64,000 nt of DNA. It comes from an alpha proteobacterium IMCC14465 (lineage in GTDB: Bacteria; Pseudomonadota; Alphaproteobacteria; RS24). The DNA is taken from NCBI GenBank assembly GCA_000293845.2, contig ALYF01000003.1, positions 1-64,000 of the forward strand. The letters run 5' to 3'. A program made the translations under genes and the position numbers. Each line of letters opens with the position of its first letter. Positions within the stretch are counted from its first letter, which is position 1. Below, one piece after another: positions 1-64,000 of the stretch. Below the pieces are notes generated by a model that searched no databases, was not told the origin of the DNA, and saw nothing but the letters and a program-made list of their open reading frames with translations.

Positions 1-236
1 GGTGCGCCACTTTTAACAATAAAAAAAATGGCTTACCAAAAGCACCTCATTCCCTAAGCCCCCAAATGCGTCGCCTATCACAGTGGTGTTATAGTGGTGT
101 CACCCTAGATTTGGGCGTTATAGCTTTGGCGACGATTTATGACTAAAAGCAGCGGCGTCAGCCCAACAAACCACTTGTAACGCGGCTCATGTTTGTACAT
201 ATTCGCGCCAGACCCCAATAAAGTGAAATACTCCCA
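1..236. other. Intergenic region upstream of the ABC-F gene
   Basis: No convincing ORF, RNA gene or promoter is visible in the left-edge DNA. Two 7-bp inverted repeats occur, 61-67 with 109-115 and 69-75 with 128-134. They would cross like a pseudoknot, but repeats of this size are expected by chance in DNA of this length. I treat the region as an untyped leader of the downstream gene. Confidence 0.4.
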
Positions 237-2060
237 GTGTTAGACATTAATAACATCACCTATCGCATTGCCGGCCGCACATTATTTGATCAAGCGTCTT
301 TGTCGATACCGACCGGCCATCATGTCGGGCTTGTCGGGAATAATGGAACGGGTAAATCGACGCTCTTCAAGCTAATTGCGCAAGAATTGCAACTTGATGG
401 CGGGGATATTTCAATGATGTCCAACACGCAAATGGGCATGGTGCGGCAAGATATTCCAGACGATGATACGCCCCTGATTGACCTCGTTCTAGCCGCCGAC
501 ACCGAACGCACCGCGCTGTTTGCCGAGCTGGAAACCGATATTGATGTCGACCGCATGTCGGATATTTATCTGCGTCTTGCCGATATTAATGCCTATGAAG
601 CACCGTCTCAGGCGGCCATAATTTTGTCTGGCTTAGGGTTTAACACCGAGCAACAAAGCCAGCCTATTTCAAATTTTTCAGGGGGTTGGAAAATGCGGGT
701 GGCTTTGGCGGCCGCTTTGTTTAAAAAACCCAATTTATTGCTGCTTGATGAACCGACCAACCATTTGGACTTTGAAGCAATTGTGTGGCTTGAGAGCTAT
801 CTTCAAAATTATGAACACACCTTTATTATCATCAGCCATGATCGCGAAACATTGAATAAAGTCGTGACCCATATTGCCCATTTGGACCAGCTTAAGCTGA
901 CCCTCTATACCGGAAATTATGACCAGTTCGAAAGCGCCCATGCGCAAAAACGACTGGGGCATCAGGCGCTATATGAAAAACAACAAGCGCAAAAAAAGCG
1001 GATGATGGCCTTTGTCGATCGCTTTGGCGCCAAGGCCAGCAAAGCCCGACAAGCACAAAGCCGCCTGCGCTCAATAGAGCGGATGGATATGGTGGACGCG
1101 CTGATTGCCGAGCGTGCCACCTCATTTAATTTTCCTCAGCCCGAGAAAATCGCTTCGCCTATTATCACCATGGATGATGTTGATGTGGGCTATGAGCCGG
1201 GCAAACCGATTTTACGAAAAATCAATATTGGTTTGACCGACGATGACCGCGTTGCACTTTTGGGGGCGAATGGCAATGGCAAGTCCACTTTGGTCAAACT
1301 TATTTCGGATAATCTCTCTGCAATGGCCGGACATGTGGCGCGTAACAGCAAATTGCGGATCGGTTATTTTGCGCAACATCAATCCGATGAGCTGGAAGAT
1401 GAGACAACACCCTATGAGGCCATGCGCACCGCTATTGGTGATATTCCGGAAGCTAAATGTCGCGCACTTTTGGGCAAATTCGGCTTTGATAAGGGTAAAT
1501 CCGACACGCAAATCAAAAAACTTTCTGGGGGCGAAAAGGCACGCTTGCTCTTTTGCATTATGAGCCACAATGCCCCCCATATTATGCTGCTCGATGAGCC
1601 AACCAACCATTTGGATATTGATGCGCGCCAAGCTCTCATTGAGGCACTTAACGCATATGAGGGCTGCGTGATTTTGGTGAGCCATGACCCTCATTTGGTC
1701 GCGGCTGTGGCCGACCGGCTATATTTGGTAAAAGATGCAGGCGTCGCTCCCTATGATGGCGATCTTAATGACTATCGCCGCACGATTATGGAACAACGCA
1801 GCAAAGAAAGATCCGAGGCAAGAAAAAATAAAAAGGCAAAGAAAACAGCCTCTGACGCCACAGATAAAGCGACCAAAGCCAATAAATTGGAAGCCGAATT
1901 AGAAACGTTAAGCGTGCAAAAAACGCATTTGGAGACCGAAATGTCCCACCCCGAAGCGATTGCTGACAGCGCGCGCATGCAACAACATCTCGATGAATAC
2001 GCAGTATTGGAAAAGAAGATAAGTGACGTCGAAGCGGCCTGGTTTGACACACAAAGTTGA
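237..2060 (+). CDS. ABC-F family ATP-binding protein (Uup/YheS-like)
   Basis: A soluble protein with two ABC ATPase domains and no membrane segments, which is the ABC-F architecture. These proteins act on the ribosome, in translation rescue or drug protection, and not in transport. Domain 1 has Walker A GNNGTGKST near residue 36, a signature FSGGWKMR and Walker B LLLLDEPTNHLD. Domain 2 has GANGNGKST, LSGGEKARL and a second DEPTNHLD. The two are joined by a charged linker, and the last ~85 residues form a Lys/Glu-rich coiled coil as in Uup/YheS. At 607 aa the length fits that branch. The start is GTG at 237 with only a weak ribosome-binding site; no nearby ATG would keep domain 1 intact. The family is certain, the subfamily is an inference. 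Confidence 0.93.
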   Translation: MLDINNITYRIAGRTLFDQASLSIPTGHHVGLVGNNGTGKSTLFKLIAQELQLDGGDISMMSNTQMGMVRQDIPDDDTPLIDLVLAADTERTALFAELETDIDVDRMSDIYLRLADINAYEAPSQAAIILSGLGFNTEQQSQPISNFSGGWKMRVALAAALFKKPNLLLLDEPTNHLDFEAIVWLESYLQNYEHTFIIISHDRETLNKVVTHIAHLDQLKLTLYTGNYDQFESAHAQKRLGHQALYEKQQAQKKRMMAFVDRFGAKASKARQAQSRLRSIERMDMVDALIAERATSFNFPQPEKIASPIITMDDVDVGYEPGKPILRKINIGLTDDDRVALLGANGNGKSTLVKLISDNLSAMAGHVARNSKLRIGYFAQHQSDELEDETTPYEAMRTAIGDIPEAKCRALLGKFGFDKGKSDTQIKKLSGGEKARLLFCIMSHNAPHIMLLDEPTNHLDIDARQALIEALNAYEGCVILVSHDPHLVAAVADRLYLVKDAGVAPYDGDLNDYRRTIMEQRSKERSEARKNKKAKKTASDATDKATKANKLEAELETLSVQKTHLETEMSHPEAIADSARMQQHLDEYAVLEKKISDVEAAWFDTQS

Positions 2061-2424
2061 AGCAACAAGCTTCGCATGCGTGTCTAGTCACAGCAGTGTG
2101 CCTCAAGTTAAATGTCGAGATTTATACTGAGCCATCCAAAGCTAGCCGGAGGCATTTGAAGCATTCTTTTATCTAAGGCCTGATTAGAAGACAGTTTTCA
2201 CATTTAAGTCTTCAATAAGCGCAGCTTCTATTGAATTTTTAATTCTTTTTTGTCGGGCGCCCTAAGGCACTCAAAACCGATTAAAAAAAAGATGAGCAAC
2301 CATTTAATATTCACTGAGGTAACACCACAAATTATTTTATATGTTCTATACGAAACATCTCGACATTTAGATGTTGTCTTCTAGATGTTGTTTTCGGCGT
2401 TTCCTTATGGTTTTGTGAGACTGA
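2061..2424. other. 364-bp intergenic region with small repeats
   Basis: There is no gene in this gap between convergent genes. Visible structure is a 13-bp perfect inverted repeat (2109-2121 against 2357-2369) and a 10-bp direct repeat TAGATGTTGT at 2368-2377 and 2382-2391. A short GAAGC/GCTTC hairpin overlaps the end of the ABC-F gene but has no T-tract. No clear promoter or terminator is seen. Confidence 0.5.
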
Positions 2425-3297
2425 CTATTCGCTCGCGAAACGCTGGCGATAACGTTCTGATAATTGCTGCATCGGCATAAGCACAAATACATCCACCGTG
2501 TTGAATTGACGGTCAATCACTGCGCCAGTGCCAACCAATGCACCGGACCGGATATAACCCCGCAGCACTGGCGGCAAAGCGCGACGCGCGGCTTTTTGAT
2601 CAATCGCATCGGCATTCATCATATTCATATCAACAAAATGTCGGGAATGGGCGCGCACCTGCCAGGCCGCCTCACCACTATGATGATGGTGCAAATAGCT
2701 AAGCGGTTGCGCGAAAGCTTGCGGGTCTGTACCGGAGAAACTGGCGCAACCCATCATTGCCTCAATGCCGTGACGCGCCGCAAAAGCACCAAGCCCTTTC
2801 CACATCAGCGAAATGCCTTTGCCGGAACGGAAGTCCGGATGCACACAAGAGCGCCCAAGCTCAACTATATTAAGGTGACGTCCGGCACCATTCAAAAACG
2901 GTGTCAGGTCAAATTCGTTTTGAGAATAAAAACCACCCGCACGCTCAGCCACATCGCGGCAGAGCAAACGATAACAACCGATAACAGTCTCGCCATTAGC
3001 CAGTCGGGTTTTCTTAGAGGCTTTCGCAACTTTCTCGGTGGTCGTCAAAAGTAAATGTTCGCATATACCATCATAACGGTCGCTATCAATGCGGCTTAGT
3101 CTTTGACGAAATTTCGGATGCGCCCCCATGGTTTTGTAAAAAACCTCATAACGTAAAGCTTGCGCCGCCCGAATATCTTTTTTGTCTTGCGCTAGGCGCA
3201 CTTTCAACTGAGCGGCATCACCAAGCGACACGATAGGCTTTGCCGGTTTACGTAAATGAGACAATGTAAAGATGGGGTCGTAAAGTGCTTGTGACAT
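2425..3297 (-). CDS. OlsB-like GNAT-fold acyltransferase (ornithine lipid type)
   Basis: A 290-aa protein of the OlsB / putative hemolysin acyltransferase family. OlsB transfers a 3-hydroxyacyl group from acyl-ACP to ornithine, the first step of ornithine-lipid synthesis at the inner membrane. Diagnostic segments are ALRYEVFY near residue 45, then CEHLLL, VIGCYRLL and VELGRSCVHPDFR, typical of this GNAT-like fold. I chose the ATG at 3297 because AGGAGA lies just upstream on the minus strand; an extension to 3330 has no such site. No olsA/plsC partner is adjacent, so the exact substrate is inferred. The gene is divergent from the VOC gene. Confidence 0.8.
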   Translation of the reverse strand: MSQALYDPIFTLSHLRKPAKPIVSLGDAAQLKVRLAQDKKDIRAAQALRYEVFYKTMGAHPKFRQRLSRIDSDRYDGICEHLLLTTTEKVAKASKKTRLANGETVIGCYRLLCRDVAERAGGFYSQNEFDLTPFLNGAGRHLNIVELGRSCVHPDFRSGKGISLMWKGLGAFAARHGIEAMMGCASFSGTDPQAFAQPLSYLHHHHSGEAAWQVRAHSRHFVDMNMMNADAIDQKAARRALPPVLRGYIRSGALVGTGAVIDRQFNTVDVFVLMPMQQLSERYRQRFASE

Positions 3298-3463
3298 AAA
3301 ACGTCTCCTATTGGAATATACGCAAACCACTGGACTTTAATTGTTACAATTACACGACAGTAATATTTTAGAAATAAAAAACATGCGCTTTGACACAATC
3401 CCATATTCATGAAAATCTGCGCATGAAACATATGACTGGGTTACAAAAAAGAGCGAGGGAAGC

Positions 3464-3982
3464 ATGCAGCCTGAAAACCTATTTGGACCTATAACTCAAA
3501 TCGGCTATTTGACGGACGACATAGAGACAACAGCTGCTTTCTGGACACAAACATCCGGAATTGGACCATGGACGCTCATGTCCGGTGTTTCAATGGCAAC
3601 CACAATGGATGGAGAGCCAAGCACCATCAATATTGATGTTGCCATAAGCTATAAAGACGATGTTCAGATAGAGCTTATCAACCCCCTTTGCGACTCGCCC
3701 TCACCTTATCTGGCAAATAAACGTGCCGGATTATGGGGGCTTCACCATATGCAATTCACAACCAAAGATATGAACGCCTCAGTGGAACTCGCTAAATCCG
3801 CCGGCCTTGAACTTGCCTGCACAATTAATCAGGGTGGCGGCGTCTATAGTTATTTACGCGGCCATGGTGTTTGGTTTGAAATGATACAAGCATCCGAAGA
3901 ACTCGAGATGTTTTTTGGGATGATCAAATCCGCTTGTGACAATTGGGACGGTAAAGAATTAATCCGAGATATCGCGCTATAA
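3464..3982 (+). CDS. VOC superfamily (glyoxalase/dioxygenase-like) protein
   Basis: A 172-aa single-domain vicinal-oxygen-chelate protein. The N-terminus (ITQIGYLTDDIETTAAFW) is the usual first beta-alpha unit, with the strand reading IELINPL and the second half GLHHMQFTTKDM and WFEMIQ. It resembles the Glyoxalase_4 / methylmalonyl-CoA epimerase branch. Likely metal ligands are His/Gln and Glu in those strands, but the first-half His is not evident, so catalysis is uncertain. It has its own GAGGGA ribosome-binding site and stands alone. The substrate cannot be read from the context. Confidence 0.75.
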   Translation: MQPENLFGPITQIGYLTDDIETTAAFWTQTSGIGPWTLMSGVSMATTMDGEPSTINIDVAISYKDDVQIELINPLCDSPSPYLANKRAGLWGLHHMQFTTKDMNASVELAKSAGLELACTINQGGGVYSYLRGHGVWFEMIQASEELEMFFGMIKSACDNWDGKELIRDIAL

Positions 3983-3994
3983 GGACATTACACT

Positions 3995-4882
3995 TTAAGA
4001 ATGTCCAAATGGAAGTCGCCTCATAAGCCAGGGAATAGCCAGCGACATGACAAGCCCATAGCCAACACCCGAGCCATAAGGCGCGAGGATATCACCAGCT
4101 ATCGTATCATCCGCCAGGCCAAGCACCCGACTAGAAATGATAAGCGCGCCAAACACCAGCGCCGCGCCGACTGCACTTATCGCACCCCGCACGATAAGAT
4201 GACCCTGAAGCTCAACGCCCCGACGCGCGTCCAACTCATGGCCGATAAACCAGCCCATCATAAGACCCCACATCCATGAACCTACGAAATCCAGCGTGCC
4301 GCCAATATGCAGTCCCATGAAAATGACCTGCACAGCTAAAAGTGTCAGCACCAGTCTTGGCAAACCAAAAGACTCCCCTGCCGTGATGAGACGATTTGCG
4401 ACATCCAGCTTGACCCAAGCATAAAGCGTCAAGGCGCCTAACGTGATACCGCCAAGCACATCGCCGACATCATGTACGCCCAAATAAATCCGGCTCATGC
4501 ATATTAATATGCCAATCATCCAGAGGCTTATTTTGAGCCAAGTTTTGTCAACCTGCAGCGCCAACCAGCCCCATAAAACAATCGCCATTTGTGCATGACC
4601 ACTCGGCCAGCCGTAAGAATTACCGGTCTTGTTATCCAGCGCATAAATCGTATCCGGTCGCGGGTCTTGATAAAAATCTTTTAAAAATAGATTAATGCCA
4701 GCTGTTAAAAACAGCAGCAGTCCCGCCTGATAAAAAGCCTTAGTGCGCCAGAAGTAAAACCCGAATGACAGGAAAAGAAACAGAAAGACTTGATAGCCAA
4801 GCAAAGTCACATTGGTAAAAAGAAAAGTCAGCGCATCAGTCCGCAAAGCTGGCACCCAGCTCAAATCGTTCATTATTGTCAT
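3995..4882 (-). CDS. PAP2-family membrane phosphatase
   Basis: An integral membrane protein of the type 2 phosphatidic acid phosphatase superfamily with about eight hydrophobic segments. All three catalytic motifs are present: KDFYQDPRP, PSGH (in GWPSGHAQMA) and SRIYLGVHDVGD. Such enzymes dephosphorylate lipid phosphates or undecaprenyl pyrophosphate on the periplasmic face. The start is put at the ATG at 4882, behind a GGGTGGGA stretch; an in-frame start at 4918 has poorer support. The gene lies 95 bp downstream of the metal operon on the same strand and may be read through from it, although its function does not suggest a metal role. The natural substrate is unknown. Confidence 0.85.
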   Translation of the reverse strand: MTIMNDLSWVPALRTDALTFLFTNVTLLGYQVFLFLFLSFGFYFWRTKAFYQAGLLLFLTAGINLFLKDFYQDPRPDTIYALDNKTGNSYGWPSGHAQMAIVLWGWLALQVDKTWLKISLWMIGILICMSRIYLGVHDVGDVLGGITLGALTLYAWVKLDVANRLITAGESFGLPRLVLTLLAVQVIFMGLHIGGTLDFVGSWMWGLMMGWFIGHELDARRGVELQGHLIVRGAISAVGAALVFGALIISSRVLGLADDTIAGDILAPYGSGVGYGLVMSLAIPWLMRRLPFGHS

Positions 4883-4977
4883 TATTCCCACCCCGAAGGC
4901 ATCCTCAACGTAAAACAAGCTAAGTCTAAATTAAGTCACAATAGGGGTACACGGCTCTCCGGCTTAGGCAAGATATT

Positions 4978-5241
4978 TTATCTTTTCAGAAGTTTTGTCA
5001 CCTCAGCGATTTTCTCTTCCATATCTGCTTCATCAGCAAAAGCCTGCTGGACACAATTACGGATATGAGTTTCCAGAATCTTTGCCTCGATAGAAGCGAT
5101 CGCTTTTTTTGCAGCTTTTAGCTGGTTGAGTATATCGATGCAGTATTCTTTATTTTCAACCAATTTGGCGACCCCTCGGATTTGTCCCTCGACGCGTCTG
5201 AGGTTTGGTAGATATTCTGAATGGCATGGATGGTCAGACAT
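4978..5241 (-). CDS. CsoR/RcnR-family metal-sensing repressor (DUF156)
   Basis: An 87-aa all-helical repressor of the CsoR/RcnR/FrmR family. The conserved LRRVEGQIRG helix is at residues 14-23. Metal ligands fall at Cys34, His59 and Cys63, the Cys-His-Cys pattern and spacing of the Cu(I)-sensing CsoR branch; RcnR and FrmR have a different third ligand. Family members bind DNA as apo-proteins and release it on metal binding. The ATG at 5241 has AGGTGA upstream and lies 11 nt beyond the end of the MerT-like gene, so it is the last gene of the metal operon and probably controls it. Copper specificity is inferred from the ligands. Confidence 0.88.
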   Translation of the reverse strand: MSDHPCHSEYLPNLRRVEGQIRGVAKLVENKEYCIDILNQLKAAKKAIASIEAKILETHIRNCVQQAFADEADMEEKIAEVTKLLKR

Positions 5242-5252
5242 TGAGCTCACCT

Positions 5253-5618
5253 TTAGATAAATCTCGGTATTAAATATGTAAAAATTGTCGCAAACAGGAA
5301 AATAAAAACAGAAACATAATATAGATAGCGCGAACGCCGACGGGTTTGCAGACACAACCTCCCTTCAACAGGATTAATAGGGCATGGCATATGATAGGTT
5401 TTATAATTAACGACTCCGGCTACCCCAATCATCAAAAGGGCAATTATCGTTATCAAAATTTTATATTTTGATAAAACAATCAGAGCCGGAAAAATGCTCA
5501 ACAGGCTTGCAAAGCTTGCCCCCGCACCAAGCGCGACGAATACAGCCGGCAGAGCACAGCACACCAAAGTCGACGTTGATGCGAATAATGAAAAAAAATT
5601 GGCTGTCTTATCTTTCAT
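5253..5618 (-). CDS. MerT-like small membrane metal-transport protein
   Basis: A 121-aa protein with about three membrane segments (residues ~13-33, ~36-68, ~98-118). A vicinal Cys20-Cys21 pair lies in the first helix, within VCCALPAVFVALGAG. A second pair, Cys79 and Cys89, is in the loop before the last helix. This matches the MerT layout, in which the vicinal pair accepts metal from a periplasmic carrier and the loop pair passes it on. The neighbouring gene encodes such a carrier. No mercuric reductase or merR is nearby and the regulator is CsoR-like, so the cargo may be copper or another soft metal. The start at 5618 lies in a 20-bp tandem duplication. Confidence 0.72.
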   Translation of the reverse strand: MKDKTANFFSLFASTSTLVCCALPAVFVALGAGASFASLLSIFPALIVLSKYKILITIIALLMIGVAGVVNYKTYHMPCPINPVEGRLCLQTRRRSRYLYYVSVFIFLFATIFTYLIPRFI

Positions 5619-5650
5619 GGGGAGACCTTGTCTTTCATGGAGAGACCTTG
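5611..5650. repeat. 20-bp tandem duplication over a translation start
   Basis: Copies at 5611-5630 and 5631-5650 differ at one base. Each carries an ATGAAAGA start on the minus strand and the GGTCTC stretch upstream of it. The upstream copy (ATG at 5638) opens a 7-codon reading frame whose TGA overlaps the ATG of the MerT-like gene at 5618 as ATGA. This creates a possible coupled leader peptide. Confidence 0.85.
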
Positions 5651-5668
5651 CTTTTAGCAAATGAGAAA

Positions 5669-6097
5669 TCACGGAATAGTTAAAATCTGCATATCCACCA
5701 AATTTTGCCCATTAGACAAAATCTTTTTCTCAATATCGGAACGGTCTAGGCGCACTGCCATATCATAAGCAATCAAAACTTTACCATTGGAGAGATCCAC
5801 ATCGATGTTTTGATATCCCTCATCTTTTTTAAATGTTTTCTCAATCCCACGCGCGCAGAAGTCACAAACCATGCCTTGCACGCTTAAAATAGCTATTTGA
5901 GCGGTAGAAAGGTCAGCAACAAATTTATTATACCTTTCCTCATCCAGCTGGAACTCTTGCCCGTCCACCATTTTATGCAAATGGTTTTCATGGTTTTCAG
6001 GGCCGTCATGACTATGATGCTTATCATGCTTCATCTGATGCTCACCTGCTAGGGCGAGTGACGGCAATAAAAATACTGATATTAAAATTCTTTTCAT
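5669..6097 (-). CDS. Periplasmic His-rich HMA-domain metal carrier
   Basis: A 142-aa exported protein: signal peptide (residues 1-17, ending in LALA), a His-rich segment (residues 20-42), then a heavy-metal-associated domain with GMVCDFC at residues 75-81 (ligands Cys78 and Cys81). The layout resembles MerP, which binds a soft metal in the periplasm and hands it to MerT. AGGAGAGAGAC precedes the ATG at 6097. It is second in the operon, 9 nt after the outer-membrane protein gene and 50 nt before the MerT-like gene. The His-rich stretch, absent from classical MerP, suggests copper or nickel buffering; that is inference. Confidence 0.8.
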   Translation of the reverse strand: MKRILISVFLLPSLALAGEHQMKHDKHHSHDGPENHENHLHKMVDGQEFQLDEERYNKFVADLSTAQIAILSVQGMVCDFCARGIEKTFKKDEGYQNIDVDLSNGKVLIAYDMAVRLDRSDIEKKILSNGQNLVDMQILTIP

Positions 6098-6106
6098 GTC
6101 TCTCTC

Positions 6107-6718
6107 CTAAAATCGATACATGAGATGGGCATCCCATTCATCATTCTCATCATATCCAAGCTCCACCATAAAATTCCCTTTAAACAATTTCAAAACTGGG
6201 TAGCTGTTCCATTCATTCGTCAGACTGTTTCTTTTGGCCTTAAATAAAATCCATGTATGCAAATCGCCATAATCGCCCAGATAAGGCGCAAGACCCAGTT
6301 GAATATATTCCTCAGTGTAATCTTTCACATCTGTCTGCACATGCTTGAGCCCAAAGCTGGTAAATAGTCGGCGCGTTTCCCAATCGCCATGCAGGCCGAT
6401 GAAGTTTCTGTCTATACCCTCAGAACTGATGCCGGATTGAAAATATAAATTGCGCTGAGACGTCTGTGTATTTTTTCTGTTCAACAAATGCGTATAGCGC
6501 AGATAGGCGTAATTTTTATTTTGCACTTTGTCCTTAAGCCACTCCAGCCCGAGAGAATATCTATAGGATGGTGAGTAATGATAATAGACAGACTCTTTCA
6601 GTTCATCTGAGAAATACATGACCGTCGAACCACCAGTATATGAGACGGGCCGCGCACTTAACGCCGTTGTTAAGGCAAATGTTAAAATTGCCGGTAAAAT
6701 AAAAAACCGTATACCCAT
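6107..6718 (-). CDS. Predicted outer-membrane beta-barrel protein, first gene of the metal operon
   Basis: A 203-aa protein with a clear signal peptide (MGIRFFILPAIL..., predicted cleavage after ALSA). Alternating aromatic beta-strand patterns follow and the C-terminus is MYRF; a terminal Phe is typical of barrel proteins. I do not recognise the family. The ATG at 6718 has no Shine-Dalgarno sequence and lies inside the CsoR-like operator, next to the expected transcription start, so the mRNA is probably leaderless. Its position as first gene of the operon suggests a role in metal passage or envelope protection, but no direct evidence shows this. Confidence 0.7.
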   Translation of the reverse strand: MGIRFFILPAILTFALTTALSARPVSYTGGSTVMYFSDELKESVYYHYSPSYRYSLGLEWLKDKVQNKNYAYLRYTHLLNRKNTQTSQRNLYFQSGISSEGIDRNFIGLHGDWETRRLFTSFGLKHVQTDVKDYTEEYIQLGLAPYLGDYGDLHTWILFKAKRNSLTNEWNSYPVLKLFKGNFMVELGYDENDEWDAHLMYRF

Positions 6719-6753
6719 AGGGGGTATGGTAAAGAATAATATATAAATGTCAA
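6711..6753 (-). promoter_or_regulatory. Metal-operon promoter with overlapping CsoR-type operator
   Basis: On the minus strand a perfect -35 TTGACA (6753-6748) is followed after 16 bp by a -10-like TACCAT (6731-6726). Transcription should then start about 6718-6719, at the ATG. An inverted repeat ATACCC-N5-GGGTAT at 6711-6727 overlaps the -10, the start site and the start codon. G/C-tract palindromes flanked by TAT/ATA are the known operator type of CsoR/RcnR proteins, and such a repressor is encoded at the end of this operon. Confidence 0.72.
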
Positions 6754-6819
6754 AAAGGGCTGGAAGCGTCGCGAAAAAATCTCATTTTGGGAAGCAATGA
6801 AGCCTTAGTGCAATTCTGG

Positions 6820-6858
6820 CATCAACTTCGGGCGTCAACTTCGGGCATCAACTTCGGG
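6820..6858. repeat. Three tandem 13-bp repeats
   Basis: Units at 6820-6832, 6833-6845 and 6846-6858 read CATCAACTTCGGG, with one base changed in the middle copy. They lie in the space between the divergent metal operon and the P450 gene. I see no known protein-binding consensus. Confidence 0.85.
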
Positions 6859-6982
6859 CAAACGCGACTGAATGAGGCGACCAGCAGCTATCGAATACTG
6901 CGATGAGGGCAGATTGATATTTTTGTTTATTTCCGAACCGGATTCGTTAAGGTAAATTATATGCGTGAGATGGAGGGAAGAC

Positions 6983-8236
6983 ATGCTGGAAAATAATGAC
7001 GGAACACCAACTGATTTTCAAAAGCTTTATACACCGCAATCTGAAGAATATCTTAATCATTACCGCGATGTTGTGAATGAACTCTTTGAGGGCACCGACC
7101 AACGTATGGGCTGGTATGACCCTTGGCAGGCGTGGATTGTAACCTCGCATCAACTTTGCAAAACCATCCTTGCCGATGAACGCCTCACGCCGGATTTTAT
7201 GAACTGGAAATTCGCGCCCCCACCGACCTCGGATGAGGACAAAAATGATTTTGAAATCATGCTGGATAACAGCCTGTTCCGTCTTGACCGCATTGAACAT
7301 CGGCGCGTGCGACGTCTAGCGGCCAAAGCCTTTTCCATGAGCCAGACCGATAAAATCATGGCGGGCATTGTCGATATTGTTTCAGAGACATTTGACAAAG
7401 TTGCCAATGAAGAAATTTTTGATGTTTCTTCGACAATCGCCGTAGAAATTCCGCGGCGGTCAATTGCACGTCTCGTTGGTATCCCGCCGGAGAATTCTGA
7501 GATTTTCGACAAGCTGGGTTGGGCGATGGTTCGCTATAATGGCTTCACAACCTCACCGGAAGACCGTGCAGAATTGCTCAAGACTGCTTTAGCAGGTGTT
7601 GCCATGTTGCAGAGCCTTATCGCCGAGCGCCGTGCGGCCGACTCGCCAGGCGACGACTTTATCGGCGTTTTGCTGGAAGCACAGGATGGGGATGACCGCC
7701 TTAATGACTGGGAAGTTCTTGGCATTGTTGCGGCGATGCTCGCCGCGGGTAGTGACACAGCAAGCGATATGCATCCGTCTCTTATATATGCCCTGCTGGA
7801 TAATCCTGATCAGTATGAAAAACTGAAACAAGATAATTCGCTCGTCGATAATGCGATTGTCGAGGCACTTCGTTATGAGGCATTTGGCAAAACAGGCCTG
7901 CATCGCTACGCATTGGAAGATGTCGAATTTGAAGGCATCACCGTGACGCGCGGGGAACAGATTATTATCGCCGGACAAGCCGCCGGACTGGATCCAGCGC
8001 AATGGGATAATCCTCAGGAATTTGACATCACGCGTGACTTAAACGGCAATATTGTCTTTGGAACTGGCGCGCATGTTTGCGCTGGGCTGTTTTTGGCGAA
8101 AGCACAGGCCAAATTAATGTTGCTGGAGTTCATGAAGCGGTTTCCCAATGCAACATTGCATGAAATGCCGACGCGCGACCCGGACCATTACAATGCCCGC
8201 CATGTGACAAAGCTCCTCGTCAAAACCAATATTTGA
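6983..8236 (+). CDS. Cytochrome P450
   Basis: A 417-aa soluble bacterial class I P450. The I-helix motif AGSDT, the K-helix EALR (ExxR) and the heme loop FGTGAHVCAG are all present; the heme-thiolate Cys is about residue 366. It would hydroxylate a hydrophobic substrate using electrons from a ferredoxin. No ferredoxin or reductase gene is nearby, so redox partners must be supplied from elsewhere. The ATG at 6983 has a strong GGAGGGAAG site; an upstream GTG at 6965 does not. It heads a rightward group with enoyl-CoA hydratase, EthD and SDR genes, suggesting oxidation of a terpenoid, steroid or hydrocarbon substrate. Confidence 0.93.
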   Translation: MLENNDGTPTDFQKLYTPQSEEYLNHYRDVVNELFEGTDQRMGWYDPWQAWIVTSHQLCKTILADERLTPDFMNWKFAPPPTSDEDKNDFEIMLDNSLFRLDRIEHRRVRRLAAKAFSMSQTDKIMAGIVDIVSETFDKVANEEIFDVSSTIAVEIPRRSIARLVGIPPENSEIFDKLGWAMVRYNGFTTSPEDRAELLKTALAGVAMLQSLIAERRAADSPGDDFIGVLLEAQDGDDRLNDWEVLGIVAAMLAAGSDTASDMHPSLIYALLDNPDQYEKLKQDNSLVDNAIVEALRYEAFGKTGLHRYALEDVEFEGITVTRGEQIIIAGQAAGLDPAQWDNPQEFDITRDLNGNIVFGTGAHVCAGLFLAKAQAKLMLLEFMKRFPNATLHEMPTRDPDHYNARHVTKLLVKTNI

Positions 8237-8348
8237 GTTTCATTTAATAGTAGGTTCGCGGCATCATCTATTTAATGCCTGCCATATTGAGGTAGGGATT
8301 TATGAGTTTATGACTCATTGCTTCGATTTAGTTAGAAAGGCGTAATAC

Positions 8349-9227
8349 ATGACGCAACACATGACGCAACACATAACCAAGGGTGAAAAACAAACAATAC
8401 TGACCGAAATTGACGATAAGCTTTTTCATATAACCCTAAATCGTCCCGACAAACTCAACGCCTTATCACCTCTTTTATTGGCGGAGTTGAAAGAAGCATT
8501 GAATGAGGCGGCGGCAAATGCCGATATTGCTGTTGTGGTTCTGAAAAGCGCCGGTCCGGTTTTTTCGCCTGGTTATGACATTAGTGAAGAGAATTGGATT
8601 ATTTCTCAATTCCCCGCTGATTATCCCGAGGGCGTTAATCTCCATCAAGACCGTCTGGATATTCATGAATTGCTGGATTACTGGTTGGAATTGTGGAAAT
8701 ACCCCAAGCCAATCGTTGCGCGGGTACAAGGTCCTTGCCTGTCAGGTGCCGGAGAATTGATTGCCATGTCTGACATTGTCATTGCAGGAAAATCTGCGCG
8801 CTTCGGTCATCCGGCGGCACGCGATCTTGGCATTCCACCAACAGTGTTTTTGTGGCCTCTGCTCATCGGCATGCGCAAAACCAAAGAATTGCTCTATACC
8901 GCCAAGCTGATTGACGCCGATGAAGCTGTCGCATTAGGGCTTGTGAATGAGACCGTCGCAGATGAGGCTTTAGATGACCGCGTCATGGAAGTCGCCCGCG
9001 ATATAGCGCTCTCTCCGGTTGACCATCTCACATTGCTCAAAGAGTCCACGAATTGCTGGTATGAAAATATGGGTTTTGAGACTTCAGCGCGACGGGCGGC
9101 AGATTTGGATGCAGTATTTCACCAAAGCCCGACCTTTAAAGAATTCTTTAATACAGTGAAAGAAAAAGGCATGAAGGTCGCGCTTGAAATTCGTCAAAAA
9201 AGGTTTGGTACATCGGGTAAAAAATAA
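8349..9227 (+). CDS. Enoyl-CoA hydratase/isomerase family protein
   Basis: A 292-aa crotonase-fold protein. The core contains NRPDKLNALS, the oxyanion-hole region FSPGYDISE and the segment GPCLSGAGELIAMSDI. Members hydrate, isomerise or cleave acyl-CoA thioesters. At the usual catalytic sites the sequence reads GAGE and GHPAARDLG; the second Glu common in hydratases is not obvious, so the exact reaction is open. The start codon lies in a perfect 12-bp tandem duplication (8349-8360, 8361-8372), giving the N-terminus MTQHMTQH; either ATG could be used. The gene probably works with the neighbouring P450 and SDR in side-chain or ring catabolism. Confidence 0.85.
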   Translation: MTQHMTQHITKGEKQTILTEIDDKLFHITLNRPDKLNALSPLLLAELKEALNEAAANADIAVVVLKSAGPVFSPGYDISEENWIISQFPADYPEGVNLHQDRLDIHELLDYWLELWKYPKPIVARVQGPCLSGAGELIAMSDIVIAGKSARFGHPAARDLGIPPTVFLWPLLIGMRKTKELLYTAKLIDADEAVALGLVNETVADEALDDRVMEVARDIALSPVDHLTLLKESTNCWYENMGFETSARRAADLDAVFHQSPTFKEFFNTVKEKGMKVALEIRQKRFGTSGKK

Positions 9228-9333
9228 TCCTCACGCTTGGCTCAGTTATTTCCTGAAGACAAGCACACTTATTCGTGATTATGATTTTACCAGTATCATC
9301 CAAGCCTTGTGAGCGATAATAGGGGTTATCATC

Positions 9334-9693
9334 ATGTTTAAAGTCGTTATGCCGATTAAACGAAAACCGGGCATGTCCAAGTCAGAATTTGAAGCATATT
9401 ATGAAAGCAATCACCGTCTGATTGGTGAAAAATATCTACGCGGTTACGCCCATAAATATACCAGGCGTTATCTGCATAATCTGAATGATGGAAGCGGTGT
9501 CGAACAGGACGACCCAGAATATGATGTACTGCTCGAAGCATGGTATCCGGATGAAGAAACATTCCGCGCTTTTTTAGACTCTATTTCCACACCGGAAATC
9601 ACCGATGAAATCACGACCGATGAAGAAAAGCTTTTTGACCGGACATCCATGCGCATGTATCTGATTGACGAACATGACTCGGAGATATTGTGA
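9334..9693 (+). CDS. EthD-domain protein
   Basis: A 119-aa dimeric ferredoxin-like alpha/beta-barrel protein of the EthD family. It opens with FKVVMPIKRKPGMSKSEF and then has a YYESNH segment, both hallmarks of the family. EthD-like proteins accompany P450 systems such as the ether-degrading Eth genes and assist by an unclear mechanism, so this gene fits its neighbours well. AGGGG lies ahead of the ATG. It is the third gene of the P450 group, 106 bp after the hydratase. Confidence 0.82.
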   Translation: MFKVVMPIKRKPGMSKSEFEAYYESNHRLIGEKYLRGYAHKYTRRYLHNLNDGSGVEQDDPEYDVLLEAWYPDEETFRAFLDSISTPEITDEITTDEEKLFDRTSMRMYLIDEHDSEIL

Positions 9694-9789
9694 GGCTTTA
9701 AGCCGTTCTATTGTGGACGGAATTAAAGAGAAGTCTTGTCAAATGAGATCAAATATTCAAATCTAATAGAAATTAATTTGGGGGGAAAA

Positions 9790-10725
9790 ATGGCATATAT
9801 TCAGGCAAGCAAAAATAGCTTCAGCAAAAAATCAACGGCTGAACAAGTAACACAAGGCGTTGACCTTTCCGGCAAGACAATATTGGTGACAGGTGTTGCG
9901 TCTGGCCTCGGCAAAGAAGCTATGCGTGTTCTCGCCCTTCGTGGCGCACATGTTATTGGGTTGGACCGAACAATGGACGCCGCGCAGGCAGCCTGTTCGG
10001 AAGTTTCCGGCACAACCACGCCATTTGAATGCGACTTGGCGGACCCTGATTCCATAATCGCCTGTACGGATAAAATCAAAGGGCAGTTTCAATCACTAGA
10101 TGTCATCCTGACCAATGCTGGCATTATGACCCCGCCCTATAAGGTGGTTGATAAATATAAAGAGCCTTTGGAAATTCAATTTGCGGTTAATTTCCTCGGG
10201 CATTTTGTTTTAATCAATCGCCTCATGTCACTTGTTGAAGCCGCTCCTGCTGGCAGGTTGGCTCTGGTCGCCTCCGAAGGCTATGCCACCGCGCCACGCA
10301 AAACGGGTATCGCTTTTGACGATTTAAGTTTCAGCAATGGTTATGATGCGCTGACCGCCTATGGGCATTCAAAAATCGCTGTCATGCTGCTGAGCCAAGA
10401 ATTCTCTCGCCGTCTGGAAGGCACAACAATTATCTCAAATTCTATCCACCCAGGGGTTATCAGAACCAATCTCGCCAGTGATACGGAGAGCTTTAAGGTG
10501 AAGCTGATTTCGATGTTTGCCGGCCCGTTCACGCGGACCATTGCTCAAGGCGCAGCCACGCATTGTTTTGTAGCCGCGCACCCGTCACTTGAAGGCGTAA
10601 GCGGTCAGCATTTCGCAGACAGCAATCCGAAAGAACCAAAGGACCACCCGCTTGTAAAAGATGTCGAGCTGGCAGGTAAGCTTTGGGACAAGGCGATAGA
10701 ACTTGCTGACGGGTATCTAATCTAA
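9790..10725 (+). CDS. Short-chain dehydrogenase/reductase
   Basis: A 311-aa classical/extended SDR that oxidises or reduces alcohols with NAD(P). Motifs are the cofactor-binding TGVASGLG, the LTNAGIM strand and the catalytic YGHSK. The length and the N-terminal extension before the Rossmann fold resemble retinol-dehydrogenase-like SDRs. The ATG at 9790 has a GGGGGG ribosome-binding site; an upstream GTG or TTG-type start is less likely. As the last gene of the P450 group, it may oxidise the alcohol made by hydroxylation. It is convergent with the flavin monooxygenase gene. Confidence 0.88.
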   Translation: MAYIQASKNSFSKKSTAEQVTQGVDLSGKTILVTGVASGLGKEAMRVLALRGAHVIGLDRTMDAAQAACSEVSGTTTPFECDLADPDSIIACTDKIKGQFQSLDVILTNAGIMTPPYKVVDKYKEPLEIQFAVNFLGHFVLINRLMSLVEAAPAGRLALVASEGYATAPRKTGIAFDDLSFSNGYDALTAYGHSKIAVMLLSQEFSRRLEGTTIISNSIHPGVIRTNLASDTESFKVKLISMFAGPFTRTIAQGAATHCFVAAHPSLEGVSGQHFADSNPKEPKDHPLVKDVELAGKLWDKAIELADGYLI

Positions 10726-10748
10726 GAAACCCGTCAAAATTCTATGGC

Positions 10749-12095
10749 CTATTTTTGCCGATAGGAACTAAAGCCGAGATTACCTCTCAAGGTCGGTCCA
10801 GCATAGTCGTCATGATAGATGCCGCGTCTTTGCAGCTCCGGCACAACATAGCGTGAGAACTCTTCATAAGCGCCGGGCGTATGCGACGCGAATAGCACAA
10901 ACCCGTCCGCCGCACCTTCGGTGAACCATTTTTCCAGCTCATCCGCGACCTGTTTGGGATCCCCGACAATATGCGGGGCCTCATGCACCGTGCCGCGCCC
11001 GCTATGGTCAACAAAGTCTTTCAATGTCGGATTAGACTTCCCACTCAGGCGCACAACCTTATCGAGAATACCGCGCAAGCCATTAATGCTGCCCAGCTCT
11101 TCATCGGTAAAAGGTTCATCATAACCCTTAGTCGCGAAGTCAAAATTCAACACTTCGGAAAGCAAAGTCAGACCATCAATTGGCTTGGCGAGGCTATTCA
11201 CATAAGCATATTTATCTTCGGCAATGGATTGAGTTTCACCGGTGGTAACGTAAACTGCCGGACAAATTGCAATTGTATCAGGGTTACGCCCCTGCTTTGC
11301 GGCCTCTTCGCGCATCTCTTTACGAACCTGAACACCGCGCTCCACATTGTTCTGGATCGTGAAAATCACCTCACCCCATTCACAGGCAAATTGACGCCCG
11401 CGCCCGCTTTGACCGGCCTGAACAATCACCGGGTGGCCTTGCGGGGATGGCGGCACGGTAAATGTACCCTTGGTTTGAAACCACTCACCTTGAAAATCAT
11501 AAGACCGGACTTTTTCCGGATCGGCAAATACACCATTTTCCTTATCAAACAAAATAGCATCCGGATCCCAGGCGCCCCACATGTCGATAATATTCGTCAT
11601 CAATTCATCAGCACGGTCATAGCGTCGGTCATGCTCAATCGTCCCCGCAGCCCCCATATTGAAAGCCTCGGAGTCATTAAGTGACGTCACGACATTCCAG
11701 CCTGCACGCCCGCCAGTCATGTGATCTAGCGTCATCATCGTCCGCGCAATATGGAAGGCATTATAATAGGTCGTCGAAATAGTGGCTGCGAGACCAAGAT
11801 TTTTAGTCGCCATCGCCATGGTTGCTAAAATCGGCACTGGGTCCATCTTCACCACGCGAATACCGTTTTTTACGGCCTCTTTATGGTCTGCGCCATATAT
11901 ATCCGGCAAAGCAAGCCTGTCGTCAAAAAAGCCGAGGTGAAACTTGCCATCTTCCAGCGCACGCGCAATGCGTTGATAATAATCGGGTGTCAGAAAATCA
12001 CCTGCAGACTGGTGATGACGCCAAGAGGCTGGATAATTCGAACAATTTTGGGCCTGCATAAAGCCCACCATGATTATTTTGCGATTATTGGCCAA
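10749..12095 (-). CDS. FMN-dependent monooxygenase of the NtaA/SnaA/DszA type
   Basis: A 448-aa member of the luciferase-like monooxygenase superfamily (two-component, reduced-flavin dependent). The start KIIMVGFMQAQ, the segment DHMTGGRAGWNVVTS and VIVQAGQSGRGRQFA are characteristic of the nitrilotriacetate / dimethyl sulfide / dibenzothiophene sulfone monooxygenase branch. The start is TTG at 12095, with GGAGG five bases upstream. A partner flavin reductase is not encoded nearby. A sulfur-scavenging or catabolic role is plausible, but the substrate is not determinable. Confidence 0.88.
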   Translation of the reverse strand: MANNRKIIMVGFMQAQNCSNYPASWRHHQSAGDFLTPDYYQRIARALEDGKFHLGFFDDRLALPDIYGADHKEAVKNGIRVVKMDPVPILATMAMATKNLGLAATISTTYYNAFHIARTMMTLDHMTGGRAGWNVVTSLNDSEAFNMGAAGTIEHDRRYDRADELMTNIIDMWGAWDPDAILFDKENGVFADPEKVRSYDFQGEWFQTKGTFTVPPSPQGHPVIVQAGQSGRGRQFACEWGEVIFTIQNNVERGVQVRKEMREEAAKQGRNPDTIAICPAVYVTTGETQSIAEDKYAYVNSLAKPIDGLTLLSEVLNFDFATKGYDEPFTDEELGSINGLRGILDKVVRLSGKSNPTLKDFVDHSGRGTVHEAPHIVGDPKQVADELEKWFTEGAADGFVLFASHTPGAYEEFSRYVVPELQRRGIYHDDYAGPTLRGNLGFSSYRQK

Positions 12096-12275
12096 ATCGA
12101 CCTCCCTCTTATTTACTATCCATTAGTCCATACTATTAAATTTTTGTATCACAGAATATAACCCCTCGTAAACAGCCCAAGGCGATAAACCCCATTAAAA
12201 GAGGATAAAAGAAACATATTATTGTTGATTAAATTAATCTGTGTGACTCGATAGCGACCGCAGGGCTTTAACGGA

Positions 12276-13187
12276 TTAACGTTTTTTACCATCCGAAATG
12301 ATTTCGATAATCGCCGCAATATGATCTTCATTCATATTGAAACGCCGCCGCATGTCTTCAATCTTTTTCAATTCGGCATCCATAATAATTCCGTCACTAA
12401 AGGCCGCGGCAATTTCGGCTTTCATCAAAACTTTACGTTTTTCAATCTGGCTGGTGAAAGCGCTTGCGATAATACCCGTTAACAAGGCCACGGTGCAGAC
12501 CCCAATAAGAGCTGTGAGAGCCCCCACCATCTTGCCCAATGGCGTGATAGGAGACACATCCCCATAGCCCACCGTCGTCAGCGTTATTAATGCCCACCAC
12601 ATGCTTTCTGGTATTGAGGCAAAAGCCTTGGGTTGGGCTTGATGCTCCAGCACATACATTAAGGCGCTGGCAATAAACAAAGCCAAGGCAAACAGATAGA
12701 GCGCCGCCAGAAAAGAACGTCGCTCCTCGTAAATTGCAGATCCTAAATCTTCAAGTGCCGTCGAATAGTTAGACATTTTAAGCAGCCTGAGAAGGCGCAC
12801 GACACGAATCCAACGCAAATCAGAACTACCGATAAACATTGAAATGAGACTCGGCAAAATCGCGGCCAAATCCACCAGACCATTAAAACTCAAAATATAT
12901 TCTATGCGTTTGCCAAAGCTTGACTTATAGGCGCTATCCTCTTTGGCAGCCGCAGACCAGAGGCGCAGAATATACTCAGACCCGAAAATAATGACTGAAA
13001 AAATCTCAAAAACCGCGAACTCCAGCCTAAAAGCAGAGCCAATGGATTCAACAGACTCCAGGCTAACAGCGAGAACATTGGAAACGATTAAAATAGTGAG
13101 AAATCTGTCAACAAAGCGGCTAACTCTGTCACCGCCTTGCGCCTGACCTAGAATTTCATAAACGCGCTTTTGTATCTGCATCATCAT
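12276..13187 (-). CDS. Voltage-gated-type potassium channel
   Basis: A 303-aa six-transmembrane channel subunit. The fourth segment has regularly spaced arginines (RWIRVVRLLRLLK), as in a voltage sensor. The selectivity filter is TTVGYGD, the potassium signature. A cytoplasmic C-terminal helix-rich tail follows residue ~235. The subunits should form a tetramer in the inner membrane. The start is one of three consecutive ATGs at 13187-13179, behind GAGAG. Flanking genes give no functional hint. Confidence 0.9.
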   Translation of the reverse strand: MMMQIQKRVYEILGQAQGGDRVSRFVDRFLTILIVSNVLAVSLESVESIGSAFRLEFAVFEIFSVIIFGSEYILRLWSAAAKEDSAYKSSFGKRIEYILSFNGLVDLAAILPSLISMFIGSSDLRWIRVVRLLRLLKMSNYSTALEDLGSAIYEERRSFLAALYLFALALFIASALMYVLEHQAQPKAFASIPESMWWALITLTTVGYGDVSPITPLGKMVGALTALIGVCTVALLTGIIASAFTSQIEKRKVLMKAEIAAAFSDGIIMDAELKKIEDMRRRFNMNEDHIAAIIEIISDGKKR

Positions 13188-13363
13188 GCACTCTCAAAAT
13201 GAAACATCGCTAGAATGAGTCATTTTTCATTAATCTGCAAGTTACGGAAATAAGTGAACTTATCCAACTCTCACGATGAAGAAGATAAAAAAATTAATCA
13301 CTGATTTTTTTATTATATAATTCATCGGTAATTATTAATAATAAAAAGAGTCTGGAGTTATTC

Positions 13364-14092
13364 TTGACCGTTAATTCATTAAAAATGTCTCTCTATATCG
13401 GCATCTTTACTATTTTTGTTAGCCTTTTCTTTGTGATTTTTAATCAGATAGATTTATTAACTTCCGCACGATACTATACACCCGGCCTAGGGTTCACATT
13501 TAATAACACAGAGCTTGCGACCTTGCTGAAGCAGGTTGTACGGCCAAGCTTTAAACTCGCAAGTATATTATGCATTTTATTCATACTTCTCCTTTCTTTT
13601 CTTATGCCAAAGACGATGAAGGCAATGAGGAAGCACGCGCTTTTCTTCTTTACATGCCTCGCTTTAGGGCCAGCTCTGATGGTGGAAGGTGTTCTGAAAA
13701 ATGTTTTTGGTCGGGCACGCCAGCAAGATATTATTGAATTTGGTGGCGTTCTGAACTTCAGCCCGGCTTGGATTATTTCCGGAGAATGCACAAAAAATTG
13801 CAGTTTTGTTTCAGGCGATGTCAGCGGTATTGCCGTCTTGATGGCGGTGCCACTAATAATGTCACGTTTCCGCCTCACCTTAACCATTTCTATTCTGGCG
13901 CTGACCGGCCTCGCCATGACTTATAGGGTTGTGGCTGGCAAACACTTTTTAAGCGACTCTGTTATTGCGGCATGCCTCACAATCGGTCTTGTTTATTTCA
14001 TCCATTATCTTTTCTATCAGCGGCAGAAGAAAAATATCAAAGCCTTCGAAACTGAAAAACCCGGCAAAAAACAAACATCACAGCCAACATAG
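13364..14092 (+). CDS. PAP2-like membrane protein with altered catalytic motif
   Basis: A 242-aa membrane protein with about six hydrophobic segments. PAP2-type motifs can be traced: KNVFGRARQ, then FVSGDVSG in place of PSGH, then YRVVAGKHFLSD. The His of the second motif is replaced by Asp, whereas the motif-3 His is kept. Related PAP2-like proteins reading FVSGE also exist, so this is a variant branch and not necessarily dead. The start is TTG at 13364, with GGAG six bases upstream; an ATG at 13385 is the alternative. A lipid A or lipid-phosphate phosphatase role is possible. Confidence 0.75.
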   Translation: MTVNSLKMSLYIGIFTIFVSLFFVIFNQIDLLTSARYYTPGLGFTFNNTELATLLKQVVRPSFKLASILCILFILLLSFLMPKTMKAMRKHALFFFTCLALGPALMVEGVLKNVFGRARQQDIIEFGGVLNFSPAWIISGECTKNCSFVSGDVSGIAVLMAVPLIMSRFRLTLTISILALTGLAMTYRVVAGKHFLSDSVIAACLTIGLVYFIHYLFYQRQKKNIKAFETEKPGKKQTSQPT

Positions 14093-14189
14093 ACATAAAT
14101 TAGAAAAATTTACGGTCACGGCGCGCAAGGTTTTACCTTGACTTGCCAAGTCGTCCCTAGGCAAGATTATAAAAAAAATGGGGGGAAAG

Positions 14190-15086
14190 ATGGAAGATGG
14201 AAGTCCAAGCCAAACCGCGCTAATGGTCGCTGTATTGCGCGCTCATCATTGTCACTTAGCACCGGAACCAAAAATTTTACAGGACACAACGGCTCTTCCC
14301 TTAAGCGGTATGGCCGATTTAGAAGCCGTTAAAGATTATAAAAATGGCGTGATAGAATTTTTTTCCGGCCTCAGTAGTCGGGAAGTGGCTGAGAGTTTTG
14401 TTCAGCAAATCACTGACTCAGTATGTATGCGCTCACGTCTCGTGGAAGAACGCCTCGCCAAAGCCCGTGAGCAGGGGCTTGAACAGCTCGTGATTTTGGG
14501 CGCTGGGCTGGATTCGACCGCCTATCGCTGCGCCGACCAGCTTGCTCGCATTCCGGTTTTTGAAATTGATCACCCTGCGACGCAACAGTGGAAAAAAGCC
14601 AGACTGACCGAATGTGACATTAAACTGCCTGAGAATTTGCAATTTGTGGGCTTTGACTTTGAAAATCAAACCTTGGCAGAAGCACTTGAAGCAGGCGGCG
14701 TTCGGTCGGATGCTGTTACCATGTTCACCTGGCTCGGCGTGCAAATGTACCTCACCCCCGCAACAGTCCAGGCCACCATGTCTGTTTTAGGTCAGTTTCA
14801 AGCAGGTAGTCAGCTCATCATGGATTTTGCCATGCCAGATGCGACCCATCCCGATGAAGACCTGCAAGATCCGGTCGGTGAGTTAAACCGTGTGGTATCA
14901 CAAATGGGTGAGCCATTTGAAAGCACTTATACAGAGCAAGAGCTAGAGGCATGCCTCAAAGAAGCAGGTTTCTCAGATGTTTCATTTTACACGGCAGGGC
15001 GCATTCTCGACTCATTTATTGAAGGTAATCGCGATATTTGCAGTGTGCCGGATGAAGCCTGCTTTTTGCTCGCGGCCACAATTTAA
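14190..15086 (+). CDS. Class I SAM-dependent methyltransferase (leucine carboxyl methyltransferase-like)
   Basis: A ~298-aa protein of the LCMT/PPM1-like family. The SAM-binding motif is VILGAGLDSTAYR, followed by the acidic FEIDHP strand and the TWLGVQMYLTPATV segment, all diagnostic of the TIGR00027 family. In bacteria these methylate small molecules or polyketide-like carboxylates. The ATG at 14190 is preceded by GGGGGGAAAG; the ATG at 14178 is the alternative. An inverted repeat CTTGCC/GGCAAG lies in the leader. It is a stand-alone gene of unknown substrate. Confidence 0.85.
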   Translation: MEDGSPSQTALMVAVLRAHHCHLAPEPKILQDTTALPLSGMADLEAVKDYKNGVIEFFSGLSSREVAESFVQQITDSVCMRSRLVEERLAKAREQGLEQLVILGAGLDSTAYRCADQLARIPVFEIDHPATQQWKKARLTECDIKLPENLQFVGFDFENQTLAEALEAGGVRSDAVTMFTWLGVQMYLTPATVQATMSVLGQFQAGSQLIMDFAMPDATHPDEDLQDPVGELNRVVSQMGEPFESTYTEQELEACLKEAGFSDVSFYTAGRILDSFIEGNRDICSVPDEACFLLAATI

Positions 15087-15236
15087 AACCGGCTTCATCA
15101 GATTTAGGTAAATGTATCCCAGCACATCACTTGCGCTGAAATAAATCAGTAATATGTGCGACCAAATGTAACAGTATTGGTTGTGCGTAAGCCTGCTAAT
15201 AAATTGGTGATTGATAACTAGACCCAATTAAAAATT

Positions 15237-16400
15237 ATGAACATCAGAACATCTTCAGCCAAAACTTTTTCTTTCATCACCCTCATTGCCCTCACGACTT
15301 CACCAGCCTTTGCCGGAGGTAATGAAAAGTCATCGCATAGCAACACCCATAATCATGCCAATTATCACACTGGGCATCACACTGGGCATCACACTGGGCA
15401 TCACACGCCTCAACACACCGAAAGCCATACAGCAGCACATGCGCCGATTGGCGTGATGGGCGACCATATGCACCATGCCGGTAAGTGGATGATTTCCCTG
15501 CGTCAAATACGAATGGAAATGAGGGGTAATAAAATTGGCTCAAACAATGCTAGCGACTCTGAAATTCTGAATATCCCGAACACGAATGCGATGATGCCAC
15601 CAAATTTACGGGTTGTTCCGCAGGAAATGGCGATGGATATGACCATGCTCGGGGTCATGTATGCCCCAAGCGAAAACCTGACGCTCATGGCCATGACCGG
15701 ATATGTGCAAAAAACAATGCGTCTCACAAGCTATAATATGATGGGCATGCGCCTTGGTGATTTTGAAACAAAGTCAGAAGGTTTTGGAGATACAACCATA
15801 ACAGCACTTATCAGAGGCCAAAAAACCGCGAGCTCACAAATTCATTACGCCTTGGGTCTCAGTCTGCCGACCGGTGATATTGAAAAGACAGATACGCTGC
15901 TCACCCCCATGAATACGCGTATTGTGGCGCGCCTGCCTTATGCGATGCAAACCGGGTCGGGCAGTTACGACTTTAAACCCGCCCTCACCTTTAACAGGCA
16001 ACTGGAAAATTATAATTTTGGTGGGCAGATTTCAGCCATCATCAGACTGAATGATAATGATGCCGATTATCATCTTGGTAATCTATTTAGCGTTCAAAGC
16101 TGGGTGTCGAAAACGCTCTCTCCGACACTGAGCGCGTCACTGCGGCTAAAAGGCACCAGTGAAGAAAAAATTGACGGGCGTGATGCGCTGATTGACAAAC
16201 CGGTTCAATCTGCCGACCCGAATTTTTATGGTGGTGAGCGCCTAACGCTCGGCATTGGGCTTAACATAACGCCTCAATCAGGCGCATTGGTTCACAAAAG
16301 GCTGGGCATAGAAGTAAATGGCCCCATTTATGAGAAGTTAAATGGACCTCAAATGTCACGGGACTGGCCTCTTACCCTCGGTTTTCAAAATAGTTTTTAA
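15237..16400 (+). CDS. His/Met-rich outer-membrane protein (MetA-pathway transporter-like)
   Basis: A 387-aa protein with a signal peptide (cleavage after SPAFA), a His-rich N-terminal stretch and a Met-rich part, then a beta-barrel-like body ending in NSF. The segment GVMGDHMHHAGKWMISLR resembles the start of outer-membrane proteins annotated as transporters (phenol MetA-type) that often sit in copper-resistance loci. The His stretch arises from three copies of a 12-bp repeat giving HTGH units. A metal-binding or export role is an inference; no copper genes are directly adjacent. Confidence 0.72.
   Translation: MNIRTSSAKTFSFITLIALTTSPAFAGGNEKSSHSNTHNHANYHTGHHTGHHTGHHTPQHTESHTAAHAPIGVMGDHMHHAGKWMISLRQIRMEMRGNKIGSNNASDSEILNIPNTNAMMPPNLRVVPQEMAMDMTMLGVMYAPSENLTLMAMTGYVQKTMRLTSYNMMGMRLGDFETKSEGFGDTTITALIRGQKTASSQIHYALGLSLPTGDIEKTDTLLTPMNTRIVARLPYAMQTGSGSYDFKPALTFNRQLENYNFGGQISAIIRLNDNDADYHLGNLFSVQSWVSKTLSPTLSASLRLKGTSEEKIDGRDALIDKPVQSADPNFYGGERLTLGIGLNITPQSGALVHKRLGIEVNGPIYEKLNGPQMSRDWPLTLGFQNSF
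15366..15401. repeat. Three perfect 12-bp coding repeats
   Basis: The unit CACACTGGGCAT is repeated three times in frame inside the outer-membrane protein gene and yields the HTGH motif. Being perfect and a multiple of three, it can expand or shrink without breaking the frame. Confidence 0.85.
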
Positions 16401-16505
16401 GATTAAATTTAAATTATAATTTTTAATATTGCCCCCCAATAAGCTTCTCTGCAAAAGGGTAATATTACTGGCATTTAAGCTAGTAATTATTTATAAGACC
16501 TGATG

Positions 16506-16528
16506 CCTCATTATTTGAGGTCGAGGAG
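16506..16528 (+). promoter_or_regulatory. Leader hairpin and ribosome-binding site of the FecR-domain gene
   Basis: CCTCA (16506-16510) and TGAGG (16516-16520) form a 5-bp stem two bases upstream of the GAGGAG ribosome-binding site (16523-16528). The GTG start at 16535 is six bases further on. An upstream GACCT could pair with the AGGTC that overlaps the stem, giving a competing structure. Short, so low weight. Confidence 0.3.
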
Positions 16529-16534
16529 TATGTT

Positions 16535-16801
16535 GTGTTGTTCAGGTCACCAGTAAAATCTGCCTTTGCGGGCAATCTCGTTATTGTCTTTGTTATTTTA
16601 TTTAGCTTCACATCTCAGCTATTTGATTCTGAGATGACGGATGAAATGAAAGGCAAAATGATTGGTGTCATAGCCTTTAAAACCGGACAAATTAATATAT
16701 CGCGCGACCAGGCGCAGTTCATCCCGCCTCCCTCGGCGAAAAAATTTTTCTCGAAGATAGAATACAAACATCCGCAGACAGCAGACTGCAAATCCTCCTG
16801 A
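16535..16801 (+). pseudogene. N-terminal fragment of the FecR-domain surface protein, cut by a frameshift
   Basis: GTG start with GAGGAG six bases upstream. It encodes a hydrophobic export segment (residues ~8-28) and the first strand of a FecR domain (IGVIAFKTGQINISRD), then runs out of frame and stops at 16801. The other frame continues the domain without a gap (ASLGEKIFLEDRI...). One extra G between 16726 and 16727 would join the frames as IPASLGEKIF, which suits the FecR consensus. The fragment and the following frame are therefore one gene of about 1,102 codons, broken by a one-base loss or a sequence error. Confidence 0.85.
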
Positions 16802-16881
16802 GAGATGAGACAACCTTTACCCTCGGCCCAAATGCGGAACTAATTGTCGATAAATTTATTTACGACTCCGATTCCAGCGAT

Positions 16882-19842
16882 GTGGAAGTGTCGATTAAAA
16901 GTGGGGCATTCAGATTCATCTCAGGCGCAACGGCATCCTCCGGCCCCGATGCGGTAAAACTGAAACTCCCCAAAGCCACACTTTCAATTCGCGGCACAGA
17001 AGTCCTCGGCGATGTGTCCCCCGCAAACACTCAAATTATTCTTATGTCGGGGATTATTAATGTCATCACCGATAATGATATTAAGGAAATCTCCCAGCAT
17101 GGCTGGGGCGTCGAGGTGAATGATCAAGGCGATATTAGCGACCCGTCTCCAGTCGAAACAAACGCGCTTGAGGATGTCATCATTTTGCTGGAAAGCACAG
17201 AAGAGGACAGTGACGGCGAGGATGATTCAGAAGACCAACTCGTGACAAATACACAAAGTTCAAGCGATGAAGACTCAGAAGAAGACACTCAAGAAGAGGT
17301 CGATAGTGAAAACACGGAAACAACAACCGCTTCTAATGAAACAAATAATGAAACAAATGCTGGGGGTGACGAGACACCTGCGGCACAAAATGACAGCACA
17401 GCGACGACACAATCATCTGAGGCATCATCTGAGGCATCATCTGATGCGTCATCTGATACATCATTAGCCGCTGGGACAGATACAGACACGCAGCTTGCCT
17501 CGACTACAAGCACTGAGACGAGCCTTGACGTTAATGGCAATCTTGATGGTGATGGTCAGTTGCAATCTGACAGTGATCAAACCAGCGATTTTGACAAAAT
17601 TATTCTCGCCTCTTTCCAACAGGACAACACAACAACTTCCAGCTCTACAGAACTCGACACAGACTTAACAGCTGAAAACAACATTCAGACTGATGACGAG
17701 ACGTTAGAGCTCACAGCTGATGGTCAAATTAAGCAACCTTCTATTGACGCGACGGGTAGACCTGACAGCGATGCAACGACCACCACCGCACAGGCAGATA
17801 TTGTTGATCAACTCGTATCCCCTGTAGCAACCGAAACAGACACAGAAAAACAGGCGACTGAAAAAACGTCTGAAGAAGACATGAAAATTGTTGGAGAGGA
17901 AGCAGCTTCAAGCACAACAGGAAACTCAGCAACTGACAATTCAGCAACTGATAATTCAGCAACTGATAATTCAGCAACTGATAATTCAGCAACTGATAAT
18001 TCAGCAACTGATAATTCAGCAACTGATAATTCAGCAACTGATAATTCAGCAACTGATAATTCAGGGGCTGGAAACTCAGGAACAACACCAATTAATGAAG
18101 CCCCTATTGCTGAAACACTGGCCGACCTCACCCTGACCGACACAAGCGGCGATGATGATTTTGCAAATATCTTGTCAAAAATAGATGCGAATGACCCTGA
18201 TGGCGATGAGTTAGCTTTTGCCATTGTCAATGGCTCAACTAATACCAGACAGGTGGGCTATGACATAGCTCTTGTCGGCACATATGGCACGCTTTATTTG
18301 AATACGAACACTGGCGATTTGCTTTATGTGCCGGATGATACTGCCATTGAAGGCCTAACCGCTGATGCCACGGAAGAATTTAATCTGAACATCTCTGATG
18401 GCACCAACCAGATTAGCCAGATACTTAAAGCTGTCATCATCGGTGCAGATGACAGCCTCACCTCCAGTAATGCGGCCTCATCAATCGCAGATACGACTTC
18501 TCTTGCCGTTGGTGGTGTGACCGATATTGATGGGACTCTGTCCGCCAGTGATTTGGATGCAGATGCGTTGGAATTTTCAATCATTGTTGACGGATCTGTC
18601 GTAACGCAAGCAAGTTCGCCGGAAGCGCTTCTCGGGCCAGCACCCGCGCCCGGTGAGCCAAATTATGAATTTATCACCAATATTTATGCCAATTACGACA
18701 AGGCCTATGATTTAGCGAATAGCGTCTATGGCACAGATATTATTCTAAACTCCGAGACCGGCGCCTTTAAAATTCTGCCTAATGGTGTTTTGCTGGATGC
18801 TTTAGATGATGGGGAAACAGCAAATGAGCAAGTCAGTTTTCAAGTCACAAATGGTGCTGAAACACTTACCCGCACACTGGACCTAAATTATGTAGGCGCA
18901 GAAGACCCACCCGAAATCTCGTCAATGGACGGGAACCCTATGTCTTTGACCAGCAGTCAGATTGATGTGGCTGTCGCTCGGGTGGAAGACCGCGATATAG
19001 AAATATTTGAAGACCAGACAGAAAATTTGCCATCATGGATTGGCTTTGCTCAAGACCCGGCAAACCCTGGCATTTATCTCTGGAGCATTGATGACAATGC
19101 CGGCAATGAGCCGATTGTTGATCATTACCTCAATGGGAGCATCCAGATTAACTTTCAAGCGAAATCAGGCAATCAGGCTTCTGATGTCTTAGCTCAGACG
19201 CTCACATTTATTTGCCAGACAACCAAGTGTAGTAATTTCATTCAATCCACGGATGCAACGACCCCTGTGCCAACAAACTCACCACTCGTCGATTTGCTGG
19301 ATAATTCTGGCGGTAAAATTTTTATTAATAGCGTTCAATATAATTCATTGTCGTTTTTAGAAATGCAAAACTTTTTTGACGAATCTTCTTCTTCCATCGG
19401 GTCATTTCATAGAAAATATACCGTACCTTCGACCGGCGCTTATGATGGGGACTGGAGTGTCGGTCATGTTGTCATGGCAGATTACGGCACTCAAAATGTT
19501 CAATCTGATGTCTATCTAACATTCAGTAATCTGCAATATGCCAACAATGCTGGCGGCAACTTTACCGATACTGCACCATTTGATTGGAATACGGACAGAT
19601 TGAATAATGATGGCACCTTCACAAAAACCAACATAGCTATTGATACAGGTGTCGACTCATCTGTCGGTAATGATTTCGATGTGAATGTTACCCACCATGT
19701 CAGTTTTTTGAAAAATAGTGCTAGCCAATATGCTTTGGCGGGCGCGATAGAAATCTCGCCATCTGGCATGAATGAAGCCGGTTACGAGGATGACAGCATC
19801 GATTTGATGAACCCTAGAGTTGTGATATTAGAGCCTCAGTAA
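16882..19842 (+). CDS. FecR-domain, Ser/Thr-rich repeat and cadherin/VCBS-like surface protein (main part)
   Basis: This open frame really begins upstream, near 16727, as the continuation of the N-terminal fragment; the GTG at 16882 is only the first start codon inside it. In order it carries the rest of a FecR domain (TLGPNAELIVDKF before 16882, then GAFRFISG and RGTEVLGD), a ~300-residue acidic Ser/Thr/Asp linker with nine NSATD repeats, and one or two cadherin/VCBS-like units (DANDPDGDELAFAI, ADDS). A beta-rich C-terminal domain ends in VVILEPQ. The layout is that of a large exported surface or adhesin-like protein. It ends 3 nt before the TPR/beta-barrel gene, so the two are one transcription unit. 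Function is inferred. Confidence 0.75.
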   Translation: MEVSIKSGAFRFISGATASSGPDAVKLKLPKATLSIRGTEVLGDVSPANTQIILMSGIINVITDNDIKEISQHGWGVEVNDQGDISDPSPVETNALEDVIILLESTEEDSDGEDDSEDQLVTNTQSSSDEDSEEDTQEEVDSENTETTTASNETNNETNAGGDETPAAQNDSTATTQSSEASSEASSDASSDTSLAAGTDTDTQLASTTSTETSLDVNGNLDGDGQLQSDSDQTSDFDKIILASFQQDNTTTSSSTELDTDLTAENNIQTDDETLELTADGQIKQPSIDATGRPDSDATTTTAQADIVDQLVSPVATETDTEKQATEKTSEEDMKIVGEEAASSTTGNSATDNSATDNSATDNSATDNSATDNSATDNSATDNSATDNSATDNSGAGNSGTTPINEAPIAETLADLTLTDTSGDDDFANILSKIDANDPDGDELAFAIVNGSTNTRQVGYDIALVGTYGTLYLNTNTGDLLYVPDDTAIEGLTADATEEFNLNISDGTNQISQILKAVIIGADDSLTSSNAASSIADTTSLAVGGVTDIDGTLSASDLDADALEFSIIVDGSVVTQASSPEALLGPAPAPGEPNYEFITNIYANYDKAYDLANSVYGTDIILNSETGAFKILPNGVLLDALDDGETANEQVSFQVTNGAETLTRTLDLNYVGAEDPPEISSMDGNPMSLTSSQIDVAVARVEDRDIEIFEDQTENLPSWIGFAQDPANPGIYLWSIDDNAGNEPIVDHYLNGSIQINFQAKSGNQASDVLAQTLTFICQTTKCSNFIQSTDATTPVPTNSPLVDLLDNSGGKIFINSVQYNSLSFLEMQNFFDESSSSIGSFHRKYTVPSTGAYDGDWSVGHVVMADYGTQNVQSDVYLTFSNLQYANNAGGNFTDTAPFDWNTDRLNNDGTFTKTNIAIDTGVDSSVGNDFDVNVTHHVSFLKNSASQYALAGAIEISPSGMNEAGYEDDSIDLMNPRVVILEPQ
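17419..17466. repeat. Degenerate 12-bp repeats in the Ser-rich linker
   Basis: Four imperfect 12-bp units of the type GAGGCATCATCT encode ASSE/ASSD tetrapeptides in the FecR-domain protein. They are a second repeat array upstream of the NSATD array. Confidence 0.7.
17923..18057. repeat. Nine tandem 15-bp repeats encoding NSATD
   Basis: Nine consecutive 15-bp units, all but identical (the first has GAC where the others have GAT), encode Asn-Ser-Ala-Thr-Asp. The array lies in the flexible linker between the FecR and cadherin-like parts. The near identity indicates recent expansion, and the copy number is likely to vary between strains without shifting the frame. Confidence 0.93.
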
Positions 19843-19845
19843 TTC

Positions 19846-21198
19846 ATGATATATATGCGTTTTTCCATAAAATTGAGTCAGCTTTTGACCTTCACGGTTC
19901 TCCTTTGCGCACCTGAAATTGTTGCCGGTGGGGGCGTTGAGCGCACAGAGAGTCAAAGCCTTACACCTCAATCAGAAACAGGCATTTTCGAACAAGTATT
20001 GGGCGATCCCGGCAATCTGGAACTCAATTTTCTACTGTTTAAAAAACAACTCGCTGAAAATAATGTCAAAGGCGCAACCGCAACTTTGGAGCGGGTTTTG
20101 TTGACCGACCCAAACAGTAAGCTCGCACGCATCATGTATGCTCAGTTGAAATTACGCATGGGTAACAGGACTGAAGGACTTCGCAATCTTGATCAGATTT
20201 CGCAAGATACAACCGCAACAGCAGATATGCGTAAAAATGCAGCCGCTCTCAGAGAAGGCCTAAAACGCGCTGAACAAATGAACACGCGCCGTATACCGCG
20301 CAAGAAATTTGTTTCAAGGCTCAAGCTAGGGGGCGGCATTGCTGAAAATGCCCTAGGCACATCGGAAGAAAACCAGATTACTTTTTTCGATAATGATTTT
20401 CTCAATACAGTGCCGGACATAGATGAGAGTTTCTCCACAGCCCAACTCGATGTCACCTACACACCCTCGTTTAATCTGGATGATGATGAATTTCTGCAAT
20501 TCTACGCCTCCAATCAGATTAAAGATTTCAAAGATCTAAACCGCTATGATTTGACTCTGACAACTCTGGGCATGAGCTATAGCAAGGGTAGTGAAAGAAC
20601 CTTGGGTCTCTCCGTGAGCCTTACGGATATTAATTTGAACTGGCATAATTATGCGTCGATTTTTAACCTCGCCGCCAATGTCAAACTTCCAATGTCCGAA
20701 AATTTTACGTTGATACCTGTTGTGACGGCAGCGCGTTCTGTTCACAGTTATCATCCTGACATCGCAACCAATAAAGGGAATACTGGCTGGACCTATAAGG
20801 TCGGGCTTGGCGCCGAATACAGAAAAGAAAGATTTTTTGTTAGCCTCCAACCATCACTGACCCAATTGGACAAGAATGACAGACTAAATAATTATGATCA
20901 GGAACAGATTGCGTTTATTGCCGGACGCAAATTTGATCAAATCCTGATTTCCGGACGCTTCAACCGTTCCGAACGTTCATATGAACAAGCTGATCCATTC
21001 ATTTCATCTCTTCGCAAACGCAAAGACCGTCTATCGGAATATTCAGCCAGCCTATTTTGGACGCCTCAAGCCGTAGCGCAAAACAGGATGATACCGCAAT
21101 TGGAGCTTGGCATTTTCCATAAAAAGATAAAATCTAATCTGCCAAATTTCTCCAAAGAAACAACTGACCTTACCTTTTCCGTGTCTTGGGTTTTTTAG
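19846..21198 (+). CDS. TPR plus outer-membrane beta-barrel protein (Slam-like layout)
   Basis: A 450-aa exported protein with a signal peptide (cleavage after EIVA). A TPR-like helical region follows (residues ~45-140, e.g. NNVKGATATLERVLLTDPNSKLARIMYAQLKLRMG), then a ~290-residue beta-strand-rich region ending in FSVSWVF, a barrel C-terminus. This layout is that of surface lipoprotein assembly modulators (Slam, DUF560), which move proteins to the cell surface. It starts 3 nt after the FecR-domain gene. I infer that it displays or secretes that protein. The Slam assignment needs a profile search. ATG 19855 is a possible alternative start. Confidence 0.68.
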   Translation: MIYMRFSIKLSQLLTFTVLLCAPEIVAGGGVERTESQSLTPQSETGIFEQVLGDPGNLELNFLLFKKQLAENNVKGATATLERVLLTDPNSKLARIMYAQLKLRMGNRTEGLRNLDQISQDTTATADMRKNAAALREGLKRAEQMNTRRIPRKKFVSRLKLGGGIAENALGTSEENQITFFDNDFLNTVPDIDESFSTAQLDVTYTPSFNLDDDEFLQFYASNQIKDFKDLNRYDLTLTTLGMSYSKGSERTLGLSVSLTDINLNWHNYASIFNLAANVKLPMSENFTLIPVVTAARSVHSYHPDIATNKGNTGWTYKVGLGAEYRKERFFVSLQPSLTQLDKNDRLNNYDQEQIAFIAGRKFDQILISGRFNRSERSYEQADPFISSLRKRKDRLSEYSASLFWTPQAVAQNRMIPQLELGIFHKKIKSNLPNFSKETTDLTFSVSWVF

Positions 21199-21240
21199 AC
21201 TGGGGTTTTTTAGACTTGGATCTTTCAGACTGGGGTCTTT
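21189..21240. repeat. 15-bp tandem repeats across a stop codon
   Basis: Units at 21189-21203, 21204-21218 and 21219-21233, with a partial fourth, repeat the last codons and TAG of the TPR/barrel gene. The extra copies lie beyond the stop, so the protein end is preserved. Confidence 0.8.
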
Positions 21241-21259
21241 GAAAATACGCCCTAGCTTT

Positions 21260-21712
21260 CTAGCTATTGTCCCAGCCCTTATGAGGGGGCCAATTCGTGT
21301 CCGGTGATGGGTTATTACTGCTCCCCCAAAACGCATAGAAATGCGTCATCTTACCAGCCTCGTTGAAGACAACCGCATCCAGCGTATCGACAAAAAACTC
21401 AGGCCCATAACCATGAACTCGCGCCCGCATCCCAACCGCTGCATAAAAACCCGCAACTCTTATGGCACCTTCGGGACATAAAACCAACTGACCCGCACTG
21501 GGTTCAAAAAACTCTCTAATCTGATCATGCCCGATACGCGGCGGCTCACCAACAGGATCAAAAAAGCGCGCTTCAGGATTGAATAGATTTAAAATCCCAT
21601 CCACATCACCTTCTGACAAACATTTACAATATTCATTCAGAACTGACCGCACATGGTCAGGTGACGGCGGTGTGCCTTCTATAGGACTTCCAAAAACAAG
21701 ATTTTCTAACAT
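21260..21712 (-). CDS. SnoaL/NTF2-like fold protein
   Basis: A 150-aa cone-shaped NTF2-like protein of the SnoaL / ketosteroid isomerase group. Segments LNEYCKCLSEGDVDGILNLF, ARFFDPVG and MTHFYAFWG match this fold. Members are isomerases, cyclases or ligand-binding proteins. AGGAG precedes the ATG at 21712. It follows the SDR gene by 13 bp on the same strand, and the pair probably acts on the same lipid or steroid-like substrate. Confidence 0.8.
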   Translation of the reverse strand: MLENLVFGSPIEGTPPSPDHVRSVLNEYCKCLSEGDVDGILNLFNPEARFFDPVGEPPRIGHDQIREFFEPSAGQLVLCPEGAIRVAGFYAAVGMRARVHGYGPEFFVDTLDAVVFNEAGKMTHFYAFWGSSNNPSPDTNWPPHKGWDNS

Positions 21713-21725
21713 GATGTTCTCCTTA

Positions 21726-22481
21726 TTAACCAAATATTGTGTAGCCGCCATCAACGACCAGCGCCTGACCGGTTATCCATTGTGCAGCAGAGCTTGAGGC
21801 AAATAAAACCGCACCGGCAATATCCTCTGGCTTTCCGAGCCTTTGCAAAGGCGTTCGTTGCAATGTCGGATTAATCCATTCGGGATTATCAAACATCACA
21901 GATGTCATGCCTGTCTGAGTGAGCCCTGCAGCCACGGCATTTACGCGAATATTACGCTTACCCAAATCAACCGCCATGCCGCGAATGAGTCCTAATATAC
22001 CAGTTTTGGCCGCCCCGTAGCCAAGCGTCATATCCACACCCATAAACGAGGTCACGGAAGCAACATTCACAATCGCGCCGCCGCCCGGCAAATTGCTTTC
22101 GGCAAGCCTATCCACAAGGCCATGCGACAGACGATAAACACCCGTCAGATGCATCTGGATTGCACGCGCAAATACATCTGGATCATGCTCATCCAACCCT
22201 TGAGAGGCAAATGCCAGACCGGCATTATTGACCAAAATATCCAACCCGCCTTCGCCGCTAACTGCTTTAGCCACCGTATCAATGCTTGCATTATCTTCTA
22301 AATCCATTTGCTTGAAGCTAAAGGCAGAAAAATCAACATCGTAATTCTCAAGAGGTTTTGTTCCGGTAATCACAACATCTGCTCCGGCCTCAAGATACAT
22401 GCGCGCCGCAGATAGGCCGATACCACTCGTGCCACCCGTCACCAGAACACGGTAACCGCTAAAGTCATATTTTACTGTCAT
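21726..22481 (-). CDS. Short-chain dehydrogenase/reductase
   Basis: A 251-aa classical SDR. Cofactor motif TGGTSGIG, structural LVNNAGLAF and catalytic YGAAK are all present, and the C-terminal ITGQALVVDGGYTIFG is typical. It uses NAD(P) to oxidise or reduce a secondary alcohol. I place the start at the ATG at 22481, behind GGGGGGATAGGA; the open frame extends ~290 bp further upstream but into the region shared with the divergent MetY-like gene. It is the first gene of a two-gene unit with the SnoaL-like gene. Confidence 0.9.
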   Translation of the reverse strand: MTVKYDFSGYRVLVTGGTSGIGLSAARMYLEAGADVVITGTKPLENYDVDFSAFSFKQMDLEDNASIDTVAKAVSGEGGLDILVNNAGLAFASQGLDEHDPDVFARAIQMHLTGVYRLSHGLVDRLAESNLPGGGAIVNVASVTSFMGVDMTLGYGAAKTGILGLIRGMAVDLGKRNIRVNAVAAGLTQTGMTSVMFDNPEWINPTLQRTPLQRLGKPEDIAGAVLFASSSAAQWITGQALVVDGGYTIFG

Positions 22482-22649
22482 TCCTATCCCCCCAAAATCT
22501 AAATTATCGTAATTTATTTCCTGCAGGTTTGAAACAAAAGATACCGTAGATTTGGCACACCCTCTCAAAATAACCTGCATATTTGCTTTAAAAGGTGGTA
22601 TTTGGCATGGTGTTGTATTCGCAATTATATATTTGTTGAGGAGGAAATT

Positions 22650-23939
22650 GTGACTGAATCGAAAAACCCTGAAACCATTGTTTTGCATAGCGGGTGGCGC
22701 AGTGACCCGACAACCGGCTCGGTTGCAGTCCCTATCCACCAGACAACGAGTTATCAGTTCAATAATACCGATCACGCCGCAAGTCTTTTTGCTCTTTCAG
22801 AACTCGGCAATATCTACACACGGATTATGAACCCGACCAATGATGTCCTCGAGCAGCGCATCGCCGAGCTTGAAGGTGGAGTTGCGGCACTGTCTGTTTC
22901 TTCCGGTCAAACCGCAACTGCCATGTCGATCCAAAATATTGCGCATGCGGGCGACAATATTATTTCCTCCACCGATCTTTATGGGGGAACTTGGAATCTT
23001 TTCGCCAACACGCTACCGGATATGGGCATTGAGGTCAGATTTGTTGACCCCTCTGACCCACAGGCTTTTGAAAATGCGATTGATGACAAAACGCGTGCGA
23101 TATATGCCGAGACATTACCAAATCCGAAATTGGAAGTTTTTCCGATTGCCGAAATTGCTGCCATTGGGCGCGCGCACGGCATTCCGTTAATTATGGATAA
23201 TACCGCAGCACCTATTTTATGCCGCCCGCTTGATCACGGCGCGGCGATTGTTGTTTACAGTTCTACCAAATATATTGGTGGGCATGGAACATCCATTGGT
23301 GGCCTGATTGTTGATGGCGGTAATTTTGACTGGGCCGCTGCGGGCGACAGACAACCTTATCTCAACCAGCCTGACCCATCCTATCATGGCGCCGTTTGGA
23401 CGGTCGCTTCTGCCCCGCTTGGGCCTATCGCTTATATTTTGAAAGCGCGAACCACCTTATTGCGCGATCTTGGTGGGGCGATGAGTCCCTTTAATGCGTT
23501 TCAGTTTCTGCAAGGCATGGAAACCTTACCGCTTCGTATGCGGGCCCATTGTGAGAATGCTGTGAAAGTTGCTGAGTTCTTGTCTTCCCATAATGCGGTT
23601 GAGCGCGTCATTTATCCCTCATTGATGGATGATAAACTCAAAGCCCGTGCCGATGCTGTGATGAATGGCGGCTATGGTGCGCTTATGGGCTTTGAATTAA
23701 AAGCTGGTGCCGAAGCCGGTAAGAAATTCATTGATGCGTTACAAATGCTGTATCACGTCGCAAATATCGGAGATGCGCGTTCCCTCGCCATTCATCCAGC
23801 AAGCACAACGCACAGCCAATTATCACCGGAAGATCAAATGGCCTCAGGTGTAACCCCGGGTTATGTGAGATTGTCGGTTGGAATTGAACATATTGACGAT
23901 ATACTTGTCGACCTTGAGCAGGCACTTAAACAAGTCTGA
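22650..23939 (+). CDS. O-acetylhomoserine sulfhydrylase / cystathionine gamma-synthase family PLP enzyme
   Basis: A 429-aa Cys/Met-metabolism PLP enzyme, most like MetY (O-acetylhomoserine aminocarboxypropyltransferase), which makes homocysteine from O-acetylhomoserine and sulfide. It contains YTRIMNPTNDVLEQRIAELEGG, the aspartate strand MDNTAA, the PLP-lysine motif VYSSTKYIGGHG and ARSLAIHPASTTH. The start is GTG at 22650 with GAGGAGG upstream; an upstream ATG frame to 22602 lacks a site. I looked for a SAM riboswitch in the 168-bp leader and did not see one. A terminator follows. It could supply methionine from the sulfide handled by the sulfur genes further right. Confidence 0.9.
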   Translation: MTESKNPETIVLHSGWRSDPTTGSVAVPIHQTTSYQFNNTDHAASLFALSELGNIYTRIMNPTNDVLEQRIAELEGGVAALSVSSGQTATAMSIQNIAHAGDNIISSTDLYGGTWNLFANTLPDMGIEVRFVDPSDPQAFENAIDDKTRAIYAETLPNPKLEVFPIAEIAAIGRAHGIPLIMDNTAAPILCRPLDHGAAIVVYSSTKYIGGHGTSIGGLIVDGGNFDWAAAGDRQPYLNQPDPSYHGAVWTVASAPLGPIAYILKARTTLLRDLGGAMSPFNAFQFLQGMETLPLRMRAHCENAVKVAEFLSSHNAVERVIYPSLMDDKLKARADAVMNGGYGALMGFELKAGAEAGKKFIDALQMLYHVANIGDARSLAIHPASTTHSQLSPEDQMASGVTPGYVRLSVGIEHIDDILVDLEQALKQV

Positions 23940-23960
23940 CATTCTTAGATATAAATTTAA

Positions 23961-23997
23961 AAACCGGGTGTCTTGATAAAGTCATCCGGTTTTTTTG
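23961..23997. terminator. Rho-independent terminator after the MetY-like gene
   Basis: A 10-bp stem (23961-23970 with 23983-23992, one G-U pair) is followed by a run of seven Ts. It sits between convergent genes and overlaps the stop of the DsbA-like gene. The A/T-rich flank may make it work in both directions. Confidence 0.88.
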
Positions 23998-25142
23998 AGT
24001 TCATCTTCAATCAACCAGAGCCTGTCTTGTCCCCAGGTAACCGTTTCGCCGATTTTAAAACTTGGCACACCCCAGACCCCCAGCGACATCATTTCAAGTC
24101 GATTAGCTTCAGCTTCATCGCGCCAGTCATCATTACCCAGAATCTGCCGCGCTACCCGCCAATCCAGACCCGCGCCTTCTACAATCCGCCGCATACCGCT
24201 ATTACTATTCGCATCAACCCCTTTAGCCCAGACATTGTTGAGGAATACCCGTACATAATCCATACCACGCCCTTGCTCTATCGCCCATGGCAGTAACGAG
24301 TAACCGCGCTCCACAGGTCGTCCAACAGGGTCGCAAATTTTACCAAAAGGAACACCTATCCGGCGCGCCTCTCTTGCCGTATCAGGTAAAATATATTCTC
24401 TCTTGGCCTTTGGCAGAGGGAGATTGCGCATAACCATGGGTAAAACAAAACGGAGACGCAAATCAGCATCATAGGCATCTGCCAGAGCCGCCACGCGGTC
24501 AGCGACAATCGCCGTATAAGGACTTCTGAATGAGAGAAAGAAATCAATGACGGGTTTATTAGGTCTTTTTACGCCCCCAGAAGTTTCAGCAACTGCTGGC
24601 GGCAGGAAAATCGGCGCGAGACCTTCCTGTCGCGAGACACCCAATTCAGTAAGCCTGTCTTCAAGATAATGGAGACGATCAAGCCCCCAATACCACTCCC
24701 CGCCATAATAAAGCGTTCCCCCCAAATAATGACCCAAGCGAGCGAGGCGCGCATCTGCATTGAGGTTTTCAGAAGATGTTGATTGCTGAAATACCGCTGA
24801 AGGGATTTTCTTAACCTGAAAATCAATATCGGCTTTCGCCGCAAGTCGGGTCGCATCTAATATTGCATAATCCGCAAGCTTCTGACGCTCAGGGACAAAA
24901 GCATCCGTCGGGGGTGATATATGCCAGACCTTAATTGTCACATCATAACGCGCCTGAAATTCAGCCAAGACCGTTGCGAGTAATTGCGAATATGGGTCAG
25001 AGACATCATGGAAAAACTCAACAAGATGCGGTGCGCCGGCTTTTTGCCTGCGATGTTCAAAACGCTTGCGCTTGGCGAGATATCGCCTTTCACTCGTTTT
25101 ATACGCCACAAGTTGCGGCAAAATCAGCGATTTTAAAGACAT
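23982..25142 (-). CDS. Double-domain DsbA / HCCA-isomerase (kappa-GST-like) protein
   Basis: A 386-aa protein with two thioredoxin-fold kappa-class domains. Domain 1 begins VEFFHDVSDPYSQLL (residue ~45). Domain 2 begins VIDFFLSFRSPYTAIV (~205) and ends GVWGVPSFKIGETVTWGQDRLWLIEDEL, the usual ending of 2-hydroxychromene-2-carboxylate isomerase. No CxxC is present, so it is probably a glutathione-dependent isomerase or transferase and not a disulfide oxidase. The ATG at 25142 gives the MSLK N-terminus common to relatives; 25175 is an alternative. It is divergent from the MBL hydrolase. Confidence 0.78.
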   Translation of the reverse strand: MSLKSLILPQLVAYKTSERRYLAKRKRFEHRRQKAGAPHLVEFFHDVSDPYSQLLATVLAEFQARYDVTIKVWHISPPTDAFVPERQKLADYAILDATRLAAKADIDFQVKKIPSAVFQQSTSSENLNADARLARLGHYLGGTLYYGGEWYWGLDRLHYLEDRLTELGVSRQEGLAPIFLPPAVAETSGGVKRPNKPVIDFFLSFRSPYTAIVADRVAALADAYDADLRLRFVLPMVMRNLPLPKAKREYILPDTAREARRIGVPFGKICDPVGRPVERGYSLLPWAIEQGRGMDYVRVFLNNVWAKGVDANSNSGMRRIVEGAGLDWRVARQILGNDDWRDEAEANRLEMMSLGVWGVPSFKIGETVTWGQDRLWLIEDELKKTG

Positions 25143-25219
25143 ATCTGCATCCCAACCTTTCACTACATAAATCATTATGCCTATGATATTTTTCGTCTTT
25201 CAAGCCATAAAGGGAGAAT

Positions 25220-26323
25220 ATGATGGACAACATAATAAAAAAAGCGGTTCTGACATTGGTAATAACTGCACTGTCATTGCTTATCACCGCCCAGCTTTTA
25301 AAGCCTCAAATTGCCGCTTTTATTTTTTCTCGCGCATTGGAACAAAACCTTGGCAGGGATATATCTACCGACCTACCAGACGGGCTGCATGTGTTTATTT
25401 GCGGTGCTGGCGGACCCTTGCCGGATATGAGGCGCTCAGGCCCCTGTACGGGGATTATCGCAGGCGATAAATCCTATCTCTTTGATGCCGGGGCAGGAAA
25501 TGTCCGCAATCTGATGTTGATGGGGTTTCCATTTCATAAATTGGAAGCGATTTATCTCACCCATCTTCACTCCGATCACATAGACGGTTTGGGACAATTA
25601 ATGATTCAGACATGGATTGCAGGTCAACGTAAAACACCTATCATAATTTATGGACCTAGAGGCGTGACAAAAGTCGTCAATGGTTTCAACACGGCCTATG
25701 AGATTGATGCAGGTTTTAGAACCGCACATCATGGTCACGGCATTGCTCCTCCCGAAGGAGCCGGCGGGGTTGCCGTCCCGATAGAGACCCCCACAAAACA
25801 ATCTGATACAGCAGCCGCCACCCTATTACCCGTATCGCAAGCTGCCCTCAGCCTGCAAGCCATTTTGGTATCGCATGAGCCTGTTGAACCTGCTTTTGGT
25901 TACCGGCTCGATTACAAAAATCGATCCGTGGTTATCAGTGGTGATACAAAATTTGATAACAATCTATTAGTGGTATCTCAAAATGCAGATTTGTTGATAC
26001 ATGAGGTGTTGGACCCCGAAATGATTTTACAAATGGCTGATGTGTTGGACGCAAAAGGGCTGAATCATCTGGGAAAAGTTTTTCGGGATGTACCCGATTA
26101 CCATACCACCCCCGAAGAAACTGCCCGTATCGCCGCTGATGCCAATGTAGAGGAGTTGCTGATGCATCATATTGTTCCCCCGCTCCCGAGTGACTTACTG
26201 GAAACACTTTTTCTAGGGCAGGCGAATGAAATTTATGACGGCAAAATCACCATCGCTAAGGACGGAATGATTTTATCCTTGCCCGCTGGCACTGACGTCA
26301 TCAACCATAGATCGGGTCTTTAG
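25220..26323 (+). CDS. Membrane-anchored MBL-fold metallo-hydrolase (RNase Z/arylsulfatase-like)
   Basis: A 367-aa metallo-beta-lactamase-fold hydrolase with an N-terminal hydrophobic helix (VLTLVITALSLLITAQLL, residues ~9-27), suggesting export or anchoring. The zinc motif is HLHSDHIDGL, followed by ISGDTKFDNN and LMHHIVPPLP, the third ligand region. The layout resembles ribonuclease Z-like / arylsulfatase members, but an exported enzyme is unlikely to process tRNA. GGGAG lies ahead of two consecutive ATGs. It converges with the SulP gene at a 5-bp gap. Confidence 0.82.
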   Translation: MMDNIIKKAVLTLVITALSLLITAQLLKPQIAAFIFSRALEQNLGRDISTDLPDGLHVFICGAGGPLPDMRRSGPCTGIIAGDKSYLFDAGAGNVRNLMLMGFPFHKLEAIYLTHLHSDHIDGLGQLMIQTWIAGQRKTPIIIYGPRGVTKVVNGFNTAYEIDAGFRTAHHGHGIAPPEGAGGVAVPIETPTKQSDTAAATLLPVSQAALSLQAILVSHEPVEPAFGYRLDYKNRSVVISGDTKFDNNLLVVSQNADLLIHEVLDPEMILQMADVLDAKGLNHLGKVFRDVPDYHTTPEETARIAADANVEELLMHHIVPPLPSDLLETLFLGQANEIYDGKITIAKDGMILSLPAGTDVINHRSGL

Positions 26324-26328
26324 ACCTA

Positions 26329-28080
26329 TTATATATGACTGCCATCATGTGCGCTTTGGTCAGCTTCGGCGAGAGCCTTTTGGTTAATATATGTTTTCGG
26401 GTCAAGCTCAGACACAGCTTCAAAATGATGTAGAAAAACCTGCCCGTTTAAATGCTCAAGAAACTTCGCCTTTAACAATCTGTCTTCTACCGGCCCTTTG
26501 AGCTCAGAAAAATGCAACCCAATCGACCGCGCTTTCAGAAAGCTGTTCAGACTTTCAAGAACCTCAAGTGCCGAAGCATCAATAAGACTGATTGACGTGC
26601 AGTTCAAAACCACATGGCGAATATTCGGCGATTTCTCTAACCTGTCTTGAATCAGTTTTTCAATAAACTCTGCATTGGCAAAATAAATATTCTCATCAAT
26701 CCGAAGGGATAAAATAATCGGACTGGTTATGACATTATGGCGCAGAATATTCCTAAAATGTTGTGTCTCCGGCACCAGCCCAATCTCAGCAATATGCGGC
26801 TGGCTGGTTTGATAGAGGTAAAGCGCAATCGAGGCGGAAACACCGAAACTTACCCCCAGTTCAACCCCCATAAACAACGTCACAATAATCGTACCGAAAA
26901 TGGCAAAAAAATCTGACTTGGAATAACGCCAACTGTTTTTGAGAACCGACACATCAATCAAAGATAAAACGGCAATAATAATGGTCGCCGCCAGAACTGC
27001 CTTAGGGAGAAAATATAAATAAGGTGTAAAAATTAATGTCGCGACCCCAATACCAATCGCCGTAACCCCCCCTGCTGCTGGCGTCGCAGCCCCCGCATCA
27101 TAATTAACAACCGATCTGGCAAACCCACCTGTTACGGGATATCCACCGGAAAACGAAGCGGCGATATTGGCTGCGCCCAATCCGATTAATTCCTGATTGC
27201 TGTCGATGCGTTCATTTTTACGCGCAGCGAGCGTTTGCCCAACCGATACGGATTCGACAAAACCAATAATGCTAATGAACAAAGCCGGTAACCACAGCAC
27301 CTCAATCATATCCAGAGATAAATCAGGCCAGGTGAAAGAGGGTAAGCCTTGGGGAATTGTGCCGACAATCGCCACACTATCCCCCAGCGCAAAATACTGC
27401 ACCACCATAATGGACACAAAAACTGCCAATAAAGGACCCGCACGGCTGATATTACCAGCTAAACTCGATGAAAGACCACACGCCTGCAATAAGGGCTTCA
27501 TCCCTATTCTGACCCAGATGAGAAATATGAGCGCCACACACCCAATCATAAAGGCCGTGCTATTCACGTCATCTCGTCCATCAAACAAAGATACCAAAAG
27601 CGCCGGTAGAGTCTGACCAGATGCCGAAATACCAAAAATATGCCCGAGCTGGCTCGTTGCAATCAATAAGCCCGCCGCGATGATAAACCCCGAAATCACA
27701 GGATGGCTAAGAAAATTTGCGAGAAAGCCCAGTCGAAAAATACCCAATAAAAGAAGCATCACACCCGATAACAAAGCCAGCATCACTGCCGCGGAGATAT
27801 AGTCAACTTGGCCGGACTGCGTCAGCTTGCCAATTGCAGCAGCCGTCATCAGCGATATCACGGCAACCGGGCCAACAGCTAACGCATTGCTTGTGCCAAA
27901 AATCATATAAGCGACAAGTGGCATGATAGAGGCATAGAGGCCAATTTCCGGCGGCAGACCTGCGAGCAATGCATAGGCAAGCGATTGCGGTATCAGCATA
28001 ATGGTCACAATTATCGCAGCCGAGGCATCTTGATAGAAATGCGGCAAGCGATAGGTTTTACCCCAGCTCAATATTGGCAT
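26329..28080 (-). CDS. SulP-family anion transporter with STAS domain
   Basis: A 583-aa inner-membrane transporter with about 11-14 membrane segments and a C-terminal STAS domain (residues ~440-560, with SLIDASALEVLESL). The early motif IMLIPQSLAYALLAGLPPEIGLYAS is the SulP signature. The substrate may be sulfate, bicarbonate or another anion; its place beside persulfide-oxidising and YeeE/YedE genes favours a sulfur oxyanion such as sulfite or sulfate. The start is ATG 28080, with TTG 28092 as an alternative. The gene is last of a probable four-gene leftward unit. Confidence 0.9.
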   Translation of the reverse strand: MPILSWGKTYRLPHFYQDASAAIIVTIMLIPQSLAYALLAGLPPEIGLYASIMPLVAYMIFGTSNALAVGPVAVISLMTAAAIGKLTQSGQVDYISAAVMLALLSGVMLLLLGIFRLGFLANFLSHPVISGFIIAAGLLIATSQLGHIFGISASGQTLPALLVSLFDGRDDVNSTAFMIGCVALIFLIWVRIGMKPLLQACGLSSSLAGNISRAGPLLAVFVSIMVVQYFALGDSVAIVGTIPQGLPSFTWPDLSLDMIEVLWLPALFISIIGFVESVSVGQTLAARKNERIDSNQELIGLGAANIAASFSGGYPVTGGFARSVVNYDAGAATPAAGGVTAIGIGVATLIFTPYLYFLPKAVLAATIIIAVLSLIDVSVLKNSWRYSKSDFFAIFGTIIVTLFMGVELGVSFGVSASIALYLYQTSQPHIAEIGLVPETQHFRNILRHNVITSPIILSLRIDENIYFANAEFIEKLIQDRLEKSPNIRHVVLNCTSISLIDASALEVLESLNSFLKARSIGLHFSELKGPVEDRLLKAKFLEHLNGQVFLHHFEAVSELDPKTYINQKALAEADQSAHDGSHI

Positions 28081-28112
28081 AATATTCCGCAAATCTGTGC
28101 CACCCTTTTCGA

Positions 28113-28985
28113 TTAATTTTTAATACCTGACAAAGGCACTTTGAGATAAATGCTTCCATTGTTTTCAGCTTCAGGAAAATGACCTGCCCGCATATTCACC
28201 TGTATGGATGGCATTATTAGTTTTGGCATATCAAGTGTGGCATCCCGCTTTTGCCTCATGGCAACAAACTCATCTTCTGTGATGCCGTCCCGAATATGAA
28301 TGTTCATCTGACGTTGCTCATGGACCGTTGTTTGCCACTTAAAGTCGCGTCCATTTGGACCATAATCGTGACACATAAATAATCGCGTCTCATCCGGTAG
28401 AGACAAAATACGATGAATAGATTGATAAAGAGCCCGCGCATCTCCGCCAGGAAAATCCGCGCGTGCCGTGCCACCATCGGGCATAAATAACGTATCGCCA
28501 ACAAAAGCCGCATCACCGGTAATATGCGTCATACATGCTGGTGTGTGGCCGGGCGTATCTATGGCTAAGACTTCCAACGCTCCAATCTGATAGCTATCCC
28601 CATCTTTGAAAAGGTAATCAAACTGACTGCCATCAAGTTCAAAATCCGTCCCTTCATTGAAAATTTTTCCAAATACGGATTGAACCGTCGTAATACCGTG
28701 ACCAATGCCAAGCTTACCGCCGAGCCGTGATTGAATATAAGGCGCAGCAGATAAATGATCTGCGTGAACATGGGTTTCGATTAGCCAATCAACTTGCCAG
28801 CTTCTTTCGGATATAAAATCAATCAGATGATCTGCATGGGCATAGGAGATTTCTCCAGCGGCATAATCAATATCCATGACACTATCGATAATGGCGCAAT
28901 GTTGGCTGGCGGGGTCACGCACTATGTAACTGATTGTGTTGGTCGCTGTATCAAAAAAGCCGTGTATTTCTGGATTTGAGGTCAT
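28113..28985 (-). CDS. Persulfide dioxygenase-like MBL protein (Blh/ETHE1 type)
   Basis: A 290-aa MBL-fold protein of the Blh/ETHE1 type. Motif THVHADHLSAA supplies the mononuclear iron or metal ligands; FVGDTLFMPDGGTARADFPGGD and CHDYGPNGR complete the site. Such enzymes oxidise glutathione persulfide to sulfite. Upstream genes encode two YeeE/YedE proteins and downstream is SulP, matching the bigR/blh/pmp-type sulfide detoxification clusters of other proteobacteria. The cognate ArsR-family regulator BigR is not seen here. Confidence 0.87.
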   Translation of the reverse strand: MTSNPEIHGFFDTATNTISYIVRDPASQHCAIIDSVMDIDYAAGEISYAHADHLIDFISERSWQVDWLIETHVHADHLSAAPYIQSRLGGKLGIGHGITTVQSVFGKIFNEGTDFELDGSQFDYLFKDGDSYQIGALEVLAIDTPGHTPACMTHITGDAAFVGDTLFMPDGGTARADFPGGDARALYQSIHRILSLPDETRLFMCHDYGPNGRDFKWQTTVHEQRQMNIHIRDGITEDEFVAMRQKRDATLDMPKLIMPSIQVNMRAGHFPEAENNGSIYLKVPLSGIKN

Positions 28986-29076
28986 AAGAGATTTTTACTC
29001 AGCACTAGGTCAATTATACATTTTTTTTATGTAATTTACACTTGGGGCGCAAGTTAAAAAACGACTCATAGCGGTT

Positions 29077-29493
29077 TTAGATTTTAGGCTTAATAAATTT
29101 GGCGATATATAAACCCAGCAGCATGGGAATAAAAAACATCAATGCATTGCTCGATAGATAGGCAAGACCGGCTATGGCAGGCCCCGGGCATAATCCGCCT
29201 ACAGCCCAGCCAATACCAAATAAAGCCGCGCCAATCAGCAAAGGGCGATCAATGGCAACAGATTGAGGCAAAGAAAATGCGACGCTAAAATAGGGCTTAT
29301 TGCGATTTTTAAACACGCGCATGGCAAGAAGATTCACCACCAAGCCCCCGCCCATGACAAATGCCAGCGAAGGGTCCCAAGCCCCTGCCAAATCGAGAAA
29401 AGCTGAAACTTTACGAGGGTTCAACATGCCTGAAACAGACAATCCCAACCCAAAAATGACACCACTCCCAAGACCGATAACAAGTTGCATCAC
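29077..29493 (-). CDS. YeeE/YedE-family sulfur transport protein (PmpB-like)
   Basis: A 138-aa membrane protein with about four helices, one half of a split YeeE/YedE transporter. The conserved Cys is in GGLCPGPAIAGL near residue 105. Paired proteins of this type (PmpA/PmpB, DUF6691 group) are thought to move thiosulfate- or sulfur-containing ions. Its start overlaps the stop of the other half by 4 nt (ATGA), so the two are translated together. Confidence 0.88.
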   Translation of the reverse strand: MMQLVIGLGSGVIFGLGLSVSGMLNPRKVSAFLDLAGAWDPSLAFVMGGGLVVNLLAMRVFKNRNKPYFSVAFSLPQSVAIDRPLLIGAALFGIGWAVGGLCPGPAIAGLAYLSSNALMFFIPMLLGLYIAKFIKPKI

Positions 29494-29939
29494 ATCCCCA
29501 CCAGATGATTAAGAATAAAAGTTGTCACAAAGCCCGTCGCCATAAAAGTCAGCACGGCAGCAAGAGACCGCCTACTGAATCGCGCCAAACCGCAAATACC
29601 GTGACCCGACGTACACCCCGACCCAATGCCCGTGCCAAGGCCAACAATCAGACCGGCAAGAATTAATCTGCCATCCTGTGCGATATACTCACTTTGCGGC
29701 AGGGTACCCGTCAGCAACATATATATAATTGGGCCTAATATGACGCCGACCAGAAACGCCAATCGCCACGATAAACCATCGCGTGCCGCGGGGTGCAGTA
29801 TCCCTTCCAATGCAGAAGCCGCAATGCCACTCGCACCAAGAACACGCCCGTTCAATACATATAAGATAGCCGCTGCCAGGCCAATCAACCCGCCCCCAAT
29901 CAAGGCAGATAGAGGCGTGAAATTATCAATATCAATCAT
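29490..29939 (-). CDS. YeeE/YedE-family sulfur transport protein (PmpA-like)
   Basis: A 149-aa membrane protein with about four helices, the partner of the preceding entry. The conserved Cys pair is in GSGCTSGHGICGL around residue 105. It heads the probable sulfur unit (this gene, PmpB-like, persulfide dioxygenase-like, SulP). The start is ATG 29939, 24 nt beyond the end of the amidase gene. Confidence 0.88.
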   Translation of the reverse strand: MIDIDNFTPLSALIGGGLIGLAAAILYVLNGRVLGASGIAASALEGILHPAARDGLSWRLAFLVGVILGPIIYMLLTGTLPQSEYIAQDGRLILAGLIVGLGTGIGSGCTSGHGICGLARFSRRSLAAVLTFMATGFVTTFILNHLVGM

Positions 29940-29963
29940 TACGCAACACCCTCACGCACTCAA

Positions 29964-31472
29964 TTAAGCCGAAATAGGCGGCTTATCCCCTATCCAAGGC
30001 ATGTCGCTTTCAAGCTGATAAGCAATATCGAGCAACATAGCTTCCTCTCCGGTATTGGCAGCAATTTGCACGCCAATAGGAATGCCAGATTTACTAAACC
30101 CGCCCGGCACTGACATAGCAGGTCGTCCAAGCGCATTATTTATCGGCGTATAGGCCGTGAACTGCGCCAAACGGTCAAACAATTCCTGAGTAATTACATC
30201 TTTATTGGAACCGTCTTCCTTCGCATCTTCAAGTGCATCTGTGAAATAGCCAAGCTTCGGCGCAGGCATTGAAGAAATCGGCGAAATCCATGCATCATAA
30301 GATTGATAAAATTTATTTACTTGGCTTTCCAACTCGCCAAGTATCTCTTTAACCCGTGCCATATCGACTGCAGGTTTTTCAACGTAAAATTCAATCATTT
30401 TCATTGTAGAGGGTTCAAGCAACCCACTTTCAGAAGCAGGAACACCGGTCACTCTTTCTGCGATACTCAGCAGGCCATTCGCACCCTGCGCCCATAGACC
30501 GGCAAATAAATCTTGGAAAAGCGGATTATCATGCGGCGACGTGCTGACCTCCTCGACCTCATGACCCAAGCGTTCCAATCGACGCGCTAATTTTTGAACA
30601 ATGCGTTTCGTATCGTAATCGGGTTGAGTTGTCCCGGCATTTAACGACAGCGCAAACTTTCTTTTCTTATTAGACGGCCCTTCCACATAGCCAATTGGGG
30701 GCAAGGTTGCGCCCGGCCCATTTTCAGTCAAAGCCAGCATAAAGGCACTATCGCGAACCGTTCGGCTAATGGCGTGCCGCACGGTAAGATTAACCGGTTG
30801 TTCCTCATAGCCTTGATCACCAAAGCGACCATTAGAAGGCTTAATCCCAAAGACATGACATGCCGCAGCCGGAAATCTAATAGACCCACCCCCATCACTT
30901 GCTTGTGCCGCCGCAACCATGCGAGAGGCCACCGCCGCAGCCGAACCACCTGATGACCCGCCCGTAGAATGGTTTAAATTCCAAGGATTGCGAGTTGGCC
31001 CATTGGCAATCGGCTCTGTCGTTGGCATCAGACCAAATTCTGGCGTATTGGTTTTGCCGAGAATGATGACACCGGTAGAGAGAATATTATCTGTATAAGG
31101 ACTTTGGCGAGTTGATGTATGACTACTAAACAATCGTGACCCGCGTGTTGTCCGTACACCAGTAAGCGAATTCAAATCCTTGAGCATATAAGGCACACCG
31201 GCAAGTGGGCCGGTTGGCTTATTAACTATTTGTCTCGCACCATAATCATATGTTTTGGTAACCATGGCATTGAGGTGCGGGTCTAGCGCATCAATTCTGT
31301 CCATGGCCGCTTTCATGACCTCAAACATAGAAACCCGACCCGATGAAATCTCAGCAGCAGTATCAATCATATCAAGATGAGCTAAGTCTTTATAAGTACC
31401 CGCCCGCGCTGTCGTGAGTGAGTTATAAAAAGTTCCCGCCATAAGTGTTTTAAAAAAGAATCTTCTTTTCAC
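29964..31472 (-). CDS. Exported amidase (amidase-signature family)
   Basis: A 502-aa amidase-signature hydrolase. The Ser-Ser-Lys triad region is visible: [10 protein letters not shown] (Lys ~92), [14 protein letters not shown], and the [10 protein letters not shown] loop. An N-terminal segment with twin arginines ([12 protein letters not shown]) ahead of a short hydrophobic stretch suggests export, possibly by Tat, with cleavage after ARA. It would hydrolyse an amide or aryl-amide; the substrate is not evident. It lies on the same strand just upstream of the sulfur unit. Confidence 0.87.
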
Positions 31473-31547
31473 AGCTTTCTCCCTTTAATGGCGCAGAACT
31501 CTTTTACTGAAACAGCGCCGATATTATTTTTATCAACACCTAAGTTT

Positions 31548-32819
31548 TCATTTTTTTGAACTTTCTACAAGTTCTAAAACCCTCAATAAATTGCCACTCC
31601 ACATAGCGGCAATATCTGCATCCGACATCCCTGCCTCGCGCATAGCCGCGGTAATTTTAGGTAAACCTAAAATATCTTGAAGACCGTCAACACCGCCACC
31701 ACCATCCCAGTCCAGACCGATGCCAATATGCGCCGCCCCCATCAATGCATGCGCATGATAAATATGCGCCATTACATTATCAAAACTGGCAAAATCTGGC
31801 GGGTATTTCGCATCAATAGCGCGGCGTGCCTCCAAAAATGCCATCGTGTCGGCCTCTGTTTGTAACGGGTTCTCACGCAACTCTTTGAAGAGTGCGACCA
31901 GAGCCGGACGCCTTGCCGGATCTATATTTAGTTTTTTCAGATAACCGGAAAGCGAATTAATATGCATAACGCCGCCCGAAGCTGCGAGGTCTAATAATAA
32001 CGCATCACCGACATTACGCGGATGCTCATATAAATGCCCTGCCCCGGAATGTGAAAGGATGACAGGTGTTTTTGACAATTCAATTGCTTGCGCCAGCGCG
32101 ACATCATGCGCGTGGGACATATCGATAATCATTCCTAGCGCATTGGCGCGGCGGATAAGCTCCATCCCCAAGGGCGATAAGCCATTCCATACCGGCCCCT
32201 CAGGGTCTGTCGAGCTGTCAGCAAACTGGTTATTGGTCATATGCACCAACCCAACCATGCGAACACCTGCCTGATAAAACGCATCAAGCTGTGTCAAATC
32301 CGTGCCAAGTGGATAGGCGTTTTCAATACTCTTATAAACAACGCGCTTGCCTTTAGCGACAATGGTCGCGGCTTCATCTGCTGTTGTCGCAAGCGTAAAA
32401 TCATCGGCATGATCGGCCAGCATTTTGTCAATCAAATCATTGCGGTGCCAAGCATGGGCGCGGGCATCCTCATAGCCTTGAGGTGTTAATGCGCCCTGCG
32501 GGGTGTAAATTACCCAGAAACCACCATCCAAGCCTCCTTCGCGCATACGCGGCAAATCAATCTGGGCATAATCATGCATTGGGTCGTGACGCAATGTGAT
32601 ATCAAAGCCGGGACGATCAAGCACAAGTGGTGTATCTAGATGCGCGTCCAGCACCAGAAAATTGTCATGCGAAATACGAGGTGATATTTCTGGTTTATTT
32701 TCTTGAGAACAGGCCTGCAAAACAAACAACGCCATTACGGGCAAAACCAAACCCTTGATGAACCAAACCGAGAGACAAGCCTGTCCCTTCTCAAACATAC
32801 GCAACGCAACATTTACCAT
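31548..32819 (-). CDS. Membrane dipeptidase lipoprotein (peptidase M19)
   Basis: A 423-aa dipeptidase of the renal dipeptidase family, a zinc enzyme that cleaves dipeptides including D-residue substrates. Metal-binding AHLDTPL, ILSHSGAGHL and GIGLDWDGGGGVDGL are visible. The N-terminus has a membrane segment and lipobox LQAC followed by Ser, so it should be an outer-membrane or periplasmic lipoprotein. The start is uncertain: ATG 32819 is preferred, 32798 is also possible, and neither has a strong ribosome-binding site. Confidence 0.87.
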   Translation of the reverse strand: MVNVALRMFEKGQACLSVWFIKGLVLPVMALFVLQACSQENKPEISPRISHDNFLVLDAHLDTPLVLDRPGFDITLRHDPMHDYAQIDLPRMREGGLDGGFWVIYTPQGALTPQGYEDARAHAWHRNDLIDKMLADHADDFTLATTADEAATIVAKGKRVVYKSIENAYPLGTDLTQLDAFYQAGVRMVGLVHMTNNQFADSSTDPEGPVWNGLSPLGMELIRRANALGMIIDMSHAHDVALAQAIELSKTPVILSHSGAGHLYEHPRNVGDALLLDLAASGGVMHINSLSGYLKKLNIDPARRPALVALFKELRENPLQTEADTMAFLEARRAIDAKYPPDFASFDNVMAHIYHAHALMGAAHIGIGLDWDGGGGVDGLQDILGLPKITAAMREAGMSDADIAAMWSGNLLRVLELVESSKK

Positions 32820-32970
32820 GAAACAATTGTGAGCTTGAAATTGTAGCCTGGCAAGTCCCGAACGCACTTTAATGTTTTCAAAGGAAAACAGTGAAATATG
32901 CGGCAAAAGAAACTAAACTAAGCTAATGTCCAAACGCTGAAAGCATGAAGGCGAAAAAGAGGAGATAAAA

Positions 32971-33621
32971 ATGAAATTTTTTGTTGATACAGCTGATATC
33001 GGTGAAATTAACGAGTTAAATACAGCCGGTCTGATTGATGGTGTCACAACCAACCCCTCTTTGATAAAAAAAGCCGGACGGGATTTTAAGGAAATTATCG
33101 CAGAAATCTGTCAGGTCACAGATGGCGATGTCAGCGCCGAAGTTATTGCGATTGACCAGCAAAATATGATTGAGCAAGGCAAAGTCCTCGCCAAAATCGC
33201 CAGCAATGTCGTCGTGAAATTGCCCCTCACAGGCGATGGTTTAAAGGCGTGCCGTGCGCTAACAGCAGAGGGTATTAAAACCAATGTCACCCTCTGTTTT
33301 TCCGCCAATCAAGGTCTGCTGGCTGCCAAAGCAGGCGCGACCTATATTTCCCCTTTTATCGGGCGGATTGATGATATCCACACAGATGGCATGGAACTGA
33401 TTAATCATCTGCGTATCATTTACGACAATTACGACTTTGACACACAAATCCTCGCAGCTTCCATCCGTACCCCGCTTCATGTCAGGGACTCGGCACTTTA
33501 TGGTGCAGATGTTGCGACTGTGCCACCCGCCGTATTATGGGGGCTCCTCAACCACCCGCTAACCGCAAAAGGGCTGGATCAATTCGTCGAGGATGCCAAG
33601 GCTGCCGATATAAAAATTTAA
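32971..33621 (+). CDS. tal: Transaldolase (small, FSA/TalC type)
   Basis: A 216-aa single-domain transaldolase of the fructose-6-phosphate aldolase/TalC type. The opening [13 protein letters not shown], then [23 protein letters not shown] (Schiff-base Lys) and FVEDA-type C-terminus all match. It transfers a dihydroxyacetone unit in the non-oxidative pentose-phosphate pathway. GAGGAG precedes the ATG. It stands upstream of typA on the same strand. Confidence 0.94.
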
Positions 33622-33695
33622 AAACCGAGTTTCTGCTTCCCACAAAGGCCAAGAAGCGATAGAAGCCGAATAACGCCAATTACTGAGGTTCCCTT

Positions 33696-35534
33696 ATGAC
33701 CGCCACCCCGGCGCAAAATCTGCGCAATATTGCCATTATTGCCCATGTTGACCATGGCAAAACCACACTCATTGACGCGATTATGAAACAATCCGGCCTG
33801 TTCCGAGATAACCAGGCGGTCGATGAACGCGTCATGGACTCCGGCGACTTGGAAAAAGAACGCGGCATTACCATTCTCGCCAAGCCAACATCCATCACCT
33901 GGCAAGACACGCGTATTAATATTATTGATACGCCGGGCCACGCGGATTTTGGCGGAGAGGTTGAGCGCGTTCTGGATATGGCAGATGGGGTGATATTGCT
34001 TACCGATGCAGCAGAAGGCCCGATGCCACAAACGAAATTCGTACTCGGCAAGGCACTCGCGCAAGGTCTACGTCCTATCGTCGTTATCAATAAAGTCGAC
34101 CGGCCTGACGGACGACCAGATGAAGTTGTCGATGAGGTCTTTGATTTATTCGTTTCACTGGATGCCAGCCCTGAGCAGCTTGACTTTCCTATCCTCTATG
34201 CCTCCGGTCGCGATGGCTGGTGCGCCACTGAACTGGATGATGCGCGTGACAATCTTCATCCGCTGCTGGATGTTATCCTCGCCCATGTGCCGCCACCCTT
34301 GGTTGAACCTAATAAGCCCTTTGCCATGCTCGCAACATTGCTTGATAGCGACCCCTATATTGGTCGTTGCTTAACGGGACGCGTCTTACAAGGCAAAGCA
34401 ACACTCAATGCCGCAGTGAAGGCGATTAATCTTAATGGCGACCAGATTGAAACAGGCCGCCTGACCAAATTGTTGCGCTTTGAAGGCACAAAGCGTGTGC
34501 CGGTTGAAGAAGTCCAAGCCGGAGACTTGATATGTATTGCTGGTCTCACCAAAGCATCGGTGGCTGACACAATCGGCGATCCGAGCATTACTGATGCCCT
34601 TGCCTCAACCCCAATTGACCCGCCTACAATGTCTGTCACCATCACGGTAAATGACAGCCCCTTTGCAGGGCAAGAAGGCAAAAAGGTGACCTCTACGGTT
34701 ATCCGCGAGAGATTGCTTGCTGAAGTTGAAACCAATGTTGCCATTACATTTGCCGAAAGCGACAATAAGGATGCATTTGAAATTGGTGGGCGTGGCGAGT
34801 TGCAACTGGGCGTATTGATTGAAACCATGCGCCGCGAAGGTTTTGAAATGAACGTCTCGCGCCCGAAAGTTCTGCTTCGTAACGAAAACGGTCAAAAGCT
34901 TGAACCTGTCGAAGAAGTCACGATTGACGTGGATGAAGAATTTTCGTCCACCGTGGTCGACAGCATGAACCGCCGCAAAGCCAAAATGATAGATATGCGT
35001 TCAGCTGGCGCAGGAAAGTCGCGGATTGTGTTTCATGCGCCGTCTCGTGGCTTGATTGGTTATCAGAGCCGCTTCCTGACCCAAACGCGGGGTACGGGGG
35101 TTTTGAATCGTGTATTCCACGAATACGCACCCTATAGCGGTGATATTCCCGGGCGCCGAAATGGCGCACTGATTGCCAGTGAAACCGGCACGGCGGTTGC
35201 CTATGCGCTTTTCAATCTGCAAGACCGTGGCGTCATGTTTATTGATCCGCAAACCCCCGTCTATCACGGCATGATTGTCGGCGAGCATAGCCGCGATAAT
35301 GATTTGGAAATTAATGTACTTAAGGGCAAGAAACTGACCAATATGCGCGCCTCCGGTACAGATGAAGCTGTGACCCTGACACCGCCGCGTCGTATGTCAC
35401 TGGAAGACATGATGGCCTATGTCGAATTTGACGAATTGCTGGAAGTCACCCCGACCAGCCTGCGGCTGCGCAAGCGTTATTTGCTGGAACATGAACGCAA
35501 GAAATTCCGCCGCCAGATGGAAGAAGCCGAATAG
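33696..35534 (+). CDS. typA: Ribosome-associated GTPase TypA/BipA
   Basis: A 612-aa translational GTPase, the usual BipA length. G1 is AHVDHGKTTLID, the switch region is RGITILAKPTS, G3 is DTPGHADFGGEV and G4 is NKVD. The C-terminal half contains GRGELQLGVLIETMRREG and the BipA-specific tail RLRKRYLLEHERKKFRRQ. It assists 50S assembly and stress or low-temperature growth. It begins 74 nt after tal and may share its transcript. Confidence 0.97.
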   Translation: MTATPAQNLRNIAIIAHVDHGKTTLIDAIMKQSGLFRDNQAVDERVMDSGDLEKERGITILAKPTSITWQDTRINIIDTPGHADFGGEVERVLDMADGVILLTDAAEGPMPQTKFVLGKALAQGLRPIVVINKVDRPDGRPDEVVDEVFDLFVSLDASPEQLDFPILYASGRDGWCATELDDARDNLHPLLDVILAHVPPPLVEPNKPFAMLATLLDSDPYIGRCLTGRVLQGKATLNAAVKAINLNGDQIETGRLTKLLRFEGTKRVPVEEVQAGDLICIAGLTKASVADTIGDPSITDALASTPIDPPTMSVTITVNDSPFAGQEGKKVTSTVIRERLLAEVETNVAITFAESDNKDAFEIGGRGELQLGVLIETMRREGFEMNVSRPKVLLRNENGQKLEPVEEVTIDVDEEFSSTVVDSMNRRKAKMIDMRSAGAGKSRIVFHAPSRGLIGYQSRFLTQTRGTGVLNRVFHEYAPYSGDIPGRRNGALIASETGTAVAYALFNLQDRGVMFIDPQTPVYHGMIVGEHSRDNDLEINVLKGKKLTNMRASGTDEAVTLTPPRRMSLEDMMAYVEFDELLEVTPTSLRLRKRYLLEHERKKFRRQMEEAE

Positions 35535-35595
35535 AAGAAAAAATACAGACGCATAAAGCCGGATACAGACTGGCCTTAAACTTTGCCGCAATAGG

Positions 35596-36207
35596 CTACT
35601 TCATTGTAATGGCAGTTTGGAATGCCGGGCGTGCTTCAATGCGTTCAATATAGGCCTTGATATTCACCATATCATCTGTGACACAGCCAAACCGGTTGCT
35701 CATAAAAACTGAATGCCCAAGCATCACATCCGCCGCCGAAAAATCACCAATCAAGTAATCCTTACCAGCAAGAGTTTCTTCCACAGGCACAAGGGCTTTA
35801 GACAGCAAACGCTGGGCCTGCCCAAGAACCGTTGCATCTCTGCGCTCCTCAGGGAGTATGAGTGTATGCACGACAATCGTATTAATTGGAGGCATGGTCA
35901 TGCCTTCACAATAATGAAACCATTGCAAATAAGCCGGAAACTCAGACGCCTCAACAGCAGGCTTCAGGCCGCCATTTTTGTGGCGCTCGAGAATATATTC
36001 AACAATCGCTCCGGATTCGTAAATCGAGACATCCCCATCATCCAGCACAGGCACGCGCCCAAGCGGATGACGCTGACGGTGCTCATCAGATTTTAACGCA
36101 TCTGGGTGAAACGCCATCTTGTTAATCTCATAGGGCAAGCCAAGCTCTTCAAGCAGCCAGACAATTCGACCGGCACGAGAGTTGGGTGCAAAATGTAATT
36201 TCAGCAT
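35596..36207 (-). CDS. Glutathione S-transferase family protein
   Basis: A 203-aa cytosolic GST. The N-terminal thioredoxin-fold domain has RAGRIVWLLEELGLPYEI and the glutathione-binding VPVLDDGDVSIYESGAI; the C-terminal helical domain has SAADVMLGHSVF. AGGAGACTTACTC precedes the ATG. It follows the SDR gene by 37 nt on the same strand. The electrophile substrate is unknown. Confidence 0.92.
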   Translation of the reverse strand: MLKLHFAPNSRAGRIVWLLEELGLPYEINKMAFHPDALKSDEHRQRHPLGRVPVLDDGDVSIYESGAIVEYILERHKNGGLKPAVEASEFPAYLQWFHYCEGMTMPPINTIVVHTLILPEERRDATVLGQAQRLLSKALVPVEETLAGKDYLIGDFSAADVMLGHSVFMSNRFGCVTDDMVNIKAYIERIEARPAFQTAITMK

Positions 36208-36244
36208 GAGTAAGTCTCCTGTTTTACGCGCTTTGTTTTAATCA

Positions 36245-37021
36245 TTAAATCCATGTTGCCGTGTGAGCGCCATCCACGGGCAAGGTCACGCCATTGACAA
36301 ATGCCCCCGCATCAGACGCAAGCATGATAATCGGGCCGATAAGATCTTGCACCTCACCCGGCCGACCTGCAGGTGTTTGTTTAAGAAAATTCTGCCCATC
36401 TTCGGTCTGGAAATAGTCATGGGTGATTTCAGTATCAAACCAGCCCGGGGCAATCGCGTTCACACGAATGTTTTTACTTTGTAAATCCAGCGCCATAGAG
36501 CGGGTCATATTCACAACAGCCGCTTTTGACGCGCAATAAATTGTATGCGCTTTCTTACCGCCCATACCCAAAATTGACGCAATATTAATAATGCTTCCCG
36601 CAGCTTGTGCCGCAACCAAACGGCGCGCACCTTCCTGAGCAACATAAAACACACCTGTAAAATTTGTATTCATGACATGGTCAATATCTTCTTGTTCGAC
36701 ATTCAGAATAGATTTTGCCATCCCGACACCTGCATTATTCACAATGACATTCACAGGCTGACCAAATTTTTCTTCCGCCTTGTCAAAGGCGTGTGTGATC
36801 GAATCGCGTTGGGTAACATCGAGAGCAACTGCAAGAGCTTCGCCCCCTTGCTGGTCTATTTTTTCCACCAGACTGACAAGTCTGTCTTCTCTGCGGGCGG
36901 CGGCAACAACCTTCGCCCCCGCCTGTGCCAGCCCAATGGCAACTTCATGACCAATGCCGCTAGATGCGCCGGTCACGAGTGCGACAGAGCCTTTGAGTGA
37001 AAAGAGAGATAAATCGTTCAT
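36245..37021 (-). CDS. Short-chain dehydrogenase/reductase
   Basis: A 258-aa classical SDR with TGASSGIG (cofactor), NNAGVGMA and catalytic YCASK. The tail FVNGVTLPVDGAHTATWI is normal for the group. The segment AAARREDRLVSLVEKI resembles SDRs acting on acetoacetyl-CoA-type or glucose-like substrates. It is upstream of the GST gene on the same strand, so the pair may be one unit. Confidence 0.92.
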   Translation of the reverse strand: MNDLSLFSLKGSVALVTGASSGIGHEVAIGLAQAGAKVVAAARREDRLVSLVEKIDQQGGEALAVALDVTQRDSITHAFDKAEEKFGQPVNVIVNNAGVGMAKSILNVEQEDIDHVMNTNFTGVFYVAQEGARRLVAAQAAGSIINIASILGMGGKKAHTIYCASKAAVVNMTRSMALDLQSKNIRVNAIAPGWFDTEITHDYFQTEDGQNFLKQTPAGRPGEVQDLIGPIIMLASDAGAFVNGVTLPVDGAHTATWI

Positions 37022-37277
37022 ATTAAATTACCCTTTATTCGCCTTATTCATTTATCAATAATTTATGCACCCAACTTGCATTTTATGTAACGAGATTGGC
37101 ATTTTATGCAACAAGATTGCTAATATCTATGAGCCTTGTGCCTTCCTGCAAAAATTTCTCATGTTGCTTATCTCGCCACGCAATAAGAGCGGGCGGCAAC
37201 AGCTAAAGGTCTGGGACAGGCTGAGAGAAGAAAATGACGGCATCAAGAAAGCATGCGAGAGATTTCTTGGTTTAAAA

Positions 37278-37847
37278 TTAAAGCTTACAGCTAAACAGCC
37301 CTACGACAGACAAGACCGACTGACGACCTGAATTTTCAGTGATATTTATAATACCCGTTGGAATGACAACACCTTTGAGGACATTTCGTCCTTGGTCAGG
37401 TTGCAAAACAACCGAGATTTTAATGTCATCGACAGTGAAGTTCTGGCGGGCAAAAAACCCCTCGACAATTTGTCTATCAGCAGCGCTACGCTGGATAATG
37501 ATATTTTTTCCGTTAACCGGAATAATTGCCCGCGCCTCGGCGGTATTTTGGAAAAAATATAACGGTCGACCTTCCCCCGCGCCCCACAGAAATAACCCGC
37601 ACTGGCCTTCCGGAAGCGGTTGCGGCGGCAGACTGCCGAACACAAGCCTGCCATCTGGAACCGTCGACACTGTTTCAGTATCCGATTTGTCGGTTGATGT
37701 ATTTTGGCTGTCACGATTATCTGGCGGAGGGAGAACCATCGGTGTCGTGGCAATAACGACGGGAACGAGCAAATTGGCACAACCCGTCATAAAACTTGCC
37801 AAACAAAGCGACACGAGCACCGTTAAAGACTTTGATAGTCTGTTCAT
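37278..37847 (-). CDS. Small lipoprotein translationally coupled to gspN
   Basis: A 189-aa predicted lipoprotein: signal segment then lipobox MTGC (+2 Ala), a Pro/Ser/Thr-rich linker, and a C-terminal domain starting near residue 68. I do not recognise the family. The ATG at 37847 is one base after the gspN stop, and its GGAGGG site lies inside the gspN end, so it is the last gene of the gsp operon. That position suggests a pilotin (GspS-like) or another secretion accessory, but no sequence motif proves it. Confidence 0.8.
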   Translation of the reverse strand: MNRLSKSLTVLVSLCLASFMTGCANLLVPVVIATTPMVLPPPDNRDSQNTSTDKSDTETVSTVPDGRLVFGSLPPQPLPEGQCGLFLWGAGEGRPLYFFQNTAEARAIIPVNGKNIIIQRSAADRQIVEGFFARQNFTVDDIKISVVLQPDQGRNVLKGVVIPTGIINITENSGRQSVLSVVGLFSCKL

Positions 37848-37848
37848 C

Positions 37849-38721
37849 TTAAAACCCTCCCTCTAACGGTAACGCCCACCCATCAGGGCGCGCTTCAAAA
37901 CCGGAGAAACGCAAAACATTCAAAATGGCATCATCGTTCTGGCTTGATACAGGCAAGCGGACGATAATGTCCGCCTTTAAGCGCATCGCGTCCAGCGTGC
38001 CAGCTATACGAATATTGTCAATCTTTGTCGTCTGAGACGTGCCAGCCGCTAAATCAGCAGTCAGGTCTAAACGCATCACCCCATCTGCACACGCGGCTTT
38101 TCCGTTCCATAACAGGCTGGCGGGGAGCAAACTGCCCATAACGGCATTGTCTGTTGACACGGTGAGCAGCGCCGACCCGTCATAACATGCGCCAGTTTTG
38201 TCCAAATTCAATTTACGCCCATCAAAAGTGACAGTGACCGGCATTTGAATAGTCTCGGCATTGATGCCAGTAGACTGAAAATATGTGCTGAATTTTCCAT
38301 CCAGACGGTGAAAGGCAACCCTGTCCGACCCGGCATGTTTGATCGACCCGTTAAAAACACCGCCCGCCCCTGACAAAGAAAATTCGCCACCAAGGCGACC
38401 AATTAATAAAGGCAAAGCTGCCAGCTCGAATCGTCCTGATGACCATTGACGACCCGCATAGACAAACTTTTCAAGCCGAATATCCCACAGACTGCCGGAT
38501 ATACTCTGCGCATAAAGACCTTGTGGTTGAAACATGCGCAACCCAAGCGACGCCGGTAATTGGAGTATCAAGCTGACCAGAAAAACAACACCAAATAGTT
38601 TAGCTAGGCTAGCAGAGCTAAAAGACACTTCAGACATGCGACGCATCAGAGGTTCAAGGCGCGCTCTTATGACCGAAAGATGCGTTAAATAAGCCAAAGC
38701 ACGTCTCATTATATCTTTCAT
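37849..38721 (-). CDS. gspN: Type II secretion system protein N
   Basis: A 290-aa bitopic inner-membrane protein with one N-terminal membrane segment (residues ~38-60) and a large periplasmic domain. The segment GLYAQSISGSLWDIRLEKF is typical of GspN. It is an accessory inner-membrane component found in many but not all type II systems. It begins 19 nt after gspM and is tightly coupled to the following lipoprotein gene. Confidence 0.85.
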   Translation of the reverse strand: MKDIMRRALAYLTHLSVIRARLEPLMRRMSEVSFSSASLAKLFGVVFLVSLILQLPASLGLRMFQPQGLYAQSISGSLWDIRLEKFVYAGRQWSSGRFELAALPLLIGRLGGEFSLSGAGGVFNGSIKHAGSDRVAFHRLDGKFSTYFQSTGINAETIQMPVTVTFDGRKLNLDKTGACYDGSALLTVSTDNAVMGSLLPASLLWNGKAACADGVMRLDLTADLAAGTSQTTKIDNIRIAGTLDAMRLKADIIVRLPVSSQNDDAILNVLRFSGFEARPDGWALPLEGGF

Positions 38722-38740
38722 CTAGCTGGCTCCTATTGTC

Positions 38741-39250
38741 TTATTCTCGGCCAAAAACAGCACTCACATTCAGGCTTTTTTCATTCATATTTTTCTGAAT
38801 CAAAACCTCATCTGCTTGCAGTCCTTGTTCGGATTGAAGCGCGGACAGCCATCGCATAAGCGAGGCGCTACTGGTCTTATTGATACGCACGGTCACACTG
38901 CCATCATCACCGGGCTGAATCATACTCAGCCCGATATTGACGCGTTTGGCAGTTTCCGTAAGTGCTGCCCTTAACGGCTTATCACCCTGTGAAACGACAT
39001 CAGATTGATTTCCGGCACGCGAGAGAAGCCCGGTAATACGTTCAAAACGGGCTTGTTCAGTTGCAAGCGACATACGATTTTTTTCGAGACTCATATCCAG
39101 TGGTCGTAACAAACCAACATAAAGCAAGAAGAGAGCAATAGCTGAGCCTGCGACTAAGAAAGCAATTTGCTCGCGCAAGGTCACAGATTGCCAGAAGCCA
39201 ACAAAATTAGCCTCCATATGGCTCAATATATTTTTTAGCGTTTCCATCAT
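38741..39250 (-). CDS. gspM: Type II secretion system protein M
   Basis: A 169-aa bitopic protein with one membrane segment (residues ~30-50, IAFLVAGSAIALFLLYVGL) and a small periplasmic ferredoxin-like domain. It pairs with GspL in the inner-membrane platform that recruits the GspE ATPase. The start overlaps the gspL stop by 4 nt (ATGA). Confidence 0.88.
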   Translation of the reverse strand: MMETLKNILSHMEANFVGFWQSVTLREQIAFLVAGSAIALFLLYVGLLRPLDMSLEKNRMSLATEQARFERITGLLSRAGNQSDVVSQGDKPLRAALTETAKRVNIGLSMIQPGDDGSVTVRINKTSSASLMRWLSALQSEQGLQADEVLIQKNMNEKSLNVSAVFGRE

Positions 39251-40302
39251 TGACCAATCCCCGCTGTACGGGACAGAGAGAAATCTCCGGTCACGCCATT
39301 CTCGACCTGGCTGCTTTTTCCCTCACTAACAGCAAAACCTGCATCGACAAGTTTTTGTCTGGCGCGTTCCAGTGCTGAAAAATTTTGCGCCCGAAGCGTC
39401 ACCTGTAACGGGCGTATATCCGTCCGATCAAAAGTCAATCTGTCTATTCCGATATTTTCAACATCCTCGACCGCTTGAAAAAGCGTATCCGTTAGATATA
39501 AAAAATTTCGTGCCGGCAAAGCATTGGACGACATCATTTTATTCATAAGTTGGGCTTCGACATTCACGACACGGGTGACATCAGGGAAAGCCTGCTTGAA
39601 CAACTGTATCGAAGCTTCTTCATAATCAGCGCGTGCGGCCTGATATTGACCAATTTGTGCAAATGAACCAATGACCCAAATTAACAAGACTGTTGCCGCC
39701 AAAATCGCAGGCCGTTTGAGAACAGGCAGGTAACTCATAAATGGAAATTGAGCGCCATATATACCGGTCGCCATCCCCTGCCCATCTTCTGGCGGCGGGC
39801 CGCGCAAACCATCCCTACGGGCATCCTTTGTCACATCCGACAAAGCTGCTTCGGCGAGTTTCTCCGGCATACGGAAACCCGTTCCGTCTGCACGACGGCA
39901 TAAGATATCGCCATCTTCGTGCAGAATAGCAACCCCCTCATCAGGCGGGGCAATCAGCATATAGTCAGGCCATGCCGCCTTCAGGGATAAATCCTCCGCC
40001 AGTGCCGCATCCTGCATCTCACGCATGACAGTTTCGGCACAAGCCAGCAAAAGATAATCATTGGGTGTTTCCGTCTCAACCAAACAAAGATGCATATCCT
40101 CAATATCTGTAACCATGAGGTCAGAGACCAGATAGGGGAGCGTCTTACGCAATTTTGCTGCAGACAATGCAGGCAAGGTCACACGAAAACAGCTCACCAT
40201 ATCACCAGCTATGACCGCCACGGCATTACCGCCCAAATTACCACCTAAATTACCACTGAGATTTTCAGCTGTTTTTATAAATTCAAATTGTGCGCGGGCC
40301 AT
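39247..40302 (-). CDS. gspL: Type II secretion system protein L
   Basis: A 351-aa bitopic protein. An N-terminal cytoplasmic actin-like domain (LPYLVSDLMVTDIEDMHLCLVE) binds GspE, a membrane segment lies near residues 195-213, and a periplasmic domain contacts GspM. A tandem 12-bp repeat gives NLGGNLGGN near the start. It is shorter than many GspL proteins (~400 aa), mainly in the cytoplasmic part. Confidence 0.87.
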   Translation of the reverse strand: MARAQFEFIKTAENLSGNLGGNLGGNAVAVIAGDMVSCFRVTLPALSAAKLRKTLPYLVSDLMVTDIEDMHLCLVETETPNDYLLLACAETVMREMQDAALAEDLSLKAAWPDYMLIAPPDEGVAILHEDGDILCRRADGTGFRMPEKLAEAALSDVTKDARRDGLRGPPPEDGQGMATGIYGAQFPFMSYLPVLKRPAILAATVLLIWVIGSFAQIGQYQAARADYEEASIQLFKQAFPDVTRVVNVEAQLMNKMMSSNALPARNFLYLTDTLFQAVEDVENIGIDRLTFDRTDIRPLQVTLRAQNFSALERARQKLVDAGFAVSEGKSSQVENGVTGDFSLSRTAGIGQ

Positions 40303-40337
40303 AAATTTTGTTCCTGAGTGCCTAAATACTTGAGTGC

Positions 40338-41366
40338 TTATGCACCGAAATAGCGAGAAATAATAATATATGAGCCATCGGGATTAAAGTGTAGCTCTGA
40401 ATTCAATCGAGTACGCGCTGTGTTCAGTCGTACATCCACAGTCAGAAGAAAACGTCTCGGCGTGGTGATAAATTGCCCCCGCACTGCCTCCGGTATCGCC
40501 TTACCCTCAAATATTTTCATTTGCCAGAACCGACGATTATGGTCATAGCCACCCCGCGGGCGTGACGCTATTAATTGCGACGCCTGTTGCATTGTGACCG
40601 CATCACCAAGCAATGCCTTAACCAGCACCGAGTGATGTGGTTGAAGCGTATTAAGATTAAGCACAGTTTGGGTATCCAGCGGATCAATGCAAACCAAGGG
40701 GGTCAAAGCATCAATGAGATCAACTGAGAAGTCGCGAATTAAACGCAAGTCCTTGATACTCACCAATCGGCTGTCGGATGCACGATAAGGCGGGTCAAGA
40801 CGATTATAGGCAGCACTTTCAGCCCCCATAGGCAGCGGTCGTGTATCACTATCCTGCCAGTCCGTTAGCGCAGCCGTCAAAGATGCAGCCTCTGTCGTGC
40901 CAATGCCCATAGCTTGTAACAGGTTAGAAAATTGCTGCATGGCCATCACATTGGCCGCATATGACCCATCCGGCAATTTACTCACCAATGTCGACAGATT
41001 GAAGCAATTTGTATGTTCCTTTAACGCACCTTTTATGCGTCCGCCATCTATCGGCATGTCAACTTTCAACCCGTTATCGGCGTCATTAATGGCATCACTA
41101 ACGCCAAATAATTCACTTGCTTTAATGACGGCACCGGCACGCTTTGCACCGAGGATTTCTCCCGCCAGCGCATATTCACGCGCTTGCGACACGATTTGAC
41201 TATTAGTGGTTTTACGAACAAACATGCCAAACATATCAAAGGCCACAACTGCCGTCACACTCATGACAGACACCAGACCCAATACAATAATCAGAGCCGC
41301 ACCCGTTTGCCTGCTTTGCTGCAATAATTCTGAACCAATAAAAAATTGTTTATCTCTGACTTCCAT
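40338..41366 (-). CDS. gspK: Type II secretion system minor pseudopilin K
   Basis: A 342-aa minor pseudopilin. The prepilin site is TGAALIIVLGLVSV; like other GspK proteins it lacks Glu at +5. A large C-terminal periplasmic domain with DWQDSDTRPLPMGAE, the GspK alpha-domain signature, follows. It caps the pseudopilus tip with GspI and GspJ. The start shares a base with the end of gspJ. Confidence 0.92.
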   Translation of the reverse strand: MEVRDKQFFIGSELLQQSRQTGAALIIVLGLVSVMSVTAVVAFDMFGMFVRKTTNSQIVSQAREYALAGEILGAKRAGAVIKASELFGVSDAINDADNGLKVDMPIDGGRIKGALKEHTNCFNLSTLVSKLPDGSYAANVMAMQQFSNLLQAMGIGTTEAASLTAALTDWQDSDTRPLPMGAESAAYNRLDPPYRASDSRLVSIKDLRLIRDFSVDLIDALTPLVCIDPLDTQTVLNLNTLQPHHSVLVKALLGDAVTMQQASQLIASRPRGGYDHNRRFWQMKIFEGKAIPEAVRGQFITTPRRFLLTVDVRLNTARTRLNSELHFNPDGSYIIISRYFGA

Positions 41367-42043
41367 TATACGCCGCCAGAACTGCTGCCGAAATACCGGC
41401 CGGTTCGAAAATAATGCACATAGTCCCGTGACACCCCATCATCTGTTACCGTCCAACTCACTTCCACGAGACTGGGCAAATCATCCGCGCTGATGCCGCT
41501 CACCCCTTCGGGGTTAAACGCACTCATATCCGTTTGCGCATAAGCACTGGGCGTGGCAATTCTCCATTCGCGCACCCAAGCATTATTGACAAGAAACCTA
41601 ATTTCCACCGTCTCTATATTATCTATGAGATTGTAGCGGCGCTGGGGCGTATCGCGCACCGCATCAGGGCGGTCATAAGCCTGACGCGTCAAGGTACCAT
41701 CTTCTAAACAATAGCGAACGGACTCGATATCTGTTCCGCGTGGGTCATATATCGCTACCGGACCGGCACGGCGGGTCAGGCGCAAAAAACAAGAGGTGCG
41801 CATATCACCGTAAAAGATAACCGGCATTTCAGCCGCACCGGAAGGGCGCATCACCGCATGGAGCAAATCATCAGCAAGCTGTTCACGCGCTGACATCATT
41901 TCTGATAGTCGCGTGCTTGCCGACCCAATCGCCGCTGATCCCCGAAAATAACCATTCAGCATGACAAGAGCCGTCATTGACACAAGTGATAACAGAAACA
42001 TGGCTAAAAGCGTTTCAACGAGACTGAAGCCTTTTTCCGACAT
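41366..42043 (-). CDS. gspJ: Type II secretion system minor pseudopilin J
   Basis: A 225-aa minor pseudopilin with a short leader ending in KG, followed by FSLVETLLAMFLLS (Glu at +5) as the membrane helix. A beta-rich globular domain follows. It forms the pseudopilus tip complex with GspI and GspK. It overlaps both neighbours by one base, so expression is coupled. Confidence 0.92.
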   Translation of the reverse strand: MSEKGFSLVETLLAMFLLSLVSMTALVMLNGYFRGSAAIGSASTRLSEMMSAREQLADDLLHAVMRPSGAAEMPVIFYGDMRTSCFLRLTRRAGPVAIYDPRGTDIESVRYCLEDGTLTRQAYDRPDAVRDTPQRRYNLIDNIETVEIRFLVNNAWVREWRIATPSAYAQTDMSAFNPEGVSGISADDLPSLVEVSWTVTDDGVSRDYVHYFRTGRYFGSSSGGV

Positions 42044-42420
42044 TATTGCCCTGCCTCTTTAAAACCCGTTAAATGCGCCAGCTTTATCGCGCTTTCAGGT
42101 CTGGACACCGAGACCGACATCATGAGAGGACCACCATCTGTGGTTTGGGAAATATCAGCGCGCCATAAAAACACGGCACCACCCTGCCGCTGTTCGCCAG
42201 ACAAAACACCCGTGCTGACGTCGGACTTAACCGAAAGTAAGGCCACCGTATTTTCTGCCACGGTATGTGCCAATACTTTTTCCTGCACATGCGATGCCAT
42301 GCGCACACTTTGACTTTGATTAATAAGTATCGGGATGGCCGCAAGAGCCAGAATGGACACGGCGACCAGCAATTCGAGCAGAGAAAAGCCCTGCGCGGAT
42401 GTCGGGGAGCCGGTCATCAT
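42043..42420 (-). CDS. gspI: Type II secretion system minor pseudopilin I
   Basis: A 125-aa minor pseudopilin. The leader ends QG, followed by FSLLELLVAVSILALA with Glu at +5. The C-terminal domain is the small GspI type. It starts 2 nt after gspG; gspH, usually found between G and I, is absent. Confidence 0.92.
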   Translation of the reverse strand: MMTGSPTSAQGFSLLELLVAVSILALAAIPILINQSQSVRMASHVQEKVLAHTVAENTVALLSVKSDVSTGVLSGEQRQGGAVFLWRADISQTTDGGPLMMSVSVSRPESAIKLAHLTGFKEAGQ

Positions 42421-42422
42421 AA

Positions 42423-42872
42423 TTACTCGTCCAGCCAGTTGCCGATATCTGCGTCCAATCCGCTGCCGCCCAGTCGTCCGTCGGCACCAAGAGAGAAGAC
42501 GTCATAAGGTCCGAATTCTCCAGGCACAAGGTATTGATAGGGATTATTCCAAGGGTCTTTAGGGAGAGATTTGACAAACCCTTCCTGACGAAATGTGTCA
42601 CCGGCTGGCGCGCGGGTCAGCGCATCCAAACCACCTTCCATAGCGGGATATCGCAAGGTCTCCATCCGATACATTTCAATCGCCTGCGATAGCAGAGCCA
42701 CATCACTACGGGCTTTTTCCACCATGGCGCGGTTTTGACTCGGCAGCACATTCAACACCACAACAGAAGTCAAAAGCCCCATAATCACAACAGCAACCAT
42801 GAGTTCGATAAAGGAAAAACCATTGGCCTCAGGCATTTTAGACGGCAGTTGCATATGGCTATTTATGGTCAT
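42423..42872 (-). CDS. gspG: Type II secretion system major pseudopilin G
   Basis: A 149-aa major pseudopilin. The prepilin peptidase site is NGFSFIELMVAVVIMGLL (Glu at +5). The C-terminal domain holds the calcium-site residues in LGADGRLGG and DADIGNW, and KDPWNNPYQYLVPG is a GspG hallmark. It polymerises into the piston-like pseudopilus. It begins 12 nt after gspF. The leader is long (~18 residues), and internal Met codons at residues 6 or 13 could be used. Confidence 0.95.
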   Translation of the reverse strand: MTINSHMQLPSKMPEANGFSFIELMVAVVIMGLLTSVVVLNVLPSQNRAMVEKARSDVALLSQAIEMYRMETLRYPAMEGGLDALTRAPAGDTFRQEGFVKSLPKDPWNNPYQYLVPGEFGPYDVFSLGADGRLGGSGLDADIGNWLDE

Positions 42873-42884
42873 TTTTTTCTTCCC

Positions 42885-44150
42885 CTAAGATAAAACAAGA
42901 CTGTTAAGACTCATAATAGGCAACATAATGGACATGACAATCACGCCGACCATAAGGCCCATAATCACGACAATAGCCGGTTCAAGAAGGTTCATCAGAG
43001 TGCGCGTAACCCCGTCAAATTCGCCTTCAAGATAATCGGCTGTCTTTGTCAGCATATGCGGTAATGAACCGCTTTTTTCACCCATCGCCACCATATAAAC
43101 CAGCAAGGGGACGAAAATACCGCTTTTACGGAATGCAGCGGCAAGTGCGCCGCCTTCACGAACATCTTTATAAATCCCATCAACAGCGTCGCGCACCACT
43201 TGGTTGGATTGTGTTTCACGCGCCGCCAATATTGCTTCTGGAACAGGGCTTCCTCCCTCTACGAGCGTCCCCAATGTGCGGGCAAATCGAGCACTCGCAA
43301 CCACACGCAATAATCTACCGACCAGAGGAAGGCGAAGCCAGAAGCCATGCACTTTGAGGCGAAGCGGCATACGGCGTAAGGCGGCTGAATAACCGATAGC
43401 TGCCGCGACAATAATCAACAAAAAAGCCGGACCAAAGCGCGTCAGAATATCTGATAAACCGATAACAAAACGCGTCAAAGCCGGAAGCTCTGCATTGAAG
43501 GATTCGAATTGCACGGCAATCTTAGGCACGACAAATGTCATTAAAAGGACGAGAACACCGCTAGCGATAACACTCAGAGCCGCCGGATAAACCATAGCCG
43601 CCTGAACCTTACTTTTCACATCTTCAGATTTGTCGCAATATTCAGAAATCCGTTCCAAAATCCCGCCTAAATCGCCTGACGCTTCACCGGCAGCAATCAT
43701 CGCCCTGTATAAATCATCAAAGGATGCGGCTTCTACTTTCATCGCTTCTGAAAGTTTCTCACCTTCGACAACACGACTGCGAATATTGGTCAATACATCC
43801 CGTATTAATGGTTTCTCACTTTGCGCGGCAATAGCCTGCAAGGTTTCGTCAACGGGTAAACCTGCCCCAATCATGGTTGCCATTTGACGTGTCACCATAG
43901 CCAAATCGCGCGAGGATATTTTTTCACGGCGCGTTGAGAAGAAACCCAGTGACGGTAAGGATAGACGCGCCATAGATGACGTCGTTACTGAACCATTTGA
44001 AGCTTGAGCACGACCACCTTCTGTTAAGCTGACTGGAAATAATGTTTTCGATTGCAGACGTTTTTTTGCATCACGCAAACTATCAGCAGCAATAACGCCT
44101 TTTTGCTTTTTTCCTTGCGCATCTAGCGCCTCATATTGATAGGCAGGCAT
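42885..44150 (-). CDS. gspF: Type II secretion system inner-membrane protein F
   Basis: A 421-aa polytopic protein with two homologous halves and three membrane helices. It opens PAYQYEALDAQGKKQKGVI, and the domain contains QMATMIGAGLPVDETL and LVEGGSPVPEAI. It forms the platform around which the pseudopilus assembles. Its start codon shares a base with the gspE stop. Confidence 0.95.
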   Translation of the reverse strand: MPAYQYEALDAQGKKQKGVIAADSLRDAKKRLQSKTLFPVSLTEGGRAQASNGSVTTSSMARLSLPSLGFFSTRREKISSRDLAMVTRQMATMIGAGLPVDETLQAIAAQSEKPLIRDVLTNIRSRVVEGEKLSEAMKVEAASFDDLYRAMIAAGEASGDLGGILERISEYCDKSEDVKSKVQAAMVYPAALSVIASGVLVLLMTFVVPKIAVQFESFNAELPALTRFVIGLSDILTRFGPAFLLIIVAAAIGYSAALRRMPLRLKVHGFWLRLPLVGRLLRVVASARFARTLGTLVEGGSPVPEAILAARETQSNQVVRDAVDGIYKDVREGGALAAAFRKSGIFVPLLVYMVAMGEKSGSLPHMLTKTADYLEGEFDGVTRTLMNLLEPAIVVIMGLMVGVIVMSIMLPIMSLNSLVLS

Positions 44151-45670
44151 TATACCGGCTCCTTGAGCCGAGAGACTCGTAGAACTTCCTCAAGCGTGGT
44201 GTCACCCGACAGGACCAAATCGCGCCCACTATCTGCAAGAACCGGCAAACCGTCTGCAATAGCGCGCGCCTCAATATCTAATTCCCCGGCGCCATCCTGT
44301 ATCATGCGACGAATATCGTCATTCACCATAATCAGCTCATATATTCCAATTCGGCCGCGATAACCTGTATTCTGACACTCAGAACAGCCCGTCGGTTGAT
44401 ATAATTCAAGCTGTTGGCTTTTCAGGCCCAGCTTTGCCGCTGTATCTTTAGACGCCTGATATGGTTGCTTACACGATGCACAAAGTTGCCGGACCAATCG
44501 TTGAGCCAGCACGGCTTTGACAGAAGATGCCAGTAAAAACGGCTCTACGCCCATATCTACCAACCGTGTCATAGCCGCAGCTGCGCTATTGGTGTGAACG
44601 GTCGACAAGACCAAATGCCCTGTCAAACTCGCTTGAACGGCAATTTCGGCAGTTTCGGCATCTCGTATTTCCCCGACCATCACCACGTCCGGATCTTGGC
44701 GAAGAATAGACCGCAAACCACTTGAAAAGGTCATGCCAACTTTATTGTTCACCTGAGTCTGACTGACCCCCTTTAGGGCATATTCAATCGGATCTTCAAC
44801 GGTCATAATATTGCGTGACTGATCGTTCAAAAGTCCCAAAGCAGCATAGAGCGTTGTGGTTTTACCCGCACCTGTCGGGCCCGTTACCAACAAAATACCG
44901 TTTGGTTCAGATAAGGCGCTCTCAAAACGTGTACGTATCGTCTCCACCATGCCGAGATCGCCGAGGCTTAAAAATGCCTGATCCTTATCAAGCAGACGCA
45001 TGACCACGCGCTCACCATATCGGATTGGTAATGTGGAAACCCTTACATCATAGCTTTTACCGCCAAGTGTCAGAGATAAGCGCCCGTCTTGCGGCAGACG
45101 TTTTTCGGCAATATCAAGCCGCGCCATCACTTTTACGCGGGACACCAAATAGGGCGCTAACTTAGCTGATAAAGCTGCAATTTCAGCCAAAAGCCCATCT
45201 ACTCGCAATCGGACGGCGACTTTGTCCTCAAAGGGTTCAAGATGAATATCCGACGCCCCGGCGCGAACGGCTTCGCTGAATAAGCTGTTGAGAAGCCGGA
45301 TAACCGGCGCGTCATCATCCCCTGCAAGTAAATCAGCGGATTGTTCAACACCCTGCAAAACACTGTCGAGATCATCGCCATTGGTTTCAGATAAACTATC
45401 AACCTCAGCATCAATTCCGCGGCTGGCATACATGGTTGACAGCAGACTTTCAAAATCTTCATCAGAAAGTGTCTTGACCATATGAACATCACCACATGCC
45501 CGAAACACTTCGGCAATCATGGATCTGTCAGCAGCTTGCGACAGGTTCAGACACAGACCTTTTTTTTCTGGCGATAGCGCCAAGCCATAATCGCGCGCAA
45601 ATGCATACGGCAACATATCAGAGAAACTATGTGCGTCTAAAGTTGGCGAATTGGGGGTTAATTGGACCAT
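44150..45670 (-). CDS. gspE: Type II secretion ATPase E
   Basis: A 506-aa secretion ATPase. Walker A is GPTGAGKTTT, the Asp and His boxes include LRQDPDVVMVGEIRD and TGHLVLSTVHTN, and four zinc-binding cysteines lie in CASC and CSEC near residues 414-452. It powers pseudopilus growth. It is coupled to gspF and lies 8 nt after gspD. Confidence 0.96.
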   Translation of the reverse strand: MVQLTPNSPTLDAHSFSDMLPYAFARDYGLALSPEKKGLCLNLSQAADRSMIAEVFRACGDVHMVKTLSDEDFESLLSTMYASRGIDAEVDSLSETNGDDLDSVLQGVEQSADLLAGDDDAPVIRLLNSLFSEAVRAGASDIHLEPFEDKVAVRLRVDGLLAEIAALSAKLAPYLVSRVKVMARLDIAEKRLPQDGRLSLTLGGKSYDVRVSTLPIRYGERVVMRLLDKDQAFLSLGDLGMVETIRTRFESALSEPNGILLVTGPTGAGKTTTLYAALGLLNDQSRNIMTVEDPIEYALKGVSQTQVNNKVGMTFSSGLRSILRQDPDVVMVGEIRDAETAEIAVQASLTGHLVLSTVHTNSAAAAMTRLVDMGVEPFLLASSVKAVLAQRLVRQLCASCKQPYQASKDTAAKLGLKSQQLELYQPTGCSECQNTGYRGRIGIYELIMVNDDIRRMIQDGAGELDIEARAIADGLPVLADSGRDLVLSGDTTLEEVLRVSRLKEPV

Positions 45671-45678
45671 TTGGAGCG

Positions 45679-47610
45679 TTACTCCTGTTCCGACGGAACG
45701 CCCATGACATCTTGCATCATGTCATCCAGTGAAAGTTTGGTTTTCGCCTTTTTCTGACTGTCAGAAATATAGCCATATTTAAGTTCTGTCACCGCACGAG
45801 CATCTTCGGTTGTCCTGACAATTGTAGGCCGCAGAAATACCATTAAGTTGGTTTTGGATTTTGATTTTTGTTCTGAACTGAAAGCTTTTCCAAGAACAGG
45901 AATACTACCGAGCAGGGGTATTTTATCAACGGATATGCTCTCATCCTGCTGGATTAATCCACCAAGGACAATGATTTCGCCATCACCGACCCGAACCGTG
46001 GTTTCCATTTCTCTTTTATTGGTAATCAACTCAGAAGAATTTGCTGTAATCGGGCCAGAGACAGAGGATACTTCTTGTCTTATTTTAAGACGGATTTCAT
46101 CCCCTTCATTAATTTGAGGAACAACCTCCAACTGTACGCCGACATTTTTGCGGTCAATCGTACGGAATGGGTTGGCATTGGACGAACCCAGCGCCTCGCC
46201 TGTGGTGATAGGTATTTCTTGACCGACAATGAATTTAGCCGGCTCATTATCCAAGGTCATAATTGACGGTGTGGAGAGGATATTGCTTTTCACATCACCG
46301 GATAATGCATTCAGAATAACCCCAAAAATGCCGCCATCACTTCGCGTCCCCGCGGCACCGACCGCCAGCCCGTTAATGCCGAGCATGCTATCAATAGCGG
46401 CAGAACGCAGAAAGCCCGACAGATTATCTGCGGTATCAGAGCTGCTGCTGTCTGACGAATTATCCAGCACCAATGCCCCAGTCGCGGCCAGAATGTTTGG
46501 TGAGGAATTGCTGTAATTAGCAACTGTAAAAGGCACTTTACTGTCTTTGCCCCCGGCAAGAACATATTGCACACCTAGCGACTTGGCCGCATTGTTGGAA
46601 ACTTCAACAATAATGGCTTCGACAAGAACCTGTGCACGCGGGACGTCGAGGGCATAAATCAAATCAATCAGCTTCTTCTGAGCGTCTGCACTTGCCTTAA
46701 TGATGATGGCATTGGCTTCCACATAGCTTGAAATAATAATTTTCTCCGGAGAAAATTTATTAACCCCTGCATCAGGAGCTGCTATGCTATCCGAAAGAGC
46801 TTGCAAGGTCGGCAAAAGCGTTTCGGAATTAGCATATTTCAGCTTCACCACTTTCAGCGAACCATTGGAGGCATTTTCAACATCTAGCTTTTCAATGACC
46901 GGGAAATAACGTGCCACAGCCTGCGGTTGGCCTTTCAAAATCAAAGAGTTGCTGGCGATGATGGGTATCGCTTTAATCGGTTCATAGCTTGCGTTTTTAC
47001 TCGAATTCTCACTGGCTATTTGACGGGCAACATCCGCCATTTCACGGGCAGATGTGTTTTTCAACTTAACGATTTTAACAACGGAATTATCAACATCAAT
47101 CTCGGCAATAATTGACTGAATGCGCGTCAGATTATGCGCATAATCCGAGACTACAATGGCTTGCAATCCCTCGCGCGCGAAACTCAATCCCTTGGGGTTC
47201 ACATATTGTTGCACAACACCCAAAACCTTTACCGGATCGGCATAACGAAGGAAAAAGACTTTAGTGGCGATACGGTCGCCCTTCGCATCCTCCTCCACGC
47301 TATCTTTGAAAGCGACATCGACAGGGATGATTTTATACCCGCCATCAATGGTGGATGTCGCGGCATAGCCGTTGACTTTCAGCACTGAAAGAAAAATCTC
47401 AAAAAGTAATTCGGCATCAATATTCTTACTTGAAACAAGATTTACCTTGCCGGTGACACCTGGGTCGATAATGAATGTTTTCCGCGTGGCGAGGGCGACA
47501 TCTTCAATGAATTCTCGTAAATCCGCATCCTTGTAATTCAGCCCCCCTGAAATTTGTGCATGAGCATTAAACGACATCAGGGTAAACAACAGAACGACTA
47601 AGATTTTCAT
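45679..47610 (-). CDS. gspD: Type II secretion secretin D
   Basis: A ~643-aa outer-membrane secretin with a signal peptide ending FNAHA. The N0 domain (NYKDADLREFIEDVALATRKTF) and N1-N3 repeats with KVVKLKYANSETLLPTLQALSD precede the C-terminal secretin region (QIPITTGEAL, LRPTIVRTTEDA). It forms the outer-membrane channel. I chose ATG 47610; ATG 47634 would only lengthen the signal peptide. The upstream 0.2 kb holds a Pho-box-like array, so this gene may begin its own transcript. Confidence 0.95.
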   Translation of the reverse strand: MKILVVLLFTLMSFNAHAQISGGLNYKDADLREFIEDVALATRKTFIIDPGVTGKVNLVSSKNIDAELLFEIFLSVLKVNGYAATSTIDGGYKIIPVDVAFKDSVEEDAKGDRIATKVFFLRYADPVKVLGVVQQYVNPKGLSFAREGLQAIVVSDYAHNLTRIQSIIAEIDVDNSVVKIVKLKNTSAREMADVARQIASENSSKNASYEPIKAIPIIASNSLILKGQPQAVARYFPVIEKLDVENASNGSLKVVKLKYANSETLLPTLQALSDSIAAPDAGVNKFSPEKIIISSYVEANAIIIKASADAQKKLIDLIYALDVPRAQVLVEAIIVEVSNNAAKSLGVQYVLAGGKDSKVPFTVANYSNSSPNILAATGALVLDNSSDSSSSDTADNLSGFLRSAAIDSMLGINGLAVGAAGTRSDGGIFGVILNALSGDVKSNILSTPSIMTLDNEPAKFIVGQEIPITTGEALGSSNANPFRTIDRKNVGVQLEVVPQINEGDEIRLKIRQEVSSVSGPITANSSELITNKREMETTVRVGDGEIIVLGGLIQQDESISVDKIPLLGSIPVLGKAFSSEQKSKSKTNLMVFLRPTIVRTTEDARAVTELKYGYISDSQKKAKTKLSLDDMMQDVMGVPSEQE

Positions 47611-47730
47611 GAAAGCCACATCCTTTTTAGTCATTGTATTTTTTTTGAAATAAACCGGCGACAAATGACCATCATTAATTATTGGGGGCTAAATCTAAGG
47701 AGAAATGCCAAATATGAGTAGAATGTTTCT

Positions 47731-47763
47731 ATGTGACAGTAATGTGACGCGGATGTGACAGAT
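47731..47763 (-). promoter_or_regulatory. Pho-box-like array of three 11-bp direct repeats upstream of gspD
   Basis: On the minus strand the repeats read CTGTCAC, GCGTCAC and CTGTCAC, each followed by four bases, at 11-bp spacing. PhoB boxes are 11-bp direct repeats of CTGTCA(T/C) plus an AT-rich spacer. A weak -10-like TACTCAT lies at 47720-47714. The array points toward gspD, whose ATG is ~120 bp downstream. Confidence 0.72.
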
Positions 47764-47807
47764 TAATAATTCTTGTGAATGGCTTCACTCAAACAGATAA
47801 ACTCATT

Positions 47808-48638
47808 TTAACGCGTCGCAGTGGCCGTTAAAGGAACGGTAAATGTTAAACTTTGTTTATTCCCATTTCGTTCAATCATCATATCAATTTGCTGACCAAA
47901 ACGGAGCTTTTCCAGCGCCTCGGAGAGGTTTTCATAATTGTGAACACGCTCACCATTGATTTCCATAATGACATCATCAGGCATAAAGGCTGTGCCGGAA
48001 AGCATGGCTGCATATTCAGCTTGAAGAATAAAACCCACCATTGCGCCATTCTCATTTTTAACAGGCTTAAAATAGCTGGTCGTCAAAAAGGGGGGGTGTG
48101 TCTCATCTGTTTTAACAAGTGTTTCATTTTGTTGAGGCGCGGGCGTCGTATCTAGGAAACCACGCAAACGTGAACTGACCTTGCCGAATGAAACAGTTTC
48201 AAAACTACCATTATTATTGATTTCAATTCGGTCATTATAAACGGCTAGTAATTTAATCTTATCGGCCATCTGTTCACCGACACGCACATTTTGCTGTTCC
48301 TGACCTCCGATTTTGTAAATAACACTTCCCATGCCATTACCGTCTGAACGCAGACCAAATAATTTAATATCCAACGTGGACTCGGCGGCACGCACCGTGA
48401 CAGTTGTATCTTCTGCGACGGTTAATTCGGGGAAGAACATATTTTTAAAATCATAGGATTGGGAAAACTGCTGTATGCCCGAAGAAACAGGTTTTTGATA
48501 AGCCGAAATCTTGAGGCTGCCCTTGTCGTCCAGAAACGTCGCAACATAATGGGCAAAAAGAAGCGCCGCCGAAGCTACAAGGACAAGTTCTAGCGCATTA
48601 ACGATAAACTTTGTCGGCGTTGCTTCGGCGGCGGTCAT
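47808..48638 (-). CDS. gspC: Type II secretion system protein C
   Basis: A 276-aa bitopic protein with one N-terminal membrane segment (residues ~14-34), a periplasmic homology region (DIKLFGLRSDGNGMGSVIYKIGG) and a C-terminal PDZ-like domain (FMPDDVIMEINGERVHNYENL). It links the inner platform to the secretin and helps select substrates. It begins 25 nt after the TonB-dependent receptor gene and is probably co-transcribed with it. Confidence 0.92.
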   Translation of the reverse strand: MTAAEATPTKFIVNALELVLVASAALLFAHYVATFLDDKGSLKISAYQKPVSSGIQQFSQSYDFKNMFFPELTVAEDTTVTVRAAESTLDIKLFGLRSDGNGMGSVIYKIGGQEQQNVRVGEQMADKIKLLAVYNDRIEINNNGSFETVSFGKVSSRLRGFLDTTPAPQQNETLVKTDETHPPFLTTSYFKPVKNENGAMVGFILQAEYAAMLSGTAFMPDDVIMEINGERVHNYENLSEALEKLRFGQQIDMMIERNGNKQSLTFTVPLTATATR

Positions 48639-48663
48639 ATTTGAAGTATTTCCTAAACTATAA

Positions 48664-51201
48664 TCAGAATGAGTAATTCAGACCGATAGAAAGTGTGGTG
48701 CCAATATCATAGGCTTCGGCAATCTCTGAACCTTGAAGCCTCTCAGCGCCTTCGTCCAGCAGATTCTTCAGCTTTACAGACAGACCTACAGGGCGGTCAT
48801 AGGCTGTATAGATATCACGGCTATAAACCACATTAAGCTCGAAAGGTGGCTTCTCGATAAGGTCAGGACGTGAGTTTGTACCTAAACGATAAATCCGTTC
48901 ATCAACATAGTTAAGCACGATGTTGAAGAACTCATTAGATTCAAGGTTCTCAAATCCGAACTGTACATTAGCAAGGATTTCGGACTGACCTTGCATCGGC
49001 CCCACGAGATTTGTCACCTCACCGAAATTCGCAGCGCTTCGTATCACTTCTGAATCAATATATGTCGCGTTCGCTTTCACGAATAAATCACGATTCAAAC
49101 GTGTGCCGAGTTGCTTTTCTATCTCAATCTCAATACCTGTGAGCTCAGCTTCATCGGCATTTGCCACTGTATCAAGCTGACCTTCGCCACCGATTGACGC
49201 GATAGAATACTCAATTGGATTGGTAATATCTTTATAAAACACACCAACTGTCAACGAATCACTATCACCGAAATACCACTCATAACGCGCATCGTAGTTC
49301 TTGATTTCAGCGAATTGCAAATTGGGGTTACCCTCTTCCGTCCGGCCGTCTTCACGAATGAAACGGGCTGGTGACAATTCACGACTATCCGGGCGGTTAA
49401 TGGTTTCCGAATAACCGAAACGCAATTGCATATTTTCTGCAAATTCCCAAGTCACAGTTGCTGATGGGAGGAATGACTCAATTTGTTGCGTAACAAGAAG
49501 CGGCGTTAATGTTGACCGGTCGGTCGCACGCACCAGCTGCTCACTATCTTCGTAACGATAGCCGGATGAAACGCGGATGGTATCTGTCAAACGTGTGTCG
49601 ATTTGCCAATAAGCCTGTGCGTTCTCGAAGTCAGCAGAGAAATTGTCAGCGGCACGCGTCAGCGATTGCAGATAAATACCGTTTGGATCAATGTTGGTCG
49701 ACCCAAAGATAACTTCTGGTACACGGAACAATAAATCACGGTTCGTAACCTGACCCATATTATAGTGATATGTCAGATAGTAACTTGAGCGCTCTTTCTC
49801 ATTGTAAGCCGCACCGACTTTAATATCGGTTTCAAAGCCGAAAATATCGGCGACTTGTGTAAGATTAACAACTAAGTCACGTGACTCGTCCTCCATATAA
49901 CCATATTCAGTCAGATTGCCGTCTGTCCGCGTACTGATGCGGAAGGCACCCGGTCCATCATCGTAGAAATATTTATAACGACGACGCAAAGGAACATCAC
50001 GGGTCGCATTGGTAATATTATATGACCAGTCAAGCATCGTCTCGCCAGCATCAATGAGATCAAATGTATGCTCACCGGAAACGGCATTAGAAATAACTTC
50101 ACGTTCTTTCCAATCCAGACGGGTTGTATTTTCAAGATCGTTGGAGTCAGTAGAACCACCTTTGATCTGAACCTGTTTCTGACTCGATCTTAGCAGCACG
50201 CCTGTATATTTAATTTCATTATTGGAGTCGATTTCCCAACCAACTGACAGCAAACCATTGAGATTTGTGTTCCATGAGGTGGTGTTAAAACCGCAATATT
50301 GCGTGCTAACACTTTGATTTTCACAGACGCTATTGGAGAAATTCTGCTGAATCACCAGACCATCATTGGTAGCCGAGTATGAAAATTGCTCACCAAACTG
50401 GTTGCGATACTCACTTGAATAATCAAGGGCAAAAATCATACCGACGACACCATTAGCCGTATCACGACTGGTACCACCGGAAATTTTAGCCGACAAATCT
50501 GGCTTGTTTTCATCAAAGTCAATGGACCAGATGTTAGGAATAGCTTCACCATATTGCTCTAATGCGGCAGGCGTCAGGCTGGTAAGCTGATAATCATTTC
50601 TGAAGATGCTGGGCAATTCTCTGTGACCATCATCCATTGTCAACCAATCACGGTCACTCCCATAATAGGAAAGGCCATCCTTAGTGGTTGACTCGCTATT
50701 ATATCCTGTACTCAGGCTTATGTTTAAGAATGGCTCATCAGGAACGCTTTTCGTCCGTAGATCAATGACACCGCCACCGAAAGCACCGGGATATTCAGCC
50801 GAATAAGTTTTCTGAACAAGCACATTACCAATAATACTCGTCGGAAAAATATCAAGCGGCACGGCCGTTTTCAAAGGATCCGGCGATGGCAATTGCGTGC
50901 CATTTAAAAGTGTGGATGTGTATCTTTCCGTCAACCCTCTAACGACGACATATTTACCTGTCGTATCAGGTGAAAGACCCGGAAGGCGTGTCAGAGCCAC
51001 GGCTATATCGGTATCTCCAGCGAGTGAAAAGTCCTCAGCTTCAAGAACATTGGAAATCTCGGAGGTATTACGTTTTTCATCGGGAATAAAAACCCCAATG
51101 ACCTGAACTTCGTCAATTTCTTGAGCATTGGCTAGGGCTGGAAACGAAGCCAGCAAAGCTATTGCGGCTAAGCTGGAATTAAACTGTTTATAATATGTCA
51201 T
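48664..51201 (-). CDS. TonB-dependent outer-membrane receptor
   Basis: An 845-aa receptor with a signal peptide ending PALANAQ and a TonB-box-like stretch EIDEVQVIG. The plug domain has DIAVALTRLPGLSP and VVVRGLTERY, and the barrel ends LSIGLNYSF. The branch with a PGLSPDTTGKYVVVRGL plug is the type common in Caulobacterales-like bacteria for carbohydrate or phosphate-rich polymer uptake. The ATG at 51201 has CAGG upstream; the open frame begins at a TTG at 51210. It lies between the large lipoprotein and gspC. Substrate unknown. Confidence 0.93.
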   Translation of the reverse strand: MTYYKQFNSSLAAIALLASFPALANAQEIDEVQVIGVFIPDEKRNTSEISNVLEAEDFSLAGDTDIAVALTRLPGLSPDTTGKYVVVRGLTERYTSTLLNGTQLPSPDPLKTAVPLDIFPTSIIGNVLVQKTYSAEYPGAFGGGVIDLRTKSVPDEPFLNISLSTGYNSESTTKDGLSYYGSDRDWLTMDDGHRELPSIFRNDYQLTSLTPAALEQYGEAIPNIWSIDFDENKPDLSAKISGGTSRDTANGVVGMIFALDYSSEYRNQFGEQFSYSATNDGLVIQQNFSNSVCENQSVSTQYCGFNTTSWNTNLNGLLSVGWEIDSNNEIKYTGVLLRSSQKQVQIKGGSTDSNDLENTTRLDWKEREVISNAVSGEHTFDLIDAGETMLDWSYNITNATRDVPLRRRYKYFYDDGPGAFRISTRTDGNLTEYGYMEDESRDLVVNLTQVADIFGFETDIKVGAAYNEKERSSYYLTYHYNMGQVTNRDLLFRVPEVIFGSTNIDPNGIYLQSLTRAADNFSADFENAQAYWQIDTRLTDTIRVSSGYRYEDSEQLVRATDRSTLTPLLVTQQIESFLPSATVTWEFAENMQLRFGYSETINRPDSRELSPARFIREDGRTEEGNPNLQFAEIKNYDARYEWYFGDSDSLTVGVFYKDITNPIEYSIASIGGEGQLDTVANADEAELTGIEIEIEKQLGTRLNRDLFVKANATYIDSEVIRSAANFGEVTNLVGPMQGQSEILANVQFGFENLESNEFFNIVLNYVDERIYRLGTNSRPDLIEKPPFELNVVYSRDIYTAYDRPVGLSVKLKNLLDEGAERLQGSEIAEAYDIGTTLSIGLNYSF

Positions 51202-51244
51202 TTTTGGCAACCTGATTTTGAAGGCATAAACCGAAGAGTGAGTT

Positions 51245-51271
51245 GGCCGCCGCAGCTAGGCTGCGACGGCC
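51245..51271 (-). promoter_or_regulatory. 12-bp hairpin between the lipoprotein and receptor genes
   Basis: On the transcript strand, a 12-bp stem (one G-U pair) closes a 3-nt loop, in the space between the lipoprotein stop and the TonB receptor start. No U-tract follows, so it is not a classic terminator. It could be an attenuator or an mRNA stability element that lets the lipoprotein be made in excess over the downstream genes. Confidence 0.7.
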
Positions 51272-51285
51272 AGTATCCTTAAGGA

Positions 51286-54153
51286 CTAGTCGTTCAACCA
51301 GACCGTCCAACCGGACGTCCAGTTGTCGGAACTCTGTACGGCTCCAACAAAGCCAGCATCTTCGAAGAAGGCGCCGAGAGCTGTTGGGTCGGTATCCGCA
51401 ATACCGTTTTCAACAGCACCGTTAATGTAGCGCTTCTGACCCGTTGTCGCACCGCTGAGAGTGGTCAAAGAGTTTGAAGTTGTGCTGTCATTATTGCCAT
51501 CTTCAGCTGCAAACCATGTCGGGAGGTCAAAGCCAGCCGCTGTATCATTTTCACCGGCGTTTGTATCATCTCCAAAGGCCGTATCTGTATCAATGAATAC
51601 GGATTTCAGATTAATACCGGTTGTTCCACTGTCACGATTTGCATAAGTTGCCGCACCGTCAATGTCGATACCGTCCTGAAAACCTACTACGACAGTGTTG
51701 TAGATATTGGCGCCCGTACCTTCACGGAGCAGGATACCGATATCGGACTCTGCACCGGTCGCGGCTGGGAAGGAACCGACAAGCGTTAGATTTGACAAGG
51801 ATGGGTAGGCACGAGGCAGGGCGTCATTATTGGACGAGTTGCTGTCCGCTTCAATACCCTGGTCAGTATTACCTTGGTTGGCACCGTTCTGAACAACGAT
51901 TGCATATTGGATGTTACCAACATAACCATTCGTCCAATCGATGCTGTCATCATCCGCACCGGTGACAACAAGGTGCTTGGCATTAACTGTACCGCCAAAG
52001 AACTCGATACCGTCATCGGCGCCGTTATGGACCTGGACGTAATCAACTTCTGTACCGGAACCGACACCCTCAAAGGCGATACCGTTCAGCTCGTTATCTG
52101 CCGTAAAGGCAAAACCGGCATATTTGACGACTGTGTAGTAAATTTGACCACTGTCATCGGCAGCATCGTTACCACCATATTTACCACTATCGCCTTCACC
52201 GTCGCGCTCACAAAGGTTTGTGAGAACTTCACAATTGGTACCCTTGTTGATTGGCGCACGACCGTTAATAACCAGTCCACCCCAAAGACCCGTATCCGAG
52301 TCAAGGTTTCTGGATTCATCATCCTCAACTGTAAAGGTTACAGGTGCGGATGCTGTACCGTTGGAGTTCAACTTGGAACCACGTGCGATAACCAGATAGG
52401 AGAGTGGGTTTTCGCGCGCATAAACGGAGACACCTGGGTCAATCGTCAGCTCTGCCTTGTCACAAGTTGAAAGCTCGTTATCTTTGTCAGGACCGCAATC
52501 GGCACCAATAACAACCTTGCCACGCAAGAAGTAGCTAAGACCAGAAACGAGGTTCATGTCATCTGTGATAACGCCTGTAAGCTCACAACCAGTTGTACCG
52601 ATAGCTGTTGTCCCGGTTGGGCAAGCTGGCGTCGGGTTGATGCCATATGTCCAGTTAAGCGTCCAGTTATCTGTGGCTGAAGAACTTTTCACCGCACCGA
52701 TATAGGTCGCGAATTCAAACCATGTCAGCGTCTCTTCAGTGTTAACATTGACAGAAGTTACAGAATTCTCGTTATTACCGTTGATGAAACCATTAGACAA
52801 TGTGCTTGCCTGTTCAACATTATTGGCACCTGCGGCGAATTTAGCAGCGAGACCTGTGCCCGCAGCTGTATCATCTTCACCTGCATCCGTGTCAGCTTTG
52901 AAGGAAGCATCACAATCAAACAGAACTGATTTCAGTGTAACACCGGTAGCCGTTGTGCTGTTTGTGTATGTTGCAGTTCCGTCAATATCCCAGCAATGTT
53001 CAAAATTGGAGACAACTGAGTTATAGATGCCAGCACCTGTACCCTCGCGGAGCAAGATACCGATATCAGATTCTGCAGGACGTGCACCAACAAGGGTCAC
53101 ATTTGACAAAACAGGACGCGCACGTGGCAAGGCATCATTGTCGGAAGAGTTACTGTCGGCCTCAATACCTTGGTCTGTGTTGGCCTGATTGGCGTTTTGC
53201 ATAACGATGGCATATTGGATGTAACCGCGATAGCCGTTCGTCCAATCGATGCTGTCATCATCAGCGCCTGTTACAACGATATATTTTGCGTTAGCTGTAC
53301 CGCCAAAGAATTCAATACCGTCATCCGCGCCATTATGGACATGGACATATTCAATGGTTGTGCCGGAACCGACACCCTGGAAGGCAATACCATTCAACTC
53401 ATTGTCAGCGGTAAAGGCATAACCGGCGTAACGTACCTGCATGTATTTGAAGGTACCGGAATTATCCGTATCGTCATTACCACCATAAAGGCCACTATCG
53501 CCCTCGCCTTCACGTTCGCAAACATTGGCGGCAAGCTCACAGTCAGTACCTTTGTTAATGGTAGCTAGACCATTGACAACAAGACCGCCCCATTCACCAG
53601 TTTCAGTTTCGTTGAGTGCAATTGGGGATGTACGACCACGCAGGTGATCCTGCTCGGATGTAAAGACGATTGGTTGCGTTGCAGTACCGGTAGCTTCCAA
53701 ACGGGAGCCACGCGTCACAACTAGGTAAGACGTTACACCGGAGGTCGGTGTCTCTTTACCAATGATTTTTGTACCGGCTGGAATAGTCAGAACAGCATTT
53801 GTGCCGCCTGTGCCGTCTTTGGCTTCGTTTTCACCGACAACAACTTTACCATCAAGCATATAAATGTTGGAGGCGCTAAGTGTCAGGTCGGCGTTAATTA
53901 CACCAGAAATAGAGCAAACCTCGTCACCATTACTGAGAGTGACCTGCGTTAATCCGGTTTCACAATTGGCTGTTGCGCCGCCTGAATTACCGGAACCTCC
54001 GGAACCGCCGGAGCTTGAGCCGCCTGCGCCAGGATTAGGGCCGACTGTGCCAAGAGAGGCCAGTTCGGTATTGCTGTCGCCATCACAAGCGGCGACTGTC
54101 AGACCGATTACGGCCGACATTAAAAATTTACGAAAATGAATGAAAGATGGCAT
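51286..54153 (-). CDS. Large duplicated surface lipoprotein, candidate type II secretion substrate
   Basis: A 955-aa lipoprotein. The signal peptide ends VAAC with Cys23 as the lipidation site and Asp24 at +2. A Gly/Ser linker (residues ~37-60) follows, then two homologous halves of ~450 residues rich in Asp/Asn/Gly. Each half has NGADDGIEFFGG, VVTGADDDSIDWTNGY, NTDQGIEADSNSS and SDIGILLREGTGA, likely parallel-beta-helix-type repeats. Asp at +2 also occurs in PulA, a lipoprotein exported by a type II system. GGAGGG precedes the ATG at 54153. I do not know its activity. It is the first gene of the region leading to gsp. Confidence 0.85.
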   Translation of the reverse strand: MPSFIHFRKFLMSAVIGLTVAACDGDSNTELASLGTVGPNPGAGGSSSGGSGGSGNSGGATANCETGLTQVTLSNGDEVCSISGVINADLTLSASNIYMLDGKVVVGENEAKDGTGGTNAVLTIPAGTKIIGKETPTSGVTSYLVVTRGSRLEATGTATQPIVFTSEQDHLRGRTSPIALNETETGEWGGLVVNGLATINKGTDCELAANVCEREGEGDSGLYGGNDDTDNSGTFKYMQVRYAGYAFTADNELNGIAFQGVGSGTTIEYVHVHNGADDGIEFFGGTANAKYIVVTGADDDSIDWTNGYRGYIQYAIVMQNANQANTDQGIEADSNSSDNDALPRARPVLSNVTLVGARPAESDIGILLREGTGAGIYNSVVSNFEHCWDIDGTATYTNSTTATGVTLKSVLFDCDASFKADTDAGEDDTAAGTGLAAKFAAGANNVEQASTLSNGFINGNNENSVTSVNVNTEETLTWFEFATYIGAVKSSSATDNWTLNWTYGINPTPACPTGTTAIGTTGCELTGVITDDMNLVSGLSYFLRGKVVIGADCGPDKDNELSTCDKAELTIDPGVSVYARENPLSYLVIARGSKLNSNGTASAPVTFTVEDDESRNLDSDTGLWGGLVINGRAPINKGTNCEVLTNLCERDGEGDSGKYGGNDAADDSGQIYYTVVKYAGFAFTADNELNGIAFEGVGSGTEVDYVQVHNGADDGIEFFGGTVNAKHLVVTGADDDSIDWTNGYVGNIQYAIVVQNGANQGNTDQGIEADSNSSNNDALPRAYPSLSNLTLVGSFPAATGAESDIGILLREGTGANIYNTVVVGFQDGIDIDGAATYANRDSGTTGINLKSVFIDTDTAFGDDTNAGENDTAAGFDLPTWFAAEDGNNDSTTSNSLTTLSGATTGQKRYINGAVENGIADTDPTALGAFFEDAGFVGAVQSSDNWTSGWTVWLND

Positions 54154-54361
54154 TTTGCCCTCCAGTGGAATGTTGTCTACCAATTAGTAGGCACAGATAA
54201 GCCTGCAAATATTACAGAAACTTTACTTACTTGTAACAATTTGAATTATTCAGTTAATAATTATTATAAAAATGCCAGAAATGTTCTGCTTGCAGGTAAA
54301 GCATTTTATAAGGGAAGATAGGTTCTATTAGGGATGCTAGATATTATAAATAAGGCGAACC

Positions 54362-55435
54362 TCACCTTTTGGTCTTTTCCAGATTGTCGGGGTTAATGCC
54401 CATGCTTTCCATACGCGCGCGCCAACGTTTATGAGCCAATTTTTGCATATCATCCACCTTGTCCGACTCATCCATAATTTCCAATCCGATAAGGGTTTCC
54501 ATAACATCCTCCATTGTCACAATACCCTGCATGGTGCCGTATTCATCCAGAACCAGAGCAATCTGATTCTTCCCGTGTATGAGTCGGTCGAATATGCTTG
54601 AAGCGTCCAACACATCCAAAAACATTAAAAAAGGCCGTCGGAACTCTAAAAGAGATTTGTCAAACTCATCCCGCGCTTGCGCCATCAACAAATCACTTTT
54701 AAGCACATAACCCGTAATATCGTCTTCGTTTTCTGCATATACCGGTATGCGGGAAAAAGCATTTTCCGAATGAGCCGTGAAAAAACCTCTCACAGTCATT
54801 TTTTCAGAAGCTGAAAAGACAACCGGTCTCGGCGTCATAATATCGCGAGCTGATAATTGGCGCAGGCGCATCAAATTGGTCACTATTTTTAACTCTTTAG
54901 ACTCTAACAAGCCCTCATCAACCCCTATCTGAGCCATAGCTTCAAATTCATCGCGACTAAAAGTATGAACACCGGCTCCTGACCTAGACAGCAACCGTGT
55001 CAACTTCTCAGACAACCAAACAAATGGCAGGAGCAGTTGCGTCAACCCCGCTATCAGAATAGCAAAAGGGGCAGCCAGTTGCCGCCAATATAACGCACCC
55101 AAGGTTTTGGGAATGATTTCAGAAAATATGAGGATTAAAAAAGTCAGAATTGCAGATGTCAGACCTATATATTGATTGCCAAAGACCACCGCCGCTTGCG
55201 CGCCAACACCGGCTGCACCAACCGTATGAGCAATCGTATTTGCCGTCAGGATTGCTGCAAGCGGGCGATCGAGATTGTTACATAATTTTTTGAGTTTCTT
55301 AGCACTTCGCGACCCTTGAGCCTCTAACACGGCTATATAAGAAGGGCGAACAGAGAGAAGGACGGCTTCTGCAACAGAGCAGAAAAAAGAAACCAGCACT
55401 GCAAGTAGTAAGTAAAAAATAAGGAGCGTCATCAT
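54362..55435 (-). CDS. CNNM/CorC-type membrane protein with CBS domains
   Basis: A ~357-aa member of the HlyC/CorC (DUF21 plus CBS) family: about four N-terminal membrane segments (residues ~5-150), then two CBS domains (DIMTPRPVVF..., LVLDEYGTMQGIVTMEDVMETLIG). Relatives act in magnesium or cobalt efflux or homeostasis. The start may be ATG 55435 or a GTG at 55456. It has no link to the gsp block on its right-hand side. Confidence 0.88.
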   Translation of the reverse strand: MMTLLIFYLLLAVLVSFFCSVAEAVLLSVRPSYIAVLEAQGSRSAKKLKKLCNNLDRPLAAILTANTIAHTVGAAGVGAQAAVVFGNQYIGLTSAILTFLILIFSEIIPKTLGALYWRQLAAPFAILIAGLTQLLLPFVWLSEKLTRLLSRSGAGVHTFSRDEFEAMAQIGVDEGLLESKELKIVTNLMRLRQLSARDIMTPRPVVFSASEKMTVRGFFTAHSENAFSRIPVYAENEDDITGYVLKSDLLMAQARDEFDKSLLEFRRPFLMFLDVLDASSIFDRLIHGKNQIALVLDEYGTMQGIVTMEDVMETLIGLEIMDESDKVDDMQKLAHKRWRARMESMGINPDNLEKTKR

Positions 55436-55562
55436 GTAAATATAAAAGATGCTCACTTAACTGTCACGCTTATCCCATTGCCATAGCGACGAGCAAGCAT
55501 TTCCTTTTGAGAGGCATGAGTATTAATTTGAGAAGATTGTTGCCGATAACTATCGGATGAAA

Positions 55563-55637
<75 letters not shown>

Positions 55638-55751
55638 ACTTTCACAAGTGATGTATACCAGCCAATAAGCCGCTACCACCGCGTGGTTATAGGAAATTGG
55701 GCAGGCTCTGTCCACCATCAAAATAAGATGCGCCTTCAGGACTTTTGGAAA

Positions 55752-55970
55752 CTAATGAATGTCACCAAAAGTGTCGTCATCTTCAGATAAATGATCGGGT
55801 TCAGAAAAATTATCAGGCGGCTCAACAGCCGGGACACTATAATGCCCTCCTAACCAGCGATGCAGATCAACATTAGCACATCTGGCTGAACAAAATGGCT
55901 TGTAAGGCTGAGCGCTATCATTCTCTTTACAAATTGGGCAAGGCACGGGCTTTGGAGAACTCTCAGTCAT
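55752..55970 (-). CDS. yacG: DNA gyrase inhibitor YacG
   Basis: A 72-aa zinc-ribbon protein with CPIC (~residues 10-13) and CSARC (~26-30), followed by DLHRWLGGHY, the YacG signature. It can bind the GyrB subunit and inhibit gyrase. The start ATG 55970 overlaps the RNase gene stop by 8 nt; ATG 55988 would add six residues. It ends the long operon. Confidence 0.92.
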   Translation of the reverse strand: MTESSPKPVPCPICKENDSAQPYKPFCSARCANVDLHRWLGGHYSVPAVEPPDNFSEPDHLSEDDDTFGDIH

Positions 55971-57213
55971 TGTTACCGTTTGGGTCATTTTTATCGTCAG
56001 GGTCATCAAAATATCCAGCCGGTAAGGATTTCATCAAAGACAGACGGTCACGCTTTCGGGTCATTTCAATCACCCCGAAATTAGACATCTGACCGATACG
56101 CACCGGCACACGGTCATCCTCAAAGGCCGCCAGCAGGCTTTCTTCGATTTTCTTTCCATCGGCTTCATCGGACATATCAATGAAATCTATTGCGATGAGA
56201 CCGCCAACAGCTCGCAACGGAATCTGGTTGGCAATTTCGGTGACAGCCTCAAGATTAATCGCCAGTGCCGGATCGCTATGACTGCCGGAATTGACATCAA
56301 TGGTTGTCATGGCCTCGGTCGTTTCAATGGTTATCCAGCCCCCCGATGGCAAATCCACACGCGGGTTAAGCGCCTTATCGATGATGCCATTAATGTCGTA
56401 ACGATCGAACAGGATTTCATCAGACGCGCTCTGTGCGATAAGTGCCTCAGCCTGCGGCATGACTTTCTGACAATAGCTCCGCGCCATACGAAAAGCCGCC
56501 TCACCTTCAATCGTCACAGATTTTGTATCGGGGCGGATAAAATCACGCAAGCCGCGCTCAACGCCGCCTAAATCCTGATGCAACAGACAGGGCGGATCAT
56601 TATCATCGCCCTTATCGAGAATATCTGTCCAGATACCGGCAATCATCTCCATGTCTTTTTCAAGCAATTCATTATCGACGCCTTCTGCCGCAGTGCGTAG
56701 CACCCAGCCGGCTAGCCCGTCCATGCCTTCAATGCCCAACCGGTCACGCACTGTTTCGGCAAGGTCAATTAATCTTTGACGTTCCTTGTCATCTTCAATG
56801 GACCGCGACACGGAAACTTTCGAGCGACAGGGCGTCAACACTGCATAGCGCCCGGGCAGGCTAATATCAGCCGTGAGTTGCGGCCCCTTATCGCCATCGG
56901 CGGGTCGGTTAACCTGAACCAGAACCGTATCACCATCATGCACACAATCTTCAATCGGGGTGTCGCGGTCAGCATCGACCAGCAGCGTTCGTGCTTCGCG
57001 CGCACCGAGAAACCCGTCAGAGTTTTCGCCAATATTAACAAATGCTGCCTGCAAGCGCGGCACAACGCGAGCCACTTTCGCCAGATAAATCCGTCCGACA
57101 TCCTGATTATCAGAACCAACCGGCTCTATACGCAAATCAATCAGCTTTCCGTCATTAACATTGGCAACAAATACATGGCCCAACTCCACAGACATTAAAA
57201 CTTCATATCCCAT
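55963..57213 (-). CDS. RNase E/G family ribonuclease, short form
   Basis: A 416-aa RNase E/G protein. An S1-like N-terminus (GRIYLAKVARVVPRLQAAFVNIG) and catalytic ITIDVNSGS and IDFIDMSDE (metal-binding aspartates) are present. The protein ends ~75 residues after that, without the CPxC zinc-link of E. coli RNase E/G and without a long scaffold tail. It may cleave rRNA or mRNA precursors as a different oligomer. The start is ATG 57213, with GGAGGAGCGC upstream. It sits between maf and yacG. Confidence 0.92.
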   Translation of the reverse strand: MGYEVLMSVELGHVFVANVNDGKLIDLRIEPVGSDNQDVGRIYLAKVARVVPRLQAAFVNIGENSDGFLGAREARTLLVDADRDTPIEDCVHDGDTVLVQVNRPADGDKGPQLTADISLPGRYAVLTPCRSKVSVSRSIEDDKERQRLIDLAETVRDRLGIEGMDGLAGWVLRTAAEGVDNELLEKDMEMIAGIWTDILDKGDDNDPPCLLHQDLGGVERGLRDFIRPDTKSVTIEGEAAFRMARSYCQKVMPQAEALIAQSASDEILFDRYDINGIIDKALNPRVDLPSGGWITIETTEAMTTIDVNSGSHSDPALAINLEAVTEIANQIPLRAVGGLIAIDFIDMSDEADGKKIEESLLAAFEDDRVPVRIGQMSNFGVIEMTRKRDRLSLMKSLPAGYFDDPDDKNDPNGNND

Positions 57214-57240
57214 GCGCTCCTCCTCAATAAGCCTTAATCA

Positions 57241-57870
57241 TTATGTGCGTTTTCCGCCCTTGAAACCGACACCGGTCAATAACGAAGATGTTTCATATAA
57301 AGGCAATCCGACAACATTTGAATAGGATCCGTTTAAGGATTTAACAAATGCGTCTGCCCGCCCCTGAATAGCGTAACCACCCGCCTTGCCATGCCACTCC
57401 TGACTTTCAAGATAGGTCTTCATCTCCTCGTCAGAGAGTTTTTTCATATGAACGCGTGTACCAGCCACTCTCAGCATGCTTTTGCCCCTATAAATGAGAC
57501 AGACACCGCTATAAACCCGGTGCGCACGGCCTGATAAAAGCTTTAGGCACGCCATTGCGGTTTCTTCAGTTTCTGCTTTAGGCAAAATTCTGCGCCCCTG
57601 CGCCACAACTGTATCCGCCGCGAGAATAATCCAGTCTTCATTATCAGGAATATGCGGGAGCACCGCAGCAGCTTTTTCTGCGGCAAGGCGTTGCGCCAAC
57701 TCTCTGGGGGTTTCGCCGGATTTAGGAGACTCGTCAATATCCGCCGGGCCTACAGTATCGGGCGTGACATCTATCTGGGCAAGCAGGTCGAGACGGCGCG
57801 GCGACGCGCTGGCCAGCCACAATTTCTGCCTATTTGTATCTATAGGTAATGCGCCCTTTAGTGAGGTCAT
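57241..57870 (-). CDS. maf: Maf-like nucleoside triphosphate pyrophosphatase
   Basis: A Maf family enzyme that hydrolyses canonical or modified NTPs. Motifs are SASPRR near residue 21, AADTVV and the conserved [10 protein letters not shown]. The open frame with an ATG at 57870 overlaps infA by 41 nt. A TTG at 57822, giving WLASASPRR as the start, fits the family length, lies 7 nt after infA and has AGG upstream, so it is the more natural start. Confidence 0.9.
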
Positions 57871-58048
57871 ATGGTGTCATTTCTACAAGAACCTTATCGC
57901 CAGCTAATACGCGAATACGGTTTTTCCGCATTTTTCCGGCGGTATGGGCAATGATTTCATGATCATTTTCCAATTTCACACGAAAAGTTGCATTCGGCAA
58001 AAGCTCGACAACAGTTCCGGGAAATTCAAGCAGTTCTTCTTTAGCCAT
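57830..58048 (-). CDS. infA: Translation initiation factor IF-1
   Basis: A 72-aa IF-1, exactly the usual length, with an S1-type OB fold ([24 protein letters not shown], then [24 protein letters not shown]). It binds the ribosomal A site during initiation. It stands between UPF0262 and maf, a conserved alphaproteobacterial arrangement. Confidence 0.98.
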
Positions 58049-58097
58049 ATATTTTTCCTGTTTAATGGCCGGAGAATGACCATAAAATGAGTTAAAA

Positions 58098-58586
58098 TCA
58101 ACCCCTCATTTGCAATACGCAAATCAGCGTAAACAGACGTCGTGCTGTATCAAAATCCATCGTAATAACATCTGACAGTTTTTCCTGTAGCAGGGTCGAC
58201 CCTTCATTATGCAAAGCCCGCCGCCCCATATCTATGGTTTCAATTTTATCTGGCGATGCAGACCGGATAGCCTGATAATAATTTTCACAAATCAGGAAAT
58301 AATCCTTCACCAGCCTTCGAAAACTCATCAAAGACAACTCAATATCCTTTAACGGTTTATCCTCAAGATCACACAGGTGAAAATTAAGACCTTTTTCGGT
58401 CAAAGAAAGCGTCACCCGATATGGCCCAGGCGCACAGTCTTTTGGCGAAAAACTGTTTTCTTCTAAAAGGTCAAAAATAGCGACACGGCGCTCATGCTCA
58501 ACATCCGGATTTCTGGCTATCAGTGCCGGATCATCAAGAGAAAGATGAACGATTTTATTCGGGCTATCTTCCGACGTGTCATTCAT
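58098..58586 (-). CDS. UPF0262 family protein
   Basis: A 162-aa protein of unknown function, conserved in Alphaproteobacteria and almost always found next to his[20 protein letters not shown] and the tail [17 protein letters not shown] are typical. It is predicted cytosolic with no known catalytic motif. Its start codon overlaps the hisD stop by one base. Confidence 0.9.
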
Positions 58587-59884
58587 TAGCTTTTGTTCAA
58601 TCTGATTGCTACGGAATGCGCATGTGCAGATAGCCCTTCGGACTCAGCCAAACGGATAGCATCCATACCAATTTCTCTCAGACTATCAGCCGAACATGAA
58701 ACCAGCGAACTGCGCTTCATAAAGTTCAAAACAGAAAGCCCCGATGCATAGCGCGATGCGCGCGCCGTCGGCAGAACATGGTTCGGGCCGGCTATATAAT
58801 CCCCAATAGCTTCTGGCGTATACCGCCCCAGAAAAATCGCGCCAGCATTTCTGATATTGTTAGAGAGAGCTTCAGGGTCTTTCACAGCCAGTTCAAGATG
58901 CTCAGGTGCGAGCCTATCAATTAAAGACGGACCATCTTGAGTTAAATCCGGCACAAGAATAACGGCCCCAAAATTTTCCCAACTTTGACGGGCGATTTCT
59001 TGGCGTGGCAGGTCAGTCAGTTGGCGTTCAACCTCATCACAAACAGCCTCGGCAAAACCCGCATCATCTGTCATCAAAATAGATTGCGCAACGCTGTCAT
59101 GCTCGGCCTGAGATAACAAATCAGCGGCAATCCAAGCCGGGTCATTTTCAGCATCAGCAACCACCAGAATTTCAGATGGGCCTGCCACCATATCAATCCC
59201 GACATGCCCAAAAACCTGTTTTTTAGCTGCCGCTACATAAGCATTCCCCGGGCCAACAATCACATCCACTGGCTGGATTACTTCTGTACCATAAGCAAGG
59301 GCAGCAACCGCTTGCGCGCCCCCGACTTTATATATTTCGTCAACGCCGGCACGTTTTGCAGCCGCTAAAACAAGCGGATTCACCTTGCCATCAGGCATAG
59401 GCACCACCATAACGAGACGTTCAACCCCAGCAACTTTGGCGGGTATCGCATTCATTAAGACAGATGAAGGATAGCTTGCCAGCCCCCCCGGCACATAAAT
59501 TCCTGCCGCGCTCACAGCCGTCCAACGATGTCCCAGTTCCACGCCTTGCGCGTCTGTAAATCGTTCATCCTGCGGCTTTTGGCGGGCATGAAAATCAGCA
59601 ATTCTTTTCGACGCCACATCCAGCGCTTGCAAAGTCTCAGACTGGCAATCGGCTTCGGCATTTTCAATCTCGTCAGCTGACACGCGCAACATTTCCGGCT
59701 TCATATCACTGCGGTCAAAACGCTTCGTGTAGTCGCACAAAGCCGCGTCCCCTCGCGCACGAACATCCTTGATAATGTCACCCACAGCAAGATTAACGTC
59801 CTCATCCTGCTCGCGCTTCATGCTCAGAAGCTGCTTAAAGGCCGCATCAAAATCTATGTCGGTTTTATTCAGTCGTAAGACCAT
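58586..59884 (-). CDS. hisD: Histidinol dehydrogenase
   Basis: A 432-aa enzyme that catalyses the last two steps of histidine biosynthesis (histidinol to histidine, zinc and NAD dependent). Conserved parts are YVPGGLASYPSSVLMNAIPA, VDVIVGPGNAYVAAAKK, MVAGPSEI and SQAEHDS (zinc His). Start ATG 59884, 1 nt after DUF2948. Normal length. Confidence 0.97.
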   Translation of the reverse strand: MVLRLNKTDIDFDAAFKQLLSMKREQDEDVNLAVGDIIKDVRARGDAALCDYTKRFDRSDMKPEMLRVSADEIENAEADCQSETLQALDVASKRIADFHARQKPQDERFTDAQGVELGHRWTAVSAAGIYVPGGLASYPSSVLMNAIPAKVAGVERLVMVVPMPDGKVNPLVLAAAKRAGVDEIYKVGGAQAVAALAYGTEVIQPVDVIVGPGNAYVAAAKKQVFGHVGIDMVAGPSEILVVADAENDPAWIAADLLSQAEHDSVAQSILMTDDAGFAEAVCDEVERQLTDLPRQEIARQSWENFGAVILVPDLTQDGPSLIDRLAPEHLELAVKDPEALSNNIRNAGAIFLGRYTPEAIGDYIAGPNHVLPTARASRYASGLSVLNFMKRSSLVSCSADSLREIGMDAIRLAESEGLSAHAHSVAIRLNKS

Positions 59885-59885
59885 A

Positions 59886-60338
59886 TTAGTTCTCGTTTAA
59901 CGGCTCATCATCTTCATGTTGCGGTCTGCTCGCGGCCGACCATCCGGGTGTCACATCCTGCATTACCATATTCATCGCATCTATGGTGAGACGAATTTCT
60001 GATCGCCCCGAAAAAATTATACGCAAAATACCACTAGGAGGTTCTTGCGGGACAAATTCAATGGCAAGTAAGGACAAAATCTGGTCACTGCCAAACGCAA
60101 CATCGCGGTAGGAAACTTTACGCACATCAGTAAAATGCATCCCAACACGCACACGTTGATGCGTCTCCTCATGCTCTACTTCCCAGCAGAAACGATTACC
60201 CATTAACGCAAAAAGGCGCATGGATTTATCAAACACCATATCAGAGGCATTAATAATGCAATCCTGCATCATGGCAGAGATAACTTTTAAATCATCCTTA
60301 TCACAGGCCACCAAATGAAGCGGTTGGTAAATGCTCAT
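59886..60338 (-). CDS. DUF2948 family protein
   Basis: A 150-aa protein of unknown function, alphaproteobacterial, regularly located between murA and hisD. Typical parts are LVACDKDDLKVISAMMQDCI and a NRFCWE segment. No known motifs or membrane segments. The AGG just before the ATG is weak as a ribosome-binding site. Kept because of its conserved position. Confidence 0.87.
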   Translation of the reverse strand: MSIYQPLHLVACDKDDLKVISAMMQDCIINASDMVFDKSMRLFALMGNRFCWEVEHEETHQRVRVGMHFTDVRKVSYRDVAFGSDQILSLLAIEFVPQEPPSGILRIIFSGRSEIRLTIDAMNMVMQDVTPGWSAASRPQHEDDEPLNEN

Positions 60339-60368
60339 CCTATTCTGCTCACATCCTTCTGAATATTC

Positions 60369-61643
60369 TCAAGACACCCGACTTATATCAGCGCCACAGC
60401 CGGAAAGTTTTTTCTCCAAATTCTCATAGCCACGGTCAAGATGATAAACCCGTTGAATGGTCGTCTGGCCTTCCGCAATCAGCCCCGCAATCACCAAAGT
60501 CACGGAGGCGCGTAAATCTGTCGCCATAACGGGTGCGCCTTTCAAATTCTTAACGCCGGTGACACGCGCCGTATCCCCCTGCAACTGAATATCAGCCCCT
60601 AAGCGCGCCAATTCCTGCACATGCATGAATCTGTTTTCAAAAATCGTCTCTCTAATATGGCTCACCCCGTCGGCAACACACATCAAGCCCATAAAAGGCG
60701 CTTGCAGGTCGGTCGCAAAACCCGGATAAGGCTCGGTCACCAGATTCACAGGACGGACATCCGATGTGCCTTTGACCAACAACCCATCTGGCGTTTGCGT
60801 GAACATCGCCCCGGCTTGTTTTAAAACAGGCGCGAGCGCCCCCAGCAAATCTTCATCTGCCCCTGTGAGTGTCACCTCGCCATTTGATGCAACGACTGCG
60901 CAGGCATACGCACCTGCTTCGATACGATCGCGGATAACAGTGTGGGTCGTGCCGTTCAGCTTTTCAACACCGTCAATAATCAGCGTGCGCGTTCCAAGCC
61001 CCTCAATACGCGCCCCCATGGCCTGCAAACACCGCCCAACATCTATAATCTCAGGCTCACTCGCCGCATTATTAATAATGGTCTGCCCATCCGCCAGACT
61101 CGCCGCCATCATCATCACATGCGTTGCCCCGACAGAAACCATTGGAAAATTAATCTGCGCGCCAGTCAGACGACCTGACGACGAAGACGCCTTGGCATTC
61201 ACATAGCCATCGGCAACCTCAATATCTGCGCCCATTGCTTTAAGGCCTTGCAAATAAAGATTCACAGGGCGCGTGCCAATCGCACACCCGCCCGGCAGAG
61301 ACACACGTGCTTGCCCACAACGCGCCAGAAGCGGCCCAATAACCCAGAAACTCGCCCGCATTTTAGACACCAGCTCATAAGAAGCCGTTGTTTGTGCAAT
61401 ATCAGCGGCGTGAACGGTCAGCCCCTCGCCCTTTCCCTGTCCAAAGAGTGCGATTTCGGCGCCCAATTCCTCCAGCACATGGCCGAGCGTCATTGTATCG
61501 GCCAGCCGGGGTGTGCCTATAAGTTTAAGCGTTTCGTCGGTCAAAAGCCCTAAAATCATAAGCGGCAAAACGGCATTTTTTGAACCGCTAATCGGCAAAT
61601 CACCCATCAATCTATTGCCGCCATTAATGACGATTTTATCCAT
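60369..61643 (-). CDS. murA: UDP-N-acetylglucosamine 1-carboxyvinyltransferase
   Basis: A 424-aa MurA: first committed step of peptidoglycan synthesis, adding enolpyruvate to UDP-GlcNAc. The catalytic Cys lies in LPGGCAIGTRPVNLYLQGL; RLMGDLPISGSKNAVLPLM is the N-terminal hallmark. It is the fosfomycin target; the Cys is retained. The start shares a base with the stop of the small basic gene, so translation is coupled. Confidence 0.97.
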   Translation of the reverse strand: MDKIVINGGNRLMGDLPISGSKNAVLPLMILGLLTDETLKLIGTPRLADTMTLGHVLEELGAEIALFGQGKGEGLTVHAADIAQTTASYELVSKMRASFWVIGPLLARCGQARVSLPGGCAIGTRPVNLYLQGLKAMGADIEVADGYVNAKASSSSGRLTGAQINFPMVSVGATHVMMMAASLADGQTIINNAASEPEIIDVGRCLQAMGARIEGLGTRTLIIDGVEKLNGTTHTVIRDRIEAGAYACAVVASNGEVTLTGADEDLLGALAPVLKQAGAMFTQTPDGLLVKGTSDVRPVNLVTEPYPGFATDLQAPFMGLMCVADGVSHIRETIFENRFMHVQELARLGADIQLQGDTARVTGVKNLKGAPVMATDLRASVTLVIAGLIAEGQTTIQRVYHLDRGYENLEKKLSGCGADISRVS

Positions 61644-61894
61644 TATTCTTGTTCCTTATCGATTTCCTTATGGGTGGCTTTCTGAGCAGGCGAAGGCGCG
61701 TCATCGTCGGTTAAAACCTGCTTATGTGCCTGTTTAAGCCCCTCTTTTCTCGCCTCTTTTCTGGCCTCTTTTCTGCTCTCTTTTCTACCTTCTTTTCTAC
61801 CTTCTTTTCTTCTGTGAAGATTAGCCCGCAAAGCCGCGCCCAGTCTTTCTTTGCGATCAGCTTTTGGCCCTGATGAATTGTTAGATGATGACAT
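61643..61894 (-). CDS. Small basic Lys/Glu/Arg-repeat protein upstream of murA
   Basis: An 83-aa hydrophilic protein: an N-terminal segment KERLGAALRANLHRRK resembling a small alphaproteobacterial family found near murA, then RKEGRKEGRKESRKEARKEA repeats from 12-bp units (about 61740-61810), and an acidic tail. Likely helical and nucleic-acid- or protein-binding; no function known. Directly coupled to murA. Confidence 0.75.
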   Translation of the reverse strand: MSSSNNSSGPKADRKERLGAALRANLHRRKEGRKEGRKESRKEARKEARKEGLKQAHKQVLTDDDAPSPAQKATHKEIDKEQE

Positions 61895-61981
61895 GTGAAT
61901 CCGTTAAGAGTGACTTGATTGTGACTTGATTGTGACTTGCCTAATTGGTCATGCTGTGGCACTTAATGGCCTCGTTAATTG

Positions 61982-62056
61982 GCTGCCGTAGCTCAGGGGT
62001 AGAGCACTCCCTTGGTAAGGGAGAGGCCGAGAGTTCAATTCTCTCCGGCAGCACCA
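61982..62056 (+). tRNA. tRNA-Thr (GGU)
   Basis: A 75-nt cloverleaf: acceptor GCTGCCG pairs with CGGCAGC, followed by A and encoded CCA. D arm GCTC/GAGC, anticodon stem-loop with CTTGGTA (anticodon GGU), and T arm GAGAG/CTCTC with TTCAATT. Divergent from the murA operon. Confidence 0.96.
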
Positions 62057-62097
62057 TTTCCCAAATTTTTGTTCACACCCCACGCCCGGTTCTCCGG

Positions 62098-62784
62098 CTA
62101 TTTCTGCACCAGCTTTTCGGCTTCTTTGGCGAATTGCTCCGCATCCTTGCCTTCAGCTTTTAAAAGTTCGGTAATATCAAACGGCACTTTTGTGCCCGCC
62201 ACAGATTTAGGCCGCGCTTCCATCGCATCTTGCCAGCGTTGAAGATGCTCCAAATCACGATTTTCAACGCCTGACCAACTGGCCGTCCGCGTCCAGCACC
62301 AATTCGCAATATCAGCAAGGGAAAAGTCTTTCGCCAACCACTCGCTATGTGCCAAATGCGTATCCAGCACCTCGAACAGACGCCGCACCTCATTTTGATA
62401 ACGGTCAATTGCCGGTTGGATTTTTTCAGGGAAATATCTGAAGAAAACATTGGCTTGCCCCATCATCGGGCCAATGCCCCCCATCTGGAACATCAACCAT
62501 GACATCACCTCGGCTCGATCCTCGGCCTTGGTAGGTAAAAGTCTGCCGGTTTTCTCTGCCAGATGAATCATAATGGCAGCGCTTTCAAACACTCTAAGAT
62601 CGCCTAAATCACGGTCAATGATAGCCGGAATACGCCCATTGGGATTAATCGCGAGGAAATCTGGCTTCTTTTGATCGCCAGCTTGAATATCAATCACATG
62701 AACATTGTAATCAAGCTCAAGCTCTTCAAGCGTGACGGAAGCCTTATATCCATTCGGGGTCGGTGATGTGTACAAATCAATCAT
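62098..62784 (-). CDS. Glutathione S-transferase family protein (YfcG/Ure2p-like)
   Basis: A 228-aa GST. The opening [18 protein letters not shown] is typical of the Ure2p/YfcG branch, followed by [11 protein letters not shown] and [14 protein letters not shown]. This branch includes disulfide-bond reductases. AGGT lies ahead of the ATG. Confidence 0.92.
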
Positions 62785-62937
62785 TTTTTACCTCATAAGA
62801 GGTAATGATGACCTGAATTTCAGGGACTGACAAGAGGCGACTGGATGGAGCAAGAGAATAGAGATTAAAGTCAAATTTTGTGCTGGTTAGAAACGCACAT
62901 CCAGCGCTTGATTTTAAAACCAAAAACCTGTGTTGGT

Positions 62938-63534
62938 CTATTTTTGCAAATCAACAACAAGACCAATCATCAACCGATCCAGCTCATCGCCTTCAGCATT
63001 ACCCGGTGTGAAATCAAGCCTAATAAACTGACCCTCGGAGAGGGAATAATCCACTCCAACCCCATAAAGAATACCGGTATCATCAATCTCGGGAGAGGGC
63101 GCATCATCAGAACTGGCATGATAGAGGCCGAGCCGTAAATAAGGTGAAAAAGGATTTTCAAACCGCAGATGCGTCATACCGCTTAATTCATACATTTTAA
63201 CATCTGAATACTGCCCACCATTATTTGAGTAGTCATTGGCTTCCGTATAACCAACTTCAAGGCTTATCATCTCGCTGAAAGAATAACCGCCGCCAAGATA
63301 GTAACCACTCCCCTCTTCCTCAAGATTGTTCAGATTTCCGGCAAATTCAAAATTGCTTTCCAAGACAGCACCAGCAGTCACATAGAAATGTGTGGCTGTC
63401 TCATTTTCACTTTGAGCTTGCGCTTGAGATAAGGCAGGCAAAACAAGCAATAATGGCAAAAAAATACTCGATAGGAAGGGCGAATAACCGACCTTATTGG
63501 ATACAAAATTGAATACAAAACGGGATACAAACAT
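62938..63534 (-). CDS. Small outer-membrane beta-barrel (OmpA/OmpX-like) protein
   Basis: A 198-aa exported protein. The signal peptide ends ALSQAQAQ, then an eight-stranded-barrel pattern (FYVTAGAVLESNFEFAG, GYYLGGGYSFSEMISLEVGYTE). No peptidoglycan-binding OmpA domain is present. GGAGGAGAGG precedes the ATG. Functions of such proteins range from adhesion to stress protection; none is determined here. Confidence 0.78.
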   Translation of the reverse strand: MFVSRFVFNFVSNKVGYSPFLSSIFLPLLLVLPALSQAQAQSENETATHFYVTAGAVLESNFEFAGNLNNLEEEGSGYYLGGGYSFSEMISLEVGYTEANDYSNNGGQYSDVKMYELSGMTHLRFENPFSPYLRLGLYHASSDDAPSPEIDDTGILYGVGVDYSLSEGQFIRLDFTPGNAEGDELDRLMIGLVVDLQK

Positions 63535-63605
63535 CCTCTCCTCCTATTTTTATTATTCTTCAGGAAGTTATATGTAGAATTTAGATTATCAGCAAAATTA
63601 TATAT

Positions 63606-63650
63606 GTCAAAAAACAATATCAGGAGAGCCAATTAAGACCCATCCTGATT
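63606..63650 (-). terminator. Possible terminator of nrdB
   Basis: Arms ATCAGGA (63619-63625) and TCCTGAT (63643-63649) form a 7-bp stem with a long loop downstream of the nrdB stop. A six-T run on the transcript strand follows within a few bases. The loop is longer than ideal. Confidence 0.4.
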
Positions 63651-63678
63651 TGCTATAGGCAGAAATGTTTTAAGGCGA

Positions 63679-64000
63679 TTAGCTAAACGCTTCGTCCCAT
63701 GTACCCGCTGTAGATGCTTTTGAATATTCGGTCGCACGGTTCTCAAAGAAATTCGTGTGCTCGATACCGTTCAACATCTCATCCATCCATGGCAATGGAT
63801 TTTTCTCAATATCATAAATCGGATTCAGGTTGAGTTGGGTCAAACGACGATTACCGATATAGCGGATATAATCTTTGACTTCGCTTGGCTCAAGACCTTC
63901 AACACCGCCCATTTCGAACGCAAGATCAATAAAGGCATCCTCATGCGTGACAACTGTCTCACAGGCCTTATACAAATCATTCTTGGTTTCTTCTGTCCAG
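63679..64000 (-). CDS. nrdB: Ribonucleotide reductase class Ia beta subunit, C-terminal part (cut by window edge)
   Basis: The last ~107 residues of NrdB (R2), which holds the di-iron/tyrosyl radical; only the C-terminal portion is in the window. The open frame continues to position 64000. Conserved parts are MGGVEGLEPSEVKDYIRYIGNRRL and NPLPWMDEMLNG, followed by the C-terminal residues ENRATEYSKA and a final DEAFS. The start lies beyond the right edge. Confidence 0.9.
   Translation of the reverse strand, partial: WTEETKNDLYKACETVVTHEDAFIDLAFEMGGVEGLEPSEVKDYIRYIGNRRLTQLNLNPIYDIEKNPLPWMDEMLNGIEHTNFFENRATEYSKASTAGTWDEAFS

Follow-up and report, generated by a model that had tools for sequence, protein, structure and literature searches.

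The window, meaning the whole stretch of 64,000 nt that was analysed, carries on its minus strand a gene for an ElpS-family lipoprotein of 955 aa with two beta-helix domains (51286..54153). The CDS begins with ATG and has GGAGG just 5' of it. The lipoprotein signal peptide MPSFIHFRKFLMSAVIGLTVAA and the lipid cysteine Cys23 (54085..54153, minus strand) form a VAA|C lipobox, which is directly followed by Asp24. The acylatable cysteine is thus present, and its acylation is predicted from the sequence. Next come the mature N-terminal tail DGDSNTELASLG and a Gly/Ser linker (residues 24-63, 53965..54084), beta-helix domain 1 (residues 64-507, 52633..53964) and beta-helix domain 2 (residues 508-955, 51289..52632), all on the same strand. 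The two halves align at 55% identity (E 3e-155), and at the DNA level they form repeats that are 71-81% identical with a spacing of about 1.3 kb. When the second half was modelled by AlphaFold with 39 homologous sequences, a right-handed parallel beta-helix was predicted (pLDDT 90.8, pTM 0.93). In the congener G279 the gene is kept at 94% identity, including the Asp at position +2.

Downstream of the lipoprotein gene, and also on the minus strand, lies a gene for a CC0171-like TonB-dependent receptor (TBDR) with Plug and beta-barrel domains (48664..51210). After a gap of about 25 nt it is followed by a type II secretion system (T2SS) cluster running from gspC to gspN in the same direction. The secretin gene gspD (45679..47664) scored 495 bits with TIGR02517, whose cut-off is 351, and gspE (44150..45670), gspF (42885..44150), gspG (42423..42872), gspI (42043..42420), gspK (40338..41366) and gspL (39247..40302) were also over their cut-offs. 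Scores below the cut-off were obtained for gspC (47808..48638; curated cut-off) and gspJ (41366..42043), while gspM (38741..39250) and gspN (37849..38721) were assigned by position only, with no family match. There is no gspH between gspG and gspI (42420-42423), and PF12019 had no match genome-wide. In HKST-UBA120 (L066) and Kordiimonas sediminis (L068), gspI likewise stands directly behind gspG. One bona fide GspD is present in this genome of 1.92 Mb, which comprises 16 contigs at 99.75% completeness; a second secretin match (C3:564063) is found a few kb from the sole prepilin peptidase match (C3:560967). A preliminary description of this DNA had pointed to the lipobox VAAC with Asp right behind the cysteine, to the two homologous halves and to a gene leading into receptor and gsp genes, and it was right on each of these points.

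Pfam, NCBIfam and PDB sequence searches with the lipoprotein returned no family and only chance-level matches. The preliminary description had also mentioned an extracellular lipoprotein gene beside the gsp cluster of Caulobacter. Such a gene exists: in Caulobacter crescentus, ElpS (CC0170) is followed by the TBDR CC0171 and by gspC-N (PMC2996285). The gene order lipoprotein-TBDR-gspC-gspD of the window is that of Caulobacter cc0170-cc0184. As a stand-in for CC0170, the ElpS of a Caulobacteraceae genome (L138), which may be C. vibrioides itself, was chosen on N-terminal features and gene order. Its lipobox LAGC at 17-20 and its Asn38 fit the published CC0170, and its gene, at about 190 kb of a 4.14-Mb contig, lies in the same gene order as in the window. 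The two halves of the window protein are 36% (E 1.5e-63) and 34% (E 2.4e-57) identical to it. The assignment of the window gene as a two-domain ElpS homologue is well supported.

The homologue sample comprised 80 named homologues. By TBDR similarity and gene order, the nearest were those of HKST-UBA120 (L066), Kordiimonas (L068, L075 and L079) and Eilatimonas (L084), in all of which the TBDR and gsp genes stand in line. Alignment of ten ElpS domain sequences gave 55 invariant columns. In a single-domain tree the two halves of the window protein cluster with one another, a pattern shared by many other two-domain members. In Kordiimonas, and in the HKST-UBA120/K. sediminis pair, a first half instead clusters with other first halves and a second half with other second halves. 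The clustering of halves within lineages can be accounted for by repeated duplication or by intragenic conversion. A three-domain ElpS of 1283 aa was also observed in a gammaproteobacterial MAG (L069 8531-12382).

Production of Caulobacter ElpS is confined to phosphate starvation. The palmitoylated protein sits on the outside of the outer membrane and is released from there after cleavage before Asn38 (PMC2996285). This cleavage site corresponds to the matching linker boundary in the window protein. In a delta-gspC-N mutant, ElpS was still surface-located and accessible to proteinase K, and only its release was lost; protease inhibitors also blocked release, and the authors proposed a T2SS-secreted protease (PMC2996285). 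The protein showed no phosphatase activity of its own, although overexpressing it raised the phosphatase activity outside the cells; in the absence of the T2SS, overexpressed ElpS was toxic (PMC2996285). The T2SS was listed in the PhoB regulon by a later study (PMC11208175). ElpS has been described in one organism, in 2010.

Two triple Pho boxes were found at the locus, both on the minus strand. The first, CTGTCACATCCGCGTCACATTACTGTCAC (47733..47761), sits between gspC and gspD, ahead of gspD, and is the one genomic site without a mismatch. The second (54211..54239), before elpS, is degenerate and reads TTGTTAC-4-AAGTAAA-4-CTGTAAT. In the congener the 11-bp-spaced units are preserved; its gspD box is CTGTCACATGATTGTCACAAAACTGTCAT and its elpS box resembles the pstS box. 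A triple-Pho-box pattern that allowed at most two mismatches, and that was drawn up with the gspD and elpS boxes already known, matched five sites genome-wide, and a reversed control pattern matched four. The count alone therefore proves nothing, and it is the placement that carries the case. Four sites precede gspD, elpS, pstS and a PhoD-like phosphatase operon, and the fifth overlaps coding sequence, that of a paralogous response regulator. The pstS box had earlier been seen as a two-unit box, and the phosphatase-operon box surfaced unprompted. This last operon (L107 1564-4721, G000:C8) encodes, besides the PhoD-like phosphatase, a 684-aa secreted protein for which no Pfam, NCBIfam or PDB relatives were found. 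A phoR-pstSCAB-phoU-phoB cluster, with phoB over its cut-off, lies on the contig of the window at a distance of about 50 kb. Since the best triple Pho box of the genome precedes gspD and weaker ones precede elpS and pstS, the elpS-gsp locus looks PhoB-controlled.

Across the homologues, the best two-unit Pho box in 73 promoters plus that of the window scored 10.4/14 on average, against 8.8 in shuffles, and elpS thus seems to be under Pho control in general. Taken alone, the window elpS box is weak, with p 0.65 for the two-unit score and p 0.16 for the profile, and the congener box gave p 0.004; the elpS promoter of the Caulobacteraceae stand-in has an imperfect Pho box only. Boxes before gspC or gspD were also considered as a general trait of T2SS-adjacent loci. 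This was rejected as weak outside the window's genus, with a mean of 9.7 against 8.9 and mostly no clear box. By their Pho boxes, the secretion genes of this genome are themselves linked to phosphate shortage. ElpS as a kind of protein was already known; what is new is the Pho boxes before gspD and elpS in this genome, together with the comparative locus evidence.

Directly 3' of the elpS stop there is an intercistronic stem-loop (51244..51272, minus strand) with a 13-bp stem and no clear U-run (z -4.4). At 79 loci the stem-loop behind the elpS stop had a mean z of -3.6, with 77% below -2, and that behind the TBDR stop (75 loci) was equal to it, with a mean z of -3.3. None was found behind the gspD, gspE and gspF stops. 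The stem-loops after elpS and after the TBDR gene occur at most homologous loci, in Alpha- and Gammaproteobacteria, and their sequences are unrelated. An intrinsic terminator with a U-run was tried for the elpS stem-loop and rejected. With a stem present and the U-runs inconsistent, a partial terminator or a 3' stabiliser is the better reading of the structure. By analogy, it would fit the independent regulation of elpS and the TBDR gene reported for Caulobacter (PMC2996285).

The neighbours of elpS were then compared among the homologous loci. A TBDR gene stands next to elpS in 75 of 76 loci, and the partnership with the receptor that had been proposed at the outset is strongly supported by this gene order. 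GspD adjoins elpS in 25 of the 66 loci with enough sequence. Among 387 genomes of the class, GspD over the cut-off was present in 8 of 11 with ElpS and in 43 of 376 without it (Fisher p 7e-6, uncorrected for phylogeny). Within the family to which the window belongs, ElpS and GspD occur together in the congener, and the sampled genera g2 and g3 gave neither ElpS nor GspD over the cut-off. Thirty-four ElpS genomes without adjacent gsp genes were searched: 23 had GspD elsewhere over the cut-off, two had a sub-cut-off or split GspD, and nine, several of them drafts, gave secretin matches only up to about 120 bits (two Asticcacaulis, Pelagerythrobacter, Phycosocius, Aurantiacibacter, two Erythrobacter, Erythrobacter UBA3075 and Novosphingobium Leaf2). 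An obligate partnership of ElpS with the T2SS is not supported by the counts of GspD adjacency and of genomes lacking a GspD match. The expected co-conservation of lipoprotein, TBDR and gsp genes thus held for the receptor and, as co-occurrence, within the class, and failed for gsp adjacency and for the genomes with no detectable GspD. The constant partner of ElpS is the TBDR rather than the T2SS, and the pairs without detectable GspD make the surface route testable free of a confounding secretion system.

The residue at +2 was readable with its lipobox in 73 homologues: Gly in 59, Ser in seven, Asp in four, and Phe, Pro and Glu in one each. Close relatives of the window protein have Ser or Gly. 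Asp at +2 is therefore ruled out as a conserved sorting signal, and the suggestion that it marks a T2SS cargo by Lol avoidance was not borne out. The tail behind the cysteine is conserved, as [I/V/L]x[S/V][P/L]G in 49 of the 73 and as GGD[I/L] in 22.

Taken together, these features make it probable that the window encodes a two-domain ElpS homologue that is induced by PhoB, displayed at the surface independently of the T2SS with the TBDR as its partner, and released in a T2SS-dependent manner. Under phosphate starvation, PhoB would activate elpS through the Pho box of that gene and everything from gspD onward through the strong triple box. ElpS would be acylated at Cys23, travel to the outside of the outer membrane along a T2SS-independent route, and be held there by the flexible Gly/Ser linker. 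The beta-helix domains and the adjacent TBDR may capture an organic phosphorus source or help its processing, while the T2SS would export hydrolases, including a protease able to cut the linker and so release ElpS. In the window genome the model is based on homology, gene order, predicted fold, Pho boxes, lipobox and TBDR linkage. Phosphate induction, T2SS-independent display and T2SS-dependent release are carried over by analogy from Caulobacter only, and we infer PhoB binding here, the ligand, physical contact with the TBDR and the releasing protease.

A serious alternative, to which somewhat less than an even chance is given, is that ElpS and the TBDR form a self-standing SusCD-like uptake module, and that the T2SS serves other phosphate-scavenging exoenzymes and shares only PhoB control with it. 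This overlaps the model above and differs in denying a functional link between T2SS and ElpS here. The near-constant TBDR adjacency against the less frequent GspD adjacency speaks for it, as do the gammaproteobacterial and Erythrobacteraceae loci without adjacent gsp genes, the separate Pho boxes of elpS and gspD, the stem-loop after elpS and the relatives in Flavobacterium phosphate utilisation clusters. However, deletion of the T2SS abolishes ElpS release in Caulobacter, so that in this organism the two are functionally linked. A broader picture can be put forward tentatively: ElpS and the TBDR may be a widespread proteobacterial uptake pair of phosphate starvation, with a sorting tail behind the lipid cysteine (xIASPG in Alpha-, GGDI in Gammaproteobacteria), a stem-loop that sets the lipoprotein:receptor ratio, and T2SS shedding as an option where adjacent gsp genes are PhoB-controlled.

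It is unlikely that ElpS is itself an enzyme, i.e. a polysaccharide lyase, an epimerase or a phosphoesterase-like beta-helix acting on a phosphorylated glycan. Such a role would agree with the acidic motifs DDGIE and DDxSxD, which are invariant in the alignment of ElpS domains and suggest a metal or ligand site, and with the predicted fold. In VIA-align the fold matched NosD, tailspikes, AlgE4, AlgG, PL6 lyases and polygalacturonases at Z 18-23, a statement on fold only. Foldseek, however, gave no match below E 1e-3 and only beta-helix fold-mates above it, for which reason no function is claimed from this search; the protein has no sequence relative in Pfam or PDB, and the Caulobacter protein lacks phosphatase activity. 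Least probable is the original proposal that the lipoprotein dodges the Lol pathway through Asp24 and crosses the outer membrane by the T2SS as a pullulanase-like cargo: Asp24 in the window protein and its congener, the adjacent gsp genes, the co-occurrence of ElpS and GspD in the class and the toxicity of overexpressed ElpS without the T2SS would agree with it, but in Caulobacter the T2SS is not needed for ElpS to get to the surface, few homologues have Asp at +2, some genomes have the ElpS-TBDR pair and no detectable GspD, and the +2 rule of E. coli is not known to apply in Alphaproteobacteria.

The preferred reading, a PhoB-induced surface lipoprotein released with the help of the T2SS, has its closest parallel in Caulobacter ElpS (PMC2996285). 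The two share the lipoprotein nature, the beta-helix domain in one or two copies, the conserved tail after the lipid cysteine (DIASPG / TELASLG), and a locus in which the TBDR comes next and gspC-N after it. The window protein has two domains in 955 aa and Asp at +2, whereas Caulobacter ElpS has one domain in about 520 aa and Gly at +2, so its sorting might differ from that in Caulobacter; the window locus also has the extra strong Pho box before gspD and is without gspH. For the Flavobacterium low-phosphate lipoproteins FI-FIII, the authors reported induction by phosphate starvation and, across half of the Caulobacter ElpS sequence, an identity of 31-36% (PMC8115612). They belong to phosphate utilisation clusters of Bacteroidota with SusC-like porins and are likened to the window protein by description only. 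Klebsiella pullulanase PulA, likened here by features rather than by sequence comparison, is also a lipoprotein with Asp at +2 encoded beside a T2SS; unlike ElpS, it is a T2SS-translocated starch enzyme. In SusCD-type pairs, as at the ElpS locus, a surface lipoprotein gene is fixed beside a TBDR gene; the lipoprotein has the SusD fold in those pairs and a beta-helix in ElpS.
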